NCBI RefSeq assembly: GCF_000429525.1
Contig: NZ_AUCA01000031.1
Span: forward strand, 1 to 42,012
DNA from: Alicyclobacillus contaminans DSM 17975
GTDB taxonomy: Bacteria; Bacillota; Bacilli; Alicyclobacillales; Alicyclobacillaceae
Direction of reading: 5' to 3'
DNA length: 42,012 bases
The position numbers and the translations under genes were made by a program. A model generated the notes under the pieces. The model did no database searches and was not told where the DNA came from. It was given only the letters and a program-made list of their open reading frames with translations. Numbering within the stretch: the first letter of the stretch is position 1; each line of letters starts with the position of its first letter. This document shows, piece by piece, positions 1-42,012 of this stretch.

Positions 1-231
1 CACGAGCGGACGGGTTACAACAACCCCGATGCTGACGGATACATCGAGCGATTCTTCCGGTCGCTGAAGGAGGAGGAGGTCTGGCTGCAAGAATACAGCA
101 GCTTTACCGAGGCGAAAGCGGCGATCGAGTCATACATTCACTTTTACAACACGGACCGACCTCATTCCGCACTAGGTTATCGGTCACCGTCGGAATTCAG
201 AAACTGGAAAATGCAACAGAACGCAGCGTGA
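1..231 (+). CDS. IS3-family transposase (OrfB), C-terminal fragment
   Basis: This is the end of an integrase-core (rve/DDE) transposase, the enzyme that cuts and joins the IS ends. The frame is open from base 1 to a TGA at 229-231, giving 76 residues. It carries the typical C-terminal landmarks of the family: a DADGYIERFFRSLK segment containing the catalytic glutamate of the DDE triad, then FYNTDRPHSALGYRSPSEF, the conserved tail motif of IS3/IS150-type OrfB proteins. The start, OrfA and any frameshift site lie to the left of the window. Nothing in the visible part suggests decay, so the element may be intact. Confidence 0.9.
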   Translation, partial: HERTGYNNPDADGYIERFFRSLKEEEVWLQEYSSFTEAKAAIESYIHFYNTDRPHSALGYRSPSEFRNWKMQQNAA

Positions 232-309
232 GACGGTTTTTATCTGAATTGTAAATCTATCATCTCTTTCTTAAAAGCCATCCCATCTGTCTTGACAATG
301 TGGGGTTCA
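1..309 (+). mobile_element. IS3-family insertion sequence, right-hand part only
   Basis: The window opens inside an insertion sequence. It holds the last 76 codons of an IS3-type transposase, a short AT-rich stretch, and a terminal segment read as ending in TTCA near 309. After that point the sequence becomes an acyl-CoA ligase reading frame with no start codon, which fixes the insertion boundary to within a few bases. The reverse complement of the end begins TGAACCCCACATTG, and the 5'-TG start fits IS3-family ends. The left end and the target duplication lie outside the window, so the exact end is inferred. Confidence 0.75.
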
Positions 310-1513
310 ATACGCGGGTTATTACAAGGACGACAACGCGACCGGGGAGGCGCTGGCCGAAGGATGGCTGCACACGGGAGACATTGCGGAAATCGATGAT
401 GGCTACGTCCGCATTGTGGATCGGAAAAAACACATTCTGGTGCTGGCGACAGGGAAGAATGTGGCCCCTGCGCCGGTGGAGACCGCCATTATGATGAGCC
501 CCTACGTCTCCGCTGCGGTGTTGATTGGTGACGGCCGCAAGTATGTGACATGCCTGCTGTCCCCCGCATTGGCGGAACTGCGGTCGGTCGCGGAGAAACT
601 GAACCTGCCACCGGATCAGCCGGAGGCGTGGGTTGCCCACCCAGCCATCCGCAGCCTGGTCGCGAAAGAAGTGGAGCAGCGCATTCGCGGCTTCGCTCCC
701 TTCGAACAGCCCAAGCGAGCACTGCTCCTGGCCGATGAATGGTCCGTGGAAGCGGGGGAATTGACTCCCAGCCTGAAGGTGCGCAACAAGGTGATCCTGA
801 ACAAATACCGCCGGCAGATTGATGCGATGTACGAGGGCGTGGATTTCATTCCGCTCCAGAGCGACGTGAGCCACGCGGACGCACCAGCCAGTTCCGATTC
901 GGCAAGTCCAATGAATTCATCCGGCCCAACCGGACCTGTGGCCGAGGTGAATCAGAACTCGGCGTCGCGAGCGTCGGTGCGAAATCCGCACATCGGTCGC
1001 TATCTGGCCGTTTGTTTGCTTGCAATCCTCGCGGGCGGCGGGCTGGCTGCGCTCGGCAGCCCGAAGCTGCCGAAGCAACTCGATATCCTCGGCATGGTCA
1101 AGGGCATTCGCGACAACAACCAAAAAATCAGCCATGAGAACGGTCAGATTGTCTCCAGTCTCGAACACATTGACCAACTGGCGAACAGCACGACAACGAT
1201 GGCCGCGCAACTGCAGTCGCTGTCTAACGAGGTGGTCAATGACAAATCCATGCTCGGAAACCTGAAACACCTCAGTCAGCAGGAAGTGAACCTCAGCCAG
1301 CAGTTTTTGACGCTCGCCCACCAACTCAACCGCGATATGTCATCGCTGGCCCAATCGTCCGCGGACCAGAGCATCGGCATTGGCAGTATGAACGCTGCGG
1401 CCAGCGGCATCTCCAGCACGCTCGGCCAAGTGGTGGATGTGAATCGCCAGACGTCCGCAGATCTGCAGACAGCCGACGGAAAGACGCGGATCATCGCGGA
1501 TGAGATGCCCTAG
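310..1513 (+). pseudogene. Acyl-CoA ligase (AMP-forming), front removed by IS, fused to a membrane helix and coiled coil
   Basis: The frame is open from the IS junction to TAG at 1511-1513. Its first ~180 residues are the C-terminal part of a long-chain acyl-CoA synthetase/AMP-binding enzyme: GWLHTGDIAEIDDGYVRI with the hinge region DRKKHILVLATGKNVAP, and the A10 segment GELTPSLKVRNKV carrying the expected catalytic lysine. The ATP-binding front half is absent. Instead of ending there, the protein continues through a Ser/Pro/Asn-rich linker (about 855-990), one hydrophobic helix (YLAVCLLAILAGGGLAALG, about 995-1055) and ~150 residues of Gln/Ser/Leu-rich predicted coiled coil. Family members normally stop just after the A10 lysine, so the tail is unusual. 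A GTG at 416 could start a 365-residue remnant product, but it has no good ribosome binding site. The next gene follows after 16 bases. The fusion is seen directly; that the intact enzyme was a membrane-tethered ligase is inferred. Confidence 0.75.
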
Positions 1514-1529
1514 CGGGAGGTGACGGACC

Positions 1530-2039
1530 ATGTGGAAACGCATGGTGCTGTACGTGGTGAACGCGGGGTTGGTGGGGCTGCTCGCGCAGCAGATCCTGAC
1601 CACCAGCTATCTTGGCAAGATTGATGTGGGCTTGAGATCGAGCCTGCAGTCGACCAAGCAGCTGTCCACCGTCGAGTCGTCCATCATTCAGAAAAATCAT
1701 GCGTTGGCGGGATTGGCCGACACCACCCGCACCATGCGCGAACAGCTTGCCGAAACCCTTCAGGTCACGCAATCCATCAATCAAAACATTCATACCATCG
1801 ACAACCTGAACGCGGCAACGCTGAACGTCAATCAATTGCTGGTTGGGCTCGGTCATCAAAGTCAGGCGCACCTCTCGACCATCGCCGGTCAATTGAGCCA
1901 ATTGACCGCCACGCTGCAACAGATGAACGGCCAACTGAATCTACTCAGCAGCGTGATTCAGGCGGATGCGGCCACACTGCACGACATGCGGGCACAGACG
2001 GCCGTCATGAATTCGAAAGTCCCGGGGGTGACCCCATGA
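1530..2039 (+). CDS. Small membrane-anchored coiled-coil protein (169 aa), unrecognised
   Basis: I do not recognise this family. Visible structure: a short basic start (MWKR), one hydrophobic helix at about residues 5-24 (MVLYVVNAGLVGLLAQQIL), then ~145 residues dominated by Leu, Gln, Ser, Thr and Asn with heptad-like Leu/Ile spacing, that is, a predicted extracytoplasmic helical rod or coiled coil. There are no cysteines and no catalytic motif. A strong ribosome binding site (GGGAGGTG at 1515-1522) supports the ATG at 1530. It is the second of five consecutive genes with this architecture and overlaps the next gene by 4 bases (ATGA), so the products are probably made together. The layout resembles the stalk of a methyl-accepting protein, but no HAMP or signalling tip is present. 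Confidence 0.8.
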   Translation: MWKRMVLYVVNAGLVGLLAQQILTTSYLGKIDVGLRSSLQSTKQLSTVESSIIQKNHALAGLADTTRTMREQLAETLQVTQSINQNIHTIDNLNAATLNVNQLLVGLGHQSQAHLSTIAGQLSQLTATLQQMNGQLNLLSSVIQADAATLHDMRAQTAVMNSKVPGVTP

Positions 2040-2572
2040 AGTGGTGGCACCGTTTCTCTGGGTTGAACCGAATTCGCTGGCGCAGGTGGATTCTCGTGCC
2101 CGCCCTGGTGGGCCTCGGCGCCAACGGCATGGTCCAGGTGGGGTTGCAAAAAGACATGCGCGACAAGACCGACCAATTGGCCGCCCAGGTGAAGCAGGCG
2201 CAGGGCCTGAGCGGTCGGATGACCAGCAGCTTGGCGGGACTGCCCACCGTACAGCAAAACAGCGAGGATATGGCACAAACGCTGAACGCGCTCGCCATTC
2301 AGACCGCTGAGATGAACCAGGGCCTGGCACAGTTGCAGCAGACCGTGCAGGGCATCGCCGACGCGGTGCAGGCTCTGGCGGGGAGCACCACGGCCTCCGG
2401 CCACTCCCTGGGATTGGCTCTGAATGCCGCAAACGGCCTGTCGGCGTCGCTCGAAACCGCTGCGAACTCCAATCGGACGGTGCTTCAGTACCTGCAGCAG
2501 ATGGAGGCGGATCAGACCGCTATCAATCAGGATTTGCAGTCCATCAACGCCAAAACGGCGTGGCTGCCATAG
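2036..2572 (+). CDS. Small membrane-anchored coiled-coil protein (178 aa), unrecognised
   Basis: Third member of the cassette. A basic N-terminus (KWWHRF...RIRWRRW) precedes a hydrophobic stretch at about residues 18-36 (WILVPALVGLGANGMVQVG), followed by a long helical, Gln/Ala/Leu/Ser-rich region with repeated spacings such as LAQLQQTVQGIADAVQAL, which predicts coiled coil. No cysteine, enzymatic motif or known domain is visible. The start ATG sits inside the stop of the preceding gene (ATGA), indicating translational coupling. The positive-inside rule places the rod outside the cytoplasmic membrane. Function unknown; it could be a scaffold, a stalk subunit, or a partner in a hetero-oligomeric coiled-coil bundle with its neighbours. 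Confidence 0.8.
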   Translation: MKWWHRFSGLNRIRWRRWILVPALVGLGANGMVQVGLQKDMRDKTDQLAAQVKQAQGLSGRMTSSLAGLPTVQQNSEDMAQTLNALAIQTAEMNQGLAQLQQTVQGIADAVQALAGSTTASGHSLGLALNAANGLSASLETAANSNRTVLQYLQQMEADQTAINQDLQSINAKTAWLP

Positions 2573-2584
2573 GGGGGATGTGGC

Positions 2585-3322
2585 GTGATTGCGCTGCTGA
2601 AAAAACGGAGCACGGTCGTGCTTCTCCTTCTGCTGGTGATGTTCGTGCTGGGGGGAGTGTATACAGCCATACGCGGCAGCGCCGCCCTGGCACTGCCCAA
2701 GGGCAATCTGTTCACCTTGATTGGACAGTTGAACACAACCACGGGAAAGGTGCTGACGAACACGGGAACACTGCACCAAAAAGTCAATAACGTGGCCGGA
2801 CAGTTGCAGGAGTTGAACCGGCAGTCGGCCATTCTGCAACAGCAGATGCAGACCGGCGCCAATCTGTCCGGGCAACTGCAAACCCAGACCCAACTGACCG
2901 CCCACGGTGTCGACTTAATGCAGCAGATTTTGCAACGACAGGTGAAAACCGAGCAATTGACGTCGACCATGGCGGCGAAATCACTCCAAATTCAACAGGT
3001 GGTGGGACAGAGTGTGTCCTCGCTGCAGGCGCTCCAGACAGCCATTGCCGGCAGTCTCCACCAGTCGCAGATGCTCAACCAGCAGATGAGCGGTCTGCAG
3101 AATGAACTGGCGGTCTCCCAGGATGAGTTCAAGTTTTTCGGACAGTTGGACGCACTGCTGAACCAACCCGTCTCCAAATTGCAGCAGTTGCTCTCGTCAT
3201 TGGTGGGCGGCGCCTCCCGTGCTTCCGGATCATCCGGTACGTCATCGGGTCTCCTCGGTTCGCTGCCGACTGCGGGCAGCCTGAGCGGATGGCTCGGTGG
3301 GCTAACCGGAACACCGCACTGA
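2585..3322 (+). CDS. Membrane-anchored coiled-coil protein with Ser/Gly-rich tail (245 aa), unrecognised
   Basis: Fourth member of the cassette and the longest of the small proteins. The GTG start at 2585 follows a G-rich ribosome binding site (GGGGGGATG). Residues 1-8 are basic; a strong hydrophobic helix covers about 9-25 (TVVLLLLLVMFVLGGVY). Residues ~45-195 are Gln/Leu/Thr-rich with heptad-like spacing (LQELNRQSAILQQQMQ), a predicted coiled coil. The last ~45 residues change to a flexible Ser/Gly-rich tail with short hydrophobic patches (SSLVGGASRASGSSG, LSGWLGGLTG). No cysteine and no known domain. Twelve bases separate it from the preceding gene; the next gene starts 23 bases after its stop. 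Confidence 0.8.
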   Translation: MIALLKKRSTVVLLLLLVMFVLGGVYTAIRGSAALALPKGNLFTLIGQLNTTTGKVLTNTGTLHQKVNNVAGQLQELNRQSAILQQQMQTGANLSGQLQTQTQLTAHGVDLMQQILQRQVKTEQLTSTMAAKSLQIQQVVGQSVSSLQALQTAIAGSLHQSQMLNQQMSGLQNELAVSQDEFKFFGQLDALLNQPVSKLQQLLSSLVGGASRASGSSGTSSGLLGSLPTAGSLSGWLGGLTGTPH

Positions 3323-3345
3323 TGAGAACGAAAGAGGTGACATGG

Positions 3346-3891
3346 ATGCAAACAGAAAGCGGATCCAAGCGAAGCGTGGAATCCATCTTGACGACTCTGT
3401 TGGCAGCGGTGGGTCTCGTTTTCTTTCTGTACAGCCTACTTCAGATGACCGCCATTCAGGCCCAGATGAACCGGACAATGACGGCCATTCAAACGTCCGT
3501 TGGAACCACAACCGGCCTCGTCGGGCAAACGTCCGCCGCCCTTCAACCGCTGCGGGCCACGACCCATGCGCTGCTCGCGGTCGGCCAACAGGAGTCCACC
3601 ACCGTCAATCACCTGGCCGCGATGAACCAGCATCTGCAGCAAATAGGTGGCATTGAAGAGGTCATCATCCAGCGTTTGGACGCCCTGAACGGCAGCACGG
3701 CAAACATCAATGACCAGCTGTCCACCATGTTGTCGTTGAATCAACAGTTGCTCGCCGCCAGCCAGCAGTCGGTGGCGCAGGCCAATGCCGAAACCGGGGG
3801 TGTTCAGGCGTTGAACAACATGACCACCACATCCGTTCAACGGCTCCACACCGCCAACGAAAAATTTGGCGTGCTTCGGCTGTTGCCCTGA
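3346..3891 (+). CDS. Small membrane-anchored coiled-coil protein (181 aa), last of cassette, unrecognised
   Basis: Fifth member. The frame is open further upstream, but ATG 3346 is preferred: AGAGGTG at 3334-3340 lies at a normal distance, whereas the more upstream ATGs at 3289 and 3322 lie in or at the end of the preceding gene. Visible features: a short polar lead (MQTESGSKRSVES), a hydrophobic helix at about residues 14-32 (ILTTLLAAVGLVFFLYSLL), then ~145 residues of Gln/Thr/Asn/Leu-rich helix with coiled-coil character. No cysteine or enzymatic motif. A strong terminator follows 27 bases after the stop, so the cassette ends here. Function unknown. Confidence 0.78.
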   Translation: MQTESGSKRSVESILTTLLAAVGLVFFLYSLLQMTAIQAQMNRTMTAIQTSVGTTTGLVGQTSAALQPLRATTHALLAVGQQESTTVNHLAAMNQHLQQIGGIEEVIIQRLDALNGSTANINDQLSTMLSLNQQLLAASQQSVAQANAETGGVQALNNMTTTSVQRLHTANEKFGVLRLLP

Positions 3892-3918
3892 TGCAGAAAT
3901 CTCCGCTGCTGCAGAATG

Positions 3919-3961
3919 AAAACCGTTCGCAGGCTGGCTCCCCATCCTGTGAACGGTTTTT
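3919..3961 (+). terminator. Rho-independent terminator of the coiled-coil cassette
   Basis: The inverted repeat AAAACCGTTCGCAGG / CCTGTGAACGGTTTT gives a 15-bp stem with one G-U pair and a 12-base loop, and ends in a run of five T. It closes the transcription unit begun by the ligase gene. Confidence 0.9.
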
Positions 3962-4087
3962 GAATCCTGCCGTCTTGTACCGCTTACACACCCTCTGACG
4001 CGCAGGATGAATTTGCGGGGAATGTCGAACCACTGGTAGACTGGCCTCAACCGCATATGGGAGCGGAATCAGAAAGGAGTGCCCCGC

Positions 4088-4546
4088 GTGGAACAAGCCT
4101 TTCCCTACATAAACGAAGCGTTCATCTTGCTCAGCGCGGTCTGCATGGGCATTGGCTGGTATCTCATTCGAACCAGGCGCGTGGAAGCGCATAAGCGCAT
4201 GATGTTGACCGGATCGGTTTTGGCCGCACTGTTTTTCATCGGCTACCTGCTGAAGACGGTGATTTACGGGGACACCGCATTCGGCGGCCCCACCAAATAC
4301 CGCGCACCGTATCAGGTGTTCCTGCAGATGCATTCCGTTCTGGCCACGGTCGCTGCGGTGCTCGGCATCATCACCATTGTATTCGCGTTCAAATCCCGTT
4401 TTGGTCAACACCGCAGGATTGGCCCGTGGACGGTCGTGATCTGGTTCATCACGGCAGCCACCGGGTTGGCCGTCTTCCTGATGCTGTACATCATTTTCAC
4501 ACCGGGCCCAACCACCAACGTCTTCCGAGCGTGGATAGGACATTGA
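4088..4546 (+). CDS. DUF420 membrane protein (CtaM/YozB-like)
   Basis: DUF420 proteins are small polytopic membrane proteins; in Bacillus and Staphylococcus the homologue CtaM (YozB) is needed to make active haem-copper cytochrome oxidase. The product (152 aa) has four hydrophobic segments, at about residues 9-26, 40-58, 78-100 and 115-138. It carries family-typical charged and His-containing loops: RRVEAHKRMM after the first helix, YRAPYQVFLQMHSVLA before the third, and RFGQHRRIGPWT before the last. GTG 4088 is chosen because AAAGGAG at 4073-4079 is correctly placed for it; the alternative GTG at 4079 overlaps that site. No oxidase genes are adjacent in the window. The family assignment is confident; a role in oxidase assembly is by homology only. 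Confidence 0.8.
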   Translation: MEQAFPYINEAFILLSAVCMGIGWYLIRTRRVEAHKRMMLTGSVLAALFFIGYLLKTVIYGDTAFGGPTKYRAPYQVFLQMHSVLATVAAVLGIITIVFAFKSRFGQHRRIGPWTVVIWFITAATGLAVFLMLYIIFTPGPTTNVFRAWIGH

Positions 4547-4602
4547 GGCGCGGCGGTCCGCCGAGTGCAGGACACCAACTGAGCGCGGGCGCGGACTGCC
4601 GC

Positions 4603-6216
4603 TCACCAAGCGGCCACCGTCCCGTCCGTTCTTGGTTCGGTGGCGCCAGCGAGGACGCCGTCGCCGCGTCGCCAAATGATTTGGCCGCGACCAAATCCAC
4701 CACTGTCGGCGGCCACGCGAACGTCATGTCCCCTTCGTGCCAGGGCGGATACGATGTGTTCCGGAACGGTCCGCTCCACCTCCACCACGTTTTGCTCCAT
4801 CCACTGCCAGCGCGGCGCGTCCAGACAAGCCTGAGGATTTAAGTGAAAGTCCACCGCATTCATGATCACCTGCACGTGCCCCTGCGGTTGCATGAATCCA
4901 CCCATCACTCCGAACGGCCCCAGCGGTTGCCCATCCTTTGACAGAAAGCCAGGTATGATGGTGTGATACGTCCGCTTTCCGGGAGCGAGCGCATTGATAT
5001 GATCCGGATGGAGGGAAAACGTATGGCCGCGATTCTGCATTGCGATACCGGTTCCGGGAATCACGACGCCAGATCCAAATCCCATATAGTTGCTCTGGAT
5101 GAACGAAACCATATTGCCCTCGCCGTCCGCCGTCGCCAAATAGACCGTCCCCCCTTGATGGGACCCATCCGGGTGCGGGCAGCGTGCGGTTGCGCCAATG
5201 TCCGCCCTGCGCTTTGCGCCGTACTCCGGCGAGAGCAGCGTGTGGATGTCGGTCTGGAGAAACCGCGGATCGGTGATGGTTTTCCGCCCATCTTCAAACG
5301 CCAACTTCATGGCCTCAATCTGTCTGTGATATCGATCCGGATGCTCATACGCCGGAAAATCGAAGCCACTCAGGATATTCAGGGCTTCCAACGCCACGAG
5401 GCCCTGTCCGTTCGGCGGCAATTCCCAGACATCATAGCCCCGATATTTCACGGACAGCGGACGGACCCACTCCGGTTCGAACGCGGAGAGGTCTGACTTG
5501 CGCAGATACCCACCGTGGGCGCGTACGAACGCATCGATGGCATCCGCCAACTCACCGCGATAGAACGACTCGGCCGCGCTTTCCGCAATGGCTCGCAGTG
5601 TCCGCGCGTGATTGGGCGATTTCCACACTGCACCGGGTTTCGGTTGGAATCCTTCCGGCGCGAAGGTGCGGAACCATGGACGGAACAGGTCCCCTGCCAG
5701 CGCACGCGTGTACACGCGAATGGCGTTTGCCCAGTTTTTGGCCAGCACCGGTGTCAGAGGAAAACCTTCCTCTGCGTATGCGATGGCCGGAGCCAATACT
5801 GTGGTCAGCGGCAGACGGCCAAACCGCCGGGCCAATGCCGCCCACGCCGCCGGTGCGCCGGGCACCGTGATAGGTTCCAGTCCGAAGCGAGGCATGGCTC
5901 TGTGGCCGCGGCGCCGCATCTCGTCCAGCGTCAGTGCCTGCGGCGCTGGACCGCTGGCATTCAGGCCGTGCAGTTCTCCACCAAACCACACGAGCGCGAA
6001 AGCGTCGCCGCCGATGCCGTTGGAGGTGGGTTCCACCACGGTTAATGCCGCCGCCGTGGCGATGGCCGCGTCCACGGCGTTGCCGCCCTGCCGGAGCACC
6101 GCCAGTCCCGCCTGAGCGGCCAATGGCTGAGAGGTGGCCACCATGCCGCGTTGCGCGTACACCGTGGTGCGCCGTGACGCGAACGGATATTGCAAGTCGT
6201 CGTATTGCAGCGTCAT
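4603..6216 (-). CDS. ggt: Gamma-glutamyltransferase (YwrD-like)
   Basis: Gamma-glutamyltransferases are N-terminal-nucleophile enzymes that cleave gamma-glutamyl compounds such as glutathione and transfer the glutamyl group to amino acids, peptides or water. The 537-residue precursor has the family front GMVATSQPLAAQAGLAVL with GGNAVDAAIATAAALTVVEP, the GIGGD block, and the autoprocessing site at HQGGTVYLATADGEGN, where the threonine is expected to become the N-terminus of the small subunit. The GTGIAMQNRG and GVMGGFMQPQGH segments belong to the small subunit. There is no signal peptide, as in the cytoplasmic YwrD type. The ATG at 6216 is preceded by GGAGG. The gene is convergent with the DUF420 gene. 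The substrate cannot be told from sequence. Confidence 0.9.
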   Translation of the reverse strand: MTLQYDDLQYPFASRRTTVYAQRGMVATSQPLAAQAGLAVLRQGGNAVDAAIATAAALTVVEPTSNGIGGDAFALVWFGGELHGLNASGPAPQALTLDEMRRRGHRAMPRFGLEPITVPGAPAAWAALARRFGRLPLTTVLAPAIAYAEEGFPLTPVLAKNWANAIRVYTRALAGDLFRPWFRTFAPEGFQPKPGAVWKSPNHARTLRAIAESAAESFYRGELADAIDAFVRAHGGYLRKSDLSAFEPEWVRPLSVKYRGYDVWELPPNGQGLVALEALNILSGFDFPAYEHPDRYHRQIEAMKLAFEDGRKTITDPRFLQTDIHTLLSPEYGAKRRADIGATARCPHPDGSHQGGTVYLATADGEGNMVSFIQSNYMGFGSGVVIPGTGIAMQNRGHTFSLHPDHINALAPGKRTYHTIIPGFLSKDGQPLGPFGVMGGFMQPQGHVQVIMNAVDFHLNPQACLDAPRWQWMEQNVVEVERTVPEHIVSALARRGHDVRVAADSGGFGRGQIIWRRGDGVLAGATEPRTDGTVAAW

Positions 6217-6256
6217 CTCATCATCCTCCGTCGCCCACCGTGCCGTACGATGTTTG

Positions 6257-6457
6257 GTATTCCCAGTAACCGTGCCGCCCCATCAACTGGGGGCCGTGTT
6301 TGGCATGCTTGGTTCCGCGTTCGAAGGCGTCAACCCGATTGGACAACTGGTCTTTGGCGCCATCGCCGCAGCGGTACCGGTGATCAATGTGCTCACCGCC
6401 GTCGGCCTGACCGCGGCCATCATCAGCTTCGGGTTCCTGCTCACCCTCGAGCTAAAG
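6257..6457 (+). pseudogene. MFS transporter, decayed C-terminal remnant
   Basis: About 65 codons read as the end of a major facilitator superfamily exporter: VPPHQLGAVFGMLGSAFEGV, the characteristic loop in which the remaining C-terminal helices begin, then NPIGQLVFGAIAAAVPV and a final hydrophobic helix (VGLTAAIISFGFLLT). No start codon or N-terminal ten helices exist; upstream in the same frame is sequence antisense to the gamma-glutamyltransferase start. The frame runs on past the last helix into sequence that does not look coding. This is a deletion remnant left between two minus-strand genes. Confidence 0.65.
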
Positions 6458-6563
6458 TCGCCGCCGCATGGCACCTCCGCAGCAAAGTGGCGGCGGCCTC
6501 AGCCCGCGCCCTGGTTTTCTCGATGGAGCGGCAGAGACGCCGGGCGGACCAACCCCTGCAGGC

Positions 6564-7193
6564 TCACGGCAACACGCGAGCGATGCTGAACCCGTCGTGC
6601 ACGGGCAGAAGCGTCGCCTCCAACCGCGGATTCGCTTTCATCCGCTGGTTGAATGTCCGCATCGCCACGGGACTCGGATGCGGCAACGTTTCATCCAGCA
6701 CCCTGTCTCCCAAAAGCACGTTGTCCGCCAGGATCAATGTGCCAGGGCGAGACAGCGCCAGCGCGTAGTCCAGATACTGCGGATAGTTCGGTTTGTCCGC
6801 GTCGATGAACACCACGTCGAACCGCCACCCCTCGCGAGCCAGTTGCGCCAGGCTGTCCAAGGCTGGCCCCACGCGGTACTCCACTTTGTCGGCCAGTCCC
6901 GCATCCGCCAGGTTGTCGCGGGCCAGCTCGGCGAATTCCGGTTTCAGCTCCAGAGAGATCAACTTTCCCTCCGGCCCCAGGCCACGGGCCAGACAAATGC
7001 CGCTGTAGCCGCCCAGCGCCCCGATTTCCAACACCGTCTCGGCACGGGCGGTCTTCACCAGGAGCGTCAACAGTCGCCCCAACTCCGGTGCCACGGAGAT
7101 GGCGGGAAGGCCAGCATCGGCAATCCTCTGCCGCACCGTCCGCAGCATGGCATCTTCCTGAAGAAAGTCCGACACATACGCCGCTCTATCCAC
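6564..7193 (-). CDS. O-methyltransferase family 3 (SAM-dependent, YrrM-like)
   Basis: These enzymes transfer a methyl group from S-adenosylmethionine to a hydroxyl, usually of a catechol or caffeoyl-type substrate, with a divalent metal. The protein (209 aa) has motif I VLEIGALGGYSGICLARGL (SAM pocket), motif II around LISLELKPEFAELARDNL, the metal/substrate region DVVFIDADKPNYPQYL, and LILADNVLLGDRV with the second acidic metal ligand. GTG 7193 is chosen because a strong AGGAGGGG site precedes it; the open frame extends to 7283 without better signals. It is divergent from the alcohol dehydrogenase gene. The in vivo substrate is unknown; bacterial relatives include tRNA-modifying and small-molecule enzymes. 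Confidence 0.85.
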   Translation of the reverse strand: MDRAAYVSDFLQEDAMLRTVRQRIADAGLPAISVAPELGRLLTLLVKTARAETVLEIGALGGYSGICLARGLGPEGKLISLELKPEFAELARDNLADAGLADKVEYRVGPALDSLAQLAREGWRFDVVFIDADKPNYPQYLDYALALSRPGTLILADNVLLGDRVLDETLPHPSPVAMRTFNQRMKANPRLEATLLPVHDGFSIARVLP

Positions 7194-7252
7194 TCTGTCC
7201 CCTCCTCTCGGATCAGTGTAACCCTGCGACGCCACGGCAGGAATCTTAAGAC

Positions 7253-7290
7253 CCGTACGGAATGGAAAATGTATGTACAGCATCCGTACG
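7253..7290 (+). promoter_or_regulatory. Two phased CCGTACG repeats in the divergent promoter region
   Basis: CCGTACG occurs at 7253-7259 and again at 7284-7290, 31 bases (about three helical turns) apart, on the same face of the DNA, with the self-complementary core CGTACG in each. A further palindromic element (TGTATGTACA, 7270-7279) lies between them. They sit immediately upstream of the alcohol dehydrogenase ribosome binding site and between two divergent genes, which is where an operator is expected. The repeats are seen directly; the regulatory role is inferred and no regulator is assigned. Confidence 0.35.
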
Positions 7291-7312
7291 TAAAGCTGGA
7301 AGGAGGGCGCGC

Positions 7313-8470
7313 ATGTTCACCTACCATATGGATACCCACATCGAGTTTGGCCCCGGGAAAGCGGCCGAACTGCCACGTCTGCTCACCGCGCTGCATTTTC
7401 AGGGCCCGCTGTTTGTCGTGACCGACCGAGGGCTCGTCGCGGCCGGCCTTGTGGAACCATTGCTCCGCCAATTGTCCAACGCCGGGTGGCAAACCACGCT
7501 ATTCACCGACGTGCGGCCGAATCCGCGCGACAACGACTGTGTGCAGGGCGCAGCCCAGTTCTCCGCTGTTGGTGCCAAAACGGTGCTGGCCATCGGCGGC
7601 GGGAGCGCCATCGATACCGCCAAGGCGATTGCTCTGCTCGCGAAGCACGGAGGCAGCCCGGCCGACTACGTGGATGGACGGCGCGCATACGAAGGCGCCT
7701 ACCCCATCGTATGCGTTCCCACTACGGCCGGCACCGGGTCTGAAGTCACGCGCTCGGCCGTTATCACCGAAGCTGACACCCATCGCAAGATGACGCTGAA
7801 GCACGCGTGTCTGCGCCCCACCTTGGCCGTGCTCGATCCGACGCTCACCCACACGCTGCCTCCCGCCGTGACCGCCGCCACTGGCGTGGACGCACTCGTA
7901 CACGCCATCGAGGGCAGCACCTGCACCGTCACCACGCCCATTGCCCAGGCGTTTGGCTACGCGGCGATGCCCATCATCGTTCGAGCGCTGCCGAGGGCCG
8001 TCGCCAACGGTAACGACGCACAGGCCCGCGAAGACATGCTGCTCGCGAGCCTGATGGCCGGATTGTGTTTTGGCAATACGGACGTCGCCGCCGTGCACTG
8101 CCTCGCGGAAGCGCTCGGCGGACTCTATGACACACCGCATGGCGTGGCCAATGCCGTGTTTCTGCCGTACGTCCTGCGGTATAACGCCGAAGGATGTCCC
8201 GAGGTCCACGCAGACTTGGCGCGCCGCATGCAGTTTGCCAGCGCCACCGACAGCACATCCGTCGCCGTGGACAAACTGGTGTCCGGCATTGCGCGATGGA
8301 CCGCCGACCTCGGCATCCCGAAGCTGCGTGAACTGCCCGGCGTCAATCCGGACGACTTTCCCAAACTGGTCGAGTTGGCGTACGCGAACGGATCCACGCC
8401 AAGCAACGTCCGCTCCATCGACCGGGAGGGGTACCGAATGCTGCTGGAGCAGGCCTTTGCGGACCGCTGA
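7313..8470 (+). CDS. Iron-containing alcohol dehydrogenase (type III)
   Basis: A member of the Fe-dependent alcohol dehydrogenase family, NAD(P)-dependent enzymes that interconvert alcohols (e.g. 1,2-propanediol, 1,3-propanediol, butanol) and aldehydes. The 385-residue product shows the nucleotide-binding GGGSAIDTAKAIALL, the PTTAGTGSEVTRSAVI block, the metal ligands in VDALVHAIEGST (Asp and His), and further His in CLAEALGGLYDTPHGVANAV. ATG 7313 is selected: GGAAGGAGGG precedes it by a normal distance, while the longer frame from 7262 has no such site. Length and motif set are complete. Substrate specificity cannot be inferred; the only neighbours are an O-methyltransferase and PTS genes. 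Confidence 0.9.
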   Translation: MFTYHMDTHIEFGPGKAAELPRLLTALHFQGPLFVVTDRGLVAAGLVEPLLRQLSNAGWQTTLFTDVRPNPRDNDCVQGAAQFSAVGAKTVLAIGGGSAIDTAKAIALLAKHGGSPADYVDGRRAYEGAYPIVCVPTTAGTGSEVTRSAVITEADTHRKMTLKHACLRPTLAVLDPTLTHTLPPAVTAATGVDALVHAIEGSTCTVTTPIAQAFGYAAMPIIVRALPRAVANGNDAQAREDMLLASLMAGLCFGNTDVAAVHCLAEALGGLYDTPHGVANAVFLPYVLRYNAEGCPEVHADLARRMQFASATDSTSVAVDKLVSGIARWTADLGIPKLRELPGVNPDDFPKLVELAYANGSTPSNVRSIDREGYRMLLEQAFADR

Positions 8471-8479
8471 CCGCCGCCC

Positions 8480-8995
8480 TCAGGCTCGGCGCAGCTTCAC
8501 GCGAAGGAGCCAGTCCCGCCCGGCTTCCACCACGTCCTGTTGCGTCACTTCCAGCGTCTCCACGAGCGCTGGATTCGTGACGACCACCGGCGTGATGACC
8601 GACTTTGCCGTGTTCCGCAACGTTTCCAGGTCCAGTCGAATCAGCGGTGTGCCAACCGTGACGGTCTGTCCCTGGCTCGCTTCCGGCGTAAACCCCTGTC
8701 CTTTCAGTTCAACCGTATCCACGCCCACATGCACCAGAACCTCCAGCCCGGATGCGGCGGTCACCCCCGCCGCATGAGCGGTTGGAAACAAGTTCGTCAG
8801 CGTCCCGTCCATGGGCGAAACGACCGTGTCCGACGTGGGATCGATGGCGGCGCCATCCCCCACCATGCGTTGGGCGAAGACGGGATCAGGAACATCTTCC
8901 AACCGCACCACGCGACCGCTCAACGGCGCGAGAAGGGTCAGCCACCCACCATCCGTGGTCTCCACAGTGTCTGTCTTCCGCTTCCAAAACACCAT
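8480..8995 (-). CDS. crr: PTS glucose-type IIA protein, stand-alone
   Basis: IIA-Glc accepts phosphate from HPr and hands it to a sugar-specific IIB domain. The 171-residue protein contains the family fold markers LLAPLSGRVVRLEDVPDPVF, SPMDGTLTNLFPTAHAAGV (first active-region His) and LEVLVHVGVDTVELKGQGF, where the His of HVG is the phosphorylated residue. In many Firmicutes this domain is fused to IICB; here it is separate and is the last gene of the glcT-ptsH-ptsI cluster, 62 bases after ptsI. A free IIA can serve several IIBC permeases or act as a regulatory protein. No permease is encoded nearby. Confidence 0.9.
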   Translation of the reverse strand: MVFWKRKTDTVETTDGGWLTLLAPLSGRVVRLEDVPDPVFAQRMVGDGAAIDPTSDTVVSPMDGTLTNLFPTAHAAGVTAASGLEVLVHVGVDTVELKGQGFTPEASQGQTVTVGTPLIRLDLETLRNTAKSVITPVVVTNPALVETLEVTQQDVVEAGRDWLLRVKLRRA

Positions 8996-9057
8996 GTCTC
9001 TGTCACCTTCTTCAATCCATCTGGCGAAATGGGGTTCAATCCGTCAAAACACTCGCG

Positions 9058-10800
9058 TCAGCGCGGTGATTTGACCAACGCCTCCACGGCTTCCGGACGG
9101 CCCAGTTGCAGTGCCTGTTCGGCCAATTTCCGGGCCCGTTCGCCCTCGGTTGCATTGACCTTTTCCTTGACGGCCGGAATGAACGACGCCGACATGGACA
9201 ACTCCTGCAGCCCAAGGCCGACCAGCAACTCGGTGAAGACCGGGTCTCCAGCAAATTCGCCGCACATCCCCACGGGAATGCCCGCTTTGGCCGCCGCACT
9301 GCAGGTATTGGCAATCAAGCGCAGCACCGCCGGATGCGCCGGGTTGTAGAGGCCGGACACCGACGGATTGCCACGGTCTGCGGCCAACGTGTATTGCGTG
9401 AGATCGTTGGTGCCGATGCTGAAGAAATCCGATTCCTGCGCCAGGATATCCGCCGTCATCGCCGCCGCCGGTGTCTCCACCATGATTCCCACCGGAATCC
9501 GCTCCGCCACCGCCACGCCTTCCTGAATCAACTCGGCGCGGCACCGTTCCAGCCACGCTTTCGCCGCCTGCAGCTCATCCAGCGTCTCCACCATCGGGAA
9601 CATGATCCACAGCGTCCCGTGTGCGCTGGCTCGAAGCAACGCGCGCAGCTGAGTGCGGAACACCTCGGTTTCCGCCAAACAATACCGGATGGCGCGCAGT
9701 CCCAGGAACGGGTTTTCCTCGGTCGGCAGGGTCGCATACGGTAGCGATTTGTCGCCCCCGATGTCCAGGGTCCGGATGATCACCGGCCGCTCCCCAAACG
9801 CCTCCAGCGCCTGCCGGTATACCTCGTACTGTTCCTGCTCCGTGGGCCAATGATCATTTTCCAAATAGAGAAATTCGGTGCGGAACAGTCCAATTCCGTC
9901 GGCCCCGTTGGCCAACGCGGCGGCGAAGTCCTGCGGTCCACCCACATTGGCGAACACGTCAATCCGCACTCCGTCCTTGGTGACCGCCGGTCGTTGGGCA
10001 ATCTCCCGGGCCCGTTCGAGAGCAACCGATCGTTCGTGAACCGTCTTCTCCGCCGCGGCAATCTCTTCCGGTGACGGATGAACCTGCAGCGTCCCCTCGT
10101 CACCGTTGAGGATGACCACATCGGAATCCGCCAGCTCATCTCGCAGGGCGTCGCCAATTCCGTAAACGGCAGGAATCCCGAGCGTCCGCGCCATAATGGC
10201 CGTGTGCGCGGTCTTGCTGCCGCCCACCGAGGCAAGCCCCGTCACGTTTTTGGGCAGCGCCGACAGGTCCGACGGCATCAATTCGTCCGCCACCCAGATG
10301 ACCGAGGTCGTCTCGTCTTCTGCGACGGCAGCGGCCGTTTCGCCGAGCAGGCAGCGCAACAGGCGTTGCCCCACATCGCGAATGTCATCCGCGCGCGCCT
10401 GCAAATATTCGTCCGGCAGCGCTTGCAGCATCTCGCGGGTGGCGGTCGTCACATCAGCGCAAGCAGCTTCCGCATTGATGGCATCCGCCTCGATTTTGCG
10501 CTCAATCTCGCCGACGTAGGCTGGATCTTCCAAAAACGTGAGATGAGCGTCGAACACCTGTGCCTCATGCTCTCCAATTTCCTTTGCAACACGCGCCCGA
10601 ATTCGGGAAATCTGCGCCTTGGCTTCAGCCACCGCAGCCCGAAACCGCTCCACTTCCGAAGCCACTTCGTTCGCTTGCAGTGTGCGCCGCTCAACAGCGG
10701 GCGCCGCAGATTGACGCAGCCATACCGGTCTGCCGACGGCCAGCCCCGGCGACACTCCAATGCCTGTCAGCGTATGTTGCCCCGTGTGTTGTATTGTCAT
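9058..10800 (-). CDS. ptsI: PTS enzyme I (PEP-protein phosphotransferase)
   Basis: Enzyme I takes phosphate from phosphoenolpyruvate and passes it to HPr, starting the sugar phosphotransferase cascade in the cytoplasm. The 580-residue protein is full length. It has the HPr-binding N-terminal domain, the swivelling phosphohistidine domain with ASVGGSKTAHTAIMARTLG (active-site His in the AHTAIMAR context), and the PEP-binding TIM barrel with GIGLFRTEFLYL, IMFPMV and the C-terminal FSIGTNDLTQYTLAADR followed by VGMCGEFAGD (active-site Cys). ATG 10800 has a GGGGAGGA ribosome binding site. It follows ptsH after 88 bases and precedes the IIA gene. Confidence 0.97.
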   Translation of the reverse strand: MTIQHTGQHTLTGIGVSPGLAVGRPVWLRQSAAPAVERRTLQANEVASEVERFRAAVAEAKAQISRIRARVAKEIGEHEAQVFDAHLTFLEDPAYVGEIERKIEADAINAEAACADVTTATREMLQALPDEYLQARADDIRDVGQRLLRCLLGETAAAVAEDETTSVIWVADELMPSDLSALPKNVTGLASVGGSKTAHTAIMARTLGIPAVYGIGDALRDELADSDVVILNGDEGTLQVHPSPEEIAAAEKTVHERSVALERAREIAQRPAVTKDGVRIDVFANVGGPQDFAAALANGADGIGLFRTEFLYLENDHWPTEQEQYEVYRQALEAFGERPVIIRTLDIGGDKSLPYATLPTEENPFLGLRAIRYCLAETEVFRTQLRALLRASAHGTLWIMFPMVETLDELQAAKAWLERCRAELIQEGVAVAERIPVGIMVETPAAAMTADILAQESDFFSIGTNDLTQYTLAADRGNPSVSGLYNPAHPAVLRLIANTCSAAAKAGIPVGMCGEFAGDPVFTELLVGLGLQELSMSASFIPAVKEKVNATEGERARKLAEQALQLGRPEAVEALVKSPR

Positions 10801-10888
10801 GTTCCATCCTCCCCCGACTGGTGAAACGTCACATTCTCCAGCGACGAGCCTGGCTTTCGTCGCAGTCGCCCGAATCCGGACAGCCCAC

Positions 10889-11152
10889 TCACTCCCCGAG
10901 CCCGCTCTCCAACAGCTGCACCACCGCAGCCAACGCCTCGGCTTCGTCCGGACCGTCCGTTCGAATGGTCACCGCATCCCCCGCAGCGACGGCCAGCGAC
11001 ATCACGCCGAGAATGCTCTTCGCATCGACTTCCTTGTCTCCCTTGCGAAGGGTCACCTGACAGGTGTGGCGACCCGCCTCCTTTACAAGCAACGCGGCCG
11101 GACGCGCGTGCAAGCCACTCTTGTTGGTAATTGTGAGCGTTTTCTCCACCAA
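10889..11152 (-). CDS. ptsH: Phosphocarrier protein HPr, TTG start
   Basis: HPr relays phosphate from enzyme I to IIA proteins; in Firmicutes it is also phosphorylated on Ser46 by HPr kinase to drive CcpA-mediated catabolite repression. Both sites are visible: KSGLHARPA (phospho-His) and AKSILGVMSL (regulatory Ser). An ATG-initiated frame begins at 11167, but the TTG at 11152 is preferred. It is preceded at 8 bases by GGAGG, it gives 87 residues, close to the usual 88, and it places the active His at position 15 exactly as in other HPr proteins; the ATG start would add five residues and has no ribosome binding site of its own. Transcription is gated by the RAT/terminator element upstream. Confidence 0.93.
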   Translation of the reverse strand: MVEKTLTITNKSGLHARPAALLVKEAGRHTCQVTLRKGDKEVDAKSILGVMSLAVAAGDAVTIRTDGPDEAEALAAVVQLLESGLGE

Positions 11153-11295
11153 CTGAAATTCCTCCATTGCTGTTCAGTATTCCATGCTGCATCCTACCGT
11201 TCCCCGAATGACCGCGTTTCTTGAGGAGATTTGTCGCACCGTCGGACTTGATTGACGTTCGGCGCCGCCAGCACCCATGCAGAAAGCGGAACAAC

Positions 11296-11340
11296 AAAAA
11301 AGGGCAGGCGAGCCCAATTGGAAGCTCATGCCTGCCCGTT
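11296..11340 (-). terminator. Conditional terminator in front of ptsH
   Basis: On the minus strand GGGCAGGC and GCCTGCCC form a strong stem (with GAGC/GCTC extending it inward) followed directly by six T. It lies between glcT and ptsH and shares its 5' stem with the RAT sequence, so the two structures are mutually exclusive. This is the standard arrangement of GlcT/SacT/LicT antitermination. Confidence 0.88.
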
Positions 11341-11358
11341 TTGAACGGCAGTAACACG
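11325..11358 (-). promoter_or_regulatory. RAT (ribonucleic antiterminator), GlcT type
   Basis: Reading the minus strand from 11358, the sequence CGTGTTACTGCC is followed after a short loop by GGGCAGGCATGAGC. This matches the Bacillus ptsG RAT in its two conserved blocks (CGTGTTACTG and CAGGCATGAG), with the variable central stem changed in a compensated way (CTGCC pairs with GGCAG). Its 3' half is the 5' arm of the terminator just downstream. RNA-binding by the GlcT-like protein encoded immediately upstream should stabilise this hairpin and let RNA polymerase reach ptsH-ptsI-crr. The motif is seen; the match to ptsG RAT is from memory of that family. Confidence 0.85.
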
Positions 11359-11395
11359 CTTGTCATCTTTATGATACCACGCCAGGCGCGGACAC

Positions 11396-12247
11396 TCAAT
11401 GTTTGCCCCGTTCTCCGAGGAAGCGGGCGATGTGCATCGCCAGATAAGCAGCTTCATCGCGCGGAACGGGCTTACCGAGACTGTCCGCGAGCGCGTTCGT
11501 CATCTCCAACGCGCTTGCGAAACTCTTCGGCAGCCGTTCGCGGATCATGTCCGTCAGCGGATTCTCGTTGGCCTCCCCTTTCATGACGCGCTGCGCGGCG
11601 AAGCGGAGGTGTGACACCAGGCGGGCGTACTCCAACGAATCCCGCGGAATGGGGCCAATCTTCGACTCCAGCGCCTGCAGCGCTCGGCGGATGCCATCCG
11701 TGATCTTCACCGATTCCGTCACCGGTTCCCGCTGCGCCGCCGCCTGCAGGTGGAGCGCCAGGAACCCCAGTTCCGAATCCGGCAGTTCGAGGTGGAACTG
11801 CGCCTCGATTCTGGCCGCCGCAACCTTCGCCACATTCCACATCTGCGGGTACAGCGTCCGGATTTCCTCGAGAAACGGGTTCTCGATTTCCAGCCCTCCC
11901 TGCAACCGAGTGAGGGCCGCTTCAATATGATCTGCGAGTGCGACGTGGATATGTTCATGGAGCGCGTGCCCAAGCTGACGAGCGGCATCCGCGATGATCT
12001 CCTCGGTTACCCCGATGACCTCCGGTCGCACGACCATGTGCAGTTGCCGGAACCGTTCCTGGTTTTCCGGAGCGGCCAATGTGAACCGCTTCTCAATGCG
12101 CGCGTCATCCGGTGCAATTTCTCCCCCCGCTTTGACGCCAAATCCGATGCCTCTACCCACGAGGATTTCTTCCTCACCGCTGCCACCGCGAACAATTAAC
12201 ACGTTGTTGTTCAGGGCACGTTCCACGCGATACATCGGCTTGCCCAT
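11396..12247 (-). CDS. glcT: PRD-containing transcription antiterminator, GlcT/LicT family
   Basis: BglG/SacY-family antiterminators bind a RAT hairpin in nascent RNA and prevent early termination; their activity is set by PTS phosphorylation of histidines. The 283-residue protein has the CAT RNA-binding domain (residues ~1-60, with RALNNNVLIV and VGRGIGFG). Two PTS regulation domains follow: PRD1 with His in ALHEHIHVALADHI and in LGFLALHLQAA, and PRD2 with His in ARLVSHLRFAAQ and YLAMHIARFLG. Start ATG 12247 gives a length close to B. subtilis GlcT. The open frame continues upstream to 12346, but that part has no family similarity. Its expected target, the RAT, lies 37 bases past its stop codon. 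Confidence 0.92.
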   Translation of the reverse strand: MGKPMYRVERALNNNVLIVRGGSGEEEILVGRGIGFGVKAGGEIAPDDARIEKRFTLAAPENQERFRQLHMVVRPEVIGVTEEIIADAARQLGHALHEHIHVALADHIEAALTRLQGGLEIENPFLEEIRTLYPQMWNVAKVAAARIEAQFHLELPDSELGFLALHLQAAAQREPVTESVKITDGIRRALQALESKIGPIPRDSLEYARLVSHLRFAAQRVMKGEANENPLTDMIRERLPKSFASALEMTNALADSLGKPVPRDEAAYLAMHIARFLGERGKH

Positions 12248-12387
12248 GTGCTGCCCCCCTGTTGTCCGGCGTACCGTTCCCAGCCGCGCCCGCAGCAACC
12301 ATGCACGCCACAAACCTGCATGGTACACTGAAAAAAATACGCGCAATCTATCAATATCTATTTTACACTGCCGCAGGAGGGCAAACC

Positions 12388-13104
12388 ATGCACCGTGTAC
12401 TCATCGTCGACGACGAGCCGTCGATTCGGCAATTGGTTCAATACAATCTGAGTCAAGCAGGGTTCGATGTGATGACGGCCGAGTCCGGGGCCCAGGTGCT
12501 GCCGCTGGTGCGTGAACAACACCCCGACCTGATTGTGCTGGATCTGATGCTTCCGGGCCTGTCCGGGACAGAGGTCTGCCAACAGCTGCGCCGGGAAGGA
12601 ATTGACACCCCGGTCATCATGCTGACTGCCAAAGACGACGAAATTGACCGGATTCTGGGCCTCGAAATGGGGGCCGACGACTACGTGACAAAACCGTTCT
12701 CCCCCCGCGAACTCGTGGCTCGCATCCGCGCGGTGCTGCGGCGCGCCAGTTCGGACGGCGGACGGTCTGAGGACGGAGACATCTATCAGGTTGGCACCAT
12801 CCGCGTGGACGTTCGACAGTACGAGGTCACCGTGGATGGCAAACCGGTGGACCTGACCACCCGCGAATTTGAACTGTTGGCCTACCTGTGCCGACATGTG
12901 AATCGCGTGCTTAGCCGAGATCAGCTGTTGGAACACGTGTGGGGGTATGATTTCGCCGGCGACACGCGCATTGTGGACGTGCACATCTCGCACCTGCGGG
13001 AGAAAATCGAGCAGAATCCGAAATCTCCGGAATACATCAAGACGGTGCGCGGAATCGGATACAAGCTGGTGAAGGGGGAGGCGACCCGTGGCGCGGATTC
13101 GTAA
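12388..13104 (+). CDS. phoP: Response regulator PhoP
   Basis: OmpR-family regulator of the phosphate-starvation response. The receiver domain (residues ~1-115) shows VLIVDDEPS (acidic pocket), the phosphoacceptor Asp in LIVLDLMLPG, MLTAKDD and the conserved Lys in DDYVTKPFSPREL. The C-terminal winged helix (about 135-232) ends in GYDFAGDTRIVDVHISHLRE and IKTVRGIGYKL. The YDFAGDTRIVDVHISHLR stretch is typical of Bacillus PhoP rather than WalR. ATG 12388 has a GCAGGAGGG ribosome binding site. It overlaps phoR by 17 bases. PhoP-box-like repeats lie in front of the DUF47-pit operon at 18195-18244. WalR was considered and judged less likely, because no yycH/yycI genes follow. Confidence 0.9.
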   Translation: MHRVLIVDDEPSIRQLVQYNLSQAGFDVMTAESGAQVLPLVREQHPDLIVLDLMLPGLSGTEVCQQLRREGIDTPVIMLTAKDDEIDRILGLEMGADDYVTKPFSPRELVARIRAVLRRASSDGGRSEDGDIYQVGTIRVDVRQYEVTVDGKPVDLTTREFELLAYLCRHVNRVLSRDQLLEHVWGYDFAGDTRIVDVHISHLREKIEQNPKSPEYIKTVRGIGYKLVKGEATRGADS

Positions 13105-14890
13105 CCGAATCACCCTGTTTTTGATCAGCTTGCTCATCACCGCCCTGTTTGTCGCCGCGCTCTGCGCGCTCCAATTTCTAGAAAGCAGCCGCATCCGAGC
13201 GCTGCAAGCGAGCCTGCTCGCGGACGCCCAGTGGCTCGGCGCCACCCTCGCACAGCATCCGGAACACTTTACCGACGCCGCCGCGGTGGCCGCGCAGAGT
13301 TTGCACCAGGACGCGGCACTGCTGACGGCGTCGGGCGTGGCCGCCGTGGTGCAGGCGGATGGCAGAATCACCCCGGCGTCCGATTGGCGATACACCCCCA
13401 TTGCCGCGACGGTTCAGGCCGGAGCCGTGGTTTCGGCGAAAGTGGACAGCCAAACCATGCTGGTTGCTGCCGCAGCCGTCCCCGGGACGAAGGATAGAGT
13501 CGCCCTGGTCGATCCGGTTCAGCCCCAATACATCGGCCTGCTCGCCGACTGGCGGTGGTTAACGGCGGAATTCACTGTCATCGCGCTTGTGAGCGCGCTG
13601 GCGGTGGCGCTCTGGTCTCGCCGCGCCACCGCGCCGCTCGAACAGATTGCGGCCACCACCGAAGCCATCGCCAACGGCGATGTGCATCGGCGCATCCCCT
13701 ATTGGGGCCAGGACGAATACGGCCGCATCAGCTCCGCCATCAATTCGCTGACCAGTAGTCTGTCAGAACGCATGAACGATGTCGCCCAGGAAAAAAACAA
13801 AATTCAGGGCATCATTGCACAGATGGCATCGGGCGTGCTGGTGGTGGACAAGACCGGCGTGATTCTGGTGGCGAACGAAGTGGCGCACGCCCAACTGGGC
13901 AATCACCACCAACAACTGATTGGCCGCACCCACTGGGAAGCCGCGGTGCCGCGGGTCTCGGCGGCGATTGACGCCGTGCTGATGAAAGGAGAGGCGCAGC
14001 GCAAAGAGCTGACCCTCCCAGCGGATCTCAGTGTGGAGTTGAACGTGACCCCCATCTTCGGCACGCACAGTGAAGTGGTGGGAGCGGTCGCGGTGCTCCA
14101 CGACGTATCCCAGTTTCGGCAGGTGGAACGGATGCGGTCGGAATTTGTGGCCAACGTATCCCACGAACTGCGCACGCCCATCACCGCGGTACGCGGCTTC
14201 GCGGAGACACTGCTCGACGGCGCCATCGAGAATCCGGAGCTGCGCCGTCAATTTGTACAGATTATTTACGACGAGGCGGATCGACTGAATCACCTGGTGG
14301 TGGATTTACTGGAGCTCTCCAAGATTGAATCCGGACACTCCATTTTTCACTTTGAGCCCGCAGATCTGGGGGTCTTGGCCGAAAACGCGGCGGATACGCT
14401 GCGCCACCAGGCCGAACAGCACGGTCTGGCGCTGGAGGTCCACCTGCCCGAAGCCCCCGTGGTGGCGGAGGTTGCGGCAGAGCGGATCTTGCAGGTGCTC
14501 GTCAATCTGATTGGCAATGCGATTGCATACACCCCCGCACCGGGAAGGGTGGACTTGACGGTCCTGGATGGAGAGGCTACGGTGCAGTTGGTGGTGCAGG
14601 ACACCGGCATTGGCATTCCACAGGCGGATATTCCGCGGATTTTCGAACGCTTCTACAGAGTGGACAAAGACCGGAGCCGGAGAACAGGCGGCACCGGATT
14701 GGGATTGGCCATTGTCAAGCACATTGTGGAGGTGCACCACGGAAACATTCAGGTGGAGAGCCAGGTGGGTAAAGGCTCCATCTTTCGCGTCAACCTGCCG
14801 AAGCGGCAAATGCCCAATGCCGCGCACCCCACCGGATCCGCCGGAAACAATTTCACGAACGAATCACAAGCGCATATGCTACTATCATAG
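13088..14890 (+). CDS. phoR: Sensor histidine kinase PhoR
   Basis: Membrane histidine kinase partnered with PhoP. Domain order over 600 residues: TM1 (about 8-30), an extracytoplasmic domain (~31-158), TM2 (about 160-180), HAMP (~182-235, TAPLEQIAATTEAIANGD), PAS (~245-345, with GVLVVDKTGVILVANEVA), HisKA with phospho-His in FVANVSHELRTPITAVRG, and HATPase_c with the N box LVNLIGNAIAYTP, G1 DTGIGIPQADIPRIFERFYR and G2 GGTGLGLAIVKHIV. GTG 13088 overlaps phoP and is preceded by AAGGGGGAGG. The kinase is complete. The phosphate-sensing role follows from its PhoP-type partner and the nearby Pho-box-bearing transporter operon. Confidence 0.88.
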   Translation: MARIRNRITLFLISLLITALFVAALCALQFLESSRIRALQASLLADAQWLGATLAQHPEHFTDAAAVAAQSLHQDAALLTASGVAAVVQADGRITPASDWRYTPIAATVQAGAVVSAKVDSQTMLVAAAAVPGTKDRVALVDPVQPQYIGLLADWRWLTAEFTVIALVSALAVALWSRRATAPLEQIAATTEAIANGDVHRRIPYWGQDEYGRISSAINSLTSSLSERMNDVAQEKNKIQGIIAQMASGVLVVDKTGVILVANEVAHAQLGNHHQQLIGRTHWEAAVPRVSAAIDAVLMKGEAQRKELTLPADLSVELNVTPIFGTHSEVVGAVAVLHDVSQFRQVERMRSEFVANVSHELRTPITAVRGFAETLLDGAIENPELRRQFVQIIYDEADRLNHLVVDLLELSKIESGHSIFHFEPADLGVLAENAADTLRHQAEQHGLALEVHLPEAPVVAEVAAERILQVLVNLIGNAIAYTPAPGRVDLTVLDGEATVQLVVQDTGIGIPQADIPRIFERFYRVDKDRSRRTGGTGLGLAIVKHIVEVHHGNIQVESQVGKGSIFRVNLPKRQMPNAAHPTGSAGNNFTNESQAHMLLS

Positions 14891-14906
14891 CGTGGAGATG
14901 ATGACG

Positions 14907-15242
14907 ATGGATGAACTGCATCTTTGTCCAAAGTTTGAATCCGCGTTCCAGTTGCTCGGTAAGCGGTGGACCGGATTGATTATTCGTTGCCTGATGAACG
15001 GCCCGATGCGCTTCAAGGACATCTCCGGATTGATCCCCAACATGAGTGACCGCATGCTGGCGGAACGTTTTCGCGAACTGGAGGCGGAGGGAATTGTCGT
15101 CCGGAACGTCTACCCGGAAACGCCGGTGCGGATTGAGTACGCACTGACCGACAAAGGCCGGGCGCTCGGCCCCGTGATGGATGCCCTGCAAGCGTGGGCG
15201 GATCAATGGATCAGCGTGCCCAGCGATGAAGTGCGCCTATGA
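14907..15242 (+). CDS. HxlR-family winged-helix regulator
   Basis: HxlR-type proteins are ~110-residue dimeric repressors or activators, several of which sense electrophiles or oxidants through an N-terminal cysteine. The protein (111 aa) has the family start DELHLCPKFESAFQLLGKRW with that Cys, the helix-turn-helix GPMRFKDISGLIPNMSDRML followed by ERFRELEAEGIV, and the wing-associated RIEYALTDKGRAL. ATG 14907 is preferred for its distance to GGAG at 14894-14897; ATGs at 14898 and 14901 are closer. It starts 16 bases after phoR and could be cotranscribed with it. Its target is unknown. Confidence 0.85.
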   Translation: MDELHLCPKFESAFQLLGKRWTGLIIRCLMNGPMRFKDISGLIPNMSDRMLAERFRELEAEGIVVRNVYPETPVRIEYALTDKGRALGPVMDALQAWADQWISVPSDEVRL

Positions 15243-15250
15243 GATTACGT

Positions 15251-15289
15251 CGAGGTGCTGCGTGACACCCACGATGGCACCTCGCTTTT
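15251..15289 (+). terminator. Terminator after the HxlR-type gene
   Basis: CGAGGTGC and GCACCTCG form a perfect 8-bp stem followed by CTTTTG. It begins 8 bases after the stop codon of the regulator gene and would end the phoP-phoR-hxlR transcript. Confidence 0.7.
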
Positions 15290-15437
15290 GCCTCCCCCCT
15301 CGCCCCGTCTCCGATGGCCTCGCGGCAGCATGTCCCAGAAGGAAGGGAAAGACGTCTGGCAACCGCCCAGTCATATCCAACCGTCCCACATAATACTGTA
15401 GAATCGTTCAGATTCTGTGTGAGACGGAGACGATGCA

Positions 15438-16370
15438 ATGATGCGGCTGCTGTGGCGGCTTGGTTTGGCCGCGTTGACCACCTTGGTTTTCACCTTCGGC
15501 TGTGCACCACAGCCTTCGCTGGCCCCCCTGACACCCCCGATTTCATCGCAGGCAGCAAACCAGGATACGACTTCTGCCGCGGTCGACGAGCACGCCGTCG
15601 GTGCGGCGAAGGCACCCATATCCTCTGCAACCATCACCGCCAAACCGGCGCCGCCGAGCTACCCCACACTGCGGTCCGGCAGCACCGGACCTGCGGTGCT
15701 GCGCCTCCAACAACTGTTGGCCCAGGCGGGCTATCTGCCGGTGACCTGGACCCCGAACGCCGCCTCGGCCACAGGAGCAACCCCGACGGCGCTGATTGCG
15801 TCTCCCCCGTCGGGATCGTTCAAATGGTCCTACACGAACACACCCAGTTGGGTGACTTCGCTCTGGTCGGCCGGGCACTATACCACCCTCGTGCAGGGCG
15901 CCGTGATGGCGTACCAACAGGTCAATCACCTGGCGGTGGACGGCATCGCCGGTCCTCAGGTGTGGAACCGCTTGCTGTCCAAAGCCAGCCTGCGCAATCC
16001 GTACGGATTGACGTACGTATCGGTGCGCAAGAGCCAGCCGCAGTCCCTCTCGGCCTGGTGGAACGGGCGCTTGGTTGTGCAGACTCCCGTCAACACCGGC
16101 ATTGCCCAGTCACCGACGGTCAGCGGCACGTATCCGGTGTATCTGCAATACGTGAGCCAGCGGATGTCCGGCACCGATCCCTGGGGGCACTATTACAGTG
16201 ACCCCGGCGTCCCCTACGTCAGCTACTTTTACCAAGGCGAGGCCATCCACGGTTTTGTCCGCTCTGCTTACGGCTACCCGCAGAGTCTCGGCTGTGTGGA
16301 ACTCCCGGTGGCGAAAGCGCAAGCACTCTGGCCCTACATGCACCTGGGAACCCTCGTCCACCTGTCGTAA
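15438..16370 (+). CDS. L,D-transpeptidase-like (YkuD) lipoprotein with peptidoglycan-binding domain
   Basis: YkuD-domain enzymes crosslink or modify peptidoglycan through a catalytic cysteine. The 310-residue protein has a lipoprotein signal peptide (lipobox LVFTFGC near residues 16-22), a Ser/Ala/Pro-rich linker, a peptidoglycan-binding-like segment (YPTLRSGSTGPAVLRLQQLL, about 75-95, and AVMAYQQVNHLAVDGIAGPQVW, about 154-175), and a C-terminal YkuD domain ending in GEAIHGFVRSAYGYPQSLGC, with Cys 15 residues after the first His. The catalytic motif reads SLGCVELP instead of the usual SHGCVR, so the His and Arg next to the Cys are replaced. A paralogue with the same changes is at 36171-37391. 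ATG 15438 or 15441 is equally possible. Confidence 0.85.
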   Translation: MMRLLWRLGLAALTTLVFTFGCAPQPSLAPLTPPISSQAANQDTTSAAVDEHAVGAAKAPISSATITAKPAPPSYPTLRSGSTGPAVLRLQQLLAQAGYLPVTWTPNAASATGATPTALIASPPSGSFKWSYTNTPSWVTSLWSAGHYTTLVQGAVMAYQQVNHLAVDGIAGPQVWNRLLSKASLRNPYGLTYVSVRKSQPQSLSAWWNGRLVVQTPVNTGIAQSPTVSGTYPVYLQYVSQRMSGTDPWGHYYSDPGVPYVSYFYQGEAIHGFVRSAYGYPQSLGCVELPVAKAQALWPYMHLGTLVHLS

Positions 16371-16439
16371 ATGGCCTGCGCTGCTTTCTCAAGTTCGTGA
16401 CGACGCGGCGGGGAACACCAGAGAACGACTGCCCCATGC

Positions 16440-16482
16440 AACAGGCCGCCATCGGGTGATGCCCCGCATGGCGGCCTGTTTT
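16440..16482 (+). terminator. Strong terminator between convergent genes
   Basis: AACAGGCCGCCAT and ATGGCGGCCTGTT form a perfect 13-bp stem with a 15-base loop, followed by T residues on the plus strand. It terminates the lipoprotein transcript and may also stop transcription coming from the phosphate transporter operon on the other strand. Confidence 0.9.
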
Positions 16483-16519
16483 AGGATTCAATGGCTCCCA
16501 TCGTGGACATACAGTCCAC

Positions 16520-17506
16520 TCACAGCCGGATCAATACGTTCACAATCAGGACGGCGAGCAAACCGCTGATGGGAATGGTGATCACCCAAGCCATCACGAT
16601 GCGTCCAGCAACCCCCCAATTCACCTGGTGGAATCGCTTGGATGCCCCAGTGCCCATGATGGCCGAGGAAATCACGTGCGTGGTGCTGACCGGCAGCTTC
16701 AACAACGTGGCCGTGAGAATCACGGTGGCCGACGTCAAATCCGAAGCAAACCCGTTGATGGGTTCCAGTTTGATGATTTTCGATCCGACCGTTTTGATGA
16801 TTCGCCAACCCCCGGACGCAGTCCCGAGGCCCATGGCGGCGGCGCAAACGATCTTCACCCACAGCGGGATGTCCATGGTGCTCTGGTAGCCTCCGGCAAT
16901 CAACGCGAAGGTGATGACCCCCATCGTTTTTTGCGAGTCGTTGGTACCGTGCATGAACGCCTGGTACGCCGCGGTGAGAATCTGCAGCGATCGAAAGACG
17001 CGGTTCGCTTTATGCGGGGACGTCCCGGCAAACAGCAGCTTGAGGATGGTCATCAGGATGTAGCCGACAACGAACGCCGCGATGGGCGACAGCACCAACG
17101 CCTCAATGATGCTGATAAAGCCTCCATAGTTGATCCCGGAAAACCCCGCCACGCCAATCACCGCGCCGGTCAAGGAACCAATCAGCGCGTGTGAGGACGA
17201 GGACGGAATGCCGAAGTACCACGTCAACACATTCCAGATGATTGCTGCCACCAGTGTCGCCAGCACAATCACGGTTCCGTGTGGAATTTTGGACGGATCC
17301 GCAATCTTCCCACCGATGGTTTTCGCCACACCCACGAAGGTTAACGCACCGACAAAGTTGAGAATTCCAGCCATCACCACCGCCTTGCGCGGAGACAGCG
17401 CACGCGTCGATACGGTGGTCGCGATGGCATTCGCTGTATCGTGAAACCCGTTGGTAAAATCAAATACGAGTGCGAAGGTGACTACAAGTACAATCAGGAC
17501 GGTCAT
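16520..17506 (-). CDS. pit: PiT-family inorganic phosphate transporter
   Basis: PiT proteins are cation-coupled low-affinity phosphate symporters of the cytoplasmic membrane. The 328-residue protein has about ten hydrophobic segments and the two inverted family signatures: GFHDTANAIATTVSTRAL near the N-terminus and FMHGTNDSQKTMGVITFAL in the middle, with GGWRIIKTVGSKI and STTHVISSAIMGTG further on. It starts 12 bases after the DUF47 gene, the usual bacterial pairing, and both should share the Pho-box promoter. An AAAGAAGGTG site precedes ATG 17506. Confidence 0.95.
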   Translation of the reverse strand: MTVLIVLVVTFALVFDFTNGFHDTANAIATTVSTRALSPRKAVVMAGILNFVGALTFVGVAKTIGGKIADPSKIPHGTVIVLATLVAAIIWNVLTWYFGIPSSSSHALIGSLTGAVIGVAGFSGINYGGFISIIEALVLSPIAAFVVGYILMTILKLLFAGTSPHKANRVFRSLQILTAAYQAFMHGTNDSQKTMGVITFALIAGGYQSTMDIPLWVKIVCAAAMGLGTASGGWRIIKTVGSKIIKLEPINGFASDLTSATVILTATLLKLPVSTTHVISSAIMGTGASKRFHQVNWGVAGRIVMAWVITIPISGLLAVLIVNVLIRL

Positions 17507-17518
17507 ACGGCACCTTCT

Positions 17519-18130
17519 TTATGCGTTCTTCACAATGACAGAGTCGAGCACATCTGCCACGTCCTCGCACTTGTCCGTTATGTTTTCTAAGATCTCATAA
17601 ATTTCCTTGAATTTGATGACGTGTAATACGTCCGCTTCCTGGGAGAACAGTGCGCGCAGCGCAGTCCGCAACAGCCCATCCGCGTTCTTCTCCAGCTCAT
17701 TGAGCCGTATGGTGTGTTCGCGGAGGTCCAACAATCTCCGGGCTTCCAATTTTTGCATCGCCACTTCGATTTCTTTCACGCTGTCCATGATGGTCCGGGC
17801 AAATTCCAGCATGACCGGCGTGGCTTCGTGAATCCCGTACAGGTCAAAGCGTACGGAGCAAGCTTCCAGTCCATCGACGATGTCGTCCATCTTGATGGCC
17901 AGTTCCAGAAAATCCTCACGCTCCAGCGGCGTGATGTAGGTCGCGTTCAACAGCGTGACCAGTTCGCCAATCAACTCGTCTCCCCGCCGCTCGTATTCCT
18001 TCACGGCGCTGGAGAAGTCAGCCGGCTGGGATAGGTCCTTCAGTCCCTGCATGAAGAATGTGCTTGCGGCTTCCAGGTTGTCCGCAATCTGAACAAGCAA
18101 GTGAAACAATTGCCGATTTCGTTTCGACAC
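17519..18130 (-). CDS. DUF47 (PhoU-like) accessory protein of PiT
   Basis: DUF47/YkaA proteins are small helical PhoU-like proteins nearly always encoded next to pit genes and thought to modulate phosphate transport. The ~203-residue product is all-helical with conserved acidic segments: LLVQIADNLEAASTFFMQG, YERRGDELIGELVTLLN, EREDFLELAIKMDDIVDGLE and, near the end, KEIYEILENITDKCEDVADVL, the last two providing the Asp/Glu metal-cluster positions typical of PhoU. The start is GTG 18130 (or TTG 18133), 6-9 bases after GGGAGG; the upstream ATG is too close to its GGAGG. It is first in the operon with pit. Confidence 0.9.
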   Translation of the reverse strand: MSKRNRQLFHLLVQIADNLEAASTFFMQGLKDLSQPADFSSAVKEYERRGDELIGELVTLLNATYITPLEREDFLELAIKMDDIVDGLEACSVRFDLYGIHEATPVMLEFARTIMDSVKEIEVAMQKLEARRLLDLREHTIRLNELEKNADGLLRTALRALFSQEADVLHVIKFKEIYEILENITDKCEDVADVLDSVIVKNA

Positions 18131-18194
18131 CAATGTCGCCCTCCCATTCATTCCTCCGAGCCTGAGCCCACACGGATCAAACCTCATTAAAAAT

Positions 18195-18244
18195 ACGTAG
18201 ACTTTGTTAATCTACTGTACGCTTTTTGTTAAATCTACGTAAAA
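18195..18244 (-). promoter_or_regulatory. PhoP-box array upstream of the DUF47-pit operon
   Basis: On the minus strand TTTACG, TTAACA, CGTACA and TTAACA occur at exact 11-base steps (plus-strand positions 18239-18244, 18228-18233, 18217-18222, 18206-18211), followed by TACGTA at 18195-18200. Two to four TTAACA-like hexamers with 5-base gaps define the Bacillus PhoP-binding site. The array is bounded by a perfect 8-base inverted repeat (TACGTAGA / TCTACGTA) and lies about 65 bases upstream of the gene start. Phosphate-starvation control by the PhoP encoded in this window is inferred. Confidence 0.8.
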
Positions 18245-18353
18245 TCCGCGTGAGAAAATCACACAATTTATCCTGAGTGGATGTTGTACAGGTCGCATCT
18301 CACAGCGCTTCTATGCGCCAGCACAGAGCCCTGCCAACGTCGTTCATAGCTAA

Positions 18354-18370
18354 GGGCCCGCTGCGGGCCC
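18354..18370 (-). terminator. Possible terminator hairpin after the ECF operon
   Basis: GGGCCCGC and GCGGGCCC form a compact, very GC-rich hairpin just past the last gene of the B12 operon. The T tract that follows on the minus strand is poor (TTAG), so the call is tentative. Confidence 0.4.
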
Positions 18371-18392
18371 CTGCCATCGGTGATGAAATGCT

Positions 18393-19622
18393 TTACGCCA
18401 AGCCATTGAGGTGCGCGGTATCCTGGCCGAAGCTGTCCACCAACGCCTGGGTGGCCAAGTGTACATCCCACGCTTCCCAAACCTTCTTGCCGTTCTTCTG
18501 CACATACATGCCGCGCGCTTTCACGACCTTTTGCCACGCCGGAGTGAGGTCGGACACGTAGCTTCCGGCCACCGCCATGGGGCGCAGCTCGGCAAACGTG
18601 AGGAAATGTCCGTTCAGCCAGGCGCCTCCTTGCTGATAGACCTTCGACCAATAGGTGTTCAACCAGTCCAGGCGCTTCCAGTGCAAGCGTTGATACACCG
18701 ACTGGTGGGTCGCCAACGCGGACAGACCGAACAGAGCGTCGCGCGTGGATGTTTCGTTCACGCCGGACCAGGACTGCCCGGAGTGGTCGTAGACAAACCC
18801 GCCGCTCGACTTGTCAAAATAGGACGTGAGCGCTGTGCTTGGCACCCCGTTCTTCTGCACCCAGCTGTCCGGGTTGATACCGAGCGCCTCCAGGGCCTCC
18901 ACCACCACCGCTGTGGAATCGGAATTCGAGTTGTCCGCACTGCCGAATCCGCCATCCGGCGCCTGCTGCGTCTGCAAATACTGCAGCGCCCGGCTGACCA
19001 CCTGGCTGTCCTTGGTATACCCGAGCAGGGACAACGCGTCCAACGCGTAAGCGGTGTCGTCCGGATCGGAATCCGTGCTGGAAGCGGACCAACCAAACCC
19101 GCCGTCCTTGTTCTGGTGCGAAATCAACCAGGCTGCGGCGGACGCCCGATTGTACGACGCATTGCCCGCGGCTTCCAGGGCAATGATGGACCACACCTGC
19201 GCGTTCACCTGGTCAAAGCCGGTGCCATCCATGTTGTCCGCAAACTTGCCTTCGTTGTCGCCGCTCGTTTGCTGTTCCTTGGCCAGCGCTTGGACGTAGT
19301 TCTTGCCCTGATAATTGTGCGGATCGAGCCCCGCGGCCAACAGTCCGAGAATGAATCGGGCATAGTCGGTGGTTGTCTGAAGATTGGAAATTTCCGATGA
19401 AGTCCACGTACTCGCCGAATGCTGCCCGGATACCGCAAACTGTGTGACCAATTTCCACTCGTGATTTGTTGCGTGCGCGCCCATCCATGCGGCACCGGCG
19501 GTGCGTTCCTGCTGGATAGTGGCCGGACTGGCGGAGGCCGGCGCCACGGCCAACGCCACCGTGCAGCTCATGCCGATCAGCGCAGCCGCTGCGGCTCCCA
19601 TACGCAGCACGGACAATTTCAT
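18393..19622 (-). CDS. Secreted alpha/alpha-toroid protein (prenyltransferase/squalene-oxidase repeat), transcobalamin-like
   Basis: The 409-residue protein begins with a signal peptide (MKLSVLRMGAAAAALIGMSC..., cleavage expected near ASASPA) and then has repeated helical hairpins of the terpene-cyclase/prenyltransferase type, with the tell-tale turns DGGFGWSASSTDSDPDDTAY and DGGFGSADNSNSDSTAVV, plus ARFILGLLAAGLDP and TRDALFGLSALA. The same alpha/alpha barrel forms the N-terminal domain of animal intrinsic factor and transcobalamin. It starts within the stop codon of the ECF S-component gene (ATGA overlap) and is the last gene of an operon headed by a cobalamin riboswitch. No terpene-cyclase acidic catalytic motif stands out. 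Role as an extracellular corrinoid-binding half is inferred from context. Confidence 0.85.
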   Translation of the reverse strand: MKLSVLRMGAAAAALIGMSCTVALAVAPASASPATIQQERTAGAAWMGAHATNHEWKLVTQFAVSGQHSASTWTSSEISNLQTTTDYARFILGLLAAGLDPHNYQGKNYVQALAKEQQTSGDNEGKFADNMDGTGFDQVNAQVWSIIALEAAGNASYNRASAAAWLISHQNKDGGFGWSASSTDSDPDDTAYALDALSLLGYTKDSQVVSRALQYLQTQQAPDGGFGSADNSNSDSTAVVVEALEALGINPDSWVQKNGVPSTALTSYFDKSSGGFVYDHSGQSWSGVNETSTRDALFGLSALATHQSVYQRLHWKRLDWLNTYWSKVYQQGGAWLNGHFLTFAELRPMAVAGSYVSDLTPAWQKVVKARGMYVQKNGKKVWEAWDVHLATQALVDSFGQDTAHLNGLA

Positions 19623-20347
19623 GATTCTTCCTCCCCCTTGGAATGCAATCTATTGGATAGAGCACCCTCCGCGCTGCGGTGCACCTGCATCCGCCGGCGG
19701 TAACGCTCGAATTCCCTCATCACAACGGGCCCTGCGACAGCCGTCAGAGCCGCGGTGGTCAACGCATGATTCGTGTCAAACCACACGCTCCGCACACAGA
19801 GCAGCCCATACGCAGCCCAGGAGATGGGGCCGCCGCCCAGCAGCACCTGCAGGTTCATGATCCACCCGAACACGTACCCCCACAGGAACGCAAAAGGCAC
19901 CAGCCACCATACGCGCCAGCGTGGAAACCACTGATGCAGCCATCCTGCCGTCGCGCCCACCAGCCCCCAGGCGAGCATCTGCCAGGGTGTCCACACCCCT
20001 TCGCCGAGAAACAGGTTCGATCCGAGCGCGGTGAATGCCCCCACCGCCGCACCGGTTCCCGGCCCGAACATGTATCCTGCCATGAGGATGATGAACGTGG
20101 CCGGCTGCACGCTGGGGATGCCCTGCACCACCACCCGCCCCACGGAAGCCACGGCCGCAATGGACGCGACCAGGGCAATTTGTTTCGGGTTCATCGCCTG
20201 TCGTTCATACGTTTCCAGCAATGCGAACAGCAGCAGGGCCAACACGGCCACTCCGGTGGCCCACCAGGGCCACCCCTGGACAGTGCCCGCCACGACACAC
20301 GCCACCATGAGCCCGGCTGCCATCCATCCACTCCATCGATGTTTCAT
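19619..20347 (-). CDS. ECF transporter substrate-binding (S) component, probably for cobalamin/corrinoid
   Basis: S-components are small membrane proteins that bind a vitamin and dock onto an EcfT/EcfA energy module. The 242-residue protein has about seven hydrophobic segments. The central block PATFIILMAGYMFGPGTGAA, VGAFTALGSNLFLGEG and WTPWQMLAWGLVGATAGWL is typical of ECF-S proteins of the HMP/cobalamin-precursor type. The C-terminus is basic and cytoplasmic. It overlaps both neighbours by 4 bases (ATGA), so the S unit is made together with its own A and T proteins. Specificity for B12 or a corrinoid is inferred from the riboswitch at the head of the operon and the transcobalamin-like secreted proteins; sequence alone would not decide it. 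Confidence 0.85.
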   Translation of the reverse strand: MKHRWSGWMAAGLMVACVVAGTVQGWPWWATGVAVLALLLFALLETYERQAMNPKQIALVASIAAVASVGRVVVQGIPSVQPATFIILMAGYMFGPGTGAAVGAFTALGSNLFLGEGVWTPWQMLAWGLVGATAGWLHQWFPRWRVWWLVPFAFLWGYVFGWIMNLQVLLGGGPISWAAYGLLCVRSVWFDTNHALTTAALTAVAGPVVMREFERYRRRMQVHRSAEGALSNRLHSKGEEES

Positions 20348-21999
20348 CGGGCCATCCCCACTTTCATGGCGTCCGCCAGACAGTGCACATCGAGATGGAA
20401 CGGTCGAAACGCCCGGGAAATCGTCGGCGCGAACGTCAACGCCCGGCGGAATATCTGCACGGGTGGTCCCTCGAGCACTGCATGTCCAGCATGGAAAAAG
20501 ACCGCGTGGTCGGCGAATTCGGCAGCGAAATCCAAATCATGCGTCGCCATGACGACCGTTCGCCCGTCCTGCTTCAACCAGTTCCCCAGTTCCGCCTTCG
20601 CCGTCACATCCAGACCGCGCGTGGGTTCGTCCAGCAAGAGCAGATCCGGATGACGTACCATCACCGCCGCCACTGCGACCCGCAGTTGTTCTCCGCCGGA
20701 CAACTCCCGGGGATGCCTGTCCACCAACTCGGTCAGAGACAGACGCCGCAACACTTCATCCACCGCAGCCGACGTCGCATCGGCGGAAAGACCGCGAAGC
20801 GTGGCGGCCAGGGCCACTTCGTCCCGCACCGTCCGCTGGCTGAAGTACAGGACCGGATTTTGCGGCACATAGCCGACGCGGAGTTCCCCCGGCTCCCCAG
20901 GTGTGTCCCGCCGCCGACGGATCTTTGCACCGCCTCGGATGTGTCCTCTCACCAACGGCTGCAGCCCCGCCAGCACCCGCAACGCCGTGGACTTGCCCGA
21001 ACCGTTCGGCCCCATCAGGACGGTCAGTTGCCCGCGCGGCACGGAGAACGAACACTCGTCCAGCGCCGGCAGGGACGCCCCCGGGTAGGTCACGGTCGCC
21101 TGACGCAGCGACACCATGGTCTGCACAGACGGTGCCACTGGACAGACCTCTCGGGAAGTGCCGGTCGACGGTTCCGCCCCCTCCTGAAGGCGATGCCGCA
21201 GCGCGTCCCGCACCGCCCGCACCGTCAACAGCGGCCGCGCATCATCCAGCAACAGGCGCGCGAGCGTCGGCGCGGACGCGGGCCTGTGCTCGCGCAGCCA
21301 CGCCGCCGCAGCCGTGGCATCCCCCGCGAACCGCAGACGGCCGCGTTCCAAATACCAAACGTGGTCGACCTCCGCGTAGGCCGGATCGATTCGATGTTCA
21401 CTCATCACAATGGTCAATCCGAACTCCTGGTTCAGCCGCCGAAGCAGTTGGAACCACTCCGCGGCAGCCACCGGATCCAACTGCGCGGTCGGTTCGTCCA
21501 ACACCAGCACCTCCGGCTGGTGGACCAGCGCGGCGGCCAGCGCGACTCGTTGGCGCTGGCCGCCGGACAGCTGGCGAATCTCCGCGTGCACGTAGTCGGA
21601 CATGCCCACCATCTCCAACACCTCGGCGACGCGCCAGCTCATGTCCTCGGGAGGAACTCCGACATTTTCCAACGCAAACGCCACTTCCCGATCCACGCGG
21701 TGGTACACCGCCTCCGCATCCGGATTTTGCCCGACGAAGCCAATGCGCCGCACCCGCTCCAGGGGTTCCAGTTTCGCCACGTCCTTGCCGGCGATGGAAA
21801 TGCGGCCGCGCATCGTTCCCCCGTAAAACTGCGGGCAGGCCCCGGTCAAACACCGCAGCAGCGTCGATTTTCCACTGCCCGTCGGCCCCTGCACCAACAG
21901 CCAGCGGCCGGCCGGCAGCGACACATCCACGTCCACCAGCGCCGGTTCTTCCGCATCGGGATATCGGTATGTGAGGTTGTGCACCGCAATGCTCCCCAT
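20344..21999 (-). CDS. ECF transporter ATPase, two EcfA/CbiO domains fused
   Basis: A 551-residue protein containing two complete ABC ATPase domains that power the ECF importer. Domain 1 (residues ~1-260): Walker A GPTGSGKSTLL, signature LSGGQRQRV, Walker B VLVLDEPTAQLD, switch His in MSEHRI. Domain 2 (~300-535): Walker A MGPNGSGKSTAL, signature LSGGEQLRV, Walker B LLLLDEPTRGLD, and His in ATHDLD. Many Firmicutes encode EcfA1 and EcfA2 separately; here they are one chain. ATG 21999 follows GGGAGGTG, and its A overlaps the stop of ecfT (TAATG). The open frame extends to 22161, but that part is antisense to ecfT and unrelated to ATPases. Confidence 0.95.
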   Translation of the reverse strand: MGSIAVHNLTYRYPDAEEPALVDVDVSLPAGRWLLVQGPTGSGKSTLLRCLTGACPQFYGGTMRGRISIAGKDVAKLEPLERVRRIGFVGQNPDAEAVYHRVDREVAFALENVGVPPEDMSWRVAEVLEMVGMSDYVHAEIRQLSGGQRQRVALAAALVHQPEVLVLDEPTAQLDPVAAAEWFQLLRRLNQEFGLTIVMSEHRIDPAYAEVDHVWYLERGRLRFAGDATAAAAWLREHRPASAPTLARLLLDDARPLLTVRAVRDALRHRLQEGAEPSTGTSREVCPVAPSVQTMVSLRQATVTYPGASLPALDECSFSVPRGQLTVLMGPNGSGKSTALRVLAGLQPLVRGHIRGGAKIRRRRDTPGEPGELRVGYVPQNPVLYFSQRTVRDEVALAATLRGLSADATSAAVDEVLRRLSLTELVDRHPRELSGGEQLRVAVAAVMVRHPDLLLLDEPTRGLDVTAKAELGNWLKQDGRTVVMATHDLDFAAEFADHAVFFHAGHAVLEGPPVQIFRRALTFAPTISRAFRPFHLDVHCLADAMKVGMAR

Positions 22000-22847
22000 T
22001 ACAAACACCTCCCGAGCCAGACGCAGTACACCGCCAGTGTGATCGCCAACCCGGCCTCCGCCCAAGCGGTGCGCTCCGCGCTGACCATCAGCAGCCGACC
22101 GACGGCACACGCGAGAAGGACACCGGCCCCGAACACGATGGCGGTGTCCCAACGGCGCCATCGCACGATGCGAAACACAGTTCGCCGACCGTGCCCGTAG
22201 CCCCGCACGTACATGGATTCAGCCATCTGCCACCCTCGCTCGAGGGCGGTCATCAACAGGGCCTGGTAGACGGTCGCCTGTGCCCGCATCCGCCGCACGC
22301 GCGACATAGCCGTCCCCTCATCCCCACCGCGCTGCAGCCACACCCATTCCGCCAGTCGTTGGCGTTCCTCCAACAGGGTGGGAATGAGACGGATGACCAT
22401 GGCGACCGTCAGACCCACCCGGGCGTAGCGGCGTCCAAACCAGGCGCTGATCACGTCTTCGGTCGCCGCTTCCGAGAAAGCGCTGAAGAGGAGCAGCAGG
22501 CTCCACAACCGGATGGACTGGATGAGCGCTCGCGCGATGCTCTCCACACTGACCGCGGGGGATCCCAACAGCGGAAGCGCCGGTCCCTGCCACCAGATGT
22601 GCTCACCGGGCCGAACGAACCAACAGCCGACCAAGGTGTATATCAGAACTAACGGAACGGCCAGCCGCAACAGAAAGCCCAGTGAGCGGCGGCTGCGCAC
22701 CATTCGCCAGACGAGGCCGACCGCGCACAGACCGTCCACGGCGATGCCGCCCAGCGTCCGCAGGGCGCAGACCGCGCCAAACAGTGCCACAAATCCCACC
22801 AAAAGGGCAAACGGATGGAGCGTCTTCCGCGCCTTGCCGCGCATCAT
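21999..22847 (-). CDS. ecfT: ECF transporter transmembrane component EcfT
   Basis: EcfT (CbiQ family) is the membrane scaffold joining the S-component to the ATPases. The 282-residue protein has several hydrophobic segments in its first half (HPFALLVGFVALFGAVCAL, LLRLAVPLVLIYTLVGCWF) and at the C-terminus. Between them is the cytoplasmic coupling region with RLIPTLLEERQRLAEW and the two short Arg motifs that contact the ATPases (ALERGWQMAESMYVRGYGHG). The start at 22847 lies in the ATGATG that overlaps the DUF4430 stop (ATGA); the longer frame to 23003 overlaps DUF4430 coding sequence. It is coupled at both ends to its neighbours. Confidence 0.9.
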   Translation of the reverse strand: MMRGKARKTLHPFALLVGFVALFGAVCALRTLGGIAVDGLCAVGLVWRMVRSRRSLGFLLRLAVPLVLIYTLVGCWFVRPGEHIWWQGPALPLLGSPAVSVESIARALIQSIRLWSLLLLFSAFSEAATEDVISAWFGRRYARVGLTVAMVIRLIPTLLEERQRLAEWVWLQRGGDEGTAMSRVRRMRAQATVYQALLMTALERGWQMAESMYVRGYGHGRRTVFRIVRWRRWDTAIVFGAGVLLACAVGRLLMVSAERTAWAEAGLAITLAVYCVWLGRCL

Positions 22848-23653
22848 CCGCTGCCCGTGCTGGGATCCCAACTGTGATAGTCCCAAACGTCCACATCTCC
22901 CGCGTGTGGATAAATATCCGCAGCGCCCACAGGCGCCTGCTGATGATTCACGTACAGAAACCAGTCCACCGGCTTCCGCTCGTTGGCCGGAACTCCCGTC
23001 CACTGCGAATGGATACCGTTGATGGACACCATGAAATCGTCGTTGTACGCGGTCTCAATCTGGTAATTTTGGTGCATGTACTGCATCAGCGACTCTCCCG
23101 CCACAATGCGCGGATGTATCTCCGAAATCAAGTGTTGACCGTGATTCTCACTCACAATGATGGTGAACGATCCCAGATTCGGCGCGGGCGCAGTCAATCC
23201 GGTCTTGCCACCGCCTCCCCCGGTCTGCCCGGCACTCGCACCGGACGCCGCACCTTTGGCAGCATGGGTGGTGGTTCCTCCGGAAGCGCCGCTGCCGCTG
23301 GCCGCCGGTTTGGGCGCGGTTGTGGCTGCGCCGCTGGGGCTCGCCGTGGAATGGGCCGATGCGGACGACACATCCTTGCTTCCTCCGCGCTCGGTCGATG
23401 CAGTCGACGGAGCGGCACCGCCGCTCGCCTTCTTGCCAGCGACATGCCCCACTGCGTTGGTGGTCGCGTTGTTCAGGACGACAGGCCCTTCCGGCAGCGT
23501 CGACGAGGATTCATTCGCCGTCCGCGGCAGCGTGCCCAGCCACGCCGACCCAGATGAACCCGCCGGATGCCGCTCGTGTGCGTACAAAACGCCTGTCCCC
23601 ACCGCCGCGGCTGCCACCGCCAACGTGGCCATCCGCCAGATGGTTCGCCGCAT
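22844..23653 (-). CDS. Secreted DUF4430 (transcobalamin-like C-terminal domain) protein
   Basis: The 269-residue protein has an N-terminal signal/anchor helix (IWRMATLAVAAAAVGTGVLY), a ~120-residue Ala/Ser/Thr/Gly-rich linker suited to crossing the cell wall, and a C-terminal DUF4430 domain (about 165-262). The domain's end shows the family pattern PVDWFLYVNHQQAPVGAAD followed by HAGDVDVWDYHSW. DUF4430 corresponds to the C-terminal beta domain of transcobalamin/intrinsic factor. It is the first gene after the cobalamin riboswitch; ATG 23653 has a strong AGGAGGGGGG site, whereas the frame upstream to 23713 runs into the riboswitch terminator. With the toroid protein at the operon's other end it completes a two-part transcobalamin-like pair. 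Confidence 0.88.
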   Translation of the reverse strand: MRRTIWRMATLAVAAAAVGTGVLYAHERHPAGSSGSAWLGTLPRTANESSSTLPEGPVVLNNATTNAVGHVAGKKASGGAAPSTASTERGGSKDVSSASAHSTASPSGAATTAPKPAASGSGASGGTTTHAAKGAASGASAGQTGGGGGKTGLTAPAPNLGSFTIIVSENHGQHLISEIHPRIVAGESLMQYMHQNYQIETAYNDDFMVSINGIHSQWTGVPANERKPVDWFLYVNHQQAPVGAADIYPHAGDVDVWDYHSWDPSTGSG

Positions 23654-23687
23654 ATGCCCCCCTCCTGTCTCATCCCAATCAAAACAA

Positions 23688-23709
23688 ACAGCCCCGCGAA
23701 CGGGGCTGT
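23688..23709 (-). terminator. Terminator of the cobalamin riboswitch expression platform
   Basis: On the minus strand ACAGCCCCG and CGGGGCTGT form a stem with a 4-base loop, followed by TTGTTTTG. It stands between the riboswitch aptamer and the DUF4430 start, so ligand binding would be expected to favour this hairpin and shut the operon off. Confidence 0.85.
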
Positions 23710-23777
23710 GCAAGCATACGCTGGAGAATCCAGAAAACGCTGCCTCACACTTCCCACCGAAGCGGTTGAAACAGTAC

Positions 23778-24018
23778 GGACGATGGGCTGGTCTCCTGAC
23801 TCGTGACTTCTCCTACTCGCCCGCCTTCCCACCTCGCGCCGGGCACATCGGAAACGGTGCCATAGGGCACCTTTGGCGAGCTGTGCTCGCCAGCCGACGT
23901 GGCCCCACACCGACAGGCAGTGGCCAATCGGGATTTCGTCATCACTCACAGTTGCGGGGGCTGCTCCGGATTCGCACCGGATTCCCATTTCACTTGCCCA
24001 CAGGCGAGACCGCCGTCC
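23778..24018 (-). promoter_or_regulatory. Cobalamin riboswitch
   Basis: Read on the minus strand, the region contains the hallmark elements in order: GGGAATCCGGTGCGAATCC, then CAGCCCCCGCAACTGTGA, the B12-box-type GGCCACTGCCTGTCGG, a variable hairpin region with GGTGCC...GGCACC, and the 3' segment GAGTCAGGAGACCAGCCC. GGACG at the 5' side and CGTCC at the 3' side can close stem P1. The aptamer precedes a terminator and then a five-gene operon for an ECF importer and two secreted proteins. Adenosyl- or other cobalamin is the expected ligand; this places B12 control on the whole operon. Confidence 0.96.
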
Positions 24019-24027
24019 AACGAGATG

Positions 24028-24056
24028 AAATTATGACAAACATATATGCCGTGCAA
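24028..24056 (-). promoter_or_regulatory. Probable promoter of the riboswitch operon
   Basis: TTGCAC (24051-24056 on the complement) is followed after 17 bases by TAATTT, or after 15 by CATAAT. The position just upstream of the aptamer fits a sigma-A promoter. The stretch from here to about 24269 holds no gene that I can support. Confidence 0.5.
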
Positions 24057-24269
24057 GAAACCACCAAGGACGAACAAAGTATAGACCAGGGGTCCCCTCG
24101 GTTCAATAGGGCCGCGGTTCAGAAGCATGATGGAGCGAAAATCTCTACGGGAGACCGCATGTGTATCGCGCGGGAGGAAAAGCATTCTGGTGCTGGTCGG
24201 ATCGGCCGAATCGTTGCAGCAATGACCCTTTGGGCCCAGGACTGACGACGGCGGCAGCCGCGTTTTGTT

Positions 24270-24297
24270 CGGGCGAATTTCTTTTCGCCCGCCTTTT
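24270..24297 (+). terminator. Terminator-like hairpin in the queC leader
   Basis: CGGGCGAA and TTCGCCCG form a perfect 8-bp stem with a 6-base loop followed by CCTTTTG, 45 bases before the queC start. A second small GC-rich hairpin with TTTT (around 24249-24266) precedes it. It could be an attenuator for queC; I could not match the surrounding leader to a known preQ1 aptamer. Confidence 0.45.
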
Positions 24298-24341
24298 GCG
24301 CTACCATGATTACCGAAGCTGCAGGACGGAGGGACAAAGAG

Positions 24342-25007
24342 ATGGCGAAGAACGAAAAGGCTGTCGTGGTATTCAGCGGCGGCCAGGACAGCACCACCTG
24401 CCTCGCGTGGGCACTGCGCGAATTCCAGAGCGTGGAGGCGGTCACATTTAACTACAATCAGCGCCACGAAGCGGAAATTTCGTGCGCCAAGTCGATTGCG
24501 GCCGAGTTCGGCGTGCGCCACCACATTCTCGACATGGCTCTGTTGAACCAACTGGCCCCGAGCGCCCTGACGCGGCAGGACATCGCCGTGGAAGCCGGGC
24601 GCGACGGCGAATTGCCGTCCACGTTCGTCCCCGGGCGAAACCTGGTGTTTCTCGCGTTTGCTGGCATTCTCGCCCGTCAGGTCGGGGCAAAGCACCTTGT
24701 GACCGGCGTGTGCCAGACGGACTTCAGCGGGTATCCCGATTGCCGGGACGTGTTCATCAAGTCGCTCAACGTCACGCTGAACCTCGCCATGGACGAGGAA
24801 TTTGTGATTCATACACCGTTGATGTGGCTGGACAAGAAGCAAACGTGGGCGCTCGCGGATGAACTGGGCTGCTTCGACCTGGTGCGCGAGCGAACTCTCA
24901 CGTGCTACGAGGGCATCATTGGGGATGGATGCGGCACGTGTCCGGCGTGCGTCTTGCGAAACCGGGGCCTGCAGGCGTACCTCAACGAACGCAATACCAT
25001 CGATTGA
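24342..25007 (+). CDS. queC: 7-cyano-7-deazaguanine (preQ0) synthase QueC
   Basis: QueC converts 7-carboxy-7-deazaguanine to preQ0 using ATP and ammonia, the last step before the queuosine-specific reductase. The 221-residue protein has the PP-loop [14 protein letters not shown] at its start, the [11 protein letters not shown] block, and the zinc-binding cysteines near the C-terminus ([19 protein letters not shown]). ATG 24342 has a CGGAGGGA site; the frame begins earlier, at 24306, with no such site. It is convergent with queE/queD, with a 39-base gap between stop codons. GTP cyclohydrolase and QueF are not in the window. Confidence 0.96.
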
Positions 25008-25046
25008 GGCATCGTTGCGAACCGGTGGCGGCGTGGGCCGTGCGGA

Positions 25047-25760
25047 TCACACGCCGCGCCGATTTCCCCACAGCAATACGTGCAATTGCGGCAGGACGCG
25101 GACGTCGTTCATCTCGGGATGCGACGTGACGCGCTCGGTCAACCAACGCAACTGTTCCAACAGTCTGGCCGACACGTCCCCCTCGGCCGCGGTGTCCTCA
25201 TTGCCAACCGAGAGAAAGAAGGGAATGTCCGGCCAGCGCCGGTGCACATCCACCGCGTAGTCGTAATCCGCGTCGTCAAACACCACCACTTTGAAGGAGG
25301 CGTTCAGGGCGTCGGCCCGCACCCGCTCCACGATGTCATCCAGTACGCGCCAGTCGGTGCGCATGCCCGAGCTGGGCGGCTTCGGACTGAGCGTGAGGTC
25401 ATCAATCCAGCGGAACCAATCCCGCCACACACTGCCCTGTGTCTCCAACCCCGTGCGAATGGCGTGCGCCCGCAGCAGCTGGAGAAATTCGGCCATGGCA
25501 TCCCGAATCAGCGCGGGGTTGCCGCCCGAAATTGTGACATAGTCGAAGTTCCCCGCCGCCTGCCGCTGCAGTTCGGCCCAAATCTCCTCCGACGTCATGG
25601 CGACCGCTTTGGCCGAACCGTCCCAGGTGAACTTGGAGTCGCACCAACTGCATTGGTAGTCGCAGCCCGCGGTTCGAACGAACATCGTCTTACGGCCGAT
25701 GGCCATCCCTTCCCCTTGGATGGTGGGTCCGAATATCTCCATCACCGGAATGATGCTCAT
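25047..25760 (-). CDS. queE: 7-carboxy-7-deazaguanine synthase QueE
   Basis: QueE is a radical-SAM enzyme that contracts 6-carboxytetrahydropterin to 7-carboxy-7-deazaguanine. The 237-residue protein has IFGPTIQGEGMAIGRKTMFV at the start and the iron-sulfur motif CDYQCSWC (C-x3-C-x2-C), followed by the DSKFTW and YVTISGGNPAL (SAM-binding GGNP) segments. LTLSPKPPSSGM is also characteristic. Its start overlaps the queD stop by 4 bases (ATGA), so the two are translated together. All motifs needed for activity appear intact. Confidence 0.95.
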   Translation of the reverse strand: MSIIPVMEIFGPTIQGEGMAIGRKTMFVRTAGCDYQCSWCDSKFTWDGSAKAVAMTSEEIWAELQRQAAGNFDYVTISGGNPALIRDAMAEFLQLLRAHAIRTGLETQGSVWRDWFRWIDDLTLSPKPPSSGMRTDWRVLDDIVERVRADALNASFKVVVFDDADYDYAVDVHRRWPDIPFFLSVGNEDTAAEGDVSARLLEQLRWLTERVTSHPEMNDVRVLPQLHVLLWGNRRGV

Positions 25761-26194
25761 GCGTAATCGATACCTTTCTTCGGCCGGAACACCACATAGC
25801 TGGTCGGCGTCTCACGCACCACCACCTGCACGCAATGAGGGCGATTCGGCTTCTTCCGCAGCTCTTCTTCCACGATGCGCCAGATGGTCTCCGCGACCAC
25901 CTCCGTGGAGGGCGGTGTCCCACCCGCATTGAACATGGCCGTATCTTCGTTGAGCAGCCGGTGATCCCAGCGCCCATGCACCAATTCTTTCAGTCGCTGA
26001 AAATTGATAAGAAACCCCATTTCATCCAATTGGTCGCCTGCGATGGTGAGATTGATGAAATACGTGTGTCCGTGCACCCGTTGGCAGATCCCCGCATCCG
26101 GATGGGGAATGTAATGGGCCGCTGCCAACTGCATATCTTTATTCAACTCATAGCGAAAGTTGTGTTGGACCTGCGGGTAAAACTGTTGCAGCAT
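25757..26194 (-). CDS. queD: 6-carboxytetrahydropterin synthase QueD
   Basis: QueD (PTPS family) turns dihydroneopterin triphosphate into 6-carboxytetrahydropterin, the first committed step toward queuosine and preQ0. The 145-residue protein carries the zinc-binding histidines and catalytic cysteine in AAHYIPHPDAGICQRVHGHT, the WDHRLLNED block, and PTSEVVAETI-like PPSTEVVAETIWRIVEEEL. ATG 26194 is preceded by GGGAGGAGG; the frame continues upstream to 26215 without support. First gene of the queD-queE pair, transcribed toward queC. Confidence 0.95.
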   Translation of the reverse strand: MLQQFYPQVQHNFRYELNKDMQLAAAHYIPHPDAGICQRVHGHTYFINLTIAGDQLDEMGFLINFQRLKELVHGRWDHRLLNEDTAMFNAGGTPPSTEVVAETIWRIVEEELRKKPNRPHCVQVVVRETPTSYVVFRPKKGIDYA

Positions 26195-26258
26195 ACGTGG
26201 TCCTCCTCCCTGCACCGCGCTCTGTCACGAGGGATTCGCACAGGCGTCGACGCGCTCG

Positions 26259-27230
26259 TTACAACCACTTTTTCTTGCGAAAGAACCGAATCATGAACCA
26301 ACTCAGGACCACCATCACCAGCATCACCAACACCGTGGATGTCCACTGCCGCTGCAGCGGAATGGGAACATTCATCCCAAAAATCCCCGTGATGAGCGTC
26401 AGGGTTGCGGTCAGCGTGGTGATCACCGTCAATACCCGCATCGTCTCGTTGGTCTTCGCAGTTCCCAACGACGAGTACGTGTCCAGCGCACCAGAGATGA
26501 GGTCGCGGAACACCTCCAGCGAGTCGTTGATGCGCTCCAGGTGATCGTTCAAATCCATGTAGTACGGGATGTTCTCTTCCTGCACCGCGAAGGAGTACGG
26601 TGATCCAACCGATGCAAAGATCCGCCGCTTGGGCTGCACCACCCGCCGAATGGTGACAATGGTGCGATTGAGCGCCATGAATTCCTCCGTGATCTCCATC
26701 GCCGGATGCTCGTACATCTCGTCCTCCAGTTCGTCAATGCGAACCGCCAGACGATCCATGATGGGAAAGTACGTGTCCACAATACCGTCCACGATGGAAT
26801 ACAACAGGAAGTCGGCCCCTTTGTTCATGTACTGGGGCTCCCGAATTGACCGGCTGGCGATCCGCCCGACGGACTGAATCGGATGGCGGTGCACAGTCAC
26901 GATATAGTTGGGCCCGAGAAACACGTTCAGCTCTTCGCTCGTGATTTCCCGTTCGCTCTCTTCATCATACTTCAATGCGTGCAGTTCAAAGAAGTAATAC
27001 CCATCGTACGTATCCACCTTGGCCCGCGGCGAGTCGTGCATGCAGTCCTCAATGGCAAGGGGATGAAAGCCGAACGTTTCCCCAACGTACTTGACCTCCT
27101 GGGCGGACCAGTTAAACAGGTCTATCCACAGCAAACTTCGCGGATTCGCCAGAAGCTGTTCCCGTTGGGTCAAGTCCACGTCGTGAAACATTTGCTTTTG
27201 GTCGTCATCGTAAAAATACGTCTTGATCAT
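26259..27230 (-). CDS. corA: CorA-family magnesium transporter
   Basis: CorA forms a pentameric Mg2+ (and Co2+) channel. The ~323-residue protein has a large cytoplasmic N-terminal domain with the HPLAIEDCMHDSPRAKVDTY block, a long stalk helix, and two C-terminal membrane helices separated by the signature GIFGMNVP (GMN filter). The tail is basic (RFFRKKKWL). The start is set at ATG 27230 because AAAGGGG lies at a normal distance from it, whereas it abuts the ATG at 27239. It is controlled by an M-box riboswitch whose terminator lies between 27288 and 27313. Confidence 0.95.
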   Translation of the reverse strand: MIKTYFYDDDQKQMFHDVDLTQREQLLANPRSLLWIDLFNWSAQEVKYVGETFGFHPLAIEDCMHDSPRAKVDTYDGYYFFELHALKYDEESEREITSEELNVFLGPNYIVTVHRHPIQSVGRIASRSIREPQYMNKGADFLLYSIVDGIVDTYFPIMDRLAVRIDELEDEMYEHPAMEITEEFMALNRTIVTIRRVVQPKRRIFASVGSPYSFAVQEENIPYYMDLNDHLERINDSLEVFRDLISGALDTYSSLGTAKTNETMRVLTVITTLTATLTLITGIFGMNVPIPLQRQWTSTVLVMLVMVVLSWFMIRFFRKKKWL

Positions 27231-27287
27231 ACCGTACATCCCCTTTCCGTCGAACTGTTATGCAGCGACGCGCGAGCGGGGTCATAC

Positions 27288-27313
27288 AAAAAAGCCTTCA
27301 CCAAAGTGAAGGC
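27288..27313 (-). terminator. Terminator of the M-box expression platform
   Basis: On the minus strand GCCTTCACTTTGGTGAAGGC (8-bp stem) is followed by six T. It sits between the aptamer and corA, where Mg2+ binding would be expected to favour it. Confidence 0.92.
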
Positions 27314-27336
27314 ACACATAACCCAGCCCTTGGCCT

Positions 27337-27500
27337 TCCCCACTCGTCAAAGTTTTAGCACATACATAGCTAGAGCGCGGAACGCTCAGCCACATTAGGC
27401 AAAACCTTAAGCCGGCAATGCCTGTTGACCCAGTTGGCGTCTCTCGACGTTTCCGGGCAGTGGCGTATGATCTATGCAGAAGCCTCACCTAACGAAGAAT
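27337..27500 (-). promoter_or_regulatory. M-box (ykoK leader) magnesium riboswitch
   Basis: Minus-strand sequence matches the M-box in order: GTTAGGTGAGGCT, CCACTGCCCGGAAACGTCGA, GAGACGCCAACTGGGTCAAC, then TTAAGGTTTTGCCTAATGTGG and GTATGTGCTAAA with GACGAGT at the 3' side. The M-box senses intracellular Mg2+ and turns off transporter genes when it is plentiful. It is placed directly before corA, a family target. Confidence 0.96.
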
Positions 27501-27549
27501 CCCTGTATACAGATTTAGCATGGCTGGTCCCAGACCAAACCACATATCT

Positions 27550-27577
27550 ATAATAACCGCTTTCGACAAACAATCAA
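27550..27577 (-). promoter_or_regulatory. Probable promoter of the M-box/corA unit
   Basis: TTGATT and TATTAT on the minus strand are separated by 16 bases and lie about 50 bases upstream of the aptamer, consistent with a sigma-A promoter. Confidence 0.5.
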
Positions 27578-27657
27578 TACCGTGTCAAGCAGACCATGAT
27601 GCCTTTCCCCGCTCACCGACTCGGAGCGGAGCCATTCGGGCCCCGCTCGAACACGGT

Positions 27658-29121
27658 TCAGCCGTGTACCACGGTGGATAACTGGGAGAGATCCACGCCC
27701 AGCGCTTCCGCGAGCCGTCGACCGTATTCTGCATCCGCGCGACTGAAATTGCAGATGGCGAGCAGGCGCGTATGTTCGTGGACCCGGCTCAGATCCGCCG
27801 CCAGGTTGCGGATCAGATTGGCGCGTTCCGCTTCGCTGAAACTGCGGTAGCGTTCGCCGGCCTGTTCGAAATCACAGGGCTTCGCCAGTTTCCTGCGCGT
27901 GGTGTACCCATGCAGCGCCGTCTCCGACTCCGCAAAGCGTGGCGCTTCTTTCGGACTTTCCAAATAGCGATTGGGCTCGTAGTTGACCGGCGACGTGTCC
28001 TGTTTCACCTGCATCGCCCCGTCCCGCTGATGGTTCCGTACAGGTGCGTAAGGACAATTGATGGGAATCTGCAGATAATTGGCGCCGAGCCGATACCGCT
28101 GTGTATCCGGGTACGAGAACAGCCTTCCCTGCAGCAATTTGTCTTCCGACGGCTCAATCCCCGGTACGAGCGCGCTTGGGGAAAACGCCGACTGTTCCAC
28201 TTCGGCGAAGAAGTTTGCAGGATTCCGGTTCAGCGTCATGGTCCCCACCCGATGCAGGGGATACAAGGATTCCGGCCACACCTTGGTGGCGTCCAACGGA
28301 TGCCAGTCAAAGCGATCCAGATCCTCCGGCGGCATCAGTTGGACATACAAGTCCCAACTGGGGTAATTTCCATTCTGAATCGCCTCGAACAGGTCGCGCG
28401 TGGCGTGGTTGAAATCGCGCCCCTGAATTTCGCGGGCTTCCTCCGCAGTCAAGTTCCGCACACCCTGCTGGGGTTTCCAGTGGTACTTGACATACGTGAC
28501 CTCTCCCCGCGAGTTCACCCATTTGAACGCGTGCACGCCGTACCCTTCCATCTGCCGGTAATTCGCCGGCGTCCCGTAATCGGAGAACAGCCAGGTCAGC
28601 ATGTGCGTGGATTCCGGCGACAGCGTCATGAAGTCCCAGTATCTGTCCGGATCCTGCACATTGGTGTCCGGTGCCGGCTTCAGACTGTGAACCATGTCCG
28701 GAAATTTGATGGCATCGCGAATGAAGAATACCGGCAGATGATTGCCGACGAGGTCGTAGTTTCCTTCGGTGGTGTAAAACTTCACGGCGAATCCTCGAGG
28801 ATCGCGGGCGGTTTCAGGCGATCCGGCCGAGTGAATCACCGTCGAGAAGCGCACGAACACGGGCGTCTCCTGACCCTCCTTCTGCAGGAACGCCGCTTTT
28901 GTGTACTGCGCCATACTGTGCTCCACGCGAAACACGCCATGCGCCCCGGCGCCGCGCGCATGCACCACGCGTTCCGGAATCCGCTCCCGATTGAAATGGG
29001 CCAGCTTCTCCAACAAATGGTAATCCTCCAGCAGCGTGGGACCGTGTTGTCCCGCCGTGCGAGAGTTCTGATTGTCGGCCACGGGTGCGCCCTGGTTGGT
29101 CGTCAAGATTGGGTGTTCCAT
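27658..29121 (-). CDS. katA: Haem catalase (clade 3, KatA type)
   Basis: Converts hydrogen peroxide to water and oxygen. The 487-residue protein is a complete small-subunit catalase: ERVVHARGAGAHGVF (distal His), FVRFSTVIHSAGSPETARDP, the NADPH-site and Asn-containing DLVGNHLPVFFIRD region, and the proximal haem ligand in RLFSYPDTQRYRLGANY. There is no signal peptide. ATG 29121 follows AGGAGGG. It lies downstream of perR on the same strand, separated by a strong hairpin, and has its own operator region (29157-29185) matching a PerR box, so peroxide induction is expected. Confidence 0.97.
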   Translation of the reverse strand: MEHPILTTNQGAPVADNQNSRTAGQHGPTLLEDYHLLEKLAHFNRERIPERVVHARGAGAHGVFRVEHSMAQYTKAAFLQKEGQETPVFVRFSTVIHSAGSPETARDPRGFAVKFYTTEGNYDLVGNHLPVFFIRDAIKFPDMVHSLKPAPDTNVQDPDRYWDFMTLSPESTHMLTWLFSDYGTPANYRQMEGYGVHAFKWVNSRGEVTYVKYHWKPQQGVRNLTAEEAREIQGRDFNHATRDLFEAIQNGNYPSWDLYVQLMPPEDLDRFDWHPLDATKVWPESLYPLHRVGTMTLNRNPANFFAEVEQSAFSPSALVPGIEPSEDKLLQGRLFSYPDTQRYRLGANYLQIPINCPYAPVRNHQRDGAMQVKQDTSPVNYEPNRYLESPKEAPRFAESETALHGYTTRRKLAKPCDFEQAGERYRSFSEAERANLIRNLAADLSRVHEHTRLLAICNFSRADAEYGRRLAEALGVDLSQLSTVVHG

Positions 29122-29156
29122 GGTATCCCTCCTGATGCGTGCAGCGAAACGCCGCC

Positions 29157-29185
29157 TTTATATTTAAACTTGTTCTAAATATAAA
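29157..29185 (-). promoter_or_regulatory. PerR-type operator and extended palindrome upstream of katA
   Basis: TTTATATTTA and TAAATATAAA form a perfect 10-base inverted repeat around a 9-base centre. Inside it, TTAGAACAAGTTTAA (minus strand, 29178-29164) agrees with the 7-1-7 PerR consensus TTATAATNATTATAA at 10 or 11 of 14 positions. It lies about 36 bases upstream of the catalase start. Confidence 0.7.
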
Positions 29186-29269
29186 CGATACCATCACAGG
29201 ATTCAACCACTTTTTTTCGCGCCACCGCACGCCGTCATCAATTCCACCTGCCACTCAAGCCCAATACAC

Positions 29270-29310
29270 AAGAAGAGTCTGACGCACATTGCATGCGCCA
29301 GACTCTTCTT
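29270..29310 (-). terminator. Strong hairpin between perR and katA
   Basis: AAGAAGAGTCTG and CAGACTCTTCTT form a perfect 12-bp stem, extended inward by GCGCA/TGCGC-type pairing. On the minus strand the following bases are only moderately T-rich, so efficient termination is likely but not certain. It would make katA depend on its own promoter. Confidence 0.7.
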
Positions 29311-29386
29311 GATCCGAGATGCCACAATCCGGGATGTCAAACGAATGCCACTTCCAACCAGCCTCGTGCCACGACACCTGTGCCGA

Positions 29387-29785
29387 TTACGACGGCGTGC
29401 GTCCCGCGGAGGATTTGCAGTCCGCGCACAACCCGTGGAAGATCAGGTGGTGGTGATGGATTTCAAAGCCGGTCTCCGCAACCACGCGCTGCAGAAAATC
29501 CTCCGGCAATTCGGTCAGCACCTCCACCATCTTCCCGCATTTATCGCACACCGCGTGATGGTGTTCCTCCATTCGCCCATCGTATCGAGATACGCCATTC
29601 GTGATGTGCAATTCCTGTATCAGGCCCTGTTCGACCAGGTATTTCAACGAGTTGTAGACGGTCGCATAGGCAAACTTGTAGTCCTTCTCACGCAGTCTGT
29701 CCATGATGTCCGCGGCGGTTGGATGGTCATGCGATTCCTTCACGACTTCCAGCACGGCACGGCGCTGTTTCGTCAGATTCGCCAT
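29387..29785 (-). CDS. perR: Fur-family peroxide regulator PerR
   Basis: PerR represses catalase and other peroxide-defence genes until Fe-bound PerR is oxidised on histidine by H2O2. The 132-residue protein has the winged helix (HPTAADIMDRLREK, FAYATVYNSLKYLVEQGLI), then the regulatory metal region SRYDGRMEEHHHAVCDKCG, which holds Asp and His residues at PerR positions (RYD rather than the Fur-type pattern) and the first CxxC. A second CxxC (LCADCKSS) completes the structural zinc site. ATG 29785 has GGAAGGAGGG. Zur or Fur cannot be fully excluded, but adjacency to catalase and the PerR boxes favour PerR. Confidence 0.88.
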   Translation of the reverse strand: MANLTKQRRAVLEVVKESHDHPTAADIMDRLREKDYKFAYATVYNSLKYLVEQGLIQELHITNGVSRYDGRMEEHHHAVCDKCGKMVEVLTELPEDFLQRVVAETGFEIHHHHLIFHGLCADCKSSAGRTPS

Positions 29786-29814
29786 GAACTCCCTCCTTCC
29801 GCAGCCTGCAGTAC

Positions 29815-29851
29815 TTTCAACTATTGTAAAGGTTCCGTGTCAATTCAGCAA
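29815..29851 (-). promoter_or_regulatory. Probable perR promoter overlapped by a PerR-like box
   Basis: TTGCTG (29846-29851) and TACAAT (29823-29828) on the minus strand are 17 bases apart. TTACAATAGTTGAAA (29829-29815) overlaps the -10 and agrees with the PerR consensus at about 10 of 14 positions, suggesting autoregulation. Confidence 0.5.
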
Positions 29852-29867
29852 CGGAGCGCACACCCCG

Positions 29868-29897
29868 AAAAAAGGCGGCACGCCGACGGCGCGCCGC
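29868..29897 (-). terminator. Terminator of aceB-aceA
   Basis: On the minus strand GCGGCGCGCC and GGCGTGCCGC form a long GC-rich stem with one G-U-type mismatch and a 3-base loop, followed by CTTTTTT, 20 bases after the aceA stop. Confidence 0.9.
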
Positions 29898-29917
29898 GAA
29901 GGCGAACGGATATGGAT

Positions 29918-31201
29918 TCAAGCTTCCACAAATTGTTCTTCTTCCGTAGAACCGGTGAGTGCGGTGGTCGAGGACATCCCCCCTGCCACGACCTGCGCGA
30001 CCTCATCGAAATACCCCGTGCCCACCTCGCGCTGGTGGCGGGTCGCGGTGTAGCCACGCGCCTCGCTCGCGAACTCCGCCTGCTGCAGTTCGGAATAGGC
30101 GGCCATACCGCGGCGATTGTACTCGTACGCGAGATCGAACATACTGTGGTTCAACGCGTGGAAGCCCGCCAAGGTGACGAATTGGAACTTGTATCCCATC
30201 TTCGCGATGGTTTCCTGGAACTCTGCAATCGTCTTCGGATCAAGCTTTTTCCGCCAATTGAACGACGGCGAACAGTTGTAAGCCAGCAGCTTGCCCGGAA
30301 ATTCGGCGTGAATACCTTCGGCGAACCGGCGCGCCTCCTCCAGATTCGGTTCCGATGTTTCACACCAAATCAAATCCGCATACGGTGCGTAGGCCAGCCC
30401 GCGGGCAATCGCGGCCTCAATGCCGCCCCGCATCCGGTAAAAGCCCTCCACCGTGCGCTCCCCGGTCAAGAACCGTCCATCCCGTTCGTCCACATCGCTG
30501 GTGATCAGATACGCGCCGTTGGCGTCTGTGCGCGCAATGATCACAGTGGGCACGCCCATCACGTCGGCCGCCAGTCTGGCCGCCGTCAGATTGCGCACGG
30601 CGTGGGAGGTTGGGATGAGCACCTTGCCCCCCATGTGGCCGCACTTTTTCTCCGAAGACAGCTGATCTTCGAAGTGCACGCCTGCCGCACCAGCTTCAAT
30701 CATCTGCTTCATCAGTTCAAAGACGTTCAGCGGCCCGCCGAATCCCGCTTCGGCATCCGCCACAATCGGCGCCAACCAGTGGATGTCCCCGCTTCCTTCC
30801 ACCGTCTGAATCTGATCAGCGCGCAGCAGCGCTTGGTTAATGCGCTTCACCACACTCGGCACGCTGTTGGACGGATACAAACTCTGATCCGGGTACATCT
30901 GGCCGGACAGATTCGCATCCGCCGCCACCTGCCATCCGCTCAGATAAATGGCTTTCAAGCCCGCCTTGACCTGTTGCACCGCTTGATTGCCGGTGAGCGC
31001 CCCGAGCGCGCGTACAAAATCTTCCGTGTGCAGCAGCTGCCATAGCCGCTCCGCGCCGAGACGCGCCAGCGTGTATTCAATTTGGACCGATCCTCTCAAT
31101 CGAATCACATCTTCCGCGCTGTATGGCCGCTGAATTCCTTTCCATCGGCTGTCCGTCTCCCAATGCTTCCGCAGTTCCTCCGCTGTTTGAAAATGACCCA
31201 T
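29918..31201 (-). CDS. aceA: Isocitrate lyase
   Basis: Splits isocitrate to glyoxylate and succinate, the first glyoxylate-shunt reaction, allowing growth on acetate or fatty acids. The 427-residue protein has the catalytic signature [11 protein letters not shown], the Mg/substrate segments [20 protein letters not shown] and [20 protein letters not shown], and a [13 protein letters not shown] block. ATG 31201 follows GGGGAGGA. It is 53 bases after malate synthase on the same strand and ends at a strong terminator. Confidence 0.97.
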
Positions 31202-31254
31202 CTCTGATTCCTCCCCAGATTGAATGATGTGCGATGACCCCTGTGCCCGATTCC

Positions 31255-32862
<1,608 letters not shown>

Positions 32863-32894
32863 TGGTCCGTCACCTCTCCCTCACCAATAGAAAA

Positions 32895-33051
32895 TCAAGA
32901 ACATTTGTAACCTTCGTCGTGTGACCGAATGCATTGCTCACACACCACAGCGTACGACGGAACCCGTTCCTCAAACTCACGCCCGCAACAGCAGCATCGT
33001 TTCGCCGAGATGGGTTCTCCGTTCACAGGGATTGAGGGAATCTGACTCACG
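32895..33051 (-). pseudogene. Small Cys-rich (zinc-ribbon-like) ORF interrupted by a one-base frameshift
   Basis: On the minus strand GTG 33051 follows a good ribosome binding site (AGGAGG, 8 bases) and encodes about 18 residues (VSQIPSIPVNGEPISAK) before reaching a run of four A at about 33003-33000. In the next frame, which has no start codon of its own, the sequence reads RCCCCGREFEERVPSYAVVCEQCIRSHDEGYKCS to a stop at 32895: two CxxC pairs, a convincing zinc ribbon. Removing one A would join the parts into a 51-residue protein. It could be a true frameshift, a sequencing error, or slippage on the A run. It lies just upstream of aceB. Confidence 0.4.
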
Positions 33052-33094
33052 GGAGATTCCTCCTTTGTGGTTCTGGTTCAACTGTAATACAACA

Positions 33095-33122
33095 TATATA
33101 TGATTGTAAATGTGTTATGCAA
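33095..33122 (-). promoter_or_regulatory. Candidate promoter for the small Cys-rich ORF and aceB-aceA
   Basis: TTGCAT and TATATA on the minus strand are 16 bases apart in an AT-rich region. The stretch between here and 33302 contains no gene that I can support. Confidence 0.4.
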
Positions 33123-33302
33123 CAGATCTTCGAAAATATTTTTCGACACAATTCGTAAACCTTGTTTCCGAAGCGTTTCTGAAGGTCATCCACCCACACC
33201 AACGCCAAGTTGTATAACAGATGAGCTCTGCAAAATATGCATTATTACAGAGAATATGAGCACAATTTCCGTGATGGCAACGAGATTGAGCGCGTCTGTT
33301 TT

Positions 33303-33342
33303 ATAACAAAACAGCGCCGAGTTAAACACCTCGGTGCTGTTT
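33303..33342 (-). terminator. Terminator of thyA-dfrA
   Basis: On the minus strand AAACAGCACCGAG and CTCGGCGCTGTTT pair (one A-C mismatch) and are followed by TGTTAT. It begins 16 bases after the dihydrofolate reductase stop. Confidence 0.8.
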
Positions 33343-33358
33343 CGAAAACTGTCATATT

Positions 33359-33835
33359 TCAATGGTCGGCCATGCGTTCCAGCACTTCGAACGTATGCGG
33401 AATGACCGTGTCTGGCCCGGGCGTTGAGGAGACCTTTCGCCACGCCCCCGGCAGTTCCGGGAAGTAGGTGTCGCCCGCGAATTCGCGGTGAACAACGGTC
33501 TGGTACACGCGCGATACGTACGGAAGAAACGCGCGAAAGACGCGCTCACCGCCAATCACAAACACCTCTTCGGTCCGTGCGAGATGCAACGCCGGCTCCA
33601 CCGAGTGAATCACATGCGCCCCCGGCACCACCAACGATTCGTCGCGGGTCAGAATGTAATTCTGACGGCCAGGCAACGGTTTGCCAATCGAGTCGTAGGT
33701 GGCCCTCCCCATCACGACCGCGTGCCCCATGGTCACCCGCTTGAAATACGCCAACTCCCCCGGAATGCGCCAGGGAATCCCGCCATTGGCCCCAATCACC
33801 CGGTTTTCCGCCATCGCGACGATGAAGGAAATCAT
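33359..33835 (-). CDS. dfrA: Dihydrofolate reductase
   Basis: Reduces dihydrofolate to tetrahydrofolate with NADPH, regenerating the cofactor oxidised by thymidylate synthase. The 158-residue protein shows [37 protein letters not shown] (active-site acid is Glu in PGEL, where many bacterial enzymes have Asp), [18 protein letters not shown] (NADPH), and [16 protein letters not shown]. The start overlaps the thyA stop by 4 bases (ATGA), the usual thyA-dfrA coupling. Confidence 0.95.
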
Positions 33836-34716
33836 ACGGATACCTCGCCCTTGATGGCCGGATGGGACTGGTACCCTACCAGCTCAATATCTTGCGGCGA
33901 GAATGCGAACAAACTGCGCACTGCCGGATTCAGACGCAGCGTCGGCAGCGGATACGGCTGGCGGGTCAACTGCAGGCGACACTGTTCCAGATGGTTCAGG
34001 TAGATGTGGGCATCTCCGAGTGTATGTATGAATTCTCCGGGTGTAAGTCCCGTCACCTGGGCTATCATGTGCGTCAACAGCGCATAGCTGGCGATGTTGA
34101 AGGGAACACCGAGAAAAATATCGCCGGATCGCTGGTACAGTTGACAGGACAGTTTGCCGTCCGCGACGTTGAATTGAAACAGCGAATGACAGGGCGGAAG
34201 GGCCATTTCCTCCACCTCTCCCGGGTTGTAGGCAACCACCAACAGGCGGCGTGAATCGGGGTTGGTGCGGATTTGCTCGACGACACGAGCCAACTGGTCG
34301 ACCGTCCTCCCGTCGGCCGTCCGCCAGCTTCGCCACTGCTTTCCGTAGATCGGTCCGAGATCTCCCCAGGCTGCGGCAAAATCCTCGTCGGCTCGGATTT
34401 TCTCCGCGAATTCTTCCATCGTCTCGCCCTGGTAGGCGCCGCTTTGCTTGTACCGCGCGTACGGCCAGTCGTCCCAGATGTGGTTGTTTTGCTCGACCAA
34501 CGGCCGGATGTTCGTCTCCCCGGCGATAAACCACAGCAGTTCGCTGACAACCAACCGGAACGGGACGCGCTTCGTCGTCACGAGCGGAAAGCCTTCCGCG
34601 AGGTTGAACCGCATCTGATACCCGAACACCGAAAGTGTTCCGGTGCCGGTTCTGTCGGTCTTGCGCGTTCCTTGCTCCAGTACGTGCCGTATCAAATCCA
34701 GATACTGTTGCACCAC
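33832..34716 (-). CDS. thyA: Thymidylate synthase ThyA
   Basis: Methylates dUMP to dTMP using methylenetetrahydrofolate. The 294-residue protein has [19 protein letters not shown] (phosphate-binding Arg), [20 protein letters not shown], the active-site Cys in [33 protein letters not shown] and [12 protein letters not shown]. The start is GTG 34716 or GTG 34713; the ribosome binding site (GGGTGGTG) is weak for both. Cotranscribed with dfrA and divergent from the MoaD-MoaE gene. Confidence 0.95.
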
Positions 34717-34873
34717 ACCACCCGCTTGTCTCAGAATTCACGAGGCACTCTGGCACTCCGTCCTCCCTAGCGTAGCCTCTGAGACACATCAACTCAAGCA
34801 CTCGACCATTGGTTGCAGCCCGCGGTTGGGATGTCTATCATGAATGCAAAGCATGGACGAGGAGCGAAGCCCG

Positions 34874-35557
34874 TTGCGCATCAACGTAAAGTTGTTCGCT
34901 GGATTGGTCGATCTCATCGGCGTGCGGGAAATTTCCGTGGACGTCCTGACCGGGTGCACCGTCGCCGAGGTCAAGCGGAGGGTGTGCGAGATGTATCCGC
35001 GCGCCGCGACGGAGATTGCGCGCTGTCTGGCGGCTGTCAACCGCGAATATGCAGCAGACGACGTCGTTTTGAACAAAGCCCCTGAAGAATTTGCTCTCAT
35101 CCCGCCCGTTGGCGGCGGCAGTGATGATGGGGATGCGGAGCTGGACAGCTGCCGTATTGTCGATCATCCCCTCGACGTTCAGTCGGCCTTCACGCATTTG
35201 GAAGACGTGCACTGCGGAGGCACCGTACTGTTTGTGGGAACCGTGCGGGAGTGGACCAAAGGACGCCGGACGGTATCGCTCACGTACGAAGCCTATGTGG
35301 ACATGGCCCTGCAACAAATGCGGACCATAGCGGCACAAGTGCGCACCCAGCATCCCGGTGTTCGCACGCTGCAGTGGCATCGCGTGGGTCTGCTGGAGCC
35401 TAAGGACATCGCGGTGATCTGTGCAGCGGCAGCTCCGCACCGAGACGATGCGTTCGCCGCAGCCCGCCTGTTGATTGAGCGCTTGAAGAAGGAAGTCCCC
35501 ATTTGGAAGCAGGAGCGATATGCGGACGGTGAAACGGTGTGGCAGGCGAATCCGTGA
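34874..35557 (+). CDS. Molybdopterin synthase, MoaD-MoaE fusion
   Basis: Molybdopterin synthase inserts the dithiolene sulfurs of molybdenum cofactor; MoaD carries sulfur on a C-terminal Gly-Gly thiocarboxylate and MoaE is the catalytic subunit. The ~227-residue protein has MoaD at the front (RINVKLFAGLVDLIG ... FALIPPVGGGSDDGD) and MoaE from about residue 95 (HCGGTVLFVGTVREWTKGRR, LTYEAYVDMALQQM, KKEVPIWKQERYADG). The MoaD Gly-Gly is internal, so the chain must be cut after it to act, as described for mycobacterial MoaX. TTG 34874 is chosen: GAGGAG lies 9 bases upstream and the product then begins like other MoaD proteins; the frame opens with ATG at 34844. An 8-bp hairpin (35541-35566) straddles the stop without a T tract. 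Confidence 0.88.
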   Translation: MRINVKLFAGLVDLIGVREISVDVLTGCTVAEVKRRVCEMYPRAATEIARCLAAVNREYAADDVVLNKAPEEFALIPPVGGGSDDGDAELDSCRIVDHPLDVQSAFTHLEDVHCGGTVLFVGTVREWTKGRRTVSLTYEAYVDMALQQMRTIAAQVRTQHPGVRTLQWHRVGLLEPKDIAVICAAAAPHRDDAFAAARLLIERLKKEVPIWKQERYADGETVWQANP

Positions 35558-35584
35558 CCGCCTGCCATGCCGCGCTCTCCCCGC

Positions 35585-36022
35585 TCACGTGCGCTTATAC
35601 TCCGCTTCAATGAGTGCAATCAATTCCACATAGTACATGTATTCCAGTTCGTCCGGTACGTCTTCCTCCGTCAACTCCTTCCATTGTCGACGCTGCAGAC
35701 GGTGATCCAGCGTCCGCACCTGCCCCCTCACCTTGTCTCCAAGAAGGTGAAAATTTCTGAAGAGGACCGGTCGAATCCGCTGAACGTACAGCTCAGCATC
35801 CCATCCACGTCCCTTTCCTGGATACAGGATACGCTCTCTGCCGTTCAGGTCGAGCACTTCGTTGTAGGCCAAGTACCGCTGCTCCATCCGCCGCTCCTTC
35901 TGCTCCATTTCGCGAAGATGCTGTTGGATGCGTGTATGCAGGATGTTTCCAAACACGCCGACCGACGCGCCAATCACGCCGGATGCCCCGGAAATCACAG
36001 GCGTGATCCAGTCCATTGACAT
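35585..36022 (-). CDS. Small membrane-anchored protein (145 aa), unrecognised
   Basis: I do not recognise the family. The N-terminus (WITPVISGASGVIGASVGVFGN) is a Gly/Ala/Val-rich hydrophobic helix, followed by a charged coiled-coil segment (RIQQHLREMEQKERRMEQRY) and a mixed C-terminal part with several Arg and Glu (VRTLDHRLQRRQWKEL, DELEYMYYVELIALIEAEY). Two ATG codons (36022 and 36016) are possible, both with weak ribosome binding sites; the open frame continues far upstream across the neighbouring terminator and repeats, which is a shadow. It is convergent with the MoaD-MoaE gene. Confidence 0.65.
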   Translation of the reverse strand: MSMDWITPVISGASGVIGASVGVFGNILHTRIQQHLREMEQKERRMEQRYLAYNEVLDLNGRERILYPGKGRGWDAELYVQRIRPVLFRNFHLLGDKVRGQVRTLDHRLQRRQWKELTEEDVPDELEYMYYVELIALIEAEYKRT

Positions 36023-36126
36023 CACCACAACTATACCTATGCCATCACAACATCGGTCATATCGTGGTGGAATGTGCGCCGCAACGGCACCCCGTACACG
36101 GTTTGCCGGATCCTTGGCCGTGAACG

Positions 36127-36153
36127 AAAAACGGGGAGTTCTCACCCCCCCGT
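36127..36153 (-). terminator. Terminator after the repeat-tailed lipoprotein gene
   Basis: On the minus strand AACGGGG and CCCCGTT bracket a short loop and are followed by TTTTCG, 18 bases after the stop codon at 36171. Confidence 0.8.
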
Positions 36154-36170
36154 TGATGACTTTAGATCTT

Positions 36171-37391
36171 TCAGTTGCCGTTACCTGTACTGTTCCCAGT
36201 ACCCGTGCTGTTCCCGGTACCCGTGCTGTTCCCGGTACCCGTGCTGTTCCCGGTACCCGTGCTGTTCCCGGTGCCCGTGCTGTTCCCGGTGCCCGTGCTG
36301 TTCCCGGTGCCCGTGCTGTTCCCGGTGCCCGTGCTGTTCCCGGTGCCCGTGCTTTTGCCGGTACCAATATTGCTCCCGGTGCTGCCGGTCTTGGGGCGGC
36401 CGCCAGCACTCTGCGGCGGCGTAGAATGGCTCGACGAACCCGTTCCCGAATTCGAAGCCGATTCGTATTTCCCACTGACGGTGACCAGCGTTCCATAATC
36501 AACCAACAACCAAACGGTTTTCGCTGCCGTGTTGGGCAATTCCACACATCCCACGCTCTGCGGATAGCCGTATTCAGACCGTGGGAATCCATGAATTGCC
36601 TCTCCACCATAGAAATAGTTCACATAGGGGACGCCCGGATCCGAGTATTTGCTGCCATCTGGATTGGTCCCCGTCATGGTCTGCGACAGGTAGCGAAGGT
36701 AGATGGCGAATGTACCGTTCGTTGTAGGCGCCAGCGCCACCCCTGTGTTGCACAGGGACGAGAACACCCACCGCCCGGCCTGCCAGACCTTGAGCTGCTC
36801 CGGTCCCGGACTCTCGGTGACGAGGACGTATGTGTACGGTTCCGTATTTGCCTTCGCATCCTTCTCCAGAATTGCCTGCCAAACCTGGGGACCCACCGCG
36901 CCGTCCACCGGCAGCCCGTATTGATGCTGCAAAGCCATGACGGCACCGCGCGTCATTTCCGTATACGTCTGGGGCTGCCACAAGCTTTTCAACTCAGACG
37001 GAATGTTGCCATACCGCCAGGTAAACTGTGCGTCCGGCGGATGACTCAGGTTGCTCTCCGTAACGTCGGGATCGCCACCCGATATTTCCAAGGGCAAAAA
37101 CCCCAGTTCTGCCAGGCGTTCATTCAGCGCCAGCACCGCAGGACCGGTGGTACCCAGACCAAAGGAAGGGTACTGTGTCGCATCCGAAATCTCTTTGGCT
37201 TGTGGGCCTGCGTCCTGTCCGGTCTGCGTCGTCGCGGCGTCCGGCGTGTCGGTCGCGTTGTTCCCCAGCGGAACGTCGGACAAGTCAGCCGAATATGACT
37301 TCGCACCAGCAAACCATCCACACCCCACAGACATTGCACTCAGTATCACGACAATCCCAGTCATCAGCGCTCTGTTTCTCCGCATCTTCAT
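36171..37391 (-). CDS. L,D-transpeptidase-like lipoprotein with (TGTGNS)n tail
   Basis: Paralogue of the gene at 15438-16370. The ~406-residue protein has a lipoprotein signal (LSAMSVGCGW), a linker, a peptidoglycan-binding-like part (YPSFGLGTTGPAVLALNERL; AVMALQHQYGLPVDGAVGPQVW) and a YkuD domain ending in GEAIHGFPRSEYGYPQSVGC, then VELP. As in the paralogue, the usual SHGCVR is SVGCVELP. Unlike the paralogue it ends in ~90 extra residues: a Ser/Gly linker and nine TGTGNS hexapeptides, closing with TGNGN. The tail is encoded by an 18-bp tandem repeat. ATG 37391 is taken as start (37385 also possible). The polar repeat may span or attach to the cell wall. Confidence 0.82.
   Translation of the reverse strand: MKMRRNRALMTGIVVILSAMSVGCGWFAGAKSYSADLSDVPLGNNATDTPDAATTQTGQDAGPQAKEISDATQYPSFGLGTTGPAVLALNERLAELGFLPLEISGGDPDVTESNLSHPPDAQFTWRYGNIPSELKSLWQPQTYTEMTRGAVMALQHQYGLPVDGAVGPQVWQAILEKDAKANTEPYTYVLVTESPGPEQLKVWQAGRWVFSSLCNTGVALAPTTNGTFAIYLRYLSQTMTGTNPDGSKYSDPGVPYVNYFYGGEAIHGFPRSEYGYPQSVGCVELPNTAAKTVWLLVDYGTLVTVSGKYESASNSGTGSSSHSTPPQSAGGRPKTGSTGSNIGTGKSTGTGNSTGTGNSTGTGNSTGTGNSTGTGNSTGTGNSTGTGNSTGTGNSTGTGNSTGNGN
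36190..36351 (-). repeat. 18-bp tandem repeat, nine copies, coding (TGTGNS)n
   Basis: Nine head-to-tail copies of CTGTTCCCGGTACCCGTG (plus-strand view). The first copy has CAGTACC, the next three have CGGTACC, and the last five have CGGTGCC, so variants lie in blocks rather than mixed. The unit is a multiple of three and the frame is kept throughout, so copy-number change would lengthen or shorten the tail without breaking the gene. Flanking half-units (36352 onward and around 36180) are diverged. Confidence 0.95.
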
Positions 37392-37712
37392 CCGCCCCGC
37401 AATATTCTTGTGTTGACCATACCGGCAGGGTCCCTGTGATGTCCCTGTCCGCGCAATGACGACCAACGACGCGCTGTGAACCTCACAGTTGTTAGACGAT
37501 GCAAAGCCACCTGTTGTTACGCAGCCACGCACTTTTGACGCGGATTTCTCGTGACGTTTGGTGGGAGATGGTAAACGCAGCGTTCCAATATGCCGCGGTT
37601 TGCATAATGGAGCAAGAGTGAACTTGTGTCGTTATTGAACGAACGCCCCCTTCAGCGACACGTGCGTTACACAGATCTGAGCAAGGCAAGGGTGAGCCAG
37701 CCCCATTCAAGA
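37392..37712. other. Intergenic region, no gene recognised
   Basis: About 320 bases between the repeat-tailed lipoprotein gene and the SdpI-like gene. It should hold the lipoprotein promoter on the minus strand, but I see no convincing -35/-10 pair, no terminator with a clear T tract, and no supportable small ORF. Confidence 0.4.
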
Positions 37713-38342
37713 TCAGTCGTCGTTTTGTTTAGCATAGAAATACGAAGCCACTACCGCAACGAACACCCATAACAGTATCGGTACGAGAATCGCAAGCTTC
37801 ATCATTGAGTTTGTTGGTAAAACCCAGGCAAGAATTATGATAAAAATTCCCATTGGAATGCCTAATTGTCCCGCTAGCCGATGAGTACGATTCCAACTCT
37901 CGGGGCTCGATAAAGTCCATGGGGTACGGAATCCGATCCACCAATTTTGTTGAATACGAGGTGACACATTTGCTATCAGCATGAACACGATACCTATTGC
38001 TGTCGGGACGAATCGCATCGACGCAATGTTTAAAACATGCCCCAGTGTCACAAGGTATACCCCCCCGGTCAACACAACGATGACGCCACCGATATATCGA
38101 TAAGTGGACCAGAAGGACTCGTAGTTTCTTTTCTTCGGGTCAATCCTCCAAAGCACATGCCATAAGAGAATGATGCCGAGCATGATAGCTGGTTCGTATA
38201 AGACCACGAGTAGACGAGGTGTCATTCGATCCCCTTTACCAACAACCTGTGCAGGAAGATGCGTGTAAGCTATCAGTCCAAGTGCAACGACGAATAACCA
38301 CGTAAACCAGCCCCACCAAGGCATTGCATTATTCTTTTTCAT
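37713..38342 (-). CDS. sdpI: SdpI/DUF1648-family membrane protein
   Basis: In B. subtilis SdpI is the membrane immunity protein against the SDP cannibalism toxin and also sequesters the repressor SdpR. The 209-residue protein has six hydrophobic segments. The DUF1648 region lies at the start (GLIAYTHLPAQVVGKGDRMT) and the SdpI signature is IQQNWWIGFRTPWTLSSPES plus NRTHRLAGQLGI. ATG 38342 follows GGAGGTGG and lies inside the end of the upstream regulator gene (14-base overlap). No sdpA, sdpB or sdpC gene is visible. It could equally be an immunity or signalling protein for another peptide. Confidence 0.88.
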   Translation of the reverse strand: MKKNNAMPWWGWFTWLFVVALGLIAYTHLPAQVVGKGDRMTPRLLVVLYEPAIMLGIILLWHVLWRIDPKKRNYESFWSTYRYIGGVIVVLTGGVYLVTLGHVLNIASMRFVPTAIGIVFMLIANVSPRIQQNWWIGFRTPWTLSSPESWNRTHRLAGQLGIPMGIFIIILAWVLPTNSMMKLAILVPILLWVFVAVVASYFYAKQNDD

Positions 38343-38610
38343 CAAGGTCGCCACCTCCAAAGTGTTCAAGAAGCCAAGCAAGCCACTCTTGCAAGATGGT
38401 CGTGTTCAGTCGGTAAACAATAAAGGTACCTTCCCGCTGATCGACAACCAAATTTGCGTTTTTGAGTACACTTAAATGACGACTAACGGTTGGTTGAGCA
38501 TGTGAAAAGTGGCTTGCAATCTCCCCGGCCGTTTTTGGTCCATCCTTCAATAATTCGATGATCTTCCTGCGTGTGGAGTCGGACATCGCCTTAAACACAC
38601 TCTCATTCAT
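38329..38610 (-). CDS. sdpR: ArsR-family repressor, SdpR-like
   Basis: A 93-residue winged-helix regulator: MSDSTRRKIIELLKDGPKTA, the recognition helix HAQPTVSRHLSVLKNANLV, and the wing VDQREGTFIVYRLN. The absence of the metal-binding ELCVC motif and the pairing with an SdpI-family gene identify the SdpR subgroup, an autorepressor released when SdpI captures it at the membrane. The ATG at 38610 has only a weak ribosome binding site (GAGGA, 12 bases). It is the promoter-proximal gene; see the repeats in its promoter. Confidence 0.88.
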   Translation of the reverse strand: MNESVFKAMSDSTRRKIIELLKDGPKTAGEIASHFSHAQPTVSRHLSVLKNANLVVDQREGTFIVYRLNTTILQEWLAWLLEHFGGGDLDEKE

Positions 38611-38675
38611 CGCAATTCATCGTCCTCACAGACCTTCCTTACCTCACTGTAAGAGCATCCTCAATTTTATAACTG

Positions 38676-38704
38676 ATTATATAGCTAAATAGCTAAATAG
38701 TAAA
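38676..38704 (-). promoter_or_regulatory. sdpR-sdpI promoter with tandem repeats in the spacer
   Basis: On the minus strand TTTACT and TATAAT are separated by exactly 17 bases, and the spacer is two near-identical 8-base units (ATTTAGCT twice, then A). The repeats fill the region where an autorepressor would block polymerase, so they are a candidate SdpR operator. The -35 is imperfect. Confidence 0.6.
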
Positions 38705-38842
38705 TAAGAAAACACGATGACAAGCTTGAGGAATGAAATCAGTGGTTAGACACGACGCTTTCTAAAGATGTTTCGTTTTCCTCCCTCAGTTCAGTGACAT
38801 GCCCGCCAACAGACATGTCCCTCACTTCAATGCTGGGCCTAA

Positions 38843-38871
38843 GCGGTGAGTGCCAGATTACACTCAACCGC
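38843..38871 (-). terminator. Hairpin after the DUF1453-like gene
   Basis: GCGGTTGAGTG and CACTCACCGC (minus strand) form a stem of about ten pairs, but only TTAGG follows, so it may be a weak terminator. Upstream, 38705-38842 holds no gene that I can support. Confidence 0.45.
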
Positions 38872-38893
38872 TCCGGCTAAAAATCCCAGCAGA

Positions 38894-39448
38894 CTAATGC
38901 GCATCCCCATTCATGCCTACCGACAGGGACTGACTTTCCAGTTGCCGCGCCTTGCGGAGCAAGAAGACGAAATATCCAATATAGTAAGCCACCAGCAGCA
39001 TGAAGATACCGGACGTCCACGGATCGGAAAAGCTTTGGGCGGCCATTTGGTTCTGACCCGCTTGTTGTTGGTGGATATTTCCAACCTCCTGAGATATCTC
39101 AATAAAACGAAAAGCCAACCGGCCAATGAACAGGACGATGAGGCCAATGCCAATCCACAGGTGTTGAAGGTACCCCCAACGACCATCTCTCATTTCAAAC
39201 TTGGTGGTACGGGCTGAAATGTAGGCGATGATGCCTCCAATCACCAGGCCAATTGCATCTGACACATAAGACATTGGATCAGCGGCACCAGCGGCTAAGA
39301 TCACAAGCGCCAGAATGGAGAATATCACCACTCGGGTGGTTAATCGCCCACGAACCAAGTACTGAAATCCAACTGTCCTACGGATGCGTCGATACATCCC
39401 AAAGAGGACCAGGACAACAATAATGATGAACGATGTGTAGTGTTGCAT
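38894..39448 (-). CDS. DUF1453 (CcdC-like) membrane protein
   Basis: The 184-residue protein has about five hydrophobic segments. The pattern RRIRRTVGFQYLVRGRLTTR, GLVIGGIIAYISARTTKFEM, then RDGRWGYLQHLWIGIGLIVLFIGRLAFRF matches what I know of DUF1453/CcdC proteins, whose function is not established. ATG 39448 follows GGAGG. Its promoter region (39578-39611) contains a perfect inverted repeat of the YtrA-operator type, so it may belong to a cell-envelope-stress regulon. Confidence 0.6.
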   Translation of the reverse strand: MQHYTSFIIIVVLVLFGMYRRIRRTVGFQYLVRGRLTTRVVIFSILALVILAAGAADPMSYVSDAIGLVIGGIIAYISARTTKFEMRDGRWGYLQHLWIGIGLIVLFIGRLAFRFIEISQEVGNIHQQQAGQNQMAAQSFSDPWTSGIFMLLVAYYIGYFVFLLRKARQLESQSLSVGMNGDAH

Positions 39449-39577
39449 GTGAGACCTCCTTCATTACACATGAGTTCCGGTGAATCTTTGACGTAATTCA
39501 AAAAACGCAGCGGGCATTGTCCCATTCGCCCAAGGTGTTTCCCCTTGATCACATACATCATGAGCATCACGTGGATT

Positions 39578-39611
39578 AAGTGTATTATAACATGTAATAC
39601 ACTTGTCGCAA
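39578..39611 (-). promoter_or_regulatory. Promoter with YtrA-type operator
   Basis: On the minus strand TTGCGA and TATAAT lie 16 bases apart. A perfect 10-base inverted repeat, AAGTGTATTA-N7-TAATACACTT (39604-39578), covers the spacer and -10. Written differently it is AGTGTA-N13-TACACT, the operator known for the GntR-family repressor YtrA. No ytrA gene is in the window; the regulated gene is the DUF1453-like one. Confidence 0.75.
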
Positions 39612-39646
39612 GCCTAACTATCTTTCCCTGTGTTGCCCATTGTCGG

Positions 39647-41122
39647 TTACGGAAGGAATTCAGGTTGCCCCATCAATTCTCCCTCAAACAGTTTCTGAAG
39701 CTCACCGATATGCCGACGGTCAGATAGAACCAACAGATGGTCATATGCCTGTAAACGCGTTGCACCCCTGGGCACGATGACCTGGTTATCTCGGATAATG
39801 GCGTAACACAATGTGTTGGGCGGAAACTCAATATCCACCATCTTACGATTCACAAACCGAGAATCATTCCGAATCTCGACGGGTTGCATAATTGCGTTTT
39901 CTCGTGCAATGGCGACCAGTTCCAACAATCCTTCCGAAGGGGAGGGATCAATCAAATCGAGTCTCTGAGCCAGCGGCTTGACCGTCCACCCTTGCACGAG
40001 CGTGGACGCAATGACAACAAAAAATACTGCATCCATCATGGTACTTGGCGTGTATCCTGGTGCAAGAATTGCGGTAAGAACCAGCACAATGGGTACCGCC
40101 CCACGAAAGCCCGCCCAGGATAAAAAGACTTTCTCTTTCCAGCTGAACCCCATACCAAGTGTGGATACCCAGACTGCTGCAGGTCTTGCAAGGAAGAGGG
40201 CCCCTATTGCTAAACCCAAGCCGGGAAGAGCGATGGTTAGCAACCGATGAGGCGCCAATTGCAGACCAAGCACCACAAACATGATGATGTGCATGGTCCA
40301 CGAGAGCCCTTCGTGAAAACGCATGATACTATATCGATGTTCCAGCTTTCGGTTGCCCATGACCACTGACGCTACATAAACCGAAAGAAATCCACTGCCA
40401 TGAAGCAAATCCGCAATCGCATAGGAGAGAACTGCGAAAGCCAGCGTGAGTGTGGGGTACAAGCCACCCGTGTCCAGCTTAATCCGTTGATTGGTAAAGG
40501 AACCAAGGTACCCTATGCCAACCCCGACAGCCAATCCGACGAACATTTGCAAAGCAAACGTCGCGATGACATACCACGTCGCGTGCCAAAACGAACCGAA
40601 GCCATGCGTTGACCATTGAATGAGAACAATGGTCAGGAAAAACGCCATTGGGTCGTTTGTCCCGGATTCGACTTCCAGTACATCGACTAGTCGTCTACGT
40701 AGCGACTGACCACCAAGGATAGAAAAGACGGAGGCAGCGTCTGTGGAACTGAAGGCAACACCCAACAAAGCTGAGGGAAAAAACGGAAGGTGTAGAAGAT
40801 AGTACGTGAGAAAAGCCATCAACGCAGAACTGACCAATACACCGACTGTTGCTAAGGACAAAGCGGGCATCCACACATTTCGAATTCTTGTGACTGAGGT
40901 GTGTAACCCACCTTCAAATAGAATCAAGATCAGTGCAATATAACCGATGAAATTCGCCGTCGAAAGCGGTACATCAGGACTAATTCGAAGTCCACCGGGC
41001 CCCAGCAGCACACCAATGGCCACGAATCCAATGAGAACAGGAAATCCAACCCGGTTGCCTACTCGTGCGGACCAAACACCGGCTAGCAGGATAACAGACA
41101 ACAAGAGCAAAAAAGTTTCCAT
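39647..41122 (-). CDS. CPA1-family K+/H+ (or Na+/H+) antiporter with TrkA-C domain
   Basis: The 491-residue protein has about twelve hydrophobic segments of the NhaP/CvrA type, with the family motifs LILILFEGGLHTSVTRI, AFSSTDAASVFSILGGQSLR and VESGTNDPMAFFLTIVLI (SGTNDP holds the ion-binding Asn-Asp), and WAGFRGAVPIVLVLTAIL. It ends in a cytoplasmic RCK-C (TrkA-C) domain of about 80 residues (VEIRNDSRFVNRKMVDIEFP, VPRGATRLQAYDHLLVLSD), which usually gates by nucleotide binding. ATG 41122 follows AAAGGGGG. K+ versus Na+ cannot be told from sequence. Upstream 41123-41376 holds no supportable gene. Confidence 0.92.
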   Translation of the reverse strand: METFLLLLSVILLAGVWSARVGNRVGFPVLIGFVAIGVLLGPGGLRISPDVPLSTANFIGYIALILILFEGGLHTSVTRIRNVWMPALSLATVGVLVSSALMAFLTYYLLHLPFFPSALLGVAFSSTDAASVFSILGGQSLRRRLVDVLEVESGTNDPMAFFLTIVLIQWSTHGFGSFWHATWYVIATFALQMFVGLAVGVGIGYLGSFTNQRIKLDTGGLYPTLTLAFAVLSYAIADLLHGSGFLSVYVASVVMGNRKLEHRYSIMRFHEGLSWTMHIIMFVVLGLQLAPHRLLTIALPGLGLAIGALFLARPAAVWVSTLGMGFSWKEKVFLSWAGFRGAVPIVLVLTAILAPGYTPSTMMDAVFFVVIASTLVQGWTVKPLAQRLDLIDPSPSEGLLELVAIARENAIMQPVEIRNDSRFVNRKMVDIEFPPNTLCYAIIRDNQVIVPRGATRLQAYDHLLVLSDRRHIGELQKLFEGELMGQPEFLP

Positions 41123-41376
41123 CGAGTGCCCCCTTTATGAACCAAAAGCAGCTTTATCGATGAGATATCCTATGAGTTATATGTCTATTTCATTTTAGCA
41201 CATCATGAAATCGGCTCGACACATACGGACCGGAGACAAAAGGCGGCCGAAGATGGTGAGAACAATCGACAAGACCATTGTCCGGGATGACTTGGGTACT
41301 TGGCTGAGGACGTTACGCAGGACATGCACGGGGCATATTTTTCAGATTTCCCCAGTCAACGTGGTCTCGATAGCTA

Positions 41377-41775
41377 TCATTGGGGATATGCCATACGTTC
41401 GTACGCCTTCTCAATTTGTGATGCAAACGTACGAGATATGGCTAAACTGTCATCAAAATATCGTTTAGAAAAATCATACAGCGGCTTTAAGCATCGGTAT
41501 CGTTCTGCCCCATTCATTCCCGCGACCCGAGACGTTCCGGCGTAGTCTTGACTCATTTGCAGGTAGGTCGCACCAACGGCATAGAACTTCTGGGCAGTCT
41601 TGTCAGCGTTGCTCAGTCCCTCCCACTGGTAGTCAGGCAAGTACACGGATTCATCGAAATTCTGAACAAAGTACTCCACGACAGAAATCAAGGACACGAT
41701 ACGTTTACATATGTTAAAACTAAGATTGCCCCATGCCGCCGATAGGCGAGCGTCGCTTGATTCAAATGTTGACAT
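41377..41775 (-). CDS. Hypothetical soluble protein (132 aa), unrecognised
   Basis: I do not recognise this protein. It is predicted largely helical and soluble, with no signal peptide or membrane helix, and contains several Tyr/Phe/Asp-rich segments (VEYFVQNFDESVYLPDYQWE, LKPLYDFSKRYFDDSLAI). There are two cysteines, without a metal-binding arrangement. ATG 41775 is taken as start, with GGGG 6 bases upstream; a TTG at 41781 is possible. Base composition is AT-rich like the neighbouring antiporter region and unlike the rest of the window. It is next to the right-hand insertion sequence. Confidence 0.55.
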   Translation of the reverse strand: MSTFESSDARLSAAWGNLSFNICKRIVSLISVVEYFVQNFDESVYLPDYQWEGLSNADKTAQKFYAVGATYLQMSQDYAGTSRVAGMNGAERYRCLKPLYDFSKRYFDDSLAISRTFASQIEKAYERMAYPQ

Positions 41776-41849
41776 TTCCAACCCCGTTTCGTATTAACAA
41801 GACAATTCAATGTATCGCCAGCGCTCGTATTTTGCCTGTCGACTACCTA

Positions 41850-42012
41850 GGAGCGTGTCCGAGTAATCTTTGAGTCAGTTTCCAGAAGGAAATTTCCGGA
41901 TCAATAGCGAAACCTAACGGCAACAGCGTTGAGGAGGCTTCGCCATGCCACGAAAGAAGTACCGTGGTCACAACCACGATCAACTGCTCCTGCTGCCGCC
42001 GGACTTGAACGA
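41850..42012 (+). mobile_element. Insertion sequence, left part only (IS1182-like)
   Basis: A transposase gene starts at 41945 and is cut by the window end. The left terminus should lie in the ~90 bases before it, but without the right end the inverted repeat cannot be confirmed, so 41850 is approximate. Confidence 0.5.
41945..42012 (+). CDS. Transposase N-terminus (IS1182-like), truncated by window edge
   Basis: ATG 41945 follows GAGGAGG. The visible 22 residues, MPRKKYRGHNHDQLLLLPPD followed by LN, resemble the N-terminus of IS1182-family transposases, in which a QLxLLPPDLNEW segment is conserved. The catalytic DDE region lies beyond the window. The family call rests on this short stretch only. 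Confidence 0.6.
   Translation, partial: MPRKKYRGHNHDQLLLLPPDLN

Follow-up and report, generated by a model that had tools for sequence, protein, structure and literature searches.

We analyzed a 42,012-nt window, our term for the whole stretch of DNA examined, from contig NZ_AUCA01000031.1 of Alicyclobacillus contaminans DSM 17975 (GCF_000429525.1). The operon of interest lies on the minus strand. It begins with a cobalamin riboswitch, followed by genes for a DUF4430 protein, EcfT, a fused EcfA1A2 ATPase, an S-component, and a secreted toroid protein (Table 1). The first-pass annotation had placed this operon at 18393-24056, and we recovered that interval and every part claimed for it. The five genes overlap by 4, 1, 4, and 4 bases in order and therefore likely form one coupled unit. 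The five genes recur in unchanged order in all nine same-family relatives in which DUF4430 was detected (9/9), indicating that the arrangement did not arise by chance. The neighboring queC gene raised a possible link to queuosine, which we dropped because tblastn found queC in 0 of 16 relative loci.

Table 1. Features of the operon in the A. contaminans window
Feature	Position	Strand	Evidence
Cobalamin riboswitch aptamer (RF00174)	23768..24029	-	105.8 bits, E=1.2e-25
Terminator-like hairpin, likely expression platform	23688..23709	-	position, 9 pairs (7 G-C)
DUF4430 protein, 269 aa	22844..23653	-	PF14478 E=2.8e-10
EcfT transmembrane coupling protein	21999..22847	-	weak CbiQ match E=5e-4; EcfT profile across relatives
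Fused EcfA1-EcfA2 ATPase	20344..21999	-	ABC_tran two stretches, TIGR04520
S-component, CbrT family, predicted cobalamin/cobinamide binder	19619..20347	-	6fnp_A E=3.8e-12
Alpha/alpha toroid protein, 409 aa	18393..19622	-	SQHop_cyclase_C E=1.5e-9, Prenyltrans E=1.5e-8

A cobalamin riboswitch ahead of the five genes had been proposed, and the RF00174 match bears this out. The match spans the full model (1-189), scores well above the gathering threshold of 31.5 bits, and was recovered again by a whole-genome search of the host. One peripheral stem of the aptamer carries a long insert. A terminator-like hairpin with a T-rich tail sits between the aptamer and the DUF4430 gene. We counted 4 terminator-like sites in the region and 4.6 in shuffled sequences; because this count does not exceed the shuffles, the weight of the hairpin rests on its position and its base pairs (Table 1).

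The operon encodes an ECF transporter together with the module that it needs: EcfT, a single EcfA chain with two ABC ATPase domains, and an S-component. The EcfT match to CbiQ and the S-component match to PF12822 (E=4.2e-6) each fall under the Pfam cut-off when taken singly, though profiles across relatives recovered both proteins. The S-component matches CbrT (6fnp_A) over residues 48-219, and its profile reaches 6fnp at E=8.5e-29, which places it in the CbrT family by homology. Judged by this S-component, the importer core is of an already known kind. The window protein and 6fnp fall in different clades of the CbrT family in an S-component tree that was rooted at the midpoint only; both of our trees were quick and carried long-branch warnings. 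ECF-CbrT from L. delbrueckii takes up cobalamin and cobinamide (PMC5997447), and family membership predicts that the window S-component transports cobalamin and probably cobinamide. We rejected cobalt import because the Pfam search of the window matched no CbiM-type cobalt component.

Versions of this gene set are widespread across many Gram-positive bacteria. The first-pass annotation had called for a co-occurrence survey and had reasoned that its reading would fail if relatives mostly lacked B12 riboswitches. We ran the survey, and it did not refute that reading. A cobalamin riboswitch is present at 8 of the 9 same-family operons (at the exception, L024, the five genes are there but no riboswitch could be detected). 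It is also present at 46 of 60 Bacillota DUF4430 loci, where features were counted anywhere in the stretch and on either strand. Of the 126 Bacillota genomes with a DUF4430 match, 60 supplied these loci (L062-L121), which are mostly the better-scoring ones rather than a random sample; where a genus had several genomes, some were passed over, and a number of the stretches are cut off by the end of a contig. A second sample, not picked for other genes, was anchored on the S-component and comprised the best 80 of 581 confirmed stretches, all with the pattern G[QE]G[PGI]WTPW. Among the 65 of these loci whose upstream sequence reaches 8.5 kb or more, co-occurrence was steady: 63 contain DUF4430, 59 contain a toroid, and 53 have a riboswitch upstream, leaving 12 with none. 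The corresponding numbers for all 80 loci are 73, 63, and 57. Six of the 65 loci lack the toroid, and DUF4430 and S-component pairs without a toroid also occur. Matches to CbrT came from 43 genomes; in all 10 of the close homologues that we examined (62-67% identity to CbrT), the gene immediately upstream of the S gene encodes DUF4430.

The riboswitch profile used for these loci was refined on the same DUF4430 loci, and it missed a weak riboswitch at L062 that Rfam found. Our independent check is the Rfam model run on 20 whole genomes, hand-chosen from the 60. It placed a cobalamin riboswitch inside the DUF4430 stretch in 19 of the 20, though not always upstream: L065 has two behind the operon, and another two immediately precede its stretch. 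The DUF4430 stretches make up about 0.6% of the sequence and hold 23 of the 106 matches. Six genomes have a single riboswitch match, and in each of them it is at the DUF4430 stretch.

The two exported proteins were compared with the domains of transcobalamin (TC) and intrinsic factor (IF). With a score of 41.0 bits against a gathering cut-off of 23.8, the first protein belongs to DUF4430 (PF14478). Its best start is the ATG at 23653, which follows AGGAGG. An N-terminal hydrophobic segment precedes a long Ser/Gly/Ala/Thr-rich linker and the C-terminal DUF4430 domain (about 22874-23098), and the protein contains no cysteine. TCN proteins also have a DUF4430 domain at their C-terminus (PMC4350170). 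A search of PDB sequences with the DUF4430 profile reached TC-2 at E=1.8, ranked 8 of 15 behind seven unrelated entries. We rejected a tie to the TC beta domain by sequence profile, since this match is at noise level.

The second exported protein has a signal-peptide-like N-terminus (by eye), an (alpha/alpha)6 barrel at residues of about 23-306, and, beyond the barrel, roughly 100 C-terminal residues that match no Pfam family. Both Pfam matches of the barrel (Table 1) are above the cut-off. The annotation had likened this toroid to the N-terminal domain of TC and IF. Taken alone, the window toroid shows no specific likeness to TC: its best sequence and fold matches are squalene-hopene cyclases and prenyltransferases. 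A squalene-hopene cyclase is the top fold match (Z 23.8, 253 residues, 2.7 Å), and no TC or IF is among the 50 matches listed in that search, an absence that does not speak for another fold. Sequence profiles did not identify the toroid as a specific TC homologue either, as neither TC nor IF appears among the A3 matches to E=0.01 or the A5 matches to E=0.1. The best match of A5 is a squalene-hopene cyclase (7.3e-39), and alpha-2-macroglobulin was also reached.

The likeness to animal B12 carriers was seen in a relative that joins the two domains in one chain. A fused toroid+DUF4430 protein is additionally encoded in 51 of those 65 S-anchored loci and in 39 of the 60 DUF4430-anchored loci. SLH domains are present in the fused chain of the Paenibacillus case we examined. 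In a Foldseek search with the fused Paenibacillus model (L157), TC, haptocorrin, and intrinsic factor fill the first 15 places (E=1.4e-10 to 1.2e-8), and the TC beta domain alone ranks 16th (TMt 0.73). The VIA ranges of the model cover both domains (27-409), which are posed differently from those of TC (rmsd of about 19 Å over both). The proposed resemblance of the toroid and DUF4430 pair to TC and IF thus stands for a relative's fused chain, but the window toroid by itself has no TC or IF among its listed matches.

The window operon encodes separate partners only and, given how many S-anchored loci add the fused chain, looks like a reduced kit. The description of the two exported proteins as a split pair was correct, since one gene opens the operon and the other closes it, but the split is not the rule among relatives. 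Because the domains are on separate genes, the window pair may work like TC and is not classed as TC. When the alpha and beta domains of human TC were made separately, they co-eluted only with cyanocobalamin (PMC5599065), indicating that a split carrier is physically workable.

We think it probable that the window operon is a dedicated system for corrinoid uptake, in which the exported pair closes on B12 and passes it to ECF-CbrT. The narrower proposal, a natural bacterial split transcobalamin in which a single cobalamin is enclosed at the cell surface by two proteins exported independently and is then handed to ECF-CbrT, is in our estimate evenly balanced. When cellular cobalamin is low, the riboswitch would let transcription past the terminator. 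EcfT, the fused EcfA1A2, and the CbrT-family S-component would then assemble an ATP-driven ECF importer of cobalamin and probably cobinamide. Outside the membrane, the DUF4430 domain on its long flexible linker would act as the TC beta domain and the secreted toroid as the TC alpha domain; the two would meet around one B12 and hand it over to the S-component. In most surveyed relatives, the extra exported fused protein may add a further capture step that the window lacks.

DUF4430 could be the sole exported corrinoid handler, with the toroid serving, for example, as a cyclase-like enzyme or in wall or polymer binding. This reading has in its favor the nearest fold and sequence matches of the toroid, the loci that lack a toroid, and a DPDD segment in the window protein that resembles DXDD, the class II cyclase motif. 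The motif is not kept across the toroid's own family, and we do not class the protein as a class II terpene cyclase: the last Asp of DPDD is found in only 5 of 65 aligned toroids, and 2 of 10 family toroids have DSND instead. At residue 295 the window toroid has Asp where 49 of the 65 have Gln, a difference that counts against our corrinoid-uptake model. The apparent export of the toroid would also be unsuited to a terpene cyclase, and the fused relative matches full-length TC and IF best. A separate role for the toroid therefore seems unlikely to us, though it deserves some weight.

The host is predicted to use B12, since its genome encodes a class II ribonucleotide reductase and four B12-binding-domain matches. 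It also contains a riboswitch-linked BtuF/C/D-type set (L004) and an operon for corrin biosynthesis (genes recognised by eye) that has a separate cobalamin riboswitch. With both present, we counted the need for the window system against the corrinoid-uptake reading. The same two gene sets would fit an operon that imports a precursor or part of B12 (cobinamide, other cobamides, or dimethylbenzimidazole) or cobalt, with the host completing the cofactor, and CbrT does take cobinamide (PMC5997447). Against such cargo, the S-component is CbrT-like, no CbiM-type component was matched, and TC-like capture domains would point to a whole corrinoid. We judge this explanation improbable.

Heme or another tetrapyrrole is a rival substrate because some lactobacilli carry the same genes without the riboswitch and because Verplaetse et al. 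2020 reportedly describe heme uptake by the five-gene ECF operon lsa1836-1840 of Lactobacillus sakei. A paper on S. lugdunensis (PMC7299338) mentions such a report. In 7 of 20 Lactobacillaceae loci (L211-L215, L228, L229), toroid, DUF4430, EcfT, EcfA, and S genes occur in that order, and only L214 has a same-strand cobalamin riboswitch. Heme is nevertheless a very unlikely cargo here, as the window operon and nearly all its family relatives have the riboswitch and the riboswitch-less lactobacilli fall in groups apart from the window's clade in the midpoint-rooted S-component tree, which we read as a later shift.

Corrinoid uptake with an exported pair, if correct, would give an ECF transporter a dedicated capture step outside the cell. 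In the usual description of these transporters, it is the S-component in the membrane that captures the substrate. We found no description of this operon in the open-access literature searched, which covered titles and abstract openings among the matches listed. A split transcobalamin would be a prokaryotic parallel, and perhaps a relative, of the vertebrate B12 carriers. A riboswitch-linked exported set resembling TC and IF would suggest a role for DUF4430 and toroid surface proteins in many Bacillota, and a bacterial counterpart to the animal carriers would bear on how members of soil and gut communities compete for B12.

We compared the proposed system to known transporters and carriers. 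It resembles BtuFCD in combining extracytoplasmic capture with ATP-driven B12 import, but the binding protein is unrelated and the membrane machinery is different. With the ECF heme importers (LhaSTA of S. lugdunensis and, reportedly, lsa1836-1840 of L. sakei), it would share ECF transport of a large tetrapyrrole-type cofactor. LhaSTA is set apart by its description as iron regulated (PMC7299338) rather than controlled by a cobalamin riboswitch. The window toroid matches part of the SCO2321 family model (NF053823), and one locus from an actinomycete MAG (L184) combines a riboswitch and DUF4430 with ECF genes and a toroid; at 62.6 bits, however, the window toroid is far under the 300-bit cut-off and falls outside that family.

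Among the closest known systems is ECF-CbrT of L. delbrueckii (PDB 6FNP), an ECF importer with an S-component of the same family by sequence, whose examined close homologues adjoin a DUF4430 gene. CbrT uses an ECF module common to other S-components (group II, PMC5997447), whereas the window operon encodes its own module with a fused EcfA and adds a riboswitch and an exported toroid. The animal carriers TC, haptocorrin, and intrinsic factor combine the two folds that the exported pair appears to have, and the fused relative matches all three. In contrast to these carriers, the window domains are two separate bacterial proteins that resemble TC in sequence no better than noise, and their genes adjoin an ECF importer rather than serving endocytosis.

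We confirmed that the window carries the operon proposed in the first-pass annotation, in which a cobalamin riboswitch is followed by five overlapping genes. Adjacent genes overlap, in order, by 4, 1, 4 and 4 bases, and we infer the direction of riboswitch control. The DUF4430 protein has an N-terminal hydrophobic segment, no cysteines, and a long Ser/Gly/Ala/Thr-rich linker leading to a C-terminal DUF4430 domain, the proposed counterpart of the transcobalamin (TC) beta domain. The N terminus of the alpha/alpha toroid protein, the proposed counterpart of TC alpha, resembles an ordinary signal peptide by eye. Residues 307-409 (approximately) of this protein form a C-terminal extension common to toroids of the window's family; it has no Pfam match and was modeled with low confidence.

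Features of the cobalamin riboswitch operon
Feature	Position	Strand
Cobalamin riboswitch	24029-23768	minus
Terminator-like hairpin, after riboswitch and before first gene	23709-23688	minus
DUF4430 protein	23653-22844	minus
EcfT	22847-21999	minus
Fused EcfA1A2	21999-20344	minus
S-component	20347-19619	minus
Toroid protein	19622-18393	minus

DUF4430 was present in 12/61 genomes and, within the same family, in 10/37 (own genome counted). All nine family relatives with DUF4430 carry the identical five genes in identical order, eight of them with an upstream cobalamin riboswitch; none was detected at the ninth locus, L024, even at E=0.5. The four nearest relatives in the named collection are Alicyclobacillus. 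queC adjoins the operon in the window, with radical-SAM (QueE-like) and PTPS (QueD-like) genes nearby (24306-25007, plus strand; 25047-26215, minus strand), and was found in 0 of 16 relative loci searched. Elsewhere in the window, an M-box magnesium riboswitch (27332-27503, minus strand, 130.8 bits) has a CorA-type Mg transporter gene directly downstream (26259-27239, minus strand), and an ORF matching the DUF1388 repeat (35588-36610, minus strand) may reflect low-complexity sequence instead of a real gene.

The S-component links the operon to a characterized importer. A profile built from 20 S-components matched the CbrT S-component of Lactobacillus delbrueckii (6fnp) at E=8.5e-29, the next match being 4hzu (6e-4). 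As sole query, the window S-component matched only 6fnp (E=3.8e-12, residues 48-219). Excerpts of the CbrT study (PMC5997447) report affinities of about 9 nM for cobalamin and 36 nM for cobinamide, with transport of both, and name the gene preceding cbrT "cbrS". Searching 397 Lactobacillaceae genomes with CbrT gave matches in 43; the best was 67% identical, so L. delbrueckii is absent from this draw. At all ten loci examined, a DUF4430 gene lies immediately upstream of the CbrT-like S gene (62-67% identical). We infer that cbrS is the DUF4430 gene.

The same genes co-occur well beyond the family. DUF4430 was found in 126/398 Bacillota genomes, and we fetched loci from 60 of these, counting features anywhere within the fetched stretch. 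A cobalamin riboswitch was present in 46/60, an S-component of the window's family in 51, a toroid in 49, EcfT in 45 and a fused toroid-DUF4430 chain in 39; toroid, S-component, EcfT and riboswitch occurred jointly in 38. Anchoring on the S-component instead (80 named loci, the best 80 of 581; counts for the 65 that extend 8.5 kb or more upstream) gave DUF4430 in 63/65, toroid in 59, EcfT and EcfA in 64, an upstream riboswitch in 53, and all of these jointly in 50. The Rfam cobalamin model, run on 20 surveyed genomes that we picked, gave 106 matches at E<=0.001, 103 of them above the family cut-off. At least one lay inside the fetched DUF4430 stretch in 19/20 genomes, the exception being G122. 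These stretches held 23 riboswitches versus about 0.7 expected from sequence share, by our own arithmetic on rounded genome sizes. Six genomes had a single match, each within the DUF4430 stretch. Three loci (L082, L087 and L102) have the riboswitch and toroid/DUF4430 genes, with no S-component or EcfT found within the fetched stretch; a gene of L082 overruns the contig end. Four archaeal loci from DHVE2, Aciduliprofundum and Thermoplasmata MAGs (L150, L152, L174 and L183) contain DUF4430, EcfT, EcfA and S; riboswitch and toroid were not seen in these four, three of which are short contigs. The archaeal loci suggest either inter-domain transfer or an ancient origin of the system.

Structural comparison brought in the TC likeness through a relative, the fused Paenibacillus protein L157, rather than the window pair. 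The window toroid was modeled as an (alpha/alpha)6 barrel (pLDDT 85.5, C-terminal part weakly predicted), and its best matches listed are prenyltransferases and squalene-hopene cyclase. The toroid-DUF4430 part of L157 (417 aa, pLDDT 89.8) retrieved transcobalamin, haptocorrin and intrinsic factor at Foldseek ranks 1-15 (E=1.4e-10 to 1.2e-8), followed by the TC beta domain alone (2.4e-4) and cyclases from 3e-4. With VIA-align, the barrel alone scored Z 22.0 against squalene-hopene cyclase (244 residues, 2.9 A), and the whole chain Z 19.0 against TC (329 residues, 19.2 A); this lower score comes from L157 and TC differing in the relative pose of their two domains. As modeled, the TC likeness is made specific by the second (DUF4430) domain. 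By sequence, the DUF4430 profile barely reaches TC. Gln occupies one position in 49/65 aligned toroids, where the window toroid has Asp.

The annotation's split arrangement holds for the window, where the two proteins are separate, but it is one arrangement among several, and 51/65 S-anchored loci encode a fused chain. The most frequent layout is riboswitch, large fused toroid-DUF4430 protein, small DUF4430 protein, EcfT, EcfA1A2 and S, some loci adding a stand-alone toroid. A quick tree built from 61 stand-alone and 51 fused toroids (112 in total) grouped the window toroid with those of its nine relatives. That group branched with further stand-alone toroids instead of fused ones, in a set of 19 rows whose branch has support 82 and is not starred. 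Given this grouping and the layout survey, the window operon appears to be the common set minus the fused protein. L157 has three SLH domains that would anchor it to the cell wall. Loci L031, L067, L160 and L190 encode very large exported chains, which reach 1,769 aa and contain as many as four DUF4430 domains and two toroid domains.

Substrate may vary within the family. S-components of this family occur in 42/151 Lactobacillaceae genomes. Among 20 such loci fetched, seven (L211-L215, L228 and L229) share the gene order toroid, DUF4430, EcfT, EcfA, S; a same-strand riboswitch was present only at L214, both among the seven and among all 20, and L218 has one on the opposite strand. In a quick S tree, these lactobacilli form several groups, all outside the window's clade (10 rows, nine with a riboswitch). 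An ECF operon of L. sakei is reported to import heme. The existence of such an operon is mentioned in an excerpt of PMC7299338. If it is of this type, substrate can shift within the family.

The genome assembly as a whole (3.27 Mb, 111 contigs) has a single DUF4430 occurrence and three cobalamin riboswitches, that of the operon included. One of the other two precedes genes for a binding protein, FecCD permease and ABC ATPase of BtuF/C/D type, and the other a corrin biosynthesis operon, its genes identified by eye from translations. A class II ribonucleotide reductase and four B12-binding-domain matches suggest that the organism uses B12. It seems to have other routes to B12, which counts against our reading of the operon.

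The comparative evidence gives good support to the main idea first proposed, a B12 operon in which extracellular TC-like proteins feed an ECF importer, with corrinoid binding putative. We did not find an operon of this kind described in the open literature searched; the two most relevant older papers lie outside that search. The system is widespread, and its importer belongs to a known kind. In the proposed mechanism, the tethered DUF4430 domain and secreted toroid could close on B12 and hand it to the S-component. A split carrier is workable, because human TC alpha and beta, made separately, associate with each other only in the presence of cyanocobalamin (PMC5599065).
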